A stretch of DNA of 48,937 bases from Acidimicrobiaceae bacterium (GTDB taxonomy: Bacteria; Actinomycetota; Acidimicrobiia; Acidimicrobiales; RAAP-2). Location: assembly GCA_027315445.1 (NCBI GenBank), contig DAHUYA010000137.1, positions 1 to 48,937 on the forward strand, given 5' to 3'. This document shows positions 1 through 48,937 of the stretch, piece by piece (the stretch's first letter is position 1; every line of letters starts with the position of its first letter). A program made the translations under genes and the position numbers. Below the pieces are notes generated by a model that saw only the letters and a list, made by a program, of their open reading frames with translations, did not search any database and had not been told where the DNA came from.

Positions 1-1295
1 CGGGCGACGAGGAGGGCCGGCTGCTGGTCGGCGGACGGCCCGCGACCGAGGGGAACCGCGACGCGGGCCTCGTGTTCCAGGACCCGTCCTCCTATCTGGT
101 GATGGGCCGGATAGGTGACGAGGTCGCCTTCGGCCTCGAGAACCGGGCCGTGCCGCCGGGGGAGATCTGGCCCCGGGTGACCTCCGCACTGTCCGCGGTC
201 GGGCTCCCCTATCCGCTGCAGCACCCGACCGACCGACTGTCGGGAGGTGAGCAGCAGCGTCTGGCCATCGCCGATGTCCTCGCGGTGGCGCCCCGGCTCT
301 GGCTGCTCGACGAGCCGACCGCCAACCTCGATCCCGACGGGGCGGCGCTGGTCCGGACCACCCTGCGGCGGATCCTCGCCGACTCCGGGTCGACCCTGTT
401 GCTGGTCGAGCACCGGGTCGGTCCGCTGCTCGACATGATCGACCGGGTGGTGGTGCTCGAGCCGGGCGGGGGGGTCGTGGTCGAGGGCCCGCCGGCCGAG
501 GTGTTCGCCACCCGGGGGGAGGCGTTGCGGGCGGCCGGGGTGTGGGTGCCCGGTCCCCCGCCGGCCCGGCTCGCCCCCCGCCGGGCGGCCGGGGCCCCGG
601 TCGTGGCGGCCGAGAAGCTGACCGTGGAGTACCCGGGCGCCGAGCAGGCGGCCCTGGCCGGTGTCGACGTGGCCGCCCACGCCGGCCAGGCGCTCGCGGT
701 GACCGGCTCCAACGGCTCGGGGAAGACCACCTTGGGGCTCGCCCTGGCGTCGCTCCTCCGCCCCACCTCGGGCACCGTCCGCTTCCTGGCCGGCGGACCC
801 GGGGGGGAGTTCGGGCGCTGGCGCCCGCGGACGCTGGTGCGATGGGTGGGGACGGTGTTCCAAGAGCCCGAGCACCAGTTCGTCGCGGCCACGGTCGCCG
901 ACGAGCTGGCGGTCGGTCCCCGGCGGGTCGGAATGAGCGCCGAACAGGCCCGGCGCCGCGTGGACGAGCTGCTCGAGCGCCTGGGGCTGACCCCGTTGGC
1001 CCACGCCAACCCCTTCACCCTGTCGGGCGGCGAGAAGCGTCGGCTCTCCGTCGCCACCGCACTGGCGACCGACCCGGCTTTGCTGGTGCTCGACGAGCCG
1101 ACCTTCGGCCAGGACGCCCGCACCTGGGAGGAGATGGCAGCGCTGCTGGCCGAGCAGCGCGACGGCGGGCGGGCGGTGGTGATGGCGACCCACGACCACG
1201 AGCTGGTCGAGGTGGTCGCCGACCGCACGGTCCACCTCGAGGGTGGCCGACTGGTCGACTGCCGCGACCCCCACTCGACGGCGGTCGGGCGGTGA
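1..1295 (+). CDS. ECF transporter ATPase, two fused ABC ATPase domains (5' truncated by window)
   Basis: Energy-coupling ATPase of an ECF-type importer for a vitamin or metal, working at the inner membrane face. The reading frame is open to the window edge (first full codon at base 3), so the listed GTG at 72 is internal and the first Walker A lies outside. Domain 1 shows the Q-loop VFQDP, signature LSGGEQQRL, Walker B LWLLDEPTANLDP and H-loop LLVEHR. Domain 2 is complete: Walker A GSNGSGKTT, Q-loop VFQEPEHQF, signature LSGGEKRRL, Walker B LLVLDEPTFGQD and H-loop MATHDHE. Two ATPase domains in one chain correspond to a fused EcfA1-EcfA2 pair. The stop overlaps the EcfT start by 4 bp (GTGA), so the two are translationally coupled. 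The substrate-binding S component is not in view, so the substrate is unknown. Confidence 0.93.
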   Translation, partial: GDEEGRLLVGGRPATEGNRDAGLVFQDPSSYLVMGRIGDEVAFGLENRAVPPGEIWPRVTSALSAVGLPYPLQHPTDRLSGGEQQRLAIADVLAVAPRLWLLDEPTANLDPDGAALVRTTLRRILADSGSTLLLVEHRVGPLLDMIDRVVVLEPGGGVVVEGPPAEVFATRGEALRAAGVWVPGPPPARLAPRRAAGAPVVAAEKLTVEYPGAEQAALAGVDVAAHAGQALAVTGSNGSGKTTLGLALASLLRPTSGTVRFLAGGPGGEFGRWRPRTLVRWVGTVFQEPEHQFVAATVADELAVGPRRVGMSAEQARRRVDELLERLGLTPLAHANPFTLSGGEKRRLSVATALATDPALLVLDEPTFGQDARTWEEMAALLAEQRDGGRAVVMATHDHELVEVVADRTVHLEGGRLVDCRDPHSTAVGR

Positions 1296-2038
1296 CGGCA
1301 TTCGCGGCCCCGGCGGTCACCGGGGGCCTCTCACGCTTCAACCCCGCGGCCAAGCTGGCGGTGGCGGCGGTGGTCATGGTCGGCCTGCTCGTGACCGCGG
1401 ACCTGGTCACCGCGTCGGTGGTGCTCGGGGTGGAGCTCATGGTGCTGCCCCTCGCCGGGGTGCCGTTGCGCACCTTCGTCGCCCGGGCCTGGCCGCTGCC
1501 CTTGGCCGCGGTCGGGGTCGCCGCCGCCAACCTGGTCGCCTCGAGCGCCGCCCCCACCCTGACGGCCGCCCTCTCGGTGCGACTGATGGCCATCGCCCTC
1601 CCCGGGGTGCTGGTCTTCGCCTCCACCGACCCGGTGGACCTGGCCGACTCCCTGGTGCAGCAGCTCCGGGTGCCGGCCCGCTTCGCCTACGGCGCCCTGG
1701 CGGCCTTCCGCCTCCTGCCCCTCCTTCGCCAGGAGTGGCTCACCATCCGCCGGGCCCGACGCGCTCGGGGCATCGACGCCGGCCGCTCCCCGCTCGGCGC
1801 CACCGTGCTGTTCGGCTCGGCCGTCTATGCCCTGCTGGTGGCGGCCATCCGCCGCGGCACTCGGCTCGCTCTGGCCATGGACAGCCGAGGGTTCGACACC
1901 CGCTCGCCACGGACCGCCGCCCGGCGCCAGGTGGTCGGTCGGGCCGACGGGGCACTGGTGGCCGTGGCGGTCCTGGTGGTCGGCGGGGCCAACGCCCTCG
2001 CGGTGCTGGTCGGCACGTGGCACCCCCTCCTCGGGTGA
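1292..2038 (+). CDS. ecfT: ECF transporter transmembrane component EcfT
   Basis: Membrane subunit that couples the ATPases to the substrate-capture S component. The GTG at 1292 overlaps the preceding stop (GTGA); the longer ORF from 542 is a shadow reading through the ATPase. The 248-residue product has several hydrophobic segments (around residues 18-45, 60-90, 100-115 and a C-terminal helix). It carries the two Ala/Ser-Arg-Gly coupling motifs of EcfT, RARRARGID near residue 160 and MDSRGFD near residue 195, which dock onto the ATPase grooves. Length and motif spacing fit the family. Confidence 0.9.
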   Translation: MTAFAAPAVTGGLSRFNPAAKLAVAAVVMVGLLVTADLVTASVVLGVELMVLPLAGVPLRTFVARAWPLPLAAVGVAAANLVASSAAPTLTAALSVRLMAIALPGVLVFASTDPVDLADSLVQQLRVPARFAYGALAAFRLLPLLRQEWLTIRRARRARGIDAGRSPLGATVLFGSAVYALLVAAIRRGTRLALAMDSRGFDTRSPRTAARRQVVGRADGALVAVAVLVVGGANALAVLVGTWHPLLG

Positions 2039-2113
2039 ACCGGGCCATCGGGCCCCGATAGCCTCGCGCAGCGCGCCGGCCGAGGGCGGCCGTGGACACG
2101 GAAGGGGTGGCAG

Positions 2114-3274
2114 GTGGGGGTGACCGCCGAGGAGGTCCAACAGCTGGTCGACGGCCTTCTCGCCGAAGGTCGCGAGCTCGACGCGACGGCGTTCCTCGGG
2201 CTGCAGTTCGACCGGGGTCTCGCCCGGGTCGACCTCCCGCCGGGCCACGGCGGGCTCGACGCCGACCCGGCCCGACAGGAGGTGGTCGACAGCGCACTGC
2301 AGGCAGCCGGCCGGCGCTACTCGTGGACCAGGAACCCGATGGGCATCGGCATGTGCGGCCCCACCATCGCCGTCTGGGGGACCGAGGAGCAGAAGGTGCG
2401 CTACCTCCGGCCGATCTACACGGCCGAGGAGCTCTGGTGCCAGCTGTTCAGCGAGCCGGGTGCAGGCTCCGATGTGGCCGGCCTGGCCACCAGGGCGGTC
2501 CGCGACGGCGACCACTGGGTGGTGAACGGCCAGAAGGTGTGGACCTCGCTCGCCCACCTCTCGTCCTGGGGGTTGCTGCTGGCCCGGACCGACCCGGACG
2601 CTCCCAAGCACCGGGGGTTGACGGCGTTCATCGTGGACATGCGCTCCCCCGGCGTCGAAGTGCGGCCACTGCGCCAGATGTCGGGCGCCAGCGCGTTCAA
2701 CGAGGTCTACTTCACCGACGCGCACGTCCCCGACGCAGCACGCGTCGGCCCGGTCGGCGAGGGCTGGCGGGTCGCCCACACGACCCTGATGAACGAGCGG
2801 GTGTCGATCGGCGGGGCGGTCGCGCCCCGGGGCTCGGGCCCCATCGGGGCTGCGGTCGCCGCTTGGCGGGCGAGCACGTCGCGCCGGCCTGCGCACCGGG
2901 AGTCCCTCCTCCGTCTGTGGGTCGAGGCGGAGGTGCTCCGGCTCGGGAACCTTCGGGCGCAGGCGCTGCGCGAGAAGGGCACACCCGGACCGGAGGGTTC
3001 GGTGCTGAAACTCGGCTCGGCGCTCCTGATGCAGCGGATCACGGACCTCACGGTCGACCTGCAAGGCCCGGCGGGGATGCTGGTCGCCGGGTACGACGGC
3101 GTCGGCGAATCCAGCGACGACCCCGGCCTGGCGCTGCTCGGCGCCCAGAGCTCCACCATCGCCGGCGGCACGTCGGAGATCATGCGCACCAGCCTCGGTG
3201 AGCGGGTCCTCGGGCTGCCCCGGGAACCGGGGCTCGACCCGGCCACCCCCTGGAGCCAGATCCCGCGCAGCTGA
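2114..3274 (+). CDS. acyl-CoA dehydrogenase
   Basis: FAD-dependent alpha,beta-dehydrogenase of acyl-CoA thioesters (FadE type), 386 aa, usual for the family. The central FAD-binding stretch is clear (CQLFSEPGAGSD, then VVNGQKVWTS), as are the middle-domain segment GEGWRVAHTTLMNERV and the C-terminal IAGGTSEIMR motif. The GTG at 2114 follows GGAAGG at about 9 nt spacing; a second in-frame GTG six bases on is possible. It stands alone between the ECF genes and a small conserved gene. The substrate cannot be read from sequence; actinobacteria use many such paralogues for fatty acids, steroids and branched acids. Confidence 0.92.
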   Translation: MGVTAEEVQQLVDGLLAEGRELDATAFLGLQFDRGLARVDLPPGHGGLDADPARQEVVDSALQAAGRRYSWTRNPMGIGMCGPTIAVWGTEEQKVRYLRPIYTAEELWCQLFSEPGAGSDVAGLATRAVRDGDHWVVNGQKVWTSLAHLSSWGLLLARTDPDAPKHRGLTAFIVDMRSPGVEVRPLRQMSGASAFNEVYFTDAHVPDAARVGPVGEGWRVAHTTLMNERVSIGGAVAPRGSGPIGAAVAAWRASTSRRPAHRESLLRLWVEAEVLRLGNLRAQALREKGTPGPEGSVLKLGSALLMQRITDLTVDLQGPAGMLVAGYDGVGESSDDPGLALLGAQSSTIAGGTSEIMRTSLGERVLGLPREPGLDPATPWSQIPRS

Positions 3275-3306
3275 GGGCTCAGCGGGCGCCGGCGGCTCGC
3301 GAACCG

Positions 3307-3312
3307 TACGAT
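3307..3312 (+). promoter_or_regulatory. -10 box TACGAT, leaderless arrangement
   Basis: TACGAT ends 6 nt before the GTG at 3319, so transcription should begin at or next to the start codon. No Shine-Dalgarno sequence is present. Confidence 0.55.
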
Positions 3313-3318
3313 GGGCCG

Positions 3319-3543
3319 GTGTTCGAACGGTACGACCGGGTCGTCGAATGCGCGGAGGGGCACCTGTTCACCAGCATCGTGATTCCCGGCGCCTCCCTGA
3401 AGTCGGTCCGCCTCGGCGACAGGCGCTGGCAGCGGTGCCCAGTCGGGAAACACCGGGCGACCGTGCAACGGGTGGACGAGTCGACGCTCGACCCCGGGCG
3501 ACTGGCAGCCGCCCGGGCCGTCCACGACATCGGGATCCCGTGA
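3319..3543 (+). CDS. small conserved actinobacterial protein (74 aa), unknown function
   Basis: A 74-residue protein whose frame has a promoter placed for leaderless translation. It contains CAEGHLFTS and RWQRCPVGKH, a Cys-x2-His / Cys-x4-His pattern that could hold a metal, around the segment IPGASLKSVRLG. I recognise this as a small protein type recurrent in actinobacteria, without a known function. It lies 44 bp after the acyl-CoA dehydrogenase and 55 bp before the aldo/keto reductase on the same strand but has its own promoter. Confidence 0.72.
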   Translation: MFERYDRVVECAEGHLFTSIVIPGASLKSVRLGDRRWQRCPVGKHRATVQRVDESTLDPGRLAAARAVHDIGIP

Positions 3544-3598
3544 CCGGTCGCCGCCTCCGTGCGGATCCGACCCGGGCTCCGGAGGGGGCGGGTCGCCG

Positions 3599-4495
3599 GT
3601 GATCGAGCGGGCCCCGTTCGGGCGAACCGGACACCCGAGCAGCCGGGTCATCTTCGGCGCCGCCGCCTTCGCCCGGATCGCCCAGGAACGGGCGGACGAG
3701 GTCCTCCCGGTGCTCGACGCGTTCGGCGTCAACCACCTCGACACCGCCGCCGACTACGGCGACGCCGAGCTTCGCCTGGCGCCGTGGCTCACCGGCAGGC
3801 GGGACGACTTCTTCGTGGCGACCAAGACCGGCGAGCGCACCGGTCCGGGGGCCCGGGCGGCGCTCGAGCGATCGCTCGAGCGCCTCGGCGTGGAAGAGGT
3901 CGACCTCATCCAGCTGCACAACCGGGTCGAGGAGGACGAGTGGGCGAGCGCCCCCGGTCCGGGCGGGGCGGTGGAGGCCCTGGTCCGTGCCCGGGACGAG
4001 GGCCTGACCCGGTTCATCGGGGTCACCGGACACGGCCTGCGGATCGCCGCGATGCACCGTCGGAGCCTCGAGCGGTTCGACTTCGACTCGGTGCTGCTGC
4101 CCTACAACCACTCGCTGCTGACCGACGACCTCTACCGGAGCGAGGTGGAGGCGCTGCTGGCGACCTGCGAGGTCCGCGGGGTGGCCGTGCAGACCATCAA
4201 GGCCGTGGCCCGCCGGCGCTGGCCCGCAGGCTACGAGGGCCCCCGCTTCAGCTGGTACGAGCCGCTCCCCCTGGGCGAGGAGCTGGCGCGGGCGGTCCGG
4301 TTCGTCCTCGGCCGGCCCGGCCCCTTCCTCAACAGTTCGAGCGACCTCCGGCTGCTCCGACCGATCCTCGAGGCGGCCGCCGGGCTCGGGGGATCCGCAG
4401 GGCCCGGGATCCCCGACGACGCCGTGCTGCGCCGCGACACCGAGGCGCTCGGTATCGAACCGCTCTTCGACCGGGCCCGCCTCGAGCGCATCTGA
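3599..4495 (+). CDS. aldo/keto reductase
   Basis: NADPH-dependent aldehyde/ketone reductase of the AKR (TIM-barrel) superfamily, 298 aa. It begins with the AKR hairpin and FGRTGHPSSR, and shows the catalytic tetrad: Asp in HLDTAADYGD, Tyr in the same segment, Lys in VATKTGER and His in DLIQLHNR. The GFxGVTGHG-like strand (FIGVTGHGLR) is typical of the YghZ/PA1127-like group with relaxed substrates. GTG start at 3599. The downstream stretch to 5019 has no protein gene. Confidence 0.88.
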   Translation: MIERAPFGRTGHPSSRVIFGAAAFARIAQERADEVLPVLDAFGVNHLDTAADYGDAELRLAPWLTGRRDDFFVATKTGERTGPGARAALERSLERLGVEEVDLIQLHNRVEEDEWASAPGPGGAVEALVRARDEGLTRFIGVTGHGLRIAAMHRRSLERFDFDSVLLPYNHSLLTDDLYRSEVEALLATCEVRGVAVQTIKAVARRRWPAGYEGPRFSWYEPLPLGEELARAVRFVLGRPGPFLNSSSDLRLLRPILEAAAGLGGSAGPGIPDDAVLRRDTEALGIEPLFDRARLERI

Positions 4496-4639
4496 AGGAT
4501 CGGCACGGCCCTCCCCCGCGACCCGGCCCGCGATCCTTCGGGCTCCCCGGTTCGGCGGAGCGACCTCCACGGACCCGACCATGCTCGGCGCGAGGGGTCA
4601 CCACGACCAGGGACCGGGAACATCTCGACCGTCCCCGGT

Positions 4640-4928
4640 GTTGAACAAATTGGGAAACCCCAGCGAGGTTCCCCAAAGGAGGTGGCAAGGGCATGGTGAG
4701 CCAGTTCTGAGAACCTCCGACCGGGGATCCGGTATCGAGAGGTGCTCCCAAGGCGGGAGGGAGCAGGGCGCAACTAGAGTTGGCGAGCAGCTCGGACAGA
4801 GTTCGGCCCGAGCGTCGCAGCGGAGATTCATCCCGTAAGTGCAGCTACGTAACTCTTGAGTCGGGTTCTCGGGGACAACTGAACAGAGAGCGCTCGGTCG
4901 CCTGCCGGAAGCGGGCCCGGGCGCTTTT
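4640..4928 (+). ncRNA. candidate structured non-coding RNA, unidentified class
   Basis: No coding frame looks real here, but the strand folds densely. Elements in order: a 10-bp hairpin with one mismatch at 4650-4676; an AAAGGAGG sequence at 4675-4682; a long-range helix pairing CAGTT/AACTG (4702-4706 with 4877-4881) and GAGAACC/GGTTCTC (4709-4715 with 4864-4870); inside it, hairpins at 4720-4733 (ACCGG/CCGGT), 4744-4764 (GCTCCC/GGGAGC), 4771-4782 (CAAC/GTTG), 4791-4812 (CTCGG/CCGAG) and 4834-4849 (CGTA/TACG); then a terminator hairpin. The AAAGGAGG could serve a 5-codon ORF (MVSQF) at 4693-4710. It does not match the conserved cores of RNase P RNA, tmRNA, SRP RNA or common riboswitches known to me. 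It lies convergent with hsp20. Confidence 0.55.
4889..4928 (+). terminator. strong intrinsic terminator-like hairpin
   Basis: Nested stem AGCGC/GCGCT, then TCGG/CCGG, then GCCTGC/GCGGGC around a CGGAA loop, followed directly by TTTT. About 15 pairs, the most convincing terminator in the window. It closes the structured RNA candidate. Confidence 0.7.
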
Positions 4929-5019
4929 CGCGTGTGGGGTTCTCGCGCGCCGGCACCGGCCGGATCAGGTTTCCGGGGCGGGTGCCCCACGGGGCCCGAG
5001 AGCCCCGTGGGGCCGGCCC

Positions 5020-5439
5020 TCAGTGGTGGCTGACCGGGATCTTCGTTGCCGTGGGCTCCGGCTCGGTCGGCCAGGGGACCCGCACCTCGAGGATGCCGTC
5101 CTTGTAGTCCGCCTGGACCGCGTCCTTGTCGACACCCGCCGGTAGCGTGAGCTCGCGGGTGAACTCCCCGTAGCGGAACTCCGAGCGCACCGCGCCCTTT
5201 CCCTTCTGCTCGCTGCGCTCCTCTCGCTTGGCCGAGATGTGCAACATGCCGTCGCTCACCGACACCTCGACGTCCTTGTCGGGGTCGATCCCGGGTATCT
5301 CGGCCCGCACCACGAGGGTGCCGTTCTCCTGTACCTCCTCGACCCGGAGCCAACCCGGCGCCTCCGTCTCGCGCTCGATCCACCGGCGCCACTGCCCCGG
5401 CCAGTCGAGCCCGAACCGCTCCCACCTGGTCAATGCCAT
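5020..5439 (-). CDS. HSP20 / alpha-crystallin small heat-shock protein
   Basis: ATP-independent holdase chaperone, 139 aa. The alpha-crystallin domain runs from about residue 38 to 127 with GTLVVRAEIPGID, HISAKREERS, FTRELTLPAGV and a C-terminal TKIPV motif (I-x-V type) used for oligomer assembly. The start is ATG at 5439, preceded at 7 nt by AAGGAGG; the ORF track's extension to 5676 is upstream non-coding. The sequence resembles mycobacterial HspX-type and general actinobacterial Hsp20. A GGGACGC/GCGTCCC inverted repeat lies in its 5' leader and a DosR-like palindrome about 190 bp upstream; USP1 is divergent. Confidence 0.93.
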   Translation of the reverse strand: MALTRWERFGLDWPGQWRRWIERETEAPGWLRVEEVQENGTLVVRAEIPGIDPDKDVEVSVSDGMLHISAKREERSEQKGKGAVRSEFRYGEFTRELTLPAGVDKDAVQADYKDGILEVRVPWPTEPEPTATKIPVSHH

Positions 5440-5631
5440 GGCCGTTCCTCCTTCTTGCCCTTCGTGCCCTTCGTGCGACCGGGACGCCCGGTGCGTCCCG
5501 CCGTTCCGGTGCCCCGCAATCCCCCGGCGTACCGCGACGGCAACACCTTCGGCCGCCGTCGACGGCTCACCCGCCGGGCGCGCGAACGGAGTCGCAGTTC
5601 CAGTGTGCGGCCGGGGCAGCGCGACGGGGAA

Positions 5632-5645
5632 GGGACCAACGTCCC
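5632..5645. promoter_or_regulatory. DosR/DevR-like box GGGACCAACGTCCC
   Basis: Perfect half-sites GGGAC and GTCCC with a 4-bp spacer, the same geometry as the mycobacterial DevR box (GGGACTTTAGTCCC type). It lies between the divergent hsp20 and usp1 genes. Binding by a NarL-family regulator is inferred. Confidence 0.55.
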
Positions 5646-5710
5646 AAGGTCGACATCCCGAGCCGACCGGGCGCACCCGCGCCCGAGGACATGGCTCCGA
5701 TCGGAAGGCC

Positions 5711-5773
5711 GCCGTGCCCGGTGGGGTACCGCCGTGCCCGGTGGGGTACCGCCGCCGTGCCCGGTGGGGTACC
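5711..5773. repeat. 20-bp tandem repeat, three copies
   Basis: Unit GCCGTGCCCGGTGGGGTACC occurs at 5711, 5731 and, after a 3-bp GCC insertion, at 5754. All three are identical. It lies in the hsp20/usp1 intergenic region next to a DosR-like box. Confidence 0.9.
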
Positions 5774-5780
5774 GCCGCCG

Positions 5781-5794
5781 ATGACCAACGGCCC
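5781..5794 (+). promoter_or_regulatory. DosR-like box ATGACCAACGGCCC upstream of usp1
   Basis: GAC-N4-GGCCC followed by TACC, the same right half (GGCCCTACC) as the site upstream of ppsA. The first half-site is imperfect (ATGAC). It lies 88 bp before the usp1 start. Confidence 0.45.
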
Positions 5795-5881
5795 TACCAG
5801 GGAAATGCGCGGTCGGCGCATGCTGCTGTTGCCACAAGAGCCAGGAGGCTCGGAAGGGAAGGCGCAGGAGAGGAGCGGGCG

Positions 5882-6421
5882 ATGGACGGAGCCACCAGGA
5901 CACGCCGCCAGGCCGTCGGTGGGGGACGCGCCGGTGCCCCGGCAAAGGCGTCCGGACGCGCTGCCAGCGTGCGGCCCGCCGCCCGACGGGTACCCCGGGG
6001 GCGCGCACCGGCCGAGCACCGGATCGTGGTCGGTGTCGACGGGTCGGAGGGCAGCACCCGGGCACTCGAGTGGGCCGCCGCCGAGGCGACGAGGGCGGGC
6101 GCCGCCCTCGAGGTCCACACGGCCTACGGCCCCGGGGGCGTCCTGGCCACGCCGGCCACCACCGAGCGGACCATGCGACGGCTCGTCGACCAGTCGGTGG
6201 ACCACGTGCACCAGGTGGCGCCGGGCGTGGAGGCGGTGGGCGTCACCCATGAGGGCTCGCCGGTCACCGCCCTGATCGAAGCCAGCCTTGGCGCCGACCT
6301 GCTGGTGGTGGGCTCCCGCGGGCGCGGTGGCTTCACCGGCCTCCTGCTCGGATCGGTCAGCCAGCAGTGCGCGGTGCACGCCCACTGCCCCGTGGTGATC
6401 GTCCGACCGAAGGATCAATAG
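5882..6421 (+). CDS. universal stress protein (UspA domain) with basic N-terminal tail
   Basis: ATP-binding USP domain from about residue 46: RIVVGVDGSEGSTRALEWA at its start and the nucleotide motif GSRGRGGFTGLLLGSVS (G-x2-G-x9-G-S) near the end, ending CPVVIVRP. The ATG at 5882 follows GAGAGGAG; the longer ORF from 5228 is spurious. The first 45 residues are Arg/Ala/Gly-rich, disordered-looking, and absent from the second USP in this window. ATP-binding USPs are typical members of dormancy regulons. The stop overlaps the end of the convergent L,D-transpeptidase gene by 7 bp. Confidence 0.9.
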   Translation: MDGATRTRRQAVGGGRAGAPAKASGRAASVRPAARRVPRGRAPAEHRIVVGVDGSEGSTRALEWAAAEATRAGAALEVHTAYGPGGVLATPATTERTMRRLVDQSVDHVHQVAPGVEAVGVTHEGSPVTALIEASLGADLLVVGSRGRGGFTGLLLGSVSQQCAVHAHCPVVIVRPKDQ

Positions 6422-7296
6422 ACCCAGACGACCGTGCCGATCGGCGCCAGGTCGGCCGCCCATATCCAGTCGATCGCCTCGTTGCTCACCCGCACACAGC
6501 CGTGGGAGACCGGCGTCGGCGGGACATAGGAGTCACCGTGGATGGCGAAACCGGCGTCGAAGTACTTGGGCCGCCAGAGCTCACCCAGTGAATCGACCAC
6601 CAGCCCCTCGACCTGGCGGAAGATCCGGAACATCCCGGTCGGGGTGTCGGCCACCGCCGTGACCCCGCCGTCGGAGTAGGTGTAGCCGCCCCCGGTCGAG
6701 GTGTTGAGGGCCCACTGCAGCGCGCCGTCGTCTACGAACATGAGCAGGCCGAGCTTCAGGTCGACCTCGACCATCGGCCCGGTGCCGCTCCTCGGGTGCG
6801 GCTCGGGACCCGCCGCCAGGGCCGCCCGGGTGGCCGGGCCCACCACGCCGTCGGGGGTGATCCCCGCCACCTTCTGCAGCGCGTAGACCGCCTGCTCGGT
6901 GCTGTCGCCGAAGGAGCCGTCCGGCGTGCCCAGCCAGTAGTGCAGGGCGCGCAACCGCTCCTGCAGGGCGAGCACCGCCGGCCCGCTGGCCCCCTGTTCG
7001 AGCAGCGGCGCCGGGTTGGTGGTGGTCGTGGTCGTGCCGGGGGACGCGCTGGTCGTCGGGCCGGTCGTGCCGGGGGACGCGCTGCTCGTCGTCCTCGGGG
7101 GGGAGGCGGTGCCGGGCGTCCCGGTGGTGGCCCCGGCCGCTCCGGTGGGACGGGACGTCGGCCCCCCGGTGGTGCCGCAAGCCGCGACCACGCCCAGCAT
7201 CCCGGCCAGCAGTCCGGCGATCAGGAGAGCCCTCGGACCGGCCCGGAGACGGGGCCGACCGGACGCTGTTCTCCTCCCGAGGACTCGCCCGACCAT
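6415..7296 (-). CDS. L,D-transpeptidase lipoprotein with peptidoglycan-binding domain
   Basis: Cell-wall enzyme that makes 3-3 cross-links. Order: signal peptide with lipobox LLAGMLGVVAACG (Cys about 40), a Thr/Ser/Pro/Gly-rich linker to about residue 95, a PG_binding_1 domain (LQERLRALHYWLGTPDG ... AVYALQKVAG) at about 100-160, and a YkuD catalytic domain at about 175-293 with the active site SHGCVRVSNEAIDWIW near the end. The 293-aa length fits a lipid-anchored LDT. The ATG at 7296 has a weak ribosome site. It is divergent from the adenosine-specific kinase, sharing a region with a DosR-like box, and its 3' end overlaps usp1. Confidence 0.92.
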   Translation of the reverse strand: MVGRVLGRRTASGRPRLRAGPRALLIAGLLAGMLGVVAACGTTGGPTSRPTGAAGATTGTPGTASPPRTTSSASPGTTGPTTSASPGTTTTTTNPAPLLEQGASGPAVLALQERLRALHYWLGTPDGSFGDSTEQAVYALQKVAGITPDGVVGPATRAALAAGPEPHPRSGTGPMVEVDLKLGLLMFVDDGALQWALNTSTGGGYTYSDGGVTAVADTPTGMFRIFRQVEGLVVDSLGELWRPKYFDAGFAIHGDSYVPPTPVSHGCVRVSNEAIDWIWAADLAPIGTVVWVY

Positions 7297-7436
7297 GGGT
7301 CGACCATGCGCCCCCCGCCACGCGGCGGGCAGGGGACAACGTCACCGCACGTGCCGGCGAACGACTCCGGCGTGGCGGTCGCCCCCAGCCTCCTTCCCCG
7401 TCGGCACATGCCCGAACGGAGGGAGCGGGGCAGACG

Positions 7437-7450
7437 GGGACTTTGTGCCC
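7437..7450 (+). promoter_or_regulatory. DosR-like box GGGACTTTGTGCCC
   Basis: GGGAC-TTTG-TGCCC closely follows the DevR/DosR consensus including the TTT spacer. It lies 67 bp before the adenosine-specific kinase ATG and about 140 bp from the divergent L,D-transpeptidase start. An almost identical sequence in reverse orientation is at 42155. Confidence 0.6.
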
Positions 7451-7516
7451 TGGGCGGTCGCCCGACCCGGGCGCAGAGTTGCCGGCGGGCCGACGGCCAA
7501 CGAGGAGGAGGCGCCG

Positions 7517-8005
7517 ATGACCCTCGAGCTCAGCACGGTGCCGATCGAGAAGCCCGACGACCTCAATGTGATCATCGGACAGGCGCACTTCATCAAGGCG
7601 GTGGAGGACCTGCACGAACGGCTGGCCGAGTCGAGCCCCCACCTCCGGTTCGGGCTCGCCTTCTGCGAGGCGTCCGGCCCGTGCCTCATCCGTCGTTCCG
7701 GGAACGACCCCGAGCTGGTGGCCCTGGCCGCCCGCAACGCGGAGTCCATCGGCTGCGGGCACTCGTTCATCGTCTTCATCCGGGACGGGTTCCCCGTCAA
7801 CGTCCTCAACGCCATCAAGGAGGTCTCGGAGGTCTGCACGGTGCACTGCGCCACCGCCAACCCGGTCGAGGTGGTGGTGGGCCAGAGCGACCTGGGCCGG
7901 GGGGTGCTCGGGGTCGTGGACGGACTGCCGCCGGCCGGCTTCGAGACCCCAGCGGACGAAGCGGCGCGCAAGCAGCTCCTGCGCCAGCTCGGCTACAAGC
8001 TCTGA
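7517..8005 (+). CDS. adenosine-specific kinase family protein (PF04008-like)
   Basis: 162-aa protein matching the adenosine-specific kinase family, best known from archaea and scattered bacteria. Family hallmarks visible are NVIIGQAHFIKAVEDLHE, FGLAFCEASGPCLIR, the glycine/histidine strand ESIGCGHSFIVFI, NVLNAIKEVSEVCTVHCATANPVEVVV and GRGVLGVVDG. The ATG at 7517 follows GAGGAGGAG; the ORF track's 7016 start reads through the lipoprotein gene. An archease-like gene begins 11 bp after its stop. In vivo substrate and role are uncertain. Confidence 0.8.
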   Translation: MTLELSTVPIEKPDDLNVIIGQAHFIKAVEDLHERLAESSPHLRFGLAFCEASGPCLIRRSGNDPELVALAARNAESIGCGHSFIVFIRDGFPVNVLNAIKEVSEVCTVHCATANPVEVVVGQSDLGRGVLGVVDGLPPAGFETPADEAARKQLLRQLGYKL

Positions 8006-8016
8006 GGCCGGCGGCA

Positions 8017-8646
8017 ATGGTCGGCGATCGCTCGGTGCGGGCAGGGACGGGCGTCGATCGCCCGACCGGTCAGGGCCCCCTCCCCGAGCCCCCGTTCCCC
8101 CCCGGGCCCTCGCCCCTCCCCCCGGAACCCGGGCCGCCCCCCCCGCCGGAGCCCCCCGAGCCTCCGTGGCCGCCGGAACCGCATCCTTGGCCGCCCGAGC
8201 CGCCGTCCCCGCCGGAGCCGCCCGAGCTCGAGCCGTCGGGGCACCGTCTCGACCGCAGGCCCGACCACTGGGTCATCGAGGCCTGGGGCCCGGACCGTCC
8301 TGCCTGCGTCACCGAGGCGCTGCAGGCGCTGATCGAGGGCTTCGCCCACGTCGACGACCCGCCGGCCACGGCCGCCCTTCCGATCGCCTCGGCGGACGGC
8401 GGGAACGAGGACGCACTGGCCAGCCTGATCGAGGAGGTCGTCCAACGGCTCGAGGTCTTCTCGGTCGTGCCGGTGCGCTTCCACCTGGCCGAGACCGCGG
8501 ACGGAGGTTTGGCGGGCGACATGGAGGTCGTGCCGGCCAGCCGGGCGACGCTGTTCGGGCACCCACCCGCCGCCCTCCCGCCTCGCGAGCTGTCCGTCCG
8601 GAAATCGGGGCAGCGTTGGTGGTGCCACCTCCGCATCGACGCCTGA
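8017..8646 (+). CDS. archease-like protein with Pro-Glu-rich N-terminal extension
   Basis: 209 aa. Residues about 20-75 are a low-complexity PPEP-type stretch. The rest resembles archease: WVIEAWGPDRPACVTEALQAL, then EDALASLIEEVVQRLEVFS, VPVRFHL and a final beta strand WWCHLRIDA. Archease activates the RNA ligase RtcB in organisms that have both, but no rtcB is visible here. It probably forms an operon with the adenosine-specific kinase (11 bp gap). The ATG at 8017 has no obvious ribosome site, so an internal start after the Pro-rich region cannot be excluded; its third-position GC and frame continuity support the longer form. Confidence 0.6.
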   Translation: MVGDRSVRAGTGVDRPTGQGPLPEPPFPPGPSPLPPEPGPPPPPEPPEPPWPPEPHPWPPEPPSPPEPPELEPSGHRLDRRPDHWVIEAWGPDRPACVTEALQALIEGFAHVDDPPATAALPIASADGGNEDALASLIEEVVQRLEVFSVVPVRFHLAETADGGLAGDMEVVPASRATLFGHPPAALPPRELSVRKSGQRWWCHLRIDA

Positions 8647-8653
8647 ACAGCGT

Positions 8654-8709
8654 CGGCGCCCCAGCCTCGGCGCCCCAACCTCGGCGCCCCAGGGTCAGCG
8701 CCCCAGGGC
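8654..8709. repeat. 14-bp tandem repeat, four copies
   Basis: Unit CGGCGCCCCAGCCT with variants (AACCT, AGGGT, AGGGC endings) at 8654, 8668, 8682 and 8696. It fills the gap between the archease-like and protease genes. Confidence 0.85.
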
Positions 8710-8770
8710 CCCAACGCGCAAGGGCCGTTGTGCCCTGGCGCCCGGGGGGCGCCCGTCGCACGCTGTCCCC

Positions 8771-9598
8771 GTGGGTCCGCCAGGCGGTCACGCGGTCGAA
8801 GAGCCCCGGGGCACCGCCGGGGGAGGCGGCGGGCGCGGCGGTCGGACAAGACCCTCGGGCGTGCCGGTGGGGAGGATCGTGGGGGTGGAGATCCGCCTCC
8901 ACTGGACCTTCCTCGCCCTGCTGCTCGTGGTCGTGGCGGCCAACGCTGGCGCCGGGGCCAAGGTCGTCTCCGGTGCGCTGCTCTGGGTGGTGGCGGTCTT
9001 CGGCTCGGTCCTGCTGCACGAGGCGGCCCACTGCGTGGTGGCCCGGCGCCGGGGGGCGGTGGTCGACGGGATCCTGCTCACCCCGGTGGCCGGCCTGTCG
9101 AGGATGCACGACCTGCCCGACACCCCGCGCGACGAGCTGGCCGTGGCGATCGCCGGACCGCTGGTCAACTTCGTGCTGGCCACCCTGGTGGCGGTGGCCG
9201 GCCTGGCCGCGGGGGTGTCGCTCTGGCCACCGACGCTCTTCGCCGGCGGCTGGATCGCCCGCATGCTGTGGATGAACGTGCTCCTCGGCGGGTTCAACCT
9301 CCTCCCAGCCCTGCCCATGGACGGGGGCTGGGTGCTCCGCAGCATCCTCGAGCGACGCCGCGACCGCCGAGCGGCCGCCGCGGCGGCGGCGGAGGTGTCG
9401 CGGGTCGTGGCGGTGGTGATGATCGCCGCCGGGATCCTCTACGACTTCTGGCTGGTCGTCCTCGGCCTGCTCGTCCTGGCGGTGGCGTCGGCGGGCGAGC
9501 AGCCACCCGACGAGCGCCCACCCGACCGGGCGCCGGACCCGGAGGCGGAGGCGGACCGGACGGCTCCCCCGGGGGCACCCCGCGGCGCACGGCGATGA
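8771..9598 (+). CDS. site-2 protease family (M50) membrane metalloprotease
   Basis: Intramembrane zinc protease. The HEXXH motif is in VLLHEAAHCVV (around residue 83), and the third ligand motif NLLPALPMDGG is near residue 180. Four to five hydrophobic segments surround them. There is no CBS or PDZ domain, so this is a minimal M50B member of the SpoIVFB/Rv-type group that starts near GRIVGVEIRLHWTF. The GTG at 8771 gives a 30-residue Gly-rich lead; a GTG near 8861 is an equally plausible start. The last residues overlap the MFS start (ATGA). Substrate unknown. Confidence 0.87.
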   Translation: MGPPGGHAVEEPRGTAGGGGGRGGRTRPSGVPVGRIVGVEIRLHWTFLALLLVVVAANAGAGAKVVSGALLWVVAVFGSVLLHEAAHCVVARRRGAVVDGILLTPVAGLSRMHDLPDTPRDELAVAIAGPLVNFVLATLVAVAGLAAGVSLWPPTLFAGGWIARMLWMNVLLGGFNLLPALPMDGGWVLRSILERRRDRRAAAAAAAEVSRVVAVVMIAAGILYDFWLVVLGLLVLAVASAGEQPPDERPPDRAPDPEAEADRTAPPGAPRGARR

Positions 9599-11232
9599 GC
9601 GACCGCCGGGACCCCGGACCCGGGCCCTCCTCCGCCGCACCCACGGGGACGATGGTCGGGCGAATGCCGGCCGGCACCTCCGGAGCCCTCCGCCACCACC
9701 GCTGGGCGATCCTCGCGGTGCTGTGCATCAGCCTGCTGATCGTCAGCCTCGACAACACCATCCTCAACGTGGCGCTGCCCTCGATCGTGCGGGACATGCA
9801 CGCCACCTCGAGCCAGCTGCAGTGGATGGTCGACGCCTACGCAGTGGTGTTCGCCGGCCTCCTGCTCGTCGCCGGGAGCCTGGGCGATCGCCTCGGTCGC
9901 AAGTGGATCTTCCTGGCCGGTCTGGCCGTCTTCGCCGCCGGCTCGAGTGCCTCCGCCTTCTCCGGCTCACCGGGCCACCTGATCGCGGCCCGGGCCTTCA
10001 TGGGCATCGGCGCCGCCGGCATCATGCCTTCGACCCTCTCCATCCTCACCAACGTGTTCACCGACGACCTCGAGCGCGCCCGGGCCATCGGCATCTGGTC
10101 GGGGACGACCGGCCTCGGGGTGGCGGTCGGCCCGGTGGTCGGCGGCTGGCTGCTGGCCCATTACTGGTGGGGATCGGTCTTCCTGGTGAACGTGCCGATC
10201 GCCCTGGTCGGACTGTTGGCCACCGCCCTGCTGATCCCCAACTCGCGCAACCCGACCGCCCAGCCGGCCGACCCGGTGGGCGCCGTCGGGTCGATCGCCG
10301 GCATGGGCCTGCTGCTCTGGGGGATCATCGAGGCCCCCCAGCGGTCCTGGACCTCACCCGTGGTGCTGGGCTCGATCGCCGCCGCCCTCGCCATCCTGGC
10401 GGCGTTCGTGCTGTGGGAACGCCGGTCGTCCCACCCGATGCTCAACTTGTCCTTCTTCGAGAGCCGTCGCTTCACGGTGGCCATCACCGCCATGGGGCTG
10501 GTCATCTTCGCCCTCATGGGCGCGCTGTTCCTCCTCTCCCAGTACCTCCAGTTCTCGCTCGGCTACAGCGCCTTCCAGACCGGCATCCGGATCGCGCCCA
10601 TCGCCGCCGTGCTGCTGGTGGCGGCCCCGCTGTCGATGCTCCTGGTGCGGCTGGTGGGCTCCAAGCCGGTGGTCTTCGCCGGCATGGGCCTGATCAGCGT
10701 CGGGCTGTTCCTGCTGATGCGGACGACCGTGCACGGCAGCTACCTCGATGCCCTGCCCCCCCTCTTCCTCCTCGGGGCCGGCTCCGGCCTGGCTTTCGCC
10801 CCGTGCACCGATTCCGTGATGGGCTCCCTGCCCCTCGACCAGGCCGGCGTCGGCTCGGCCACCAACAGCGCAGCCCTCCAGACGGGCGGAGCCCTCGGGG
10901 TCGGGGTGCTCGGGAGCCTGCTCAACACCCGCTACCAGGACCACCTCCTCCCGGTGCTCGCCCACTACCCGGTGCCGAAGTCGATCGAGCAGCTCATCAT
11001 CGGGTCCCTCGGCGATGCCCTGGCGGTGGCGGCACACGTCGGCGGGCGACTCGGGGAGGGCCTCGCCGCCTACGCCCGTCAGGCGTTCATCGACGGCCTC
11101 GACCTGGCGGTGGTGGTGGGGGGCGTGGTGGTGGCCGTGGCCGCCGTGGCGGTGCTGTGGCTGCTGCCCAACCGGGCCGATGCCCGCCGACCGCCGGTCG
11201 GATCGGAGCCAGAGCAGAGGGAGGAACGATGA
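9595..11232 (+). CDS. MFS drug:H+ antiporter, DHA2 (EmrB/QacA) family
   Basis: 545-aa exporter with 14 predicted membrane segments. Family motifs: LDNTILNVALPSI in TM1, motif A GDRLGRKWIF after TM2, and motif C GVAVGPVVGGWL in TM5. The ATG at 9595 overlaps the protease stop (ATGA), so the two are coupled. The listed ORF from 8728 is a shadow over the protease. The last codons overlap a zinc-ribbon microprotein, again by ATGA. Substrates are not deducible. Confidence 0.92.
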   Translation: MSDRRDPGPGPSSAAPTGTMVGRMPAGTSGALRHHRWAILAVLCISLLIVSLDNTILNVALPSIVRDMHATSSQLQWMVDAYAVVFAGLLLVAGSLGDRLGRKWIFLAGLAVFAAGSSASAFSGSPGHLIAARAFMGIGAAGIMPSTLSILTNVFTDDLERARAIGIWSGTTGLGVAVGPVVGGWLLAHYWWGSVFLVNVPIALVGLLATALLIPNSRNPTAQPADPVGAVGSIAGMGLLLWGIIEAPQRSWTSPVVLGSIAAALAILAAFVLWERRSSHPMLNLSFFESRRFTVAITAMGLVIFALMGALFLLSQYLQFSLGYSAFQTGIRIAPIAAVLLVAAPLSMLLVRLVGSKPVVFAGMGLISVGLFLLMRTTVHGSYLDALPPLFLLGAGSGLAFAPCTDSVMGSLPLDQAGVGSATNSAALQTGGALGVGVLGSLLNTRYQDHLLPVLAHYPVPKSIEQLIIGSLGDALAVAAHVGGRLGEGLAAYARQAFIDGLDLAVVVGGVVVAVAAVAVLWLLPNRADARRPPVGSEPEQREER

Positions 11233-11447
11233 GCACTCGCGACCGTCACCAGGACGAGCAGGACCAGTCGCTCGACGTGTGCGAACGCTGCGGGGCGACC
11301 GAGCACGTCCACCGGGGGCTCTGCCGTCGGTGCCACGAGCTGCTGGTGGGCGAGGGGCGGCGCATCGCCGCCGAGCGGCCCCGGCCACCCCACCAGCCCG
11401 AACCCCAGCCGCCCCGCCAGCCGCCCTGGCGCCGCCGCGGCGCCTGA
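11229..11447 (+). CDS. zinc-ribbon microprotein (72 aa)
   Basis: A small gene hidden in the 9723-11447 shadow ORF. It has a C-x2-C-x11-C-x2-C zinc ribbon (VCERCGATE ... GLCRRCHEL) followed by a Pro/Arg-rich basic tail. The ATG at 11229 overlaps the MFS stop (ATGA) and follows GAGGGAGGAA, a good ribosome site, so translation is credible. Role unknown; it may bind nucleic acid or a partner through the ribbon. Confidence 0.72.
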   Translation: MSTRDRHQDEQDQSLDVCERCGATEHVHRGLCRRCHELLVGEGRRIAAERPRPPHQPEPQPPRQPPWRRRGA

Positions 11448-11519
11448 GAGGCGCCCGAGCTGCGCCCGAGCACTGGCGCGACCGCGGCGCCCGGGCACTG
11501 GCGCGACCTCCCGTCACTC

Positions 11520-11533
11520 AGGACGTTCGGCCC
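11520..11533 (+). promoter_or_regulatory. DosR-like box AGGACGTTCGGCCC upstream of ppsA
   Basis: AGGAC-GTTC-GGCCC followed by TACC, one mismatch from GGGAC in the left half. It lies 36 bp before the ppsA GTG, in the position expected for an activator overlapping the -35 region. Confidence 0.5.
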
Positions 11534-11569
11534 TACCCCGCCGGCCGGGCCGGCGAGCACCATCGAGGG

Positions 11570-14028
<2,459 letters not shown>

Positions 14029-14029
<1 letters not shown>

Positions 14030-15696
14030 TGGCCGGCGCCCGGCGGGCCGCCATGGGCCCGAAGCCGGCCGACATGGCCCGGGTGCTCGACCTGACCCAC
14101 GAGCCGGGCACCGGGCCGGTCCGCGATCGCCGGCCGGTGTACGTGGACCTGCTGCCGCCGTGCAACGAGGCGTGCCCGGCCGGTGAGAACGTACAGGCGT
14201 GGCTCGACGCCGCCCAGGACGGCCGGGACCTCGATGCGTGGTCGCTGCTGGTGGCCGACAACCCGCTGCCGGCGGTGCACGGGCGGGTCTGTTACCACCC
14301 CTGCGAGGAGAGCTGCAACCGCGAGCAGCTCGACGAGGCGGTGCGCATCCACGCCGTCGAGCGGTACCTCGGGGACCTCGCCCTCGAGCGGGGATGGCCG
14401 CTGCCCGCCCCACGCGCCGACAGCGGCCGCCGGGTGCTGGTCGTCGGCGCCGGGCCCAGTGGCCTGTCGGCCGCCTACCACCTGCGCGCCCGCGGCCACG
14501 GGGTGGAGGTGCACGAGGCCGGCCCGGTGGCCGGCGGGATGATGCACTTCGGGATCCCCGCCTACCGGCTCCCCCGCGACGTGCTCGGCCCCGAGGTGGA
14601 CCGGCTCCTGGCCACCGGGGTCCGGCTGGTCACCGACCACGAGGTGGAGGACCTGCTGGGCGAGCAGGCGGAGGGTGGGTTCGACGCGGTGTTCGTCGCC
14701 GTCGGGGCGGCGATCGGCAAGCACGTCGACATCCCGGCGCGCGACGCCGGCCGGGTGCTCGACGCCATCACCCTCCTCCACGACGTCGAGACCGGGGAGC
14801 CGCCCCGCCTCGGGCGCCGGGTGGTGGTCTACGGCGGGGGGGACACCGCCATGGACGCCGCCCGCACCGCCCGGCGCCTGGGCGCCGACGAGGCGCTCGT
14901 GGTGTACCGACGCGACCAGGCCCACATGCCGGCTCACCCGGCCGAGACGGCGGAGGCGCTCTCGGAGGGGGTGAAGATCCGCTGGCTCCGCACCGTCGCC
15001 GGCATCACCGGCGACGAGCTGACCATCGAGGAGATGGTGCTCGACGAGCACGGCTGGCCCCAGCCCACCGGGCGGACCGAGACGCTGCGCTCCGACGCCC
15101 TGGTGCTGGCGCTCGGCCAGGACACCGACAGCGCCTTCCTCCGGCAGGTGGAGGGGGTGACCTTTCGGGCCGACGGCACGGTGCTCGTGGGGCCCGACAT
15201 GATGACCGGCCGTCCGGGGATCTTCGCCGGCGGCGACATGGTGCCGACGGAACGCACGGTGACGGTGGCGGTCGGCCATGGCAAGCGCGCCGCCCGGCAC
15301 ATCGACGCCTGGCTGGCGGGCCGCCGCTACGAGCCGGCGCCCAAGCACCCGGGCGTCCGCTTCGAGCAGTTGCATCTCCCCGTCTACAGCGACGTCGAGC
15401 CGGCGAGCCAGCCCGGGCTCGACCCCGAACGGCGGCAGCACACCTTCGAGGAGGTCTACGGCGGGCTCCGCCCCGAGGACGCCCGGCGCGAGGCCCGGCG
15501 CTGCCTGTCGTGCGGGAACTGCTTCGAGTGCGACAGCTGCTACGCGGCCTGCCCCGAGGACGCCATCGTCAAGCTCGGTCCCGGAGGGCGCTACCGGGTC
15601 GACCTCGACCGCTGCACGGGCTGCGCGGTCTGCGTCGAGCAATGCCCCTGCCACGCCCTCGAGATGGAGACCGAGCCCGCCGCCGGGGGGAGCTGA
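14029..15696 (+). CDS. GltD-like FAD/NAD(P) oxidoreductase fused to 2[4Fe-4S] ferredoxin domain
   Basis: 555 aa. An N-terminal Fe-S helical domain (CNEACPAGENVQAW; VCYHPCEESCNRE) is followed by a GltD-type flavoprotein with an FAD Rossmann motif VLVVGAGPSGLSAAYHL, a NAD(P) motif VVVYGGGDTAMDAARTA and GIFAGGDMV. The C-terminal 70 residues are a bacterial 2[4Fe-4S] ferredoxin (CLSCGNCFECDSC ... CTGCAVCVEQCPC). Placed between ppsA and nifJ, it most likely exchanges electrons between ferredoxin reduced by NifJ and NAD(P)H. It is not a glutamate synthase subunit: no large subunit is nearby. The start is the ATG in TGATG with the ppsA stop. Confidence 0.88.
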
Positions 15697-15697
15697 C

Positions 15698-18600
15698 GTG
15701 GACGGGCGACGGGCCACCATGGACGGCAACACGGCGGCCGCCCACGTCGCCTACCGGCTCAACGAGGTCTGCGCCATCTACCCGATCACGCCCTCCTCCC
15801 CCATGGCGGAGCTGGCCGACGAGTGGTCGGCCCAGGGGCTGCCGAACGTCTACGGCACCGTGCCGGTGGTCCAGGAGATGCAGAGCGAGGGCGGCGCCGC
15901 CGGCACCCTCCACGGCGCGCTGCAGGCCGGGGCGCTCGCCACCACCTTCACGGCCTCGCAGGGACTCCTGCTGATGCTGCCGAACATGTTCAAGGTGGCG
16001 GGCGAGCTCACCCCGGCCGTGGTGCACGTGGCCGCCCGCGCCGTGGCCACCCAGGCGCTGTCGATCTTCGGCGACCACTCCGACGTGATGGCGGCCAGAG
16101 GGACCGGCTTCGCCCAACTGTGCTCGGGCTCGGTGCAGGAGGCCCACGACGGCGCCCTGCTGGCCCAGGCGGCCAGCCTGCGCACCCGGGTGCCCTTCAT
16201 CCACTTCTTCGACGGGTTCCGAACCTCCCACGAGCTGAACACGCTCACCCTGCTCGCCGATGACCACCTGCGCGCCCTGGTGCCCGAGGAACTGGTGCGG
16301 GCGCATCGCCGACGGGCGCTCGACCCCGACCACCCCTTCGTGCGGGGCACCGCCCACAACCCGGACACCTTCTTCCAGGCCCGCGAAGCCGCCAACCCCT
16401 ACCACCGGGCGGTCCCCGGGGTGCTCGAGGGAGTCATGGACGAGCTGGCGCGTGCCACCGGCCGGCGCTACTCCCTCTTCGAGTACGAGGGGGACCCCGA
16501 CGCCACCCGGGTGGTGGTGCTGCTGGGCTCGGGGGCCGAGGCCGCCCGCGAGGCGGCGGCGGCGCTGCGGGCCGGGGGCGAGAAGGTGGGAGTGGTGCAG
16601 GTGCGGCTCTTCCGGCCTTTCTCGGGCGAGCACCTGGTGGCCGCGGTGCCGCCCACCTGCCGGGCCGTCGGGGTGCTCGACCGCACCAAGGAGCCGGGCG
16701 CCATCGGGGAGCCGCTCTACCTCGACGTGGTGGCCGCCTTCGCCCGGGCGGCGGCCGACGGCCGTCGCCCGGCGATGCCCCTGGTGGTCGGCGGCCGCTA
16801 CGGCCTCGGCTCCAAGGAGTTCACCCCGTCGCACGCCGCCGCCGTGTTCGACGCCCTGGCGCGGGCACAGCCACCCCACGGGTTCACGGTGGGCATCACC
16901 GACGACGTCAGCGGCACCAGCCTCGAGCCCTGCCCCGTCCGCCGGCCGGCGGGCGATGAAACGGTCGAGGCGGTGTTCTTCGGGCTGGGTGCCGACGGCA
17001 CGGTGGGGGCCAACAAGAACAGCGTCAAGATCCTCGCCGAGGAAGCGGGGCGCTTCGCCCAGGGCTATTTCGTCTACGACTCCCACAAGTCGGGGGCCCA
17101 GACCGCGTCGCACCTCCGCTTCGGCCCCGAGCCGATCCACCGCCCCTACCTGATCGACGCCGCCGACTTCGTGGCCGTCCACTGGACGCCCTTCCTCGAG
17201 CGCCAGGACCTGCTGGCGACGGCGGCCCCCGGCGCCACCGTGCTGCTCAACTCCCCCCACGGCGCCGACGAGACGTGGGCGCACCTTCCGGCCACCGCCA
17301 GGGCGCAGATCACGACCAAGCAGCTCCGCTGCTTCGTGGTCGACGCCTCGGGGGTCGCCCGGCGGGCCGGCCTCGGCAACCGGACCAACACCGTGCTGCA
17401 GACCTGCTTCTTCGCCCTGTCGAAGGTGCTGCCGACCGAGGAGGCGGTCGCCCGCATCAAGACGTCGATCCGCCGGACCTACGTCGACCGTGGGGACGAG
17501 GTGCTGCGCCAGAACTTCGAGGCGGTGGACGCCGCCCTGGCCCACCTCCATCCGGTGAGCGTGCCGGCGGAGCCGCCCGGGGCGGCGGGACCGCCCGAGC
17601 CGAAGCCGGCCGCGTCGGCGGTGCCCGATGACGCACCGCCCTTCGTACGCCGGGTGACCGCGGCCCTGCTGGCCGGCGAGGGCGACCGGCTCCCGGTGAG
17701 CGCCCTGCCCGCCGACGGGACCTACCCCTCGGGCACCTCCGTCTGGGAGAAGCGGGGCATCGCCGAGCTGGTCCCGGTCTGGGACCCCGACCTGTGCGTC
17801 CAGTGCGGCCGGTGCAGCTTCGTCTGCCCGCACAGCGTGATCCGGGCCCGGTACTACGACCAGGGCGCACTGGCCGGCGCGCCCGAAGGCTTCCCCTCGG
17901 CGGCGGTCAACGCCCGGGGGTTCCCCGACGTGCGCTTCACCCTGCAGTCCTCGGTGGAGGACTGCACTGGCTGCGGCCTCTGCGTGGAGGCCTGCCCGGT
18001 CACCAGCCCGAGCGAGCCGGGCCGGCGGGCGATCGACCTCGGGCCCAAGGCGCCGCGCCTCGACCGGGAGCGGGCCAACCTCGACTTCTTCGGTCGCCTG
18101 GCGGTGAACGACCGGTCGAGGGTCGACTTCGGGCAGGTGCGGGGGGTGCAGTTCCTCGAGCCGCTCTTCGAGTTCCCCGGCGCCTGCGAGGGCTGCGGGG
18201 AGACGCCCTACCTGAAGGTCCTCTCCCAGCTGTTCGGAGACCGGATGCTGGTGGCCAACGCCACCGGATGCTCCTCCATCTACGGCGGCAATCTCCCAGT
18301 GACCCCCTGGTCGGTCGACCGCGAGGGGCGCGGACCGGCCTGGTCCAACTCCCTGTTCGAGGACGACGCCGAGTTCGGCCTGGGCTTCCGGCTCGCCATC
18401 GACCAGCACCTCGAGCTGGCCCGCCGGCTGCTGCGCCGGCTGGCACCACAGATCGGCCCGGCGCTGGCGTCGGCGCTCCTCGAGGCCCCCCAGCAGACCG
18501 AGTCCGAGATCCGCGCCCAGCGGCGGCGCGTGGACGAGCTGCGCTCCGTGCTCGAGCGCCTCCAAGGAGACGACCCGCTGGTCGGCCGCCTGGCCTCGGT

Positions 18601-19315
18601 CGCCCATCATCTGGTTCGGCGCAGCGTCTGGCTCGTCGGCGGCGACGGCTGGGCCTACGACATCGGCTACGGCGGCCTCGACCACGTGCTGGCCGGCGGC
18701 CGCGACGTCAACGTGCTGGTGCTCGACACCGAGGTGTACTCCAACACCGGGGGCCAGGCCTCCAAGGCGACCCCGCTCGGGGCGGTGGCGAAGTTCGCCG
18801 CCGCCGGCAAGCGGGTGCCCCGCAAGGACCTGGCGCTGCAGGCCATGTCCTACGGCGACGTCTACGTCGCGCAGGTGGCCATGGGGGCCAACCCCCAGCA
18901 GACGCTGTTGGCGCTCCGCGAGGCCGAGGCCTACCCCGGGACGTCGCTGGTGCTCGCCTACTGCCACTGCATCGCCCACGGGATCGACATGCGCCAGGGG
19001 CTCCGCCAGCAGCAGCTGGCGGTCTCGAGCGGCTACTGGCCGCTGCTGCGCTACAACCCGGCCATGGAGCGGGCGGGCCGGAACCCGTTCCGGCTCGACT
19101 CCCCGAGACCCTCGGCGCGCTTCGACGAGTACGCCAGGGGGGAGCTGCGCTACCGGACCCTGGCCAACACCCGGCCGCTCGAGGCCGAGCGGCTGGCAGC
19201 AGCCGCCCAGCAGGCGGTCACCGACAAGTACCGCTACTACGAGGCGCTGGCCGGCCTGCCGCCGACAGCCGGGCGCGGCGGGGAGCACGAAGGGGAGGAG
19301 GCACCCGATGATTGA
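15698..19315 (+). CDS. nifJ: pyruvate:ferredoxin (flavodoxin) oxidoreductase, single-chain
   Basis: Oxidatively decarboxylates pyruvate to acetyl-CoA and CO2, reducing ferredoxin; reversible. 1205 aa, matching homodimeric PFOR. N-terminal domain I begins TMDGNTAAAHVAYRLNE and contains the YPITPSSPMAE pyruvate site. The middle domains are followed by two ferredoxin-type clusters (CVQCGRCSFVCP near residue 700; CTGCGLCVEACPV). The C-terminal TPP domain has CEGCGETPY, NATGCSSIYGGN, GGDGWAYDIGYGG and VLDTEVYSNTGGQ. The GTG at 15698 follows GGGGGGAG at 5 nt; the ATG at 15719 is the alternative. The enzyme type is usually oxygen-labile, notable beside aerobic genes. It overlaps the next gene by 8 bp. 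Confidence 0.95.
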   Translation: MDGRRATMDGNTAAAHVAYRLNEVCAIYPITPSSPMAELADEWSAQGLPNVYGTVPVVQEMQSEGGAAGTLHGALQAGALATTFTASQGLLLMLPNMFKVAGELTPAVVHVAARAVATQALSIFGDHSDVMAARGTGFAQLCSGSVQEAHDGALLAQAASLRTRVPFIHFFDGFRTSHELNTLTLLADDHLRALVPEELVRAHRRRALDPDHPFVRGTAHNPDTFFQAREAANPYHRAVPGVLEGVMDELARATGRRYSLFEYEGDPDATRVVVLLGSGAEAAREAAAALRAGGEKVGVVQVRLFRPFSGEHLVAAVPPTCRAVGVLDRTKEPGAIGEPLYLDVVAAFARAAADGRRPAMPLVVGGRYGLGSKEFTPSHAAAVFDALARAQPPHGFTVGITDDVSGTSLEPCPVRRPAGDETVEAVFFGLGADGTVGANKNSVKILAEEAGRFAQGYFVYDSHKSGAQTASHLRFGPEPIHRPYLIDAADFVAVHWTPFLERQDLLATAAPGATVLLNSPHGADETWAHLPATARAQITTKQLRCFVVDASGVARRAGLGNRTNTVLQTCFFALSKVLPTEEAVARIKTSIRRTYVDRGDEVLRQNFEAVDAALAHLHPVSVPAEPPGAAGPPEPKPAASAVPDDAPPFVRRVTAALLAGEGDRLPVSALPADGTYPSGTSVWEKRGIAELVPVWDPDLCVQCGRCSFVCPHSVIRARYYDQGALAGAPEGFPSAAVNARGFPDVRFTLQSSVEDCTGCGLCVEACPVTSPSEPGRRAIDLGPKAPRLDRERANLDFFGRLAVNDRSRVDFGQVRGVQFLEPLFEFPGACEGCGETPYLKVLSQLFGDRMLVANATGCSSIYGGNLPVTPWSVDREGRGPAWSNSLFEDDAEFGLGFRLAIDQHLELARRLLRRLAPQIGPALASALLEAPQQTESEIRAQRRRVDELRSVLERLQGDDPLVGRLASVAHHLVRRSVWLVGGDGWAYDIGYGGLDHVLAGGRDVNVLVLDTEVYSNTGGQASKATPLGAVAKFAAAGKRVPRKDLALQAMSYGDVYVAQVAMGANPQQTLLALREAEAYPGTSLVLAYCHCIAHGIDMRQGLRQQQLAVSSGYWPLLRYNPAMERAGRNPFRLDSPRPSARFDEYARGELRYRTLANTRPLEAERLAAAAQQAVTDKYRYYEALAGLPPTAGRGGEHEGEEAPDD

Positions 19316-20321
19316 CCTGACCACTCGCTACCTCGGGCTCGAGCTGTCCAGCCCGCTGGTCGCCTCGGCGTCCCCCCTCAACGCCGAGATCGACAACCTC
19401 CGCCGGCTCGCCGATGCCGGAGCGGCGGCGGTCGTCCTCCCCTCCTTGTTCGAGGAGCAGATCGACGCCGAGGCCCGTTGGACCGAGGCGATCCGGGTGG
19501 CGGGGACCGAGAGCTACGCCGAGGCTCTCACTTACTTCCCGCGCACCAGCGTCGAGCCTGGGGGCAGCCGTCGATACCTCGCCTTCGTCGAGCAGGCGGT
19601 GGCAGCGGTGGAGATGCCGGTGATCGGAAGCCTCAACGGGACCACTCCCGAGGGTTGGGTCGCCTACGCCCGCCAGATCGAGCAGGCCGGCGCGGCCGCC
19701 CTCGAGCTGAACCTCTACCTGCTCGCCACCGACCTCTCGATGGACGGCCGGTCGGTCGAGCGCCGCTACCTCGAGATCCTCGACGCCGTCCGGGGGGAGG
19801 TCACCATCCCGCTGGCGGTGAAGCTGGGCCCCTACTTCAGCGCCCCCGGGCACATGGCCCTGGAGCTGGCCCGACACGGTGCCGACGGCCTGGTCCTCTT
19901 CAACCGCTTCTACCAGCCCGACGTGGACACGCTCACCCTGTCGCTGCGCAACGACCTCCAGCTCAGCCAGCCCTCCGAGATCCGGCTGCCCCTGCTGTGG
20001 ATCGGCGTGCTCGCCGGCCGGACCGCCGCCTCGCTCGCCGCCAGCACCGGGGTGGCGGGTGCCGAGGAGGTGGTCAAGTACCTGCTGGTCGGAGCGGACG
20101 TGGTGATGACCACCTCCGCCCTGCTCCGCCACGGGCCGGACCACATGGCGGTGCTGCTGCGCGGGCTGCGGGCCTGGCTGTCGGCCCGCGGGTTCTCGTC
20201 GCTCGAGGCGGTGCGCGGTCTGCTCAGCCACCGCCTGCTCGCCGCCAACGGCGCCTTCGAACGGGCCAACTACATGGAGATCCTGGGCAACTACCCCAAC
20301 CGGGCCACCCGGCTCGGCTGA
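19308..20321 (+). CDS. dihydroorotate dehydrogenase-like flavoprotein
   Basis: 337-aa FMN TIM-barrel protein related to dihydroorotate dehydrogenase. Seen: LGLELSSPLVASASPL at the start, EMPVIGSLNG, the lysine strand IPLAVKLGPYF, and a C-terminal FMN phosphate region (GAEEVVKYLLVGADVVMTTSALL). The catalytic loop differs from true PyrD, and pyrimidine genes are absent. It overlaps nifJ by 8 bp. As I recall, similar proteins sit next to nifJ in other genomes (for example cyanobacteria), so a redox partner role for PFOR-linked metabolism is more likely than pyrimidine synthesis; the true substrate is unknown. Confidence 0.85.
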   Translation: MIDLTTRYLGLELSSPLVASASPLNAEIDNLRRLADAGAAAVVLPSLFEEQIDAEARWTEAIRVAGTESYAEALTYFPRTSVEPGGSRRYLAFVEQAVAAVEMPVIGSLNGTTPEGWVAYARQIEQAGAAALELNLYLLATDLSMDGRSVERRYLEILDAVRGEVTIPLAVKLGPYFSAPGHMALELARHGADGLVLFNRFYQPDVDTLTLSLRNDLQLSQPSEIRLPLLWIGVLAGRTAASLAASTGVAGAEEVVKYLLVGADVVMTTSALLRHGPDHMAVLLRGLRAWLSARGFSSLEAVRGLLSHRLLAANGAFERANYMEILGNYPNRATRLG

Positions 20322-20385
20322 GCGCCGGCAGCGGAGGCGCCAGCAGCACCGCGGAGTCGAGCACCGGTGGCGGTCCGGCGCCACA

Positions 20386-20856
20386 TCAGTCGTCAGCCGT
20401 TGGAGGCGCCGGCGGCCCCGAGACGACGGGCTCCACCCGAACGGAGACCTCGATGCCCCGGCGCACGCTCTCGGTGACCACGCAGTAGTCCTCGAACAAC
20501 TCGACGCATCGCCCGAAGCGCCCTTCGCCCGCCGCGTCGAGGCTCGGTCGCAGGACGACGTCGATCGATCCGATGCGGCGCCGGCCCTCGGGGTTGCGGA
20601 CGGAGGTGACCTCGACCTCGGCGTGCAGGTCCTCCACGTCGAGATGCGCTCGCTGCAGGCAGAAGAGGAGGCTCGCGCTCAGGCAATTGCCCACCGCGGC
20701 GGCCAGGACCGCCGAGGCGTTGGGCCCGCTCGCCTCGCCCAGGGGGGGCGGCTCGTCGAGGTGCAGCGGCTCCATGCCCTCGCCGAAGTCCGCTCGGAAC
20801 CGATAGCCGGTCTCGAGGGAGAGCTGAACCCGCTTCTTCCCGTCCTCCTCTGTCAC
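20386..20856 (-). CDS. OsmC/Ohr-family protein
   Basis: Likely thiol-dependent (hydro)peroxide reductase or redox stress protein, 156-157 aa. The family's two cysteines are visible in AAAVGNCLSASLLF and FEDYCVVTESV, though the second lacks the usual Cys-Pro. Start: a TACCAT -10 box lies exactly 6 nt before the GTG at 20856, so a leaderless start there is preferred over the ATG at 20859 used by the ORF track. It is convergent with the nifJ operon. Confidence 0.85.
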   Translation of the reverse strand: MTEEDGKKRVQLSLETGYRFRADFGEGMEPLHLDEPPPLGEASGPNASAVLAAAVGNCLSASLLFCLQRAHLDVEDLHAEVEVTSVRNPEGRRRIGSIDVVLRPSLDAAGEGRFGRCVELFEDYCVVTESVRRGIEVSVRVEPVVSGPPAPPTADD

Positions 20857-20862
20857 CATCCC

Positions 20863-20868
20863 ATGGTA
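20863..20868 (-). promoter_or_regulatory. -10 box TACCAT for osmC-like gene (leaderless)
   Basis: On the minus strand TACCAT is followed by GGGATG and then GTG at 20856, the 6-nt spacing seen at other leaderless genes here. Confidence 0.5.
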
Positions 20869-20913
20869 TCGGCGGCCCCCCCGGGCCGCCCCGGGCCGGC
20901 CGGCCGGTCCGGC

Positions 20914-21687
20914 CTACTCGAAACGGGCCAGGCGCTCCCAGCCGGGGGGCGGGGGCGCCAGCCGCCAGAACTGCTCGGGCACGTGGTGGGCGCGCCGTTC
21001 GCGAAGCACGTGCTGGTGCTCGAGCGGCGGGATCTGGCTGCGGTAGGCGTAGATCGCCTTCCACTTGCGCTCCTCGTCCACCCCGTGGGGCACGATGGCC
21101 GGGGTCGGCCAGCGCAGGGCGCGCAGCAGGGTGCCCACCCGCCACGCCAGCAGCCCTGGGATGTGCTTGTAGCCCTGGTCCTCGTAGCAGAACCATGCCA
21201 GGTCCCCCATCCGCTCGCGGACCAGCAACCCGGCCTCGTGGGCGACCACGTGGTCAGGGTTGCCAAGACCCATCGGCAGGAAGACGGCAGTCGCACCCGC
21301 TCCCCGGAGCGCCGACTCGAGCGCCGGCGCGACGTCGTCCGGCGTGGGGCGGTCGGCGGGCGCCAGGTACTGGTGATCGCTGAAATCGAGCCACACCGCC
21401 TCGGCGCCGAGGACGGCCATGGCGTGGAGGTCCTCCTGGCGGCGGACCGCCACCACGTCGTCGCCCGGCCCGAACCCCCCGGCGGCGTCCCATTCGCTCG
21501 GGACCGGGGGGTAGGCCGGCGGTCGGCCGGCGAACACGGTGAGCACGGCGGTGCCGGGATGGCTGGCGATCACGTGCCCGGCCCCCATGGCGGCGTCGTC
21601 GAAGTGGGGCGAGACCACGACGATCCTCGCAAGCTCCCCGGGCTCCACGAGGCCCCAGTTCCACTGCGACCCGCCGTCCCCCGTCAC
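20914..21687 (-). CDS. PIG-L family deacetylase with variant metal motif
   Basis: LmbE-like zinc hydrolase of 257 aa. The metal loop reads SPHFDDAAMGAG in place of the usual PHPDDE, and the distal ligands are in GLGNPDHVVAHEAG. The final Glu/Asp of the first motif is Ala, so catalysis may differ. The GTG at 21687 overlaps the upstream SDR stop by 4 bp (GTGA), giving a coupled pair. The ORF track entry to 22338 is an extension through the SDR. The substrate is probably an N-acylated sugar, but this is unproven. Confidence 0.85.
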   Translation of the reverse strand: MTGDGGSQWNWGLVEPGELARIVVVSPHFDDAAMGAGHVIASHPGTAVLTVFAGRPPAYPPVPSEWDAAGGFGPGDDVVAVRRQEDLHAMAVLGAEAVWLDFSDHQYLAPADRPTPDDVAPALESALRGAGATAVFLPMGLGNPDHVVAHEAGLLVRERMGDLAWFCYEDQGYKHIPGLLAWRVGTLLRALRWPTPAIVPHGVDEERKWKAIYAYRSQIPPLEHQHVLRERRAHHVPEQFWRLAPPPPGWERLARFE

Positions 21688-22487
21688 CCCGATCCGCTCC
21701 CCTCCTGCTGCTGGCGCACCCAGGCGGCCGCTCCCGCCAGGAAAGCCCCGAGGTCGTTGGCCTTGCCGACGACCACGTCGGCGAACCAGCCGGGCACGTA
21801 CACCTCGAGGGCGTCCTCGGACAGGGCGCCCATGATCTGGGCCACCGCCTCGTCCACCGTCAGTGCCTCGACCGCGCCCAGCAGCGGGTCGTTGTCGGGC
21901 AGGGTGAAGAGCTCGGTGTCCACCACCCCGGGGTAGACGACCATGCTGCGCACCCCGGTGCCCCAGAGGTCGAGCGCCAGGGTCTCGGAGAAGGTGGCCA
22001 GGGCCGACTTGGAGGCGCTGTAGGCGGCCTCCCCGGGCGAGCTCAGATGGGCGGCCACCGACGAGACGTTCACCACTCGACCCTCCCCCCGCTCGAGCAT
22101 CTGGGGCAGGAGGGCCAGGGTGAGGTGGACCGGGGCGGTGTAGTTGATCCGCATCACCGCATCGACGGTCTCGGCATCGAGGCGGGTGACGTGGCGGCGC
22201 TTGGGGATGCCGGCGTTGTTCACCAGCACGTCCACGCCGCCGAACGCCTCGGTCACCTCGGTGGCCAGCCGCTCGGGTGCACCGGTCGCGGCCAGGTCGA
22301 CCACCCACATGGCCGACTCGGGGGTGTGCGCACGGCATCGCTCGAGCACCGCTTCGAGCCGGTCGCGGCGCCGGCCGCAGATCCCCACCACGGCGCCGTC
22401 CCGGGCCATAGCCTCCGCCAGCCCGGCCCCGATCCCCGACGAGCCCCCGGTGACCAACACCCGTTTGCCTGTCACGTCGTAGGCCAT
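21684..22487 (-). CDS. short-chain dehydrogenase/reductase (SDR)
   Basis: 267-aa classical SDR. Cofactor motif TGGSSGIGAGLA at about residue 13, NNAG, catalytic Ser in VNVSSVAAHL and YxxxK in AAYSASKSAL. The start is ATG at 22487 (MAYDVTGKRVL); the 53 upstream residues in the ORF track are not SDR-like. A TACATT -10 box lies about 35 nt upstream on the minus strand, leaving room for a short leader with GGGGGCGG. Forms an operon with the PIG-L gene; divergent from the HU gene. Confidence 0.88.
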   Translation of the reverse strand: MAYDVTGKRVLVTGGSSGIGAGLAEAMARDGAVVGICGRRRDRLEAVLERCRAHTPESAMWVVDLAATGAPERLATEVTEAFGGVDVLVNNAGIPKRRHVTRLDAETVDAVMRINYTAPVHLTLALLPQMLERGEGRVVNVSSVAAHLSSPGEAAYSASKSALATFSETLALDLWGTGVRSMVVYPGVVDTELFTLPDNDPLLGAVEALTVDEAVAQIMGALSEDALEVYVPGWFADVVVGKANDLGAFLAGAAAWVRQQQEGSGSG

Positions 22488-22607
22488 GCGCCGCCCCCGG
22501 AGATCGCTCGGGCGAATGTAGCCCGTCCCATCTCCCATCGCGTCGTGGCGATCGTGTAGAACAGTGCGCCGTTCGATCGCAGCCCGCAGGCCGAGGAGGG
22601 AACCTAC

Positions 22608-23042
22608 GTGAACAAGTCCGAGTTGATCAGCGCCGTCGCCGCCCACACCTCAGTCAGCCCCAAAGTGGTCGCGACCGTGTTGAACGGCACGGAGGACGTG
22701 GTGACCGCTCGGGTGCGGCAGGGGGAGAAGGTCATCATCTCCGGCTTCGTGTCCTTCGAGCGGGTCGACCGCAAGGCCCGCACCGCCCGCAATCCGCGGA
22801 CCGGCGAGGAGATCAAGGTGAAGGCCTCCAAGGCCCCCCGGGTGTCGGCCGGCGCCTCGCTGAAGAAGGTCGTGGCCGGCAAGGCCCCGGCCCCCAAGGT
22901 GGCCGCCAACGGCGCCGGTCGGGTCGCCAAGGCGCCGGCCAAGGCGCCGGCCAAGGCGTCGAGCGCCGTCAAGAGCGCCGCCCGGGCGGGCAAGAAGGCC
23001 GCCACGCCCGCTCGCACGACGAGGCCTCGGGCCGGCCGCTGA
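22608..23042 (+). CDS. HU-family histone-like DNA-binding protein with Lys/Ala/Pro tail
   Basis: 144 aa. Residues 1-90 are a bacterial HU/IHF domain (MNKSELISAVAAHT, GEKVIISGFVSFE, ARNPRTGEEIKVKAS). The C-terminal 50 residues are a KAPAKAPAKAS-type basic tail like that of mycobacterial HupB, which compacts DNA and is subject to modification. The GTG at 22608 follows GAGGAGGGAA. A possible -10 (TAGAAC, 22556-22561) lies about 47 nt upstream. Confidence 0.93.
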   Translation: MNKSELISAVAAHTSVSPKVVATVLNGTEDVVTARVRQGEKVIISGFVSFERVDRKARTARNPRTGEEIKVKASKAPRVSAGASLKKVVAGKAPAPKVAANGAGRVAKAPAKAPAKASSAVKSAARAGKKAATPARTTRPRAGR

Positions 23043-23057
23043 ACCCGGAGGCCGGGG

Positions 23058-23723
23058 TCAGCGGCCGATCAGCCTCTTCGGGTCGAAGGGGGCGAACTCC
23101 CCCTCGGCCTCCACGGTCGTCTCGCCGTCCTGCACCAGCCGGCCGGCGGTGAGCACGCGGCGCCCCCGGTGCTCGGCCACCCAACCCTCGTAGACCGCCT
23201 CCTTGGCCAGCAAGGTCGGGCGCCGGTAGTGCACGGTGAGCCGGACGGTCGGCCCGGCCACCCCCTCGATCCGGTTGGCGGCGGTCAGCACCATGTCGAA
23301 GGCGGCGGCGATGGCCGCCCCGTGGACCCAACCAGGGGCGCCCTCGAAGCACCGACCGTAACGGGCCCGGCCGACGGCGGTTCTGCCCGCGGATTCGAGG
23401 ATCACCGGTGGGGCCACCGGGTTGAAGGCCCCGACGACCGGGTCGAACGGCATGGCGTGGTGGAGCGTGCTGGCGTCCGCCGACTCGGGATCCTCCTGCG
23501 GGCGCCCCGGGAACTTGGGGGGCGGGGCGGTCGGGACCCGGGCGGCGAGCCGGTCGGCGACCCGTTCGAGCGCCCCCGCCGCCTCCTCCAGCTCCCCGGC
23601 GGGGGCGCCGGTGGTGACCGCCAATTCGGCCAGCCGCCGGACCACCTCGCTCAGCCTGCCGAGCGATCGTTCACGGCCCCGCACCGCCGGGTGGGGGTTC
23701 GGTTGGCGGTTCAGGTCGGTCAT
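23058..23723 (-). CDS. PaaI-type hotdog thioesterase
   Basis: 221-aa acyl-CoA thioesterase-like protein. The hotdog fold spans about residues 110-215 with the helix [19 protein letters not shown] (catalytic region), then [12 protein letters not shown] and [11 protein letters not shown]. The N-terminal 100 residues are an extra helical region found in mycobacterial relatives. The ATG at 23723 is preferred: GGAGG lies 5 nt upstream, whereas the GTG at 23735 (ORF track) has none. It ends 15 bp from the HU gene, tail to tail. Confidence 0.83.
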
Positions 23724-23911
23724 GGACACCTCCACTGCCGGGCGGCCGGTCCCGGCGGCGGGTCATGGTACAGGCGCCACGCGGGACCCACCCCCGGCGT
23801 CGTGCCCGCGGCGCGCCACCCCGCCACCTATCCTGGGACCGCCCCGCACGGACCGCCCGCCCCGCCGTGCCGCACCGGACGCGCCGGCACCCAGCACGAG
23901 AAGGAGCACCC

Positions 23912-25363
23912 ATGACCACCACCCCAGACCGGCTGCCGTTCAAGGTGGCGGACCTGTCGCTGGCCGAGTTCGGCCGTCGCGAGATCGAGTTGGCCGAGCA
24001 CGAGATGCCCGGGCTGATGGCCATGCGGGCCGAGTTGACCGCCTCTCAGCCACTCGCCGGCGCCCGGATCTCGGGATCGCTGCACATGACCGTGCAGACG
24101 GCGGTGCTGATCGAGACGCTGGTGGCGCTGGGGGCACGGGTCCGCTGGGCGAGCTGCAACATCTTCTCCACCCAGGACCACGCCGCGGCCGCCGTGGCGG
24201 TCGGCCCGCACGGGTCGGCCGTGCAGCCCCAGGGCGTACCGGTCTACGCCTGGAAGGGCGAGACGCTCGAGGAGTACTGGTGGTGCACCGAGCAGGCGCT
24301 GTGCTGGCCCGGGGAGGGCGGACCGACGATGATCCTCGACGACGGCGGCGACGCCACGCTGCTGGTCCACAAGGGGGTCGAAGTCGAGAAGGCCGGGGCG
24401 GCGCCCGACCCGGCGACCGCCGGCTCCGAGGAGATGGCGGTGGTGTACGAACTGCTCGGTCGGAGCCTGCGCGAAGACCCTCGCCGGTTCACCACCATGG
24501 CCAACGGCATCATGGGCGTCACCGAGGAGACGACCACCGGGGTGCACCGGTTGTACGAGATGCAGCGCAACGAGGAGCTGCTGTTCCCGGCCATCAACGT
24601 CAACGACTCGGTCACCAAGTCCAAGTTCGACAACAAGTACGGGTGCCGTCACTCCCTGATCGACGGCATCAACCGGGCCACCGACGTGCTCATCGGCGGC
24701 AAGATGGCGGTGGTCTGCGGCTTCGGCGACGTGGGCAAGGGCTGCGCCGAGTCGCTCCGGGGCCAAGGGGCGCGGGTGGTGGTCACGGAGATCGACCCCA
24801 TCTGCGCCCTGCAGGCGGCCATGGAGGGCTTCGAGGTCCGCCGGCTCGACGACGTGGTCGGGGAGGCCGACATCTTCGTGACCGCCACCGGTAACAAGGA
24901 CATCCTCACCGCCGCCCACATGGCGAAGATGAAGCACCAGGCCATCGTGGGCAACATCGGGCACTTCGACAACGAGATCGACATGGCCGGACTGTCCCGG
25001 ATCCCCGGCGTCGAGCGGGTCAACATCAAGGCACAGGTCGACAAGTGGGTCTTCCCCGACGGGCACGCCGTGATCGTCCTGTCGGAGGGCCGTCTGCTCA
25101 ACCTGGGGAACGCCACCGGCCATCCCAGCTTCGTGATGTCCAACTCCTTCACCAACCAGACGATGGCCCAGCTCGAGCTCTACACCCGGTCGGCCCACTA
25201 CGACACCAAGGTGTACGTGCTGCCCAAGCACCTCGACGAGAAGGTGGCCCGACTGCATCTCGACGCGCTCGGGGTGCAGCTGACGATACTCACCCCCGAG
25301 CAGGCGGCCTACATCGGCGTGCCGGTGGAGGGCCCCTACAAGCCGGACACCTACCGGTACTGA
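23912..25363 (+). CDS. ahcY: S-adenosylhomocysteinase
   Basis: Hydrolyses S-adenosylhomocysteine to adenosine and homocysteine in the methyl cycle; NAD-dependent cytosolic tetramer. 483 aa with [33 protein letters not shown], the NAD motif [15 protein letters not shown], and the conserved C-terminus KPDTYRY. The ATG at 23912 follows AAGGAG at 6 nt; the ORF track start at 23765 is upstream leader. A TATCCT at 23829-23834 is a possible -10. No SAH riboswitch was recognised in the leader. Confidence 0.97.
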
Positions 25364-25371
25364 TCCGGTTC

Positions 25372-25446
25372 GGGCACCGGACCAGCGGGCACCGGACCGG
25401 CGGGCACCGGACCGGCGGGCACCGGACCGGCGGGCACCGGAACTGC
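25372..25446. repeat. 15-bp tandem repeat, five copies
   Basis: Unit GGGCACCGGACCGGC at 25372, 25387, 25402, 25417 and 25432; the first and last copies carry changes (ACCAGC, AACTGC). It fills most of the gap between ahcY and the next gene, ending just before its ribosome site. Confidence 0.95.
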
Positions 25447-25461
25447 CGAAAGGAGGCGCCG

Positions 25462-26319
25462 ATGCGGGTCGCGGTCCTCGGCATGGGCAACATGGGCCGG
25501 GCGCTGGCCCGGCGGGTGCTCGAGGCCGGTCACGAGGTCCGGTTGTGGAACCGGACCCCCGGGCGGGCCGGGGAGGTGCTCGAGGCCGGGGGCCTCGAGG
25601 TGGACAGCCCCGGGGCGGCGGCCGAGGGGGCCGACGTGGTGTTGGTGTCGCTCCGCGACGACCGGGCGGTGCGCGACGCGGTCCTCGCCTCGGACCTGCC
25701 GGACCGCCTCGGTGACGCGACGCTCGTGGACACGAGCACCGTCTCCCCCGAGACCAGCCGGGCGGAGGCCGAGGCGATGCCCGGCCGCCGCATGGTGGCC
25801 GCGCCGGTGCTCGGCGCCCCGGCGGCCGTCCGGTCGGGTCGGGCAACTTACGTGCTCGGCGGGCCGAGGGCGCTGGTGGACGCGCTCGAGCCGCTGTGGT
25901 CGGCGCTGGGCGACCGCCGCCGCTGGTGGTCGGAGGACCCCGGGGTGGCGACCTCGCTGAAGCTGCTCAGCAACTTCCTGCTGATGGGCGGGCTCGCCCT
26001 CTTGGCGGAGGCGGTGGCCACCGGGCAGGGGGTCGGTCTCGACCGAGGGCTCCTGCGCGACTTCCTCCAGGACAGCCCCATGGTGCCGGTCGGGCTCGAG
26101 AACCGGGTCGACGACCTGCTCGACGGGGACCACGACGGGTGGTTCGCGGCGCGCCTGGGCGCCAAGGACGTCGGGCTGGTGCGCCGGCTGGCGGCGACGG
26201 TCGGCCTGCAGCTCCCCTTGGCCGAGCTGGTCGAGCAGCGCTACCAGGCGCTGGAGGGGCTCGGCCTGGGCGCCGCCGACATCGGCGCCGTCGTCGAGCT
26301 GCTCCGCCGGCCCGGCTGA
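25462..26319 (+). CDS. NAD(P)-dependent oxidoreductase, 3-hydroxyisobutyrate dehydrogenase/imine reductase superfamily
   Basis: 285 aa. N-terminal Rossmann domain starts MRVAVLGMGNMGRALA; the catalytic lysine region is VATSLKLLSNFLL near residue 170 and the C-terminal helical domain follows. The ATG at 25462 has AAAGGAGG at 6 nt. Whether it acts on beta-hydroxyacids or imines cannot be told from sequence. Separated from ahcY by a minisatellite. Confidence 0.87.
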   Translation: MRVAVLGMGNMGRALARRVLEAGHEVRLWNRTPGRAGEVLEAGGLEVDSPGAAAEGADVVLVSLRDDRAVRDAVLASDLPDRLGDATLVDTSTVSPETSRAEAEAMPGRRMVAAPVLGAPAAVRSGRATYVLGGPRALVDALEPLWSALGDRRRWWSEDPGVATSLKLLSNFLLMGGLALLAEAVATGQGVGLDRGLLRDFLQDSPMVPVGLENRVDDLLDGDHDGWFAARLGAKDVGLVRRLAATVGLQLPLAELVEQRYQALEGLGLGAADIGAVVELLRRPG

Positions 26320-26394
26320 ACGGCGACGGAGCACCACGCCGGCGCGACCCACCCCGCCGGCGAGCCGGGACCACCGGCGACTCGGCCGGTCGCC

Positions 26395-27216
26395 TCAGCG
26401 GAGGCCGGCGAACAGGTCGTCTTCGGGAAGCGGGCCCCCTGTCCGGTCGGGACCCCGCACGTACCACTCCACCCCGAGGGCCTCTGCGAACAGCTCCTGT
26501 CCGAGGCCGAGCAGGAAGGCGTTGTCGAGCTGGGTGGCGTGGGCCGCCAGCGCCTCGTACTTGACCGCGGCGGACGCCCGGCAGTCGAGGGTGGTGGTGA
26601 CCAGGTGGTCCTCGGTCCCGAAGGCCGGCGACGCCAGCCAGTCCGGGAGCGCCAGCCCGGCCGCGTCCGCCAGCTCGGCCGCCATGGCCAGGTGGGAGCG
26701 GGGGACGGCGACGAAGTAGGTCTTGTCGACCACCCCCGTCCGCTCGACCGCCGCCATGGTCGCCCGGTGGGCCTGGACGTGGTCGGGATGCCCGTAGAAA
26801 CCGTCGCGGTCGTAGGTGACCACCACCTGCGGGCGGTGGCGCTCGAGCAGGGCAGCCAACCGCTCGGCCGCCTCGGCCACCGGCGTCGCCGCGAACGCAC
26901 CCGGGGCACGGTTCTCCGCCCATCCGACCATCCCCGAGTCGCGGTAACCGAGCAGCTCGAGCTCGGCAACCCCGAGGAGCCGGCAGCTGGCCTCGAGCTC
27001 GAGCCGTCGGGTCGTGGCCACCGTCGCCGGGTCGTGGCCCGCCGTGTGGACCGGGACCCCACCCGGCCCGTAGCCCAGCTCGCCGCCGGTGCAGGTGACC
27101 AGGACCGTCCGGACCCCCTCGGCCGCGTAGCGGGCCAGGGCCCCGCCGGTGAACAGCGCCTCGTCGTCCGGGTGGGCGTGGACCGCCAGAAGGGTCAGCC
27201 CACGGGGCCCGGCCAC
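26395..27216 (-). CDS. PIG-L deacetylase, MshB/Mca-like
   Basis: 273-aa zinc hydrolase of the mycothiol MshB/Mca type. It has the intact first motif VHAHPDDEALFTGG, TCTGGELGYGPGG, LLGYRDSGMVGW and the second motif GFYGHPDHVQAHR. MshB deacetylates GlcNAc-inositol in mycothiol synthesis and Mca cleaves mycothiol conjugates; the sequence does not settle which. The GTG at 27216 lies 10 bp after the LLM gene stop with GAGGCAGGG before it. Third gene of a minus-strand operon with the LLM protein and threonine aldolase. Confidence 0.87.
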   Translation of the reverse strand: MAGPRGLTLLAVHAHPDDEALFTGGALARYAAEGVRTVLVTCTGGELGYGPGGVPVHTAGHDPATVATTRRLELEASCRLLGVAELELLGYRDSGMVGWAENRAPGAFAATPVAEAAERLAALLERHRPQVVVTYDRDGFYGHPDHVQAHRATMAAVERTGVVDKTYFVAVPRSHLAMAAELADAAGLALPDWLASPAFGTEDHLVTTTLDCRASAAVKYEALAAHATQLDNAFLLGLGQELFAEALGVEWYVRGPDRTGGPLPEDDLFAGLR

Positions 27217-27226
27217 CAGCCCTGCC

Positions 27227-28120
27227 TCAACGCTGCAGGTCCAGCACGGCCCGGGCGAGCTCCTCGAGCTCCGCCCGGGGGTCGGCCGGCGGCTCCACCG
27301 GCCGGACCACGAACTTGGAGAAGCCGACCGCCACGAACTCCTCGAGGGTGCGGCGGAGGGCCGGGAGGCCGACCGGCACCACCTGGGCGAGCTCTTCGAC
27401 CGGTCGGCGGACCACCGATGCCATGGCCCGCTGCCGGGACGGCTCGAGCGGCGTCCGTGCATAGCCGATGCTCACCCCGAAGTGCTCCGGGCTGATGCTG
27501 CGGCCGGCGGCGGCCGCGGCCGCGTCCACCACCGCCTTCCCGGCCACCGCCTCGGCCGGCGTGCAACCCGACGGCAGCCACCCGTCGGCCAGACGCCCGC
27601 AGCGCTCGAGGGCGGCCGGCACCCGTCCCCCGAGCCAGACGTCGAAGGGTTCCTGGGCCGGCCGCGACGAGATGGCGACCCCCTCGAACCGCCCCGCCGG
27701 GCCGTCGTGGTCCACCACCTCTCCGGACCAGAGGGCCCGCAGGAGCGGGAGCATCTCCTCGATCCGGGACCCACGCTCGGCCACCGGCACGCCGATCGCC
27801 TCGCGCTCGGGCGGGCGGGTCAGCCCCGGCACGAAGGTGACCAGCAGCCGCCCACCGGTCGCCACGTCGAGATCGGCCAGCTGCTTGGCCAGCCGGACCG
27901 GGTGGCGGCCGGCGAGGAGCATGGTCGTGCCGAGCTTGAGCCGGGGCACCCGCGCGCCCACCCAGGCCAGGCCGACCAGCGGGTCGAGCGTGGCGGCGGT
28001 CAGCACCTCGGGGAGCCAGAGCGAGTCGAAGCCCAGCGCCTCGAGCTGCTCGGCCAGCGCCGCCAGGGCTGCCGGATCGCCCGACGGCAGGCCGGCGCCC
28101 ACCCCGACGCGGACCTTCAC
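27227..28120 (-). CDS. LLM-class flavin (probably F420)-dependent oxidoreductase
   Basis: 297-aa luciferase-like TIM-barrel enzyme. Seen: VGVGAGLPSGDPAALAALAEQLEALGFDSLWLPE, LGTTMLLAGRHPVRLAKQ, and WLGGRVPAALERCGRLADGWLPSG, the typical Tyr/Gly-rich cofactor region. Actinobacterial members commonly use F420. The GTG at 28120 is chosen because the barrel's first strand follows at once; it lies 16 bp after the threonine aldolase stop. Confidence 0.88.
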   Translation of the reverse strand: MKVRVGVGAGLPSGDPAALAALAEQLEALGFDSLWLPEVLTAATLDPLVGLAWVGARVPRLKLGTTMLLAGRHPVRLAKQLADLDVATGGRLLVTFVPGLTRPPEREAIGVPVAERGSRIEEMLPLLRALWSGEVVDHDGPAGRFEGVAISSRPAQEPFDVWLGGRVPAALERCGRLADGWLPSGCTPAEAVAGKAVVDAAAAAAGRSISPEHFGVSIGYARTPLEPSRQRAMASVVRRPVEELAQVVPVGLPALRRTLEEFVAVGFSKFVVRPVEPPADPRAELEELARAVLDLQR

Positions 28121-28136
28121 GGGGCCACCGGGGGGC

Positions 28137-29162
<1,026 letters not shown>

Positions 29163-29340
29163 GGCGTTGCGGATGCTACCAATGATGGGTTTCGTGCCCA
29201 CCTGCGCATCCACGGACCGAACCCGGCGGCGACATGGGTTGCGAGGACACCTGCGACGAGCTGCGGCTGTCGGGAGCGGCTCGGCAGGTTGGCTCCACGG
29301 GCGAGGCACGCCCCGTTCCGGACGGGCGCGAGCAGGCCTG

Positions 29341-29540
29341 CAGCACGGCGACGTCCACGTTGCGGCCGCACTCGACCCGGTCGGGCAGCTGCTGGCCACG
29401 GCGTCGAGGTGGTGGAGGTCGGCCGCCCCGACCGCCAGGCCCGGCGCCTGCACGGCAAGTCCAAGCGCGAGGTCCTGCGCATCTTGAAACGCTACGTGGC
29501 CCGCCAGGCCTACCGGCGCCTTCGGCCAGCGCGAGATCGC
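29341..29540 (+). pseudogene. IS110-family transposase fossil, internally deleted and frame-broken
   Basis: Three IS110-type pieces in order within 200 bp: the N-terminal DEDD region in one frame (DVHVAAALDPVGQLLATAS), then in another frame the middle (HGVEVVEVGRPDRQARR) joined directly to the C-terminal Tnp20-end motif (GKSKREVLRILKRYVARQAYRRL, quoted in parts). In intact IS110 proteins these are separated by several hundred residues. The joins fall at short shared sequences (CCACGGCGTCGAG; GGCAAGTCC), suggesting deletions by microhomology. The remainder of 29163-29711 shows no gene. Confidence 0.72.
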
Positions 29541-29711
29541 CGGGCACCGGACCTGGCCCCGATGCCACCTGTCGCCCACAGGGCTGACTTTCTGCCAATC
29601 TGCCGATCCGGTGCCCCGGCCCCCCTCGGGAACGTGGCCTCATGAGAGCCTGTCTCCGTCTGGACGACCCGTCATTGGTCTGCCCGATCCCGGCCTGGGG
29701 GCTTGACGACG

Positions 29712-30407
29712 TCAGTAGGAGCGTCGGCACCCGGTCGGTGTCCCGACCGACAACAGGAGGTCGACCGCCCCGACGCAGCTCTCCACCACGGCATCGGGCC
29801 GGAACCCCGGCTCCTCCCAGGCCCGCCCGCGGTGCACCCACACGGTGCCCAGGCCGGCGCCGCGCCCGCCACCGATGTCGGGCACCGGTGCGTCCCCGAC
29901 CATCCAGCGCCACCCGTCCCCACCATCCCCGGTCCCCGCTCCCAGGCGGCGCAACGCCTCTTCGAAGATGCGCCGGTCCGGCTTCGCCACTCCCAGCTCC
30001 TCGGAGATGCAGACCTCGTCGACCAGCCCGGCCAGCCCGGCCCGCTCGAGCTTCTCCCGCTGGGTCGGAGGCCCGTTGGTGACCAGGCCTATCCGCCAGC
30101 CGGCCCCCCGGAGCCGGACGAGCGCCGCCTGCACTGCCGGCTCCGGACGGAAGCAGTCGGGGTAGGAGACGCGGTACTCGGCCATCAGCTGGTCGACGCG
30201 CGCCGCCAGCCCGAAGCGACGGCGGACCGCTTCGAACACCCGCTCCCGGGGGGCGAACCCGTCGTCGTCCACCTGGCAGAGGAAGGCGAGTCCGGTCCGT
30301 CCGAGCCCGTGGGCCTCGGCGAAGGACCCCGCCCAGGCCCGGAACGCCCCCTGGCGGTCGACCAAGGTGTTGTCGAGGTCGAACAGGGCCACCGGGCAGA
30401 CGTGCAC
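29712..30407 (-). CDS. HAD-superfamily hydrolase, subfamily IA
   Basis: 231-aa phosphatase-like protein. Motif I ALFDLDNTLVDR near the start, motif II GLVTNGPPTQREKL, motif III lysine GVAKPDRRIF, motif IV MVGDAPVPDIGGGRGAG. The cap sits between motifs I and II. The GTG at 30407 is chosen because CATACT ends 7 nt before it, a leaderless arrangement; the ORF track start at 30485 would run into the divergent gene. Substrate unknown. Confidence 0.87.
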   Translation of the reverse strand: MHVCPVALFDLDNTLVDRQGAFRAWAGSFAEAHGLGRTGLAFLCQVDDDGFAPRERVFEAVRRRFGLAARVDQLMAEYRVSYPDCFRPEPAVQAALVRLRGAGWRIGLVTNGPPTQREKLERAGLAGLVDEVCISEELGVAKPDRRIFEEALRRLGAGTGDGGDGWRWMVGDAPVPDIGGGRGAGLGTVWVHRGRAWEEPGFRPDAVVESCVGAVDLLLSVGTPTGCRRSY

Positions 30408-30414
30408 ACCCCCC

Positions 30415-30420
30415 AGTATG
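30415..30420 (-). promoter_or_regulatory. -10 box CATACT for HAD hydrolase gene
   Basis: Minus-strand CATACT followed by seven bases and GTG at 30407. Consistent with leaderless transcription. Confidence 0.45.
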
Positions 30421-30459
30421 GGCTCGCCCGGGCGGACCCGGCGGTAGGCTCCGGCGCCG

Positions 30460-30894
30460 ATGGATGAGGTCGCCGGGCCGGGCACCGAGGTCGATCACGA
30501 CGCTCTCCATCAGCGGACGGTGGCCTCGCTGCTCGGCATCGAGGTGCGCGAGGCGACCCCCGATCGGGTGGTCATGGCGGTCCCGGTCACCTGGAAGGTC
30601 CACCAGCCCTACGGTCTCCTCCACGGCGGGGTGTCGGCCCTGGTGGCCGAGTCGGCGGCCAGCTACGGGGGCTCCCTGTCGGTGCCCGAGGGCAAGAGCG
30701 TGGTGGGGGTGGAGCTGAACGCCAGCCACCTCCGCCCGATGCGCGAGGGCACCCTGGTGGCGGTGGCAACCCCGGTGCGCAAGGGCCGCACGCTGCAGGT
30801 CTGGGAGGTGACGCTCACCGACGACGAAGGTCGGGGCGTGTGCCGCGCCCGCTGCACCCTGGCGGTGGTCGACCTCGATCGTCCCGCCGACTGA
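30460..30894 (+). CDS. PaaI/MenI-type hotdog thioesterase
   Basis: 144 aa acyl-CoA thioesterase. HQPYGLLHGGVSALVAESAAS is the 4HBT catalytic helix with the conserved His-Gly-Gly, followed by GVELNASHLRPMREGTL and a WEVTLTDDEGR strand. Resembles MenI/EntH-type hydrolases. The ATG at 30460 is 9 nt from a TAGGCT -10 box (30445-30450). Divergent from the HAD gene. Confidence 0.88.
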   Translation: MDEVAGPGTEVDHDALHQRTVASLLGIEVREATPDRVVMAVPVTWKVHQPYGLLHGGVSALVAESAASYGGSLSVPEGKSVVGVELNASHLRPMREGTLVAVATPVRKGRTLQVWEVTLTDDEGRGVCRARCTLAVVDLDRPAD

Positions 30895-30979
30895 CCCGCC
30901 CGCGCCCCCTCGGGCCGACGCCCAGCGGCCGGTGCGAGGGGCGCGCCGGTCGGGGACCACCGGGCCCAACGTGACGTAC

Positions 30980-31000
30980 GGCGGTCGTACCGCCTAGGAT
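30980..31000 (+). promoter_or_regulatory. inverted repeat GGCGGT-CGT-ACCGCC abutting -10 box TAGGAT
   Basis: A perfect 6-bp inverted repeat with 3-bp spacer ends exactly where TAGGAT (30995-31000) begins, and TAGGAT ends 6 nt before the GTG at 31007. The repeat occupies the -35/-10 spacer, a classic repressor position. Confidence 0.5.
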
Positions 31001-31006
31001 GACGGG

Positions 31007-32095
31007 GTGCCCGTGGTGCGACCCACTGGCCTGATGGGTCCGCTCGGGCTCCTCATGCCGATCGCCCCGCCCGGTAACTCCCCTGCTCATATGGGTAGTA
31101 CCTCCTATCTTACCCCGAGTACTACATCCGGTAGTACCATCGAGCCCGTCACCGGCCTGGCGGCTTCGGTGGCGAGCCGCTTCGCCGAGGCGGAGGCGGC
31201 CGGGGCGGCCGGGCTCTGGGTGGTCGACCACCTGTTCTGGTGCATCCCGATGCTCGACTGCCTGAGCACGCTGGCCGTGGCCGCCACCGCCACCCGCCGG
31301 GCCCTCCTCGGCACCTGCGTCCTGCAGCTGCCGATGCGCCGGCCGTCGGCCGTGGCCAAGCAGGTGGCCACCCTCCAGCTGCTCAGCGGCGGCCGGTTCG
31401 TGCTCGGGGTGGGCGCGGGGAGCCACCCCGGGGAGTACTCGGCGGCCGGCGTCGAGTACGGAACGCGGGGCAGGGCGCTCGACGGGGCGCTCGACCAGCT
31501 CCGGCGGTGCTGGGCCGGCACCGCAGGCGACGGGGACCGCTACCGGCAGGAGCCGGTGCCCGAGCCGGTGCCGGTGTGGGTGGGCGGGTCGAGCCCGGCG
31601 GCCCTCGAGCGGGCCGCCCTCCGGGGTGACGGCTGGGTGCCGTTGTTCCTCGGGCCGGACGACTACCGGACAGGACTGGCCCGGCTCCGGCAGCTCGCGA
31701 CGCGCGCCGGGCGTGACGCCGACCGGCTGGCGGCGTCGGTGGTGGTGCCGGTGTCGCTCGGAGCCCGCACCGATGTCGCCGCCGAGCGGGGCACCCGCTG
31801 GCTCGGCGCCCTCTACGGGCTGCCGCCGCATGCCTTCGCTCGCCACCTCGTGGCCGGCGATGCCCGCCGGTGCGCCGAGCACCTCCGCCGCTACCGGGAC
31901 GCCGGCGCCGAGCACCTGGTGGTCATGGTGGCCGACCAGCGCGCGGTCGAGCAGTTCGCCGAGGTGGCGGCCGCCCTGACCGACACCTTCTCGGACGCCG
32001 GCCTCTCGGACGCCGGCCTCTCGGACGATCGCCTCTCCCCCCGACGCCATTCCCCCGACGCCCCCCGGCCCGAACCCCTGGAGGTACCTGCGTGA
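31007..32095 (+). CDS. LLM-class flavin/F420-dependent oxidoreductase with low-GC insertion near N-terminus
   Basis: 362-aa luciferase-like enzyme. Strand 1 is GLLMPIAP; the next helix region resumes at SVASRFAEAEAAGAAGLWVVDHLF. Between them is a Ser/Thr-rich stretch (HMGSTSYLTPSTTSGSTI) encoded by low-GC codons unlike the rest of the gene. Downstream family features are QLLSGGRFVLGVGAG and VWVGGSSPAALERAALRGDGW. The C-terminus has a triplicated 15-bp repeat giving SDAGL-like pentapeptides. GTG start from the leaderless promoter. The stop overlaps the thiolase start (GTGA). First gene of a four-gene operon. Confidence 0.86.
   Translation: MPVVRPTGLMGPLGLLMPIAPPGNSPAHMGSTSYLTPSTTSGSTIEPVTGLAASVASRFAEAEAAGAAGLWVVDHLFWCIPMLDCLSTLAVAATATRRALLGTCVLQLPMRRPSAVAKQVATLQLLSGGRFVLGVGAGSHPGEYSAAGVEYGTRGRALDGALDQLRRCWAGTAGDGDRYRQEPVPEPVPVWVGGSSPAALERAALRGDGWVPLFLGPDDYRTGLARLRQLATRAGRDADRLAASVVVPVSLGARTDVAAERGTRWLGALYGLPPHAFARHLVAGDARRCAEHLRRYRDAGAEHLVVMVADQRAVEQFAEVAAALTDTFSDAGLSDAGLSDDRLSPRRHSPDAPRPEPLEVPA
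31073..31140 (+). other. low-GC, repeat-containing insert within LLM gene
   Basis: About 68 bp with markedly lower GC and codons such as AGT, TAT, CTT and ACA. It holds GGTAGTACC twice (direct repeat) and a GTAGTAC / GTACTAC inverted pair. The reading frame is kept. Confidence 0.75.
31989..32033. repeat. 15-bp in-frame repeat, three copies
   Basis: CTCGGACGCCGGCCT twice, then a variant CTCGGACGATCGCCT, within the LLM gene. It encodes repeated SDAGL-type pentapeptides close to the C-terminus. Confidence 0.85.
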
Positions 32096-33276
32096 GCACA
32101 GAACCGGTCGCCATCCTCGGGACGGGGATGACCGACATGAGCCGCCGTGACCTCTCACCCGATGCCATGGCCTTCCAGGCGGTCCACGAGGCGATCGCCG
32201 ACGCCGGCCTGCACCCCGGCGAGCTCGGGCTGGTGCTGGCGAGCAACGCCATGGGAGGCAGGCTCAGCGACCAGGGCTGCGTCCGGGCCCAGGCCTGGCT
32301 GCGCAAGGCGGGGCTGGGCGACGTGCCCATGGTCAATGTGGACAACTCCTGCGCCGGCGGCACGGCCGCTCTCCACCTCGGGGTGCTGGCCGCCCGGACC
32401 AGCGACCGACCGGTACTGGTGGTCGGCACCGAGAAGATGTGGACCGGGGACCGGGCGGCCACCCTGGCGGGGATCGAGGACGGCCTTCCCGCCGACTACC
32501 GGGCCGACATGCACGCCCGGTTCCGGGCGCAGGAGAACCCGGCCGGGAGCATCCTGATGGGCCTCAACGACTTCTGGGCCCGCCAGTACATGACCGAGCG
32601 GGGTGGCACGCTCGAGCAGGTCGCCGCCACGGTGGTCAAGGCCAGGGCCAACGCCGCCCGGAACCCTCTCGCCCAGGTGCAGCAGGAGATCACCGCCGAG
32701 GAGGTGCTGGCCGCCCCGCAGGTGGCCGGGGTGCTGACCCGCCTCATGTGCTCCTCGTTCACCGACGGGTCGGCCGCCGTGGTGCTGACCGGTGGGCCGG
32801 CCCCCCGGGGCGCCCCCCGTATCATCGGCTCGATGGCACGGTCGGGCAACGGCGAGATGGACTACCACGACCGGCTCGATGTGACCGCCCGGGCCGCCTG
32901 GGAGGACTTCGGCTTCGGGCCCGGGGACGTGGACCTAGTCGAGCTGCACGACGCCACCGCCCCCGAGGAGCTCTACGCCCTCGAGTCGCTCGGGTTCTTC
33001 GAGCGCGGCACGGCTGGCCCGGCCACCTTGGCCGGGGACACCGCCATCGGCGGCCGGGGACCCACCGTCAACCCGAGCGGCGGCCTCGTGGGCCGAGGCC
33101 ACCCCCTGGGGGCCACCGGCATCGCCCAGGTGGTCGAGCTGGCCTGCCAGCTGCGGGGCCGGGCCGGCGAACGCCAGGTGCCGGCCGGCCGCCTCGGGGT
33201 GGCGGTCAACACCGGTGGGGTCATCGAGGGGGACGCCGGGTACGTCGGCATCCACGCCGTGGCGGCCGGAGTCTGA
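32092..33276 (+). CDS. thiolase-superfamily protein (SCP2/SCPx-like)
   Basis: 394 aa. The nucleophilic Cys is in VDNSCAGGTAALHLG (about residue 88) and the catalytic His in GGLVGRGHPLGATG. The C-terminal second Cys of biosynthetic thiolases is absent: the segment reads AVNTGGVIEGDAG. The HDATAPEELYALESLGF segment is SCPx-like. Such proteins act in side-chain degradation or C-C bond cleavage rather than simple acetoacetyl-CoA chemistry. The GTG at 32092 has GGAGGT at 6 nt and overlaps the LLM stop (GTGA). Confidence 0.87.
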   Translation: MSTEPVAILGTGMTDMSRRDLSPDAMAFQAVHEAIADAGLHPGELGLVLASNAMGGRLSDQGCVRAQAWLRKAGLGDVPMVNVDNSCAGGTAALHLGVLAARTSDRPVLVVGTEKMWTGDRAATLAGIEDGLPADYRADMHARFRAQENPAGSILMGLNDFWARQYMTERGGTLEQVAATVVKARANAARNPLAQVQQEITAEEVLAAPQVAGVLTRLMCSSFTDGSAAVVLTGGPAPRGAPRIIGSMARSGNGEMDYHDRLDVTARAAWEDFGFGPGDVDLVELHDATAPEELYALESLGFFERGTAGPATLAGDTAIGGRGPTVNPSGGLVGRGHPLGATGIAQVVELACQLRGRAGERQVPAGRLGVAVNTGGVIEGDAGYVGIHAVAAGV

Positions 33277-33278
33277 GC

Positions 33279-34205
33279 GTGCGCGGCATCAGGGTCACCG
33301 GCTGGGGGATCTCGGTCCCCGACAAGGTGGTGACCAACGACGACCTCTCGGTCCGGCTCGACACGAGCGATGCCTGGATCACCGAGCGCACCGGCATCCG
33401 GGAGCGGCGGATCGGCGGCAAGACCTCCGAGATGGCCATCGAGGCCGGGCGGCAGGCCGTCGATCGGGCCGGGCTGGCGCCTTCGGACATCGACCTGGTG
33501 GTCTTGGCCACCACCACCCCCGACGCACTCGTCCCCGGGACGGCGTGCACGGTCCAGGCGGCCCTGGGGACCTCCGGCGGCGCCATGGACCTCAACGCCG
33601 CCTGCTCGGGCTTCGTGTACGGGTTGGTGGTGTCGGCCGGGCTGATCGCCACCGGCGCGGGGCGCACCCTGCTGATCGGGGCCGACGCGCTGAGCCGCAT
33701 CACCGACTGGGACGACCGCAAGATGGCGGTGCTGGTGGGCGACGGCGGCGGCGCGGTGGTGCTCGAGCCTGTGGAGGGCCCGGGTGACCTGCTCAGCTGG
33801 AACCTCAACGCCGACGGGAGCCTGCGCCACCTCCTCACCTGTGACCACGGCGGCTACCTCGACATGGACGGCAAGGAGGTGTTCCGCCGGGCGGTGCGGG
33901 TGGTGGTGGAGTCGGCGCAGCGGGCGATCGGCGACGCCGGGCTCGAGGTCGACGACATCGACCTGCTGGTGCCGCACCAGGCCAACCTCCGCATCATCCA
34001 GGCCGCATGCCAGCGCCTGGGCATCCCCGAGTCGCGGACCTCGGTGGTGATCGACCGCTACGGCAACACCTCGTCCGGCTCGATCCCCCTGGCGCTCGAG
34101 GACGCCCTGCGCCGCGGGCGGGTCCGCACCGGGGACCGGCTCCTCCTCAGCGGGTTCGGCGGTGGCATGACCTGGGCCAGCGCCGTCCTCCGCTGGGGCG
34201 CCTGA
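33279..34205 (+). CDS. 3-oxoacyl-ACP synthase III (KAS III/FabH-like)
   Basis: 308 aa condensing enzyme. Catalytic triad visible: Cys in LNAACSGFVYG (about residue 108), His in LLVPHQANLRI and Asn in DRYGNTSSGSIP. N-terminal ITERTGIRERRI and the C-terminal LLSGFGGGMTWAS are standard FabH. It is not near other fatty-acid synthase genes; instead it follows a thiolase-like gene by 2 bp and overlaps a nucleotidyltransferase by 1 bp, suggesting a specialised condensation. GTG start. Confidence 0.92.
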   Translation: MRGIRVTGWGISVPDKVVTNDDLSVRLDTSDAWITERTGIRERRIGGKTSEMAIEAGRQAVDRAGLAPSDIDLVVLATTTPDALVPGTACTVQAALGTSGGAMDLNAACSGFVYGLVVSAGLIATGAGRTLLIGADALSRITDWDDRKMAVLVGDGGGAVVLEPVEGPGDLLSWNLNADGSLRHLLTCDHGGYLDMDGKEVFRRAVRVVVESAQRAIGDAGLEVDDIDLLVPHQANLRIIQAACQRLGIPESRTSVVIDRYGNTSSGSIPLALEDALRRGRVRTGDRLLLSGFGGGMTWASAVLRWGA

Positions 34206-35092
34206 TGGGCGGGGCCGGGGCCCTGCTGGTGATCCTGGCCGCCGGGCGGGCGACCCGCTACGGCGGCTGCAAGCCCCTGGCCCCGGTGGGGCCCGCCGGC
34301 GAGGCGGTGCTCGACCTGCTGGCCAGTGACGCCCTGGCGGCCGGCTTCGCCACGTTGGTGGTGGTGATCGGCCCGGGCACCGGACCCGCCATCCGCTACC
34401 ACGTCACCCGGACCTGGCCCTCCGCCGTCGACGTCCGTTTCGCCCTGCAGGAAGTGCCGCTGGGGACGGTCCACGCAGTGCTGGCCGCCCGGGACGAGCT
34501 GCCCCGGGACGCCAGCTTCGGGGTGGCCAACGCCGACGACCTCTACGGCGAGGGCGCGCTGCGCCTCCTGGCCGACCACCTCTCGGGCGACGACCCGGCC
34601 AACGCACTGGTCGGGTTCCGCCTGCGCGACGCCGTCATCGGCGACGCGCCGGTCACCCGCGGGATCTGCACGGTGGACCCCGACGGCCTGCTCCGCGGGA
34701 TCGACGAGCGACGCAAGGTGATGCCGGCCGGCGGCGGGCGTTACGAGTCGGACGACGGGCGCCAGCCGCGTGAGCTCGATCCCGAGGCGGTGGTCTCGAT
34801 GAACCTGTGGGGCTTCCGGCCGGCCATGCGGGTGGTGCTCGAGGCGGCCATGGCCGAGGAGGCCCATGCCTCCGAGGAATCGGAGGTGCTGCTCCCCGAG
34901 GTCGTCGACCGCGTCCTCACCGGGAGGCTCCCGGCCGGTGCGGCGCCCCCGGCGCCGTTCCGGGTGCTGGCGGCAGGCGGCCGCTGCGTCGGCGTCACCC
35001 ATCCCGACGACCTGGCGCTGGTGCAGGCCGACCTGGCCGGGCAGGTGGGTCGCGGGGAGCGACCGGCGCAGCTGTGGGCGGCCGCCGGCTGA
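34205..35092 (+). CDS. NTP-transferase (sugar nucleotidyltransferase-like) family protein
   Basis: 295 aa. Starts with the nucleotidyltransferase loop LAAGRATRYGGCKPLAPVGP, followed by GVANADDLYG (metal-binding Asp pair region) and VSMNLWGF. Related proteins activate sugars or other phosphates with NTP; the substrate here is unknown. The ATG overlaps the FabH stop (TGATG), so it belongs to the LLM-thiolase-KAS III operon. A perfect GCCGGC inverted repeat spans its stop codon (35084-35098), a possible weak terminator. Confidence 0.83.
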   Translation: MGGAGALLVILAAGRATRYGGCKPLAPVGPAGEAVLDLLASDALAAGFATLVVVIGPGTGPAIRYHVTRTWPSAVDVRFALQEVPLGTVHAVLAARDELPRDASFGVANADDLYGEGALRLLADHLSGDDPANALVGFRLRDAVIGDAPVTRGICTVDPDGLLRGIDERRKVMPAGGGRYESDDGRQPRELDPEAVVSMNLWGFRPAMRVVLEAAMAEEAHASEESEVLLPEVVDRVLTGRLPAGAAPPAPFRVLAAGGRCVGVTHPDDLALVQADLAGQVGRGERPAQLWAAAG

Positions 35093-35399
35093 GCCGGCTC
35101 CTGTCCCCCGGACGCACCCGCCGGCGCATACGGGCGCACCCGCCGGCATACACGCACGCCATGCACCCACGCACCCGCCGGCACATACGGGCGCACCGCC
35201 GGGCCGACGAACCCCGGACGCGACGCAGCCCCGAGTAACCGTCCGGCTTGCGCCGTCCAGCTCCTCGGGGCCACGCCCGGCGACCCGCTGCCACCTGCGG
35301 CCGGGGCCGTGTCGGACAACCCCGGCCCGGGGCCGGGACCGGAGGCTCCAGGGAAGCCACCCGGCCCGTTCCACGAGCCACCAGCGTTCAGGCACTTCC
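35093..35399. other. gene-free stretch with short repeats
   Basis: No convincing gene on either strand. It contains the 29-bp direct repeat listed separately, then GC-rich unique sequence leading into the hairpin cluster. Confidence 0.6.
35112..35197. repeat. 29-bp direct repeat, two copies 57 bp apart
   Basis: Copies at 35112-35140 and 35169-35197 differ at one base; each starts ACGCACCCGCCGGC. Partial units lie between them. Confidence 0.85.
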
Positions 35400-35640
35400 T
35401 CCGCCCCCGGCAGGCGCACCTTTCGGCGCTCCTGCCCTCCTTTGGTCGGCCTTTCGGCCTTCCATCAGGTCACGCCGGCCCCCTTTCGGGGACCTTCGTG
35501 TCGACTTCCGGTTCGCCTTTCAGCGTCCCTTCCGTCTTCTGGCGGGTTTCCGCAACCCGAACTGTCGATAGGGTGCGCCGCGCGAAGCCCGAGGTCAATG
35601 GGTATTTCCGAAATCCATACCTTTCCCCCACCTTTCACCG
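35400..35640 (-). ncRNA. candidate structured RNA: hairpin cluster with GAAA tetraloops
   Basis: Read on the minus strand, five hairpins follow one another: 35621-35601 (GGTAT/ATACC), 35558-35544 (GGGTT/AACCC), 35500-35471 (CACG..GG.CCCC closing a GAAA loop), 35459-35448 (GGCC-GAAA-GGCC) and 35436-35409 (GGCAGG-A-GCGCC closing GAAA, 11 pairs). On this strand three loops are GNRA, a feature of folded RNA. The stretch is less GC-rich than its surroundings. Nothing in it resembles a protein gene. It lies 3' of the SnoaL-like gene; an independent promoter was not identified. Confidence 0.4.
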
Positions 35641-35793
35641 AACCATCCCCAGTCCGGGCACCTTCATCCCCAATCGAGGCCCGAGATGTCCCCAGGGAAT
35701 CCCCAGAATCGGATCTGGTGCTGAGGCAGGTGATCGGACGGAGCCCCCAATCTGCCCAATCTGGATGTGGAAGCGACTGGCGGAGTATTCGCC

Positions 35794-36267
35794 TCAGATC
35801 GCCGAGAGGGCCGCCTCCGCCTCGCTGGCGTCGTCGTAGGGCTGGATCTCGGTGATGCGCCCATTGCGAACCCGGTAGAGGTGCAGGACCTCGCCGCGCC
35901 CGACGTGCGCGGAGGAATCCGGCCAGTGGATACGGAGATGGCACAGGATCCCGGCGGGGCCCGTCTTGAGGTCCGCCACTTCCCCTCCGACTCCTTCCGC
36001 CAGCAGGCGCTGGAACGTCGCCACGACCTCGCCGCGGCTTCGGCACTTGTTCGGAGCGATGTCGTCTCCCCAGCGGGCGTCCTCGGCGAGGAGTGCTCCG
36101 AACCTCGCAATGTCCCGTGCCTCGAAGGCCGTACGAATCTCCGTCGCCATCTCGTCGAGCGCCGCGCGTGTCGGAAGGGCGCGGCAGCAGCACTTCGGGC
36201 TGCCGCACGTCGAGACGCGAACGCCACGATCCACGAGGCATCCGCAGCCCGCGCAGGTCATGGCCAT
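35794..36267 (-). CDS. SnoaL-like (NTF2-fold) protein with Cys-rich N-terminus
   Basis: 157 aa. The N-terminal 30 residues hold a cysteine cluster (CAGCGCLVDRG ... STCGSPKCCCR) likely to bind zinc. The remainder is an NTF2/SnoaL-type alpha+beta cone: EIRTAFEARDIARFGALLAEDARW, then GRGEVLHLYRVRNGRITEIQPYDD. SnoaL-like folds serve as small-molecule isomerases or binding domains; no function is assigned. The ATG at 36267 is 6 nt after a TACAGT -10 box. Its codon use is less GC-biased than its neighbours, hinting at a different origin. Confidence 0.78.
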   Translation of the reverse strand: MAMTCAGCGCLVDRGVRVSTCGSPKCCCRALPTRAALDEMATEIRTAFEARDIARFGALLAEDARWGDDIAPNKCRSRGEVVATFQRLLAEGVGGEVADLKTGPAGILCHLRIHWPDSSAHVGRGEVLHLYRVRNGRITEIQPYDDASEAEAALSAI

Positions 36268-36273
36268 CGGCCA

Positions 36274-36279
36274 ACTGTA
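36274..36279 (-). promoter_or_regulatory. -10 box TACAGT for SnoaL-like gene (leaderless)
   Basis: Minus-strand TACAGT, six bases, then ATG at 36267. Confidence 0.55.
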
Positions 36280-36465
36280 GGTCGCGGGCGAAGCTGGTGA
36301 ACCACCGGTGGCCCAAGACCGCTCATCGGCGTTCTCGCATCCCCTCGAGGAACCGTCCCCGGGCGGCGTCCCCCCAGCGGCGGCACCTCGGAGATCCGAC
36401 CGGTCCGAGCGAGAGCAGCCGACCCACCCACGGAGGCTCCGTGAGCCGAATCGCCACCCGAAGGG

Positions 36466-37293
36466 CTACAGCGGGGTGACGTAGGCGGCGTGGATGCCCC
36501 CGTCCACCAGGAACGTGCTCGCGGTGATGAAGGAGGCGTCGTCGGAGGCGAGGAAGGCGGCGGCGGCGGCGATCTCCGCCGGCTCGGCGAAGCGTCCCAT
36601 GGGCACGTGCACCAGACGGCGGGCGGCACGCTCGGGGTCGGCGGCGAACAGCCGGTGCAGCAGCGGGGTGTTCACCGGCCCCGGGCACAGGGCGTTGACC
36701 CGGACCCCCTGCCGGGCGAACTGCACCCCGAGCTCGCGCGAGAGGGCGAGCACGCCGCCCTTGGAGGCGGTGTACGAGATCTGGCTGGTGGCCGCCCCCA
36801 TCACCGCCACGAACGACGCGGTGTTGACCACCGAACCCCCGCCCCGTTCGAGCAGGTGCGGGATCCCGTGCTTGCAGCACAGGTAGACGGAGGTGAGGTT
36901 GACCTCCTGCACCCGCCGCCAGGCCTCGAGCCCGGTCTCGAGGATCGAGTCGTCCTCGGGCGGCGAGATGCCGGCGTTGTTGCAGCAGACGTCCAGCCCG
37001 CCGTACTCGGCCACCGCGGCGGCGTACATCGCCTGCACCGCCTCGGGGTCGGTCACATCGGCCGCCACGAACAGGCCGCCCACCTCCTCGGCCGCCGCCG
37101 CCCCCTCCTCGGAGAGGTCGGCCACCACCACCCGGGCACCCTCGGCGGCGAACCGTCGCACCATCGCCCGGCCGATGCCGCTGGCCCCGCCGGTCACGAC
37201 CGCGACCTTGTCGTGCAGCCGGCCGCCCGGCGGGGGGCCGGGCGCGGCGGGACCACCCCCCACCGGCCCTGCCACCCCCTCTTCCCCCGTCAC
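36466..37293 (-). CDS. short-chain dehydrogenase/reductase (SDR)
   Basis: 275-aa classical SDR, FabG-like. A 26-residue Gly/Pro-rich lead precedes KVAVVTGGASGIGRAM; further NNAGISPPED, catalytic Ser in VNTASFVAVMG, ISYTASKGGVLALSREL, and LASDDASFITASTFLVDGG. The GTG at 37293 follows GGGAGGGGCGGC. It lies 21 bp after an aldehyde dehydrogenase fragment on the same strand, a pairing known from ALDH-SDR operons. Confidence 0.9.
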   Translation of the reverse strand: MTGEEGVAGPVGGGPAAPGPPPGGRLHDKVAVVTGGASGIGRAMVRRFAAEGARVVVADLSEEGAAAAEEVGGLFVAADVTDPEAVQAMYAAAVAEYGGLDVCCNNAGISPPEDDSILETGLEAWRRVQEVNLTSVYLCCKHGIPHLLERGGGSVVNTASFVAVMGAATSQISYTASKGGVLALSRELGVQFARQGVRVNALCPGPVNTPLLHRLFAADPERAARRLVHVPMGRFAEPAEIAAAAAFLASDDASFITASTFLVDGGIHAAYVTPL

Positions 37294-37314
37294 GCCGCCC
37301 CTCCCCCGGCCGGC

Positions 37315-37557
37315 TCACTCGGTGGCGATGAAGACGTTCTTCCCGTCGCAGCAGCCCTCGAGCGCGTCCGGGCCGAGCTCCCGCCCGAGCCCTGACTGCT
37401 CGAGGCCTCCGAAGGGCGTCCGGTAGCGGACCGACGAGTCGGGGTTGCCCGACAGGTTGCCGGTCCCCACCGCCCGGGCCACCCGCAGGGCCCGCCCGAC
37501 GTCCCCGCAGGAGACCTGGCCGCAGACCTCGCAGGTGCTCGTGCCGTGGGTCGCCAT
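37315..37557 (-). pseudogene. C-terminal fragment of aldehyde dehydrogenase behind a Cys-rich leader
   Basis: 80 codons. From about residue 19 the sequence matches the last 60 residues of an aldehyde dehydrogenase (GRALRVARAVGTGNLS, TPFGGLEQSGLGRELGPDAL, KNVFIATE). The catalytic Cys, NAD-binding and most of the protein are missing. The first 18 residues (MATHGTSTCEVCGQVSCGD) carry three cysteines in a possible metal pattern not found in ALDHs. The frame is open and an ATG exists at 37557, so a relic or a new small fusion are both possible; I favour a relic. Confidence 0.65.
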
Positions 37558-37643
37558 CAGGGGCCATCCTGGCACGCTCGACCCTCCTCCGAGCCCGGCC
37601 GGCCCGACGGGCCCCCACCCCGGTTGGTTAGGGTGCGAGGCCG

Positions 37644-39323
37644 ATGCCCGAGCCGCCCGCCCCACCGCCCGCCCCACCGGCCGAGTTCACCCTCGTGGGG
37701 GTCTTCGAGGCGCTGGCCGGCGCCCTGGGCGACCAGCCGTGCCTGCGCTGGCGTGACCGCTGCCTCAGCTACGCCGTGATGGCCGAGCGGGCCAGACGGA
37801 TGGCCTCCTTCCTGCACGATCGGGGGCTCGGCTGCCGGGCCGAGCGCCAGGCCCTGGCCAACCACGAGTCCGGGCAGGACCACCTGGGCCTCGCCCTCTA
37901 CAACGGCAACGAGTACCTCGAGGCCATGCTGGGCGCCTCCGGCGCCCGGGTGGCCCCGTTCAACGTCAACTACCGCTACACCGGCGAGGAGCTCGCCTAC
38001 CTGCTGGCCGACGCCGGGGCACGGGGCCTCGTCTACCACGCCTCGCTGGCGCCGGTGGTGGCCGAGGTGCTGCCGGGGCTGCCGGCGATCGAGCTGCTCG
38101 TGCAGGTGCCCGACGAATCGGGGCACCCGCTGCTGCCCGGCGCCGTCGCCTACGAGGAGGCGCTGGCCGCCGGCTCCCCCGCGGGCCCGCCGGTGGAGTC
38201 CTCCCCCGACGACCTCTACGTGCTCTACACCGGCGGGACCACGGGCATGCCCAAGGGTGTGCTCTGGCGCCAGCACGACATCTTCATGGCCGCCATGGGG
38301 GGCCGCCGGATGGTCGACTGGTCGGAGCTCACCTCCTACGAGGAGCTCGTGGCCCAGGCCACCGCCGCTCCGGGGGCCGTCCTGGGACTGCTGCCCCCGC
38401 TGATGCACGGGGCCGCCCAGTGGGCGGCCTTCATGGTCATGACGATGGGGGCGACCATCGTGCTCCCCGACGATACCCGCCGCCTCGACCCGGCCGACGT
38501 GTGGCGGACGGTGGAACGCCACCGGGTGAACACGGTGACGGTGGTGGGCGACGCCATGGCGCGGCCGCTGGCCGAGGAGCTGGGCCGCCATCACTACGAC
38601 ACCTCGTCGCTGCTGGCCATCGGCAACGGCGGGGCCCCGCTCACGCCGGCTGCCCGGCAGCTGCTGCTCGGCCGGCTCCCGAACCTGATCATCAGCGACA
38701 CCGCCGGCTCGTCGGAGGCGGGCGCCCAGATGCAGACCGCCGGCGGCGGAGCCGACGGCGTCGGAACCTTCACCCCCGGCCCGGGCGCGGTGGTGGTCAG
38801 CGAGGACCTGCGCCAGGTGCTGGCCCCCGACCACGAGGGCATCGGCTGGCTGGCCCAACGGGGGTGGGTGCCCCTGGGTTACCTGGGCGACGCCGAGAAG
38901 ACCGCCCGCACCTTCCCGGTGATCGACGGTGTCCGCCACGCCGTGCCCGGGGACCGGGCCCGCCACCTGGGCGACGGGCGGATCGAGCTGCTCGGCCGCG
39001 ATTCGGTGACCGTCAACTCCGGCGGCGAGAAGATCTTCGTCGAGGAGGTCGAACGGGCGATCGCCGGGCACCCGGCGGTGGCCGACGTCGTGGTGGCCGG
39101 CCGGCCGAGCGAGCGCTGGGGGCAGGAGGTGGTGGCGGTGGTGCAGCTGGCTCCGGGCGCACAGGCCGAGGCTTCGGACATCGTCGCCCACGCCGCCGGG
39201 CACGTCGCCCGCTACAAGCTGCCCAAGGAGGTGGTCTTCGTCCCGCTGGTCCAGCGGTCTCCCTCGGGGAAGGCGGACTACCGCTGGGCCCGCGAGCAGG
39301 CGCTGGCCACCGTGAAGGGATGA
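37644..39323 (+). CDS. acyl-CoA synthetase (FadD-type AMP-forming ligase)
   Basis: 559 aa ANL-family enzyme activating a carboxylic acid to acyl-CoA with ATP. P-loop-like motif LYTGGTTGMPKGV near residue 195, GNGGAPLTPAA, hinge region LGDGRIELLGRDS and catalytic Lys in SPSGKADYRWA near the C-terminus. The middle closely resembles actinobacterial FadD acyl-CoA synthetases used for steroids or fatty acids. The ATG at 37644 lies 9 nt after TAGGGT. Acid substrate unknown. Confidence 0.93.
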   Translation: MPEPPAPPPAPPAEFTLVGVFEALAGALGDQPCLRWRDRCLSYAVMAERARRMASFLHDRGLGCRAERQALANHESGQDHLGLALYNGNEYLEAMLGASGARVAPFNVNYRYTGEELAYLLADAGARGLVYHASLAPVVAEVLPGLPAIELLVQVPDESGHPLLPGAVAYEEALAAGSPAGPPVESSPDDLYVLYTGGTTGMPKGVLWRQHDIFMAAMGGRRMVDWSELTSYEELVAQATAAPGAVLGLLPPLMHGAAQWAAFMVMTMGATIVLPDDTRRLDPADVWRTVERHRVNTVTVVGDAMARPLAEELGRHHYDTSSLLAIGNGGAPLTPAARQLLLGRLPNLIISDTAGSSEAGAQMQTAGGGADGVGTFTPGPGAVVVSEDLRQVLAPDHEGIGWLAQRGWVPLGYLGDAEKTARTFPVIDGVRHAVPGDRARHLGDGRIELLGRDSVTVNSGGEKIFVEEVERAIAGHPAVADVVVAGRPSERWGQEVVAVVQLAPGAQAEASDIVAHAAGHVARYKLPKEVVFVPLVQRSPSGKADYRWAREQALATVKG

Positions 39324-39330
39324 GCAGGGG

Positions 39331-39927
39331 TTGAGCAGGCCCGAGCCTGCCGATGACGGCCGGCGGCGCTGCGACTGGGCCCGGGGCGAATGGCTGGTCC
39401 CGTACCACGACACCGAGTGGGGGGTGGCGGTCCACGACGACCGCCGCCACTTCGAGTACATGACCCTCGAGGCCGCCCAGGCCGGGCTCAGCTGGCTGAC
39501 CGTGCTGAAGCGCCGCGCCGGCTACCGCCGGGCGTTCGCCGGCTTCGACCCCCGGCGGGTGGCCCGCTTCACGCCGGCCGAGGTGGCGACGCTGCTCGAG
39601 GACCCCAGGATCATCCGCAACCGCGCCAAGGTGGAGGCCACAGTGGCCAACGCCGCCGCCTTCCTGGCCGTGCAGGAGGACCGGGGCAGCTTCGACGCCT
39701 ACCTCTGGGACTTCGTCGACCACGCGCCGGTGCGCAACCGCTGGCACACGGTGGACCAGGTGCCGGCCAGCAGCCCGGTGGCCGAGGCGCTCAGCGCCGA
39801 CCTGCGCCGTCGCGGGTTCCGGTTCGTCGGGCCCACCATCTGTTACGCTCACCTGCAGGCGGCCGGGGTGGTGCTCGACCACTTGACGACCTGCTTTCGT
39901 CACCGCGAGCTCGACCCGGGGGGGTAG
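39331..39927 (+). CDS. tag: DNA-3-methyladenine glycosylase I
   Basis: Base-excision repair enzyme removing 3-methyladenine. 198 aa: CDWARGEWLVPYHDTEWG, FEYMTLEAAQAGLSWLTVL, FVGPTICYAHLQAAG and the zinc ligands (Cys near 14, His in PYHD, and DHLTTCFRH near the C-terminus) all present. Start TTG at 39331, 7 bp after the FadD stop, with AGCAGGGG upstream; no ATG/GTG is better placed. Repair role is well established for the family. Confidence 0.93.
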   Translation: MSRPEPADDGRRRCDWARGEWLVPYHDTEWGVAVHDDRRHFEYMTLEAAQAGLSWLTVLKRRAGYRRAFAGFDPRRVARFTPAEVATLLEDPRIIRNRAKVEATVANAAAFLAVQEDRGSFDAYLWDFVDHAPVRNRWHTVDQVPASSPVAEALSADLRRRGFRFVGPTICYAHLQAAGVVLDHLTTCFRHRELDPGG

Positions 39928-40006
39928 CCGGCGAGGAGCGGGTTTGCACTCCCGGCGGCGCTCGGGACGCCGGTGGACGGTGAGCACGCAGCGCTCCGGC
40001 GGCCAG

Positions 40007-40051
40007 TACGAGACTGGCCAGCACGAGACTGGCCAGCACGAGACTGGCCAG
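40007..40051. repeat. 15-bp tandem repeat, three copies
   Basis: Unit CACGAGACTGGCCAG (first copy begins T) at 40007, 40022 and 40037. Each carries the palindrome CTGGCCAG. It lies in the roughly 280-bp gap between tag and the histidine kinase, which otherwise shows no gene. Confidence 0.93.
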
Positions 40052-40206
40052 CCCGGTCCGTGGTCGCCCTCGGCAACAGCCGTTTTCGCTCTGGTGCGCC
40101 TCCCCGGGACGATCGCTATTTCCCCTTGGCCGGGTGGCCCGCGGCAGCTCCATATACCGACGTCGGAGTGCCGCCATCGAACGCCGGCGGTACACTCCCG
40201 AAAGGA

Positions 40207-42132
40207 TTGACGATCTCGGGTGCGGGTACATTGAACGACCAGGGGACCCCGAACCGGGGATCCGGCGGCGACGCCACCACTCTCACGCCCCACTCGCTGG
40301 GCGACGTCCTGGCGCTCATGCCCGACGCGGCCGTCGTGGTCGACGGTGACGGCTCCATCGTCTCCGCCAACCCGCATGCCGGATCCCTGTTCGGGTACCA
40401 GGTCGACGAACTGGTCGGGCGGCCGGTCGAGGTGCTCGTCCCCGAGCGCTTCCGCCACGGCCACCGTTCCGAGAGAGCCGCCTTCGAGGAGGCGCCCCAG
40501 TCACGCCCCATGGGTCTCGGCCTCGAGCTGTTCGGCCGGCGCAGGGACGGCACCGAATTCCCGGTCGACATCAGCCTGGCACCCGTCGGGAGCTCGGACC
40601 GGTCGCTGGTGGTGGCGGCCGTCCGTGACGCCACCGAGCGCAAGGCCGCCGCCGCCGCCCAGGCCCAGCTGGCGGCCATCGTGCAGTCCACTCAGGACGG
40701 CATCGTCTCGATGTCCGCCCAGGGCGTGCTCACCAGCTGGAACACCGGAGCCGAACGCCTCTTCGGCTACTCCCCGGCCCAGGTGATCGGGCGCCACATC
40801 AGCATGCTGGTCCCCGACGAGGAATCGCCGGTGCTCGAGGAGATGCTCGACGCCATTCGCCGGGGAGAGGGCCTCGACCCCCGGGACACGGTGTGGCTGA
40901 CCAGCGACCTGAAGCCACTCGACGTCGCCATCTCGATCTCGCCACTCGAGCACGTCGACACCGGTGGGTCGGCGGGACCGGGTTTCTCCCTCCTGGTGCG
41001 CGACGTGACCCAGCGCAAGTCGGACGAACGGCGGCTCCGCCGCCAGGAGCGTTGGCAGGCGGCCACCGCCGAGATCCGCCTCGGACTCCTGTCCGGGACG
41101 CCGGTCGACGAGTCGCTCGGCCTGGTCTGCCGGGCGGCGGCCGACGTGGCCGAGGTCGGCCAGGTGGTCATCTTCGAGATCGCCGACGACACCGCCTCGT
41201 TGCTCGCCCAGGCGCACGGCGAGTCCCGGCTCCGACCGGTGCTGCACCCGGTGCCGGCCCCCATGGCCGCCGCCCTGGCCGGTGGATCGAGCCAGACGGT
41301 CCCGCTGATGCCCGGCGCCGACGAGGTGCTGACAAGGCTGCTCGGCCTGGGCGGGCAGCCGGGGTGGATGGCCGCGGTCCCGATGCCGCTCGGGGAGCGG
41401 CGATCGGGGGTGTTGGTGGCGGCGACCGAAGAGGCGGTCGGCGAGGAGGCGCTCGACATCCTCGAGAGCCTGGCCGCCCAGGCCACGCTGGCGCTGGCCC
41501 TGTCGGACGTGCGGGCCGAACGCGACCGACTCCTCATCTCCACCGATCGTGAGCGGATCGCCCGCGACCTCCACGACCTGGTCATCCAGCGGCTGTTCGG
41601 CGCCGGCCTCCGGCTCCAGAGCACGGTCACGCTGATCGGCAACCCGGCAGTCGCCGAGCGGGTCACCTCGGCGATCGAGGACCTCGACACCACCATCCGC
41701 GAGATCCGTGGGGCGATCTTCGCCCTCAACTCGCCCGATCTCGGCTCGAGCCTGGCCGACCGGGTGCGTCAGCTCGTCGGGACGATGGCCGAGTCACTCG
41801 GGTTCCGTCCCTCTCTCGACCTCGGCGACCTGGGGGGGGAGGGCATCGACGAGCATCTCGAGTCCGAGCTGCTGGCGGTGCTGCGCGAAGCGCTCTCCAA
41901 CGTGGCGCGCCACGCCCGGGCCAACTCGGTGTCGGTGGGGGTCGTGACCGACGCCGATCAGTTGGTACTGACGGTGCTGGACGACGGGGTGGGCATCGGC
42001 GAGGCCCAGCGGCGGAGCGGACTGGCGAACGCCCGGGCCCGGGCCCAGTTGCTGGGCGGGGACCTCGAGATCTCCACACCGCGTGAGGGCGGCACCCGGT
42101 TCGAATGGCGGGTGTCGTTCGGGACGCCCTGA
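40207..42132 (+). CDS. PAS-PAS-GAF sensor histidine kinase, NarL/DosS-like (HisKA_3)
   Basis: About 641 aa. PAS 1 about residues 30-140 (DGDGSIVSANPHAGSLFGY), PAS 2 about 155-275 (WNTGAERLFGYSPAQVIGR), a GAF-like domain about 290-430, then HisKA_3 with the phosphoacceptor in RERIARDLHDLVIQRLFGAGL, and a HATPase (REALSNVARHARANSVSVGV; DDGVGIG). The kinase core resembles mycobacterial DevS/DosS and streptomycete OsdK. No response regulator is adjacent. The start is uncertain: TTG at 40207 or 40231; TACACT at 40191 may be the -10. No transmembrane segment, so cytosolic sensing is likely. Confidence 0.88.
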   Translation: MTISGAGTLNDQGTPNRGSGGDATTLTPHSLGDVLALMPDAAVVVDGDGSIVSANPHAGSLFGYQVDELVGRPVEVLVPERFRHGHRSERAAFEEAPQSRPMGLGLELFGRRRDGTEFPVDISLAPVGSSDRSLVVAAVRDATERKAAAAAQAQLAAIVQSTQDGIVSMSAQGVLTSWNTGAERLFGYSPAQVIGRHISMLVPDEESPVLEEMLDAIRRGEGLDPRDTVWLTSDLKPLDVAISISPLEHVDTGGSAGPGFSLLVRDVTQRKSDERRLRRQERWQAATAEIRLGLLSGTPVDESLGLVCRAAADVAEVGQVVIFEIADDTASLLAQAHGESRLRPVLHPVPAPMAAALAGGSSQTVPLMPGADEVLTRLLGLGGQPGWMAAVPMPLGERRSGVLVAATEEAVGEEALDILESLAAQATLALALSDVRAERDRLLISTDRERIARDLHDLVIQRLFGAGLRLQSTVTLIGNPAVAERVTSAIEDLDTTIREIRGAIFALNSPDLGSSLADRVRQLVGTMAESLGFRPSLDLGDLGGEGIDEHLESELLAVLREALSNVARHARANSVSVGVVTDADQLVLTVLDDGVGIGEAQRRSGLANARARAQLLGGDLEISTPREGGTRFEWRVSFGTP

Positions 42133-42154
42133 AGGCGGCGGGGACGGCGTCCCA

Positions 42155-42168
42155 GGGCACAAAGTCAC
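42155..42168 (-). promoter_or_regulatory. DosR-like box (minus: GTGACTTTGTGCCC)
   Basis: Read on the minus strand it equals the 7437 site except for one base (GTGAC for GGGAC). It lies about 80 bp upstream of the PPOX gene. Confidence 0.5.
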
Positions 42169-42199
42169 ATCGTGGTCGGGCCGACCGGCGACCCCCCGA

Positions 42200-42213
42200 G
42201 GGACCTTCGACAC
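42200..42213 (+). promoter_or_regulatory. DosR-like box GGGACCTTCGACAC
   Basis: Perfect left half GGGAC, 4-bp spacer, weak right half. It lies about 35 bp before the PPOX ATG, 45 bp centre to centre from the 42155 site; paired sites are common in DosR promoters. Confidence 0.4.
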
Positions 42214-42248
42214 TGTTCGGTACAGGCCGATCCGCCGACGATGTGGGT

Positions 42249-42935
42249 ATGTGGGTCGACGACCGTGGCTCGGAGGTGCTCGGGCTCCTCGAGTGCCGCC
42301 GGTTGCTGGCCCTCGGGGCGAAGGAGGGTCGTCACGGCCACGTGGGCCTGCCCGACGAGGCAGGACCGGTCGTGCTGCCGGTCAACTACAACATGCACGG
42401 GCCCGATGTCGTGCTGCTCATCGGCGACGGCCTGTTCACGCGGTTGGCAGGGTCGCACATCTCCTTCCAAGTCGACGGCGTCTCACCCCCCCGCCCGTTC
42501 TTGGGGGAAGCCGACCGGCAGCACTGGAGCGTGCTGGTGCGGGGGCTGGCCATCGAGGAGACGCCGGCGGCCGTCGAAGGCCACCTTCCGGCGCCCGAGG
42601 TGCTCACCCCGGGTGATCGGGTGGTCCGCATCCGGGCGGACACGGTGAGCGGACGGCGCTTCTGGGTGACGGCGACCGTCGCTGCCGCCGCAGAGGGCGA
42701 GGACCCCGCCGTCGTCGGCGGGGGGCGACCCGGGGCCCGACCATCCGGACACGCCCGGAGGCGAGGTGCTGCCCTTCCCGGGCCGCCCGAGCTAGGGCAG
42801 GCACCGGCGGCGTCCGGCCCGGGACCGGACCGTCGTGACCCCGGCGCCGTGGAGGGGTCGCGGCCACACTGGAGGTACGACCGATCCAGAGGGAGGGAAG
42901 GTGGGGACGATGGCCAAGCAGGGGGCAGCCGGTGA
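42249..42935 (+). CDS. pyridoxamine 5'-phosphate oxidase (PPOX)-family protein with unusual C-terminal extension
   Basis: Residues 1-140 form a split-barrel flavin-binding domain of the PPOX family (LLECRRLLALGAKEGRHGHVG, VLPVNYNMHGPDVVLLIGDG, SISFQVDG-like strand, WSVLVRGLAIEE). This small type is frequent in dormancy regulons. Family members end about there; the remaining 88 residues are Gly/Pro/Arg-rich and overlap the USP2 start by 26 bp, so a frameshift or lost stop near 42665 is likely. The ATG at 42249 is the best-placed start. It follows the histidine kinase and two DosR-like boxes. Confidence 0.75.
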   Translation: MWVDDRGSEVLGLLECRRLLALGAKEGRHGHVGLPDEAGPVVLPVNYNMHGPDVVLLIGDGLFTRLAGSHISFQVDGVSPPRPFLGEADRQHWSVLVRGLAIEETPAAVEGHLPAPEVLTPGDRVVRIRADTVSGRRFWVTATVAAAAEGEDPAVVGGGRPGARPSGHARRRGAALPGPPELGQAPAASGPGPDRRDPGAVEGSRPHWRYDRSRGREGGDDGQAGGSR

Positions 42936-43380
42936 GCCCGGGCGGGAGGCAGAGGGGGAGCACCGGATCGTGGTGGGTGTCGACGGATCGCCGTCGTCCA
43001 GGTCCGCTCTGGCCTGGGCCGCCCGTCAGGCAGCCATGACCGGCGCCGCGCTCGAGGTGGTGGGTGCGTGGGGCTACCCCGTCTATTTCGGCACCACCCC
43101 GGTCTGGCCGAGCGACTTCGACCCTCAGGCGGTCGCCGAGGGCAGCATCCGCCAGGCGGTCGAGGAGGTCCTGGGCACCCACCCCGCTCTGGTGGTCCGC
43201 ACCACCGTTCGTGAGGCGGACGCGTCGATCGCCCTGCTCGAAGCCTCCGAGGGCGCCGACCTGCTGGTCCTCGGGAGCCGGGGGCACGGGGCGTTCACCG
43301 GGATGCTGCTCGGGTCGGTGAGCCAGCACTGCGTGACCCACGCCCACTGCCCGGTGGTCGTGATGCGCGACACCCACTGA
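42910..43380 (+). CDS. universal stress protein (UspA domain)
   Basis: 156 aa single USP domain. RIVVGVDGSPSSRSALAWAA near the start and the ATP motif GSRGHGAFTGMLLGSVS, ending CPVVVMRD. It lacks the long basic tail of the first USP. The ATG at 42910 is preceded by GGAGGGAAGG. Overlaps the PPOX reading frame, and probably shares its promoter with the two DosR-like boxes. Confidence 0.93.
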   Translation: MAKQGAAGEPGREAEGEHRIVVGVDGSPSSRSALAWAARQAAMTGAALEVVGAWGYPVYFGTTPVWPSDFDPQAVAEGSIRQAVEEVLGTHPALVVRTTVREADASIALLEASEGADLLVLGSRGHGAFTGMLLGSVSQHCVTHAHCPVVVMRDTH

Positions 43381-43436
43381 GATCGGCACCCGGGCGGTCG
43401 GCGCCTCCTGCGGGACCATCTGCCCGGCGCCTTGGC

Positions 43437-43471
43437 CGGTCAGCGGGTACCGGTCAGCGGGTACCGGTCAG
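43437..43471. repeat. 14-bp tandem repeat, 2.5 copies
   Basis: CGGTCAGCGGGTAC twice, followed by CGGTCAGCGT. It runs from the intergenic space into the 3' end of the amidohydrolase gene. Confidence 0.85.
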
Positions 43472-44734
43472 CGTCCCGAGGTCGGCGGCCAGATTGGCGT
43501 GCTGGGCCGCCGGACGGCGGCTCGTGGCGCGGATCGAGACGTCGTGGCCGGCGGCGCGGCGGCGCAGGGCGTCGACCGTGCACTCCGCCTTCGGGATGAC
43601 CGAAAAGGGGTCGTAGCTGAAGACCCGCATGGCGTTCCGATGGGTGACCTTCTCGATCTCGTCCTGCGGCAGCCCGCCGATGTACTTCCAGAGCTGCTCG
43701 GGGGCGTGGGGCCAGGTGGTGTCGGAGTGCGGGTAGTCGCACTCCCAGGTGACCATGTCCATGTTGAGGAACTCGTGGCTGGCCACACCGAAGGCGTCGT
43801 CGATGAAGCAGGTGATGACGTGCTCGTTGAACACCTCGCTGGGCAGCCGGTCACCGAAGTCCTGCCCCGTCCAGCGGTGGTGCTTCTCGTAGTTGTAATC
43901 GACCCGCTCGAGGAAGTACGGGATCCAGCCGATGCCGCCCTCGGAGAGTGCCACCTTGAGGTCGGGGAACTTCCGCAGCACCGGCGACCAGATCAGGTCG
44001 GCCGCCGCCTTCACGATGTTGATCGGCGTGACGGTGATGAGCACGTCGATGGGCGCGTCGGGTGAGGTGATGGTGAGCTCGGAGGAGGAGCCGATGTGCA
44101 TGCACACCACCACGTTCTCGTCCGAGCAGGCGGTCCAGAAGGGGTCCCAGTGCTCCGAGTGGATGCTCGGCCATCCCAGCTTCGACGGGTTCTCCGAGAA
44201 GGTGACCGCGTGGGCCCCCTTGGCCGCCGTCCGGCGGACCTCCGCCGCCAGCACCTCGGGGTCCCAGATCGCCGGCAGGGAGCACGGGATGAACCGGCCC
44301 GGGTGGGAGCCGCACCACTCGTCGATGTGCCAGTCGTTGTAGGCCCGCACCATGGCGAGGGCCACGTCCTTGTCCTCGGTCCGGGCGAAGAGCTGACCGC
44401 AGAACTGCGGGAACGACGGGAAGCAGAGCGAACCGAGGACGCCGTTGGCGTCCATGTCCTTGACCCGCTCGTGGATGTCGTAGCAGCCGGGGCGGATCTC
44501 GTCGAAGGACGTCGGCTCCATGCCGTACTCCTCGGGCGGGCGGCCGGCCACCGCGGTGAGGGCGATGTTGCCGATCTCGGACCCCTCGTAGGTCCAGGCG
44601 CTGGTCCCGTCGGCCCGGGTGATGAACTTGGGTGCGAGGTCGACGTACTTGGCCGGCAGCCGGCCCTCGAACACGTTGGGCGGCTCGACCACGTGATCGT
44701 CGACGCTCACCAGGATCAGGTCGCCCACATCCAC
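43454..44734 (-). CDS. amidohydrolase-2 family metal-dependent hydrolase/decarboxylase
   Basis: 426 aa TIM-barrel. Seen: LVSVDDHVVEPP in place of the first HxH, NDWHIDEWCG, VCMHIGSSSEL (metal His) and the conserved C-terminal ECDYPHSDTTWPHA with its Asp, ending HRNAMRVFSYDP. This type is abundant in mycobacteria and Acidimicrobiia, with unknown substrates, often on aromatic or lipid catabolic acids. The GTG at 44734 follows AGGGGG at 8 nt; the ORF track ATG at 44782 has no ribosome site. Confidence 0.87.
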   Translation of the reverse strand: MDVGDLILVSVDDHVVEPPNVFEGRLPAKYVDLAPKFITRADGTSAWTYEGSEIGNIALTAVAGRPPEEYGMEPTSFDEIRPGCYDIHERVKDMDANGVLGSLCFPSFPQFCGQLFARTEDKDVALAMVRAYNDWHIDEWCGSHPGRFIPCSLPAIWDPEVLAAEVRRTAAKGAHAVTFSENPSKLGWPSIHSEHWDPFWTACSDENVVVCMHIGSSSELTITSPDAPIDVLITVTPINIVKAAADLIWSPVLRKFPDLKVALSEGGIGWIPYFLERVDYNYEKHHRWTGQDFGDRLPSEVFNEHVITCFIDDAFGVASHEFLNMDMVTWECDYPHSDTTWPHAPEQLWKYIGGLPQDEIEKVTHRNAMRVFSYDPFSVIPKAECTVDALRRRAAGHDVSIRATSRRPAAQHANLAADLGTLTGTR

Positions 44735-44862
44735 CGTACGAACCCCCTTGCCGTGCGCCGGGTCTCCACCGTCCCGCCCCACAGGGGCGGGGCGCCGGTC
44801 TGCCGGCTGCCATCTCCGCCCCAGCGTAGCCCCGACCGGCTAGCACCCGGCGGCCGACCACC

Positions 44863-44868
44863 TACCAT
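44863..44868 (+). promoter_or_regulatory. -10 box TACCAT (leaderless start at 44876)
   Basis: TACCAT is followed by seven bases and the ATG at 44876. The overlapping ATG at 44867 lies inside the -10 box and is therefore an unlikely start. Confidence 0.55.
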
Positions 44869-44875
44869 GGTCGCC

Positions 44876-45322
44876 ATGAGCCTCGAGGGTGAGTACGAGC
44901 CGAGCGCCTGGGACTGGGTTCGCCAGCAGGTGGCGACCTACGAGGCGTCCGGCGGCACGGAGGGGACGACGCTGCTCGACACCGGGCTGCCGGTGGTGGT
45001 CGTGACCATGCAGGGCCGGAAGAGCGGCAAGATCCGCAAGGCACCGGTCATGCGGGTCGAGCAGGGCGGGCAGTACGCCATCGTCGCCTCGAAGGGCGGC
45101 GATCCCCATCACCCGTCGTGGTACCTGAACCTGAGGGACGACCCCGAGCACGTCCGGCTGCAGGACGGCCCCCAGGTCCTCGACGTCGCCGTACGCGAGC
45201 TCGAGGGCGAGGAGCGCCGCGAGTGGTGGGACCGGGCGGTGGCCGCCTACCCGCCCTACGCCGAGTACCAGGCGGCAACCGATCGCCGCATCCCGGTGCT
45301 GCTGGCCAGTCCCCGAAGTTGA
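44876..45322 (+). CDS. Ddn-like deazaflavin (F420)-dependent nitroreductase family protein
   Basis: 148-aa split-barrel protein of the DUF385/Ddn family. LPVVVVTMQGRKSGKIRKAPVMRVE and AIVASKGGDPHHPSWYLNL are the F420-binding hallmarks. Related proteins reduce quinones or nitro compounds with F420H2. Start ATG 44876 from the leaderless promoter. It stands alone, divergent from the amidohydrolase. Confidence 0.9.
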   Translation: MSLEGEYEPSAWDWVRQQVATYEASGGTEGTTLLDTGLPVVVVTMQGRKSGKIRKAPVMRVEQGGQYAIVASKGGDPHHPSWYLNLRDDPEHVRLQDGPQVLDVAVRELEGEERREWWDRAVAAYPPYAEYQAATDRRIPVLLASPRS

Positions 45323-45365
45323 GCGGCCGCCGCCCTTCCCGGTCGCGCCGAGGCGGGAGCGGCCG

Positions 45366-45650
45366 GTGCCCGAAACGCCCGTGGGGCCGGTGCCCATGAC
45401 CATCGAGCAGATGGTCGACCGGCTGGCGGCGGCCCGGCGACCGGGCGTGCCGGTGTCCCTCGACGACCGCCGGTGGGCGAGGAGCACCCTCGAGCAGCTC
45501 GGGATCAGCGGCCTCCTCCGGTCCCTGGAGCTCGCCGAGCGGGTACTGCGTTTCGGGGACGGGTTCCACCCGGTGGCCCGCTTCTTCGTGGACGGGAGCG
45601 ACGAGCAGGCCTACGTCCGGGAGCTGATGGGCCGATCGGCCCCGAGCTGA
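45366..45650 (+). CDS. hypothetical protein (94 aa)
   Basis: A short protein with mixed helices (TIEQMVDRLAAARRPGVPVSLDDRRWARSTLEQLG; then RSLELAERVLRFGDGFHPVARFFV). Coding-like third-position GC and a regular amino-acid mix support it, but it matches no family I recognise. The GTG at 45366 is uncertain; an ATG 30 bp on (MTIEQM) is as good. Confidence 0.5.
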   Translation: MPETPVGPVPMTIEQMVDRLAAARRPGVPVSLDDRRWARSTLEQLGISGLLRSLELAERVLRFGDGFHPVARFFVDGSDEQAYVRELMGRSAPS

Positions 45651-45697
45651 CCCCGGGCGGCGGCGGTTCGCCCGACGGTGGGCGCGGGCCGCGGTGC

Positions 45698-45703
45698 TAC
45701 TTT
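45698..45703 (+). promoter_or_regulatory. -10 box TACTTT (leaderless SDR start)
   Basis: TACTTT, six bases, then GTG at 45710. No Shine-Dalgarno. Confidence 0.55.
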
Positions 45704-45709
45704 CCGGCG

Positions 45710-46453
45710 GTGGGTGCGCGGCGATTCACCGGGAAGTCGGTGATCGTCACCGGTGCGGGGAACGGCATCGGGCTGGCCTACGCCGAGGCGTTCACCGCCG
45801 AGGGCGCCTCGGTGACCATCGCCGACATCGACCTCGGCGCCGCCCGATCGGCCACGGAGCGTCTCGACGGCTCCTTGGCAGTCGCGGTCGACGTCGCGGT
45901 CGAAGCCGAGGTCGCGGCCATGGTCGACGCCGTCGTCGATCGTTTCGGCGGCGTCGACGTGCTCGTGAACAATGCCGGCCTCCACATGGGGTCGTACAAC
46001 CTCACGAGCACCCTCCCACTCGGGGAATGGCGCCGGCTCTTCGACGTCAACCTGTTCGGCTGCATGCTCTGCGCCCGCCACTGCCGACCGTCCATGGTCG
46101 AACGGGGCGGCGGGGTGATCCTCAACCAGTCGTCGAACTCCTCCTACCTCGGCATCGGGGCGTACAGCATCTCGAAGCTCGCGCTGAACGGCCTCACCCT
46201 CTCACTGGCCCAGGAGTACGCCCCCGACAACATCCGCGTCGTCGGGATCGCCCCGGGGATGGTCGCCTCGGACGCCGTGCTGGCCCGGCTCGAGGACGTC
46301 CACAAGCAAGCCGTCCTCGGCGGGCAGCTGGTCGAACGTTGGGGGCAGGCCGAGGACCTGACCGGCATGGCGCTCCTGCTCTGCTCCGATCAAGCGTCGT
46401 TCGTCACCGGGCAGACGGTGACCGTCGACGGCGGGTTCCTCAAGCGCCTCTGA
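45710..46453 (+). CDS. short-chain dehydrogenase/reductase (SDR)
   Basis: 247 aa. VIVTGAGNGIGLAYAEA, VNNAGLHMG, catalytic Ser in LNQSSNSSYLG, Tyr-Lys in GAYSISKLAL, and QASFVTGQTVTVDGGF at the end. GTG 45710 from the leaderless promoter; the ORF from 45473 overlaps the previous gene spuriously. Third SDR of the window, each of a different subgroup. Confidence 0.9.
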   Translation: MGARRFTGKSVIVTGAGNGIGLAYAEAFTAEGASVTIADIDLGAARSATERLDGSLAVAVDVAVEAEVAAMVDAVVDRFGGVDVLVNNAGLHMGSYNLTSTLPLGEWRRLFDVNLFGCMLCARHCRPSMVERGGGVILNQSSNSSYLGIGAYSISKLALNGLTLSLAQEYAPDNIRVVGIAPGMVASDAVLARLEDVHKQAVLGGQLVERWGQAEDLTGMALLLCSDQASFVTGQTVTVDGGFLKRL

Positions 46454-46500
46454 CCGGGGGTGCCGCCACCCGATCCGACCGGGGGTGCCGCCACCCGATC
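46452..46500. repeat. 24-bp direct repeat, two copies (25-bp period)
   Basis: GACCGGGGGTGCCGCCACCCGATC (quoted unit begins GACCGGGGGTGCC) at 46452 and 46477, identical. Each folds as GGGTG-CCG-CCACCC-like hairpins, immediately after the SDR stop. Confidence 0.9.
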
Positions 46501-46608
46501 GCGGCCCGGCGCGCTCCGAGGCCCTCGCCGTCGGCAACCCGTACCATGTCCGGACAACCGGCGAACCCTGGGAAAGTCCCATCGGGGCACCGGACCTGGG
46601 AGGGCACC

Positions 46609-47028
46609 ATGCTGAGAGGTTTCAAGAACTTCCTCATGCAGGGCGAGCTGGTGGTCATCGCGGTCGGCTTGGTGGTGGCACTGGCGTTCAGCACGCTGAT
46701 CAAGGCGTTCACCGACAGCGTCATCACCCCGCTGGTCAACGCCGCGGCCGGGGGTGGCGCGAAGGGACAGGGCCTCGGCTGGACGATCAACAATCAACGC
46801 ATCGACCTCGGTGCGTTGATCTCGGCCGTCGTCTACTTCCTCATCTTCATGGCCGTCATCTACTTCGCCATCGTCGTGCCCTACCGCGCCTACATGGCCC
46901 GCCGGGGGAAGACCGTGTTCGGCGAGCCGGCACCCACCCGGACCTGCCCGTCCTGCCTGTCGAGCGACATCCCGCCGGCGGCCACCAAGTGCAAGTACTG
47001 CGCCAGCGAACTGACTCCGACGGGCTGA
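46609..47028 (+). CDS. mscL: large-conductance mechanosensitive channel with C-terminal zinc ribbon
   Basis: 139 aa. N-terminal amphipathic helix MLRGFKNFLMQGE, TM1 LVVIAVGLVVALAFSTLI with the gate, the conserved FTDSVITPL, a periplasmic loop, and TM2 AVVYFLIFMAVIYFAIVV. After the short cytoplasmic linker it carries CPSCLSSDIPPAATKCKYC, a treble-clef/zinc-ribbon absent from E. coli MscL. ATG 46609 has GGGAGGG at 4 nt. Releases osmolytes under downshock; the ribbon could modify gating. Confidence 0.95.
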   Translation: MLRGFKNFLMQGELVVIAVGLVVALAFSTLIKAFTDSVITPLVNAAAGGGAKGQGLGWTINNQRIDLGALISAVVYFLIFMAVIYFAIVVPYRAYMARRGKTVFGEPAPTRTCPSCLSSDIPPAATKCKYCASELTPTG

Positions 47029-47116
47029 CCGGCTGACTCGGTCGGGGCCCGACCGGCATGCCCGACCCGCAGCCCTTCCGACCCGCAGCAGGGGGGCAGG
47101 CGGCCGGCGGCCTGCT

Positions 47117-48331
47117 TCAGTCGGTGGGTCCGTGCCCCGGGCGATCCCCGGGCGCGACGAGCACGCAGTGGGTCCCTCGATAGATGGTGGGCACGCACTT
47201 GTTGCAGTGGATGCACAGCGACTCCGCGCGGTCGCCGTCCCGCCATCGCCGGACCAGCCCCGGCTCTCGCAGCAGGGCACGGGCCATGGCGACCAGCTCG
47301 AAGCCCTCCCCCATGGCCCGCCCGACGGTGTCGAGCCGGTTCACCCCGCCGAGGAGGACCAGCGGCATCGACAGCGCCCGGCGGAACTGGCGGGCGAGCG
47401 GCAGGAAGTAGGCCTCCTCGAAGGGGTAGGTCGGGAACAAACGGTGGCCCACCACCCGGAAGACCGCGCGGACCGGCGGCGGGAACGCCCTGGCCATCTC
47501 TTCCACCGGGGCGTCCCCCCGGAAGAGGTACATCGGGTTCCGCAACGAGCTCCCCCCGGACAGCACCAGGGCGTCGAGATGCCCGTCGGCCTCGAGCAAC
47601 TTCGCCACCTCGACGCTCTCGTCGATCCAGAGCCCGCCCCGGAAGCCGTCGGCCATGTTGAGCTTGGCCAGCACCGCCATCGAGCCACCCACGGCCGATC
47701 GGACGGCCCCGGCCACCTGCCGGGCGAAGGCGGCGCGGTTGACGATGCTGCCACCCCACCGGTCCTGGCGGTGGTTGAGTGCGGGGCTGAGGAACGCGCT
47801 CACCAGGTAGCTGTGGCCGAAGTGCAGCTCCACCGCGTCGAAACCGGCCTCGGCCAGCACGAGGGCCCCCCGGGCGAAGTCGGCCGTGATGCGGGCGATG
47901 TCGTCCTCGGTGACCGCCCGGGTGAAGCGCATCGCCGCCGGGGCGAACTGCCGGGACGGAGCCAGCGACGGACGGCCGCGCACGGCGCCGACCGGGCCGG
48001 CGTGACCGATCTGTCCGGACACGGCCGCGCCCTCGGCGTGGACGGCCTCGGCCAGGCGGCGGAGGCCCGGCACGGCCTCGGGCCGGAGGACGATCTCGTT
48101 GGGCGCGCCCTGGCCGTCAGGGGAGACGGCCAGGTAGGCCAGCGTGGTCATCCCCACCCCACCGGCGGCCACGGCCCGGTGGAAGGACACGAGGCGGTCG
48201 GTCACCAGGTTGCCGGCGGCCATGCCCTCGAAGGTGGCGGCCTTCACCAGGTGGTTCCGCAGCCTGAGCGAGCCGAGCCGGGCCGCTGAGAAAGGGTCGG
48301 CAGCCGTGGGGTCGGCGGTCTCCTGCGGCAC
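47117..48331 (-). CDS. OYE-family NADH:flavin oxidoreductase
   Basis: 404 aa FMN TIM-barrel of the old yellow enzyme group. Seen: LGSLRLRNHLVKAAT, VSGQIGHAG, LHFGHSYLVSAFLSPALNHRQDRWGGS, and a C-terminal Cys cluster CIHCNKCVPTIYRGTHC that may bind an iron-sulfur cluster as in dienoyl-CoA reductases. It lacks the second, dinucleotide-binding half. The GTG at 48331 is set by a TACGGT -10 box 6 nt upstream. Substrate unknown. Confidence 0.9.
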   Translation of the reverse strand: MPQETADPTAADPFSAARLGSLRLRNHLVKAATFEGMAAGNLVTDRLVSFHRAVAAGGVGMTTLAYLAVSPDGQGAPNEIVLRPEAVPGLRRLAEAVHAEGAAVSGQIGHAGPVGAVRGRPSLAPSRQFAPAAMRFTRAVTEDDIARITADFARGALVLAEAGFDAVELHFGHSYLVSAFLSPALNHRQDRWGGSIVNRAAFARQVAGAVRSAVGGSMAVLAKLNMADGFRGGLWIDESVEVAKLLEADGHLDALVLSGGSSLRNPMYLFRGDAPVEEMARAFPPPVRAVFRVVGHRLFPTYPFEEAYFLPLARQFRRALSMPLVLLGGVNRLDTVGRAMGEGFELVAMARALLREPGLVRRWRDGDRAESLCIHCNKCVPTIYRGTHCVLVAPGDRPGHGPTD

Positions 48332-48337
48332 GCGCAC

Positions 48338-48343
48338 ACCGTA
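48338..48343 (-). promoter_or_regulatory. -10 box TACGGT for OYE gene (leaderless)
   Basis: Minus-strand TACGGT, GTGCGC, then GTG at 48331. Confidence 0.5.
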
Positions 48344-48345
48344 GG

Positions 48346-48937
48346 TCAACCTGCCCGCTCGCTCGGGCGGTGCCTCCGAGCGGGCGACGTCGCCCCCGCC
48401 GGCAGACGGGTCAGTGCGTGGATCGTGCTGGCCACGTCCCGGCCGGCACGGACGAGCGCCAACCGGACCGGTTCTGACCAGGGGGCGTTGCGGGTGCCGG
48501 TCGGCTCGCCGAGGTCCCGGGCCAGCAGCCGGCTGCACCGCACGAGAGCGGCCAGCCGCGCCCCCACCGACGGCCACCGCGAGGCACCGGCCGGCACCGT
48601 CGAGGGGAAGGCCAGGAGGGCCGCCATCTGGCTGTCGAATTGCCCGGGACCGGGGTTCCGCCGAAACCTCGGGAAGTCGGGGCTCGAAGGCGGCGTAGGG
48701 CGGCAGGTGGCCACCTGATGGGCCGCCCCCTCCACCCCGGCCATGCCCGCGGCCTCCCGGGCGCAGCCGAGTACGTCGAGGACGGCACTGACCTTGGCCA
48801 TCACCCGGTCCAACCCGTCCAGCGCCCGGCGGAGGCCCGCCACCCCGGCGGAGGTGGGCCGGGGCAGGACGGCGCCGCGCGCCCCGGTCGCGCTGCCGTG
48901 CGCCGCGCTGCCGTGCGCCGCGCTGCCGTGCGCCGCG
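48346..48937 (-). CDS. hypothetical protein, partial (5' end beyond window)
   Basis: The frame is open from the window edge to a stop at 48346. The visible N-terminal part contains AAHGS pentapeptide repeats encoded by the 15-bp repeat, then a possible helical segment (LRRALDGLDRVMAKVSAVLDVLG) and a Pro/Arg-rich C-terminus. No family recognised. The ORF track's GTG at 48843 is probably internal. Coding status rests only on frame openness and composition. Confidence 0.45.
   Translation of the reverse strand, partial: AAHGSAAHGSAAHGSATGARGAVLPRPTSAGVAGLRRALDGLDRVMAKVSAVLDVLGCAREAAGMAGVEGAAHQVATCRPTPPSSPDFPRFRRNPGPGQFDSQMAALLAFPSTVPAGASRWPSVGARLAALVRCSRLLARDLGEPTGTRNAPWSEPVRLALVRAGRDVASTIHALTRLPAGATSPARRHRPSERAG
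48891..48937. repeat. 15-bp tandem repeat at window edge
   Basis: CGCTGCCGTGCGCCG at 48891, 48906 and 48921, continuing off the window. In the minus frame it encodes AAHGS pentapeptides. Confidence 0.93.

Follow-up and report, generated by a model that had tools for sequence, protein, structure and literature searches.

A probable intragenic operator array for a VapBC-derived RHH regulator in the first loop of an LLM oxidoreductase gene of Acidimicrobiales

What is a short, low-GC, repeat-bearing segment doing inside the coding region of an otherwise GC-rich oxidoreductase gene? We took up this question for an LLM-class gene in a 48,937-bp stretch of Acidimicrobiaceae DNA, hereafter the window. 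A sequence-only reading had placed a low-GC, Ser/Thr-rich loop segment with repeats at 31073-31140 and had offered a small mobile insert, a rare-codon pause or an operator within the coding region as explanations. The segment is real and these limits were essentially right, with the repeated units running from 31094 to 31138. GC content dips to 58% at 31050-31149, against 67-82% in the adjacent intervals, and the loop has a GC of 0.58 and a GC3 of 0.57, compared with 0.78 and 0.94 for the remainder of the gene. The 9-mer GGTAGTACC occurs twice, in copies 36 bp apart, and GTACTAC (31119-31125) lies between both copies and forms an inverted pair with each. The features of this locus are as follows.

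30983..30991, unstranded: possible weak upstream unit, GGTCGTACC, unit score 6.6, just upstream of the -10 box
30995..31009, + strand: predicted leaderless promoter and start, TAGGAT-GACGGG-GTG, with a TANNNT -10 and in-frame ATG/GTG spacing
31007..32095, + strand: LLM-class (F420-type) oxidoreductase with the array in its first loop, PF00296 E=2.6e-47
31094..31102, unstranded: operator unit 1, GGTAGTACC, +88 from the predicted leaderless start, unit score 14.4
31106..31114, unstranded: degenerate unit 2, TATCTTACC, +100, in the 12-bp register
31118..31126, unstranded: operator unit 3, AGTACTACA, +112, unit score 8.4
31130..31138, unstranded: operator unit 4, GGTAGTACC, +124
32092..33276, + strand: thiolase or lipid-transfer-type gene, overlapping the LLM stop codon
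33267..34205, + strand: KASIII (FabH-like), the next operon gene, approximate start, PF08541 E=9.1e-38

The LLM gene is the first of an LLM-thiolase-KASIII operon. Its product carries a Bac_luciferase domain (PF00296, 162 bits) and scores 159.8 bits against TIGR03619, slightly under the cut-off of 166.9. The array in its first loop consists of 9-bp palindromes of the GGTANTACC type at 12-bp spacing. Up to one mismatch, GGTAGTACC has nine matches in the window against 2.8 expected; genome-wide, the 9-mer is not enriched (14 matches, against 29 for a reversed control). What stands above chance is the set of palindromic units in the 12-bp register, not the 9-mer by itself.

Our search for orthologues covered 60 relatives. 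Within the same family, LLM orthologues share about 47-58% identity, and across about 13 related genera (Acidimicrobiales MAGs), with LLM proteins about 50% identical, the array is kept in AT-rich codons. In most orthologues the loop that joins strand 1 (GLILPT) to helix 1 is AT-rich and carries GGTNNTACY units in the exact 12-bp register, as in genome G001 (GGTAGTACT-ACT-GGTACTACC-GAA-GGTGGTACC-AGA-GGTAGTACC). The TANNNT -10 and in-frame ATG/GTG spacing likewise recur in most orthologues, and in several genera the units lie at +88, +100, +112 and +124, counted from a predicted leaderless start of the form TANNNT, about 6 nt, ATG/GTG. The +88 register of unit 1 is shared with loci L011, L012, L015, L022 and L030; unit 2, weak in this genome, is strong in L011 and L015. 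Genus g4 has additional units, forming strong arrays, upstream of the LLM gene, as seen in G003, and the weak upstream unit GGTCGTACC is found at its position in this genome only. The element also outlasts the gene that holds it. In G015 (L053) the LLM body is lost and four units persist in the interval that separates a short remnant from the thiolase gene, and in G011 (L172), which has no LLM ORF, two units persist before the thiolase gene.

A second, non-coding home of the same unit points to a candidate binding protein. This genome encodes an RHH protein of 88 aa (G000:C92:14419-14679) whose start codon is preceded by GGTACTACTTCGGGTGTTACC-CTGAGCAG-GTG. Readable close RHH orthologues have a pair of units with 12-bp spacing (11 bp in G001), ending about 8 bp before the start codon, with the consensus RGTRNTACYNNNGGTGYTACC derived from 20 unique sites. 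With its TACC the second unit begins TACCAT or TACCCT, which could plausibly serve a leaderless promoter as its -10. Tandem units thus overlap the predicted -10, which at the level of sequence is the layout of a VapBC autoregulatory operator. Membership of the RHH family is weak but consistent, with PF01402 matched at E 0.006-0.019, under the gathering score. A profile search of PDB sequences gave CopG (best, E 0.03) and MazE6 as the closest proteins, and a fold search with the RHH model placed RHH structures at the top (E 0.07-0.2), including CopG and other RHH antitoxins. Every strong-array genome of the main set has a close RHH; between genera its identity is 76-97%, compared with only about 50% for their LLM proteins. 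Among 14 further genomes it was found in 13, and the remaining one, G066, is 82% complete. Named carriers are MAGs labelled Acidimicrobiaceae, Acidimicrobiales, Actinomycetes or Actinobacteria. Genera g3, g20 and g21 have a divergent copy (70-77%), a weaker LLM array, no parB site (see below) and RHH promoter sites that are not recognisable. No close RHH homologue was detected in g5, g7, g10, g11, g14, g15 and g18.

The matrix that we used to connect the two places was symmetrised and built solely from the 20 unique non-coding RHH-promoter sites. Its top match in the 49-kb window is the LLM loop itself (units 3 and 4, 31118-31138, score 22.8), the best match outside the LLM array scores 9.2, and the maxima of 60 Markov copies of the window had a mean of 8.7 and a highest value of 20.2. 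When the loop peptide was recoded synonymously, 22.8 was reached in 0.03% of trials if codons followed the usage of the gene and in 0.25% if they were uniform. Loop scores ranged from 7.6 to 28.5 in all 17 RHH-bearing genomes and were at most -7.6 in all five RHH-lacking ones (Fisher 3.8e-5, a descriptive value, the genomes being related); loops added later scored 19.7 in G012 and 26.8/16.2 in G003. Synonymous randomisation gave P of 0 to 0.02 with RHH and 0.35-0.78 without, so that synonymous recoding alone cannot account for the site in RHH-bearing genomes and does account for it in those lacking RHH. Part of the co-occurrence of RHH and array is phylogenetic, as the RHH-bearing genera may represent one or two clades. 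As a comparison of MAG sequences, these results demonstrate selection at the DNA level on an element shared with the RHH promoter, and it is from this shared sequence that we infer the link between the RHH protein and the sites. We read the LLM segment as a probable intragenic operator array for a domesticated VapBC-derived RHH regulator, with a probability of roughly 0.8. Of the explanations offered from the sequence alone, an operator within the coding region is accordingly the one that gained strong support, from the identity with the RHH promoter, the matrix rank and the recoding tests.

The description of this regulator as domesticated comes from its neighbour. In the loci read, the RHH ORF is followed by a PIN-like ORF, which is the VapBC gene order. 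The partner is left unclassified above threshold by NCBIfam and Pfam, and its assignment to the PIN fold rests on an AlphaFold model (mean pLDDT 91.7) and a Foldseek search, which matched it to VapC11 and VapC15 of M. tuberculosis with E below 1e-3. The catalytic acidic residues of a VapBC PIN domain are missing in this clade: the first catalytic Asp, present as YDTGAL in the relatives G040 and G041 from other families, is Gly in all examined copies (YG-x-GAL), and VVD-VAV and TSDP have likewise had their aspartates replaced. We infer that the partner lacks nuclease activity. Its role may be to stabilise the RHH protein or to promote its oligomerisation, which is what VapC does for VapB in VapBC systems. 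Because the PIN-fold partner has lost its catalytic aspartates, the pair is most likely a domesticated, probably non-toxic VapBC module retained as a regulator. A similar RHH promoter site occurs in G040, where the PIN partner is apparently less degenerate and keeps YDTGAL, which suggests that the operator is older than the loss of the catalytic residues.

A tandem-site search across the family returned four recurrent places, namely the LLM locus, the ParB linker, the C-terminal tail of YidC and the RHH promoter, all well above a reversed-pattern control in the same genera. The two additional places are as follows.

ParB linker site: L044, L045, L049, L062, L063, L065, L067, L120-L136, L139, L196, L220
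yidC 3'-end site, just before jag: L046, L061, L068, L121-L129, L135, L136

In every RHH-bearing genome examined, a tandem GGTANTACC site lies in the ParB linker, between the HTH and C-terminal domains; the site is absent from L137 and L138. Matrix scores in parB were 20.7 to 28.8 in all 19 genomes with a close RHH and at most 2.1 in the other 19 (15 without RHH and four with the divergent copy), and the site is also present in G036, which was read separately. The yidC site is found in genera g4, g8 (in part) and g9, with scores of at least 19 in g4 and part of g8, and in g9 it is carried by G008. These sites bracket parS, as in G022 (L122), where the parB site at 3193 and the yidC site at 8122 lie on either side of parS-like sites at 5539 and 5638. 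The parB and yidC sites are far from known promoters, and control of transcription from them is less obvious. In G094 (L127), the ParB linker has expanded GTTS-type repeats in GC-rich codons adjoining the operator, as if a 12-mer had been copied in tandem and had later drifted.

The array differs in sequence from the TGTTTCACGTGAAACA-like parS consensus and does not qualify as parS. A role as a parS replacement was considered, canonical parS seeming to be missing in some array genomes, and was dropped because diverged parS-like sites (2-3 mismatches) occur separately between jag and parB. Array matches in places that did not recur (L040, L041, L042, L047, L048, L054, L055, L059, L066, L076, L086, L170, L174 and L175) were set aside as possible chance matches, with L042, L059, L066, L076, L086, L170, L174 and L175 inspected singly. 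In G070, a tandem site GGTAATACTTATGGTACTACC with an extra GGTGCTACC close by was seen in apparently non-coding DNA (L089:1501-1521).

Several other explanations would put the conserved property elsewhere than in an RHH operator. If the loop peptide, with its G-S/T-T-x repeats, were under selection and the DNA pattern secondary to it, the shared frame of the units in LLM, ParB and YidC (GGT-NNT-ACY, Gly-x-Thr) would follow naturally. However, the units use rare T-ending codons and synonymous recoding seldom gives the score, non-coding copies stand before RHH genes and upstream of LLM in g4, the frame is different at the LLM-less locus of G015, and RHH-lacking relatives have a loop without the motif, which together make selection on the peptide very improbable. 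The last point also bears on an expectation set beforehand, that relatives encoding the same loop in normal codons would speak against a special role for its DNA. Such loops were indeed seen, solely where the RHH gene is absent, and RHH-bearing relatives keep the AT-rich codons; the distribution supports the operator reading. A signal at the RNA level (a hairpin, a rare-codon pause or the site of an RNA-binding protein) would fit the location of every intragenic site in a transcribed region, and GGTACTACC-N3-GGTAGTACC could pair as a 9-bp hairpin. Against this, the sites, read by eye, have unit centres without hairpin co-variation (C/G, G/C, G/G, C/C, C/A, T/C), and the RHH-promoter sites, overlapping the predicted -10, would be upstream of the transcript. 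A rare-codon pause in particular is not needed, given that the site is also non-coding before the RHH gene and upstream of LLM in g4 and is kept in two loci without an LLM ORF, and we consider an RNA signal of any kind highly unlikely.

An in-frame, low-GC, repeat-containing segment is also what a small mobile or palindromic insert in the coding region would look like, but a search of the genome with the loop DNA found it to be single-copy (in an assembly 81% complete), and orthologues of many genera have the element at the identical position and in the same register. An insert is thus scarcely credible. The rival with most to recommend it, unlikely as we judge it, is another factor that binds all of the sites and also controls the RHH gene; the RHH protein is itself a putative binder, which leaves room for such a factor. 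However, the pattern searches returned no more than four recurrent kinds of loci, and in type II systems an operator that overlaps the promoter of an antitoxin gene is normally bound by that antitoxin, which weakens the case for a separate protein.

If the LLM segment is an operator array for the RHH regulator, an RHH dimer would bind each 9-bp palindrome, with cooperative packing at 12-bp steps. The RHH protein probably represses its own gene, because the two sites cover the -10 box of the predicted leaderless promoter. At the LLM operon, cooperative dimers would probably occupy up to four sites (about +88 to +132) in an array that sits in frame within what may be a permissive loop of the protein. 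The bound array would then probably block the elongating polymerase or work together with upstream sites, and the outcome would be the expression level of the LLM-thiolase-KASIII set. A position in the gene body is unusual for a simple repressor. Given its place about 90-130 bp inside the transcribed region, the array most likely acts as a roadblock to the polymerase or as a downstream repression complex, and we give the roadblock step by itself about even odds. More tentatively, and in our view rather doubtfully, a toxin-antitoxin module with a dead toxin may have become a core regulator whose sites stop sliding ParB clamps or mark the origin region. The sites in parB and, in some genera, at the yidC end lie about 2 kb from parS, on either side of it, and, if this reading were true, the size of the partition complex would be tied to a lipid-type operon.

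RHH-PIN modules and their autoregulation are well known. As in VapBC11 and VapBC15 of M. tuberculosis and FitAB of Neisseria, an RHH gene is followed here by a PIN-fold gene whose model matches VapC structures, and palindromic sites in tandem cover the promoter of the module itself. Unlike in those systems, the PIN protein lacks the catalytic aspartates, the RHH protein is strongly conserved across genera, and operators lie also within three other genes. Small tandem palindromic units are likewise typical of CopG and Arc-type RHH repressors, with CopG among the top fold matches, although the GGTANTACC unit, the 12-bp period, the number of units (two to four) and the placement inside coding regions set the present sites apart. 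The antitoxin MqsA has a site in the csgD promoter, 78 bp upstream of where csgD transcription begins (PMC4894380), and is alike in that an antitoxin operator recurs at unrelated genes; the sites here differ in being intragenic and in frame, in keeping fixed positions from genus to genus, and in that the toxin partner is apparently dead. Long-range silencing by KorA-KorB (PMC11790492), in which a small DNA-bound regulator acts on a sliding clamp of the ParB family close to the site where the clamp is loaded, is similar as an analogy only. RK2 is a plasmid and KorA a different protein, and a contact between RHH and ParB would be proposed here purely by that analogy. Our searches of open-access full texts found no description of operators inside parB, yidC or LLM coding sequence, or of a conserved dead-PIN module of the RHH-PIN kind.

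Because sites of the LLM type recur inside two unrelated genes by the partition locus, the data suggest that a former toxin-antitoxin module was converted to a housekeeping regulator. This would be a case in which the toxin is dead and the antitoxin is better conserved than its apparent target genes, and in which operators within protein-coding sequence override codon usage and outlast the host gene. The connection with parB and with the surroundings of parS poses a new question, namely how chromosome partition is controlled in this actinobacterial order, which is represented in the present data mostly by MAGs.

Three further observations concern the LLM gene and its surroundings. A perfect 14-bp palindrome, GGTGGTCGACCACC, is present in the LLM coding region (31219-31232), and a short tandem repeat encoding SDAGL units occurs near the LLM C-terminus (31990-32030). 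About 3 kb upstream, a second LLM-class oxidoreductase of another subfamily is encoded on the minus strand (27227-28252), with TIGR03854 as its best match, below the cut-off.
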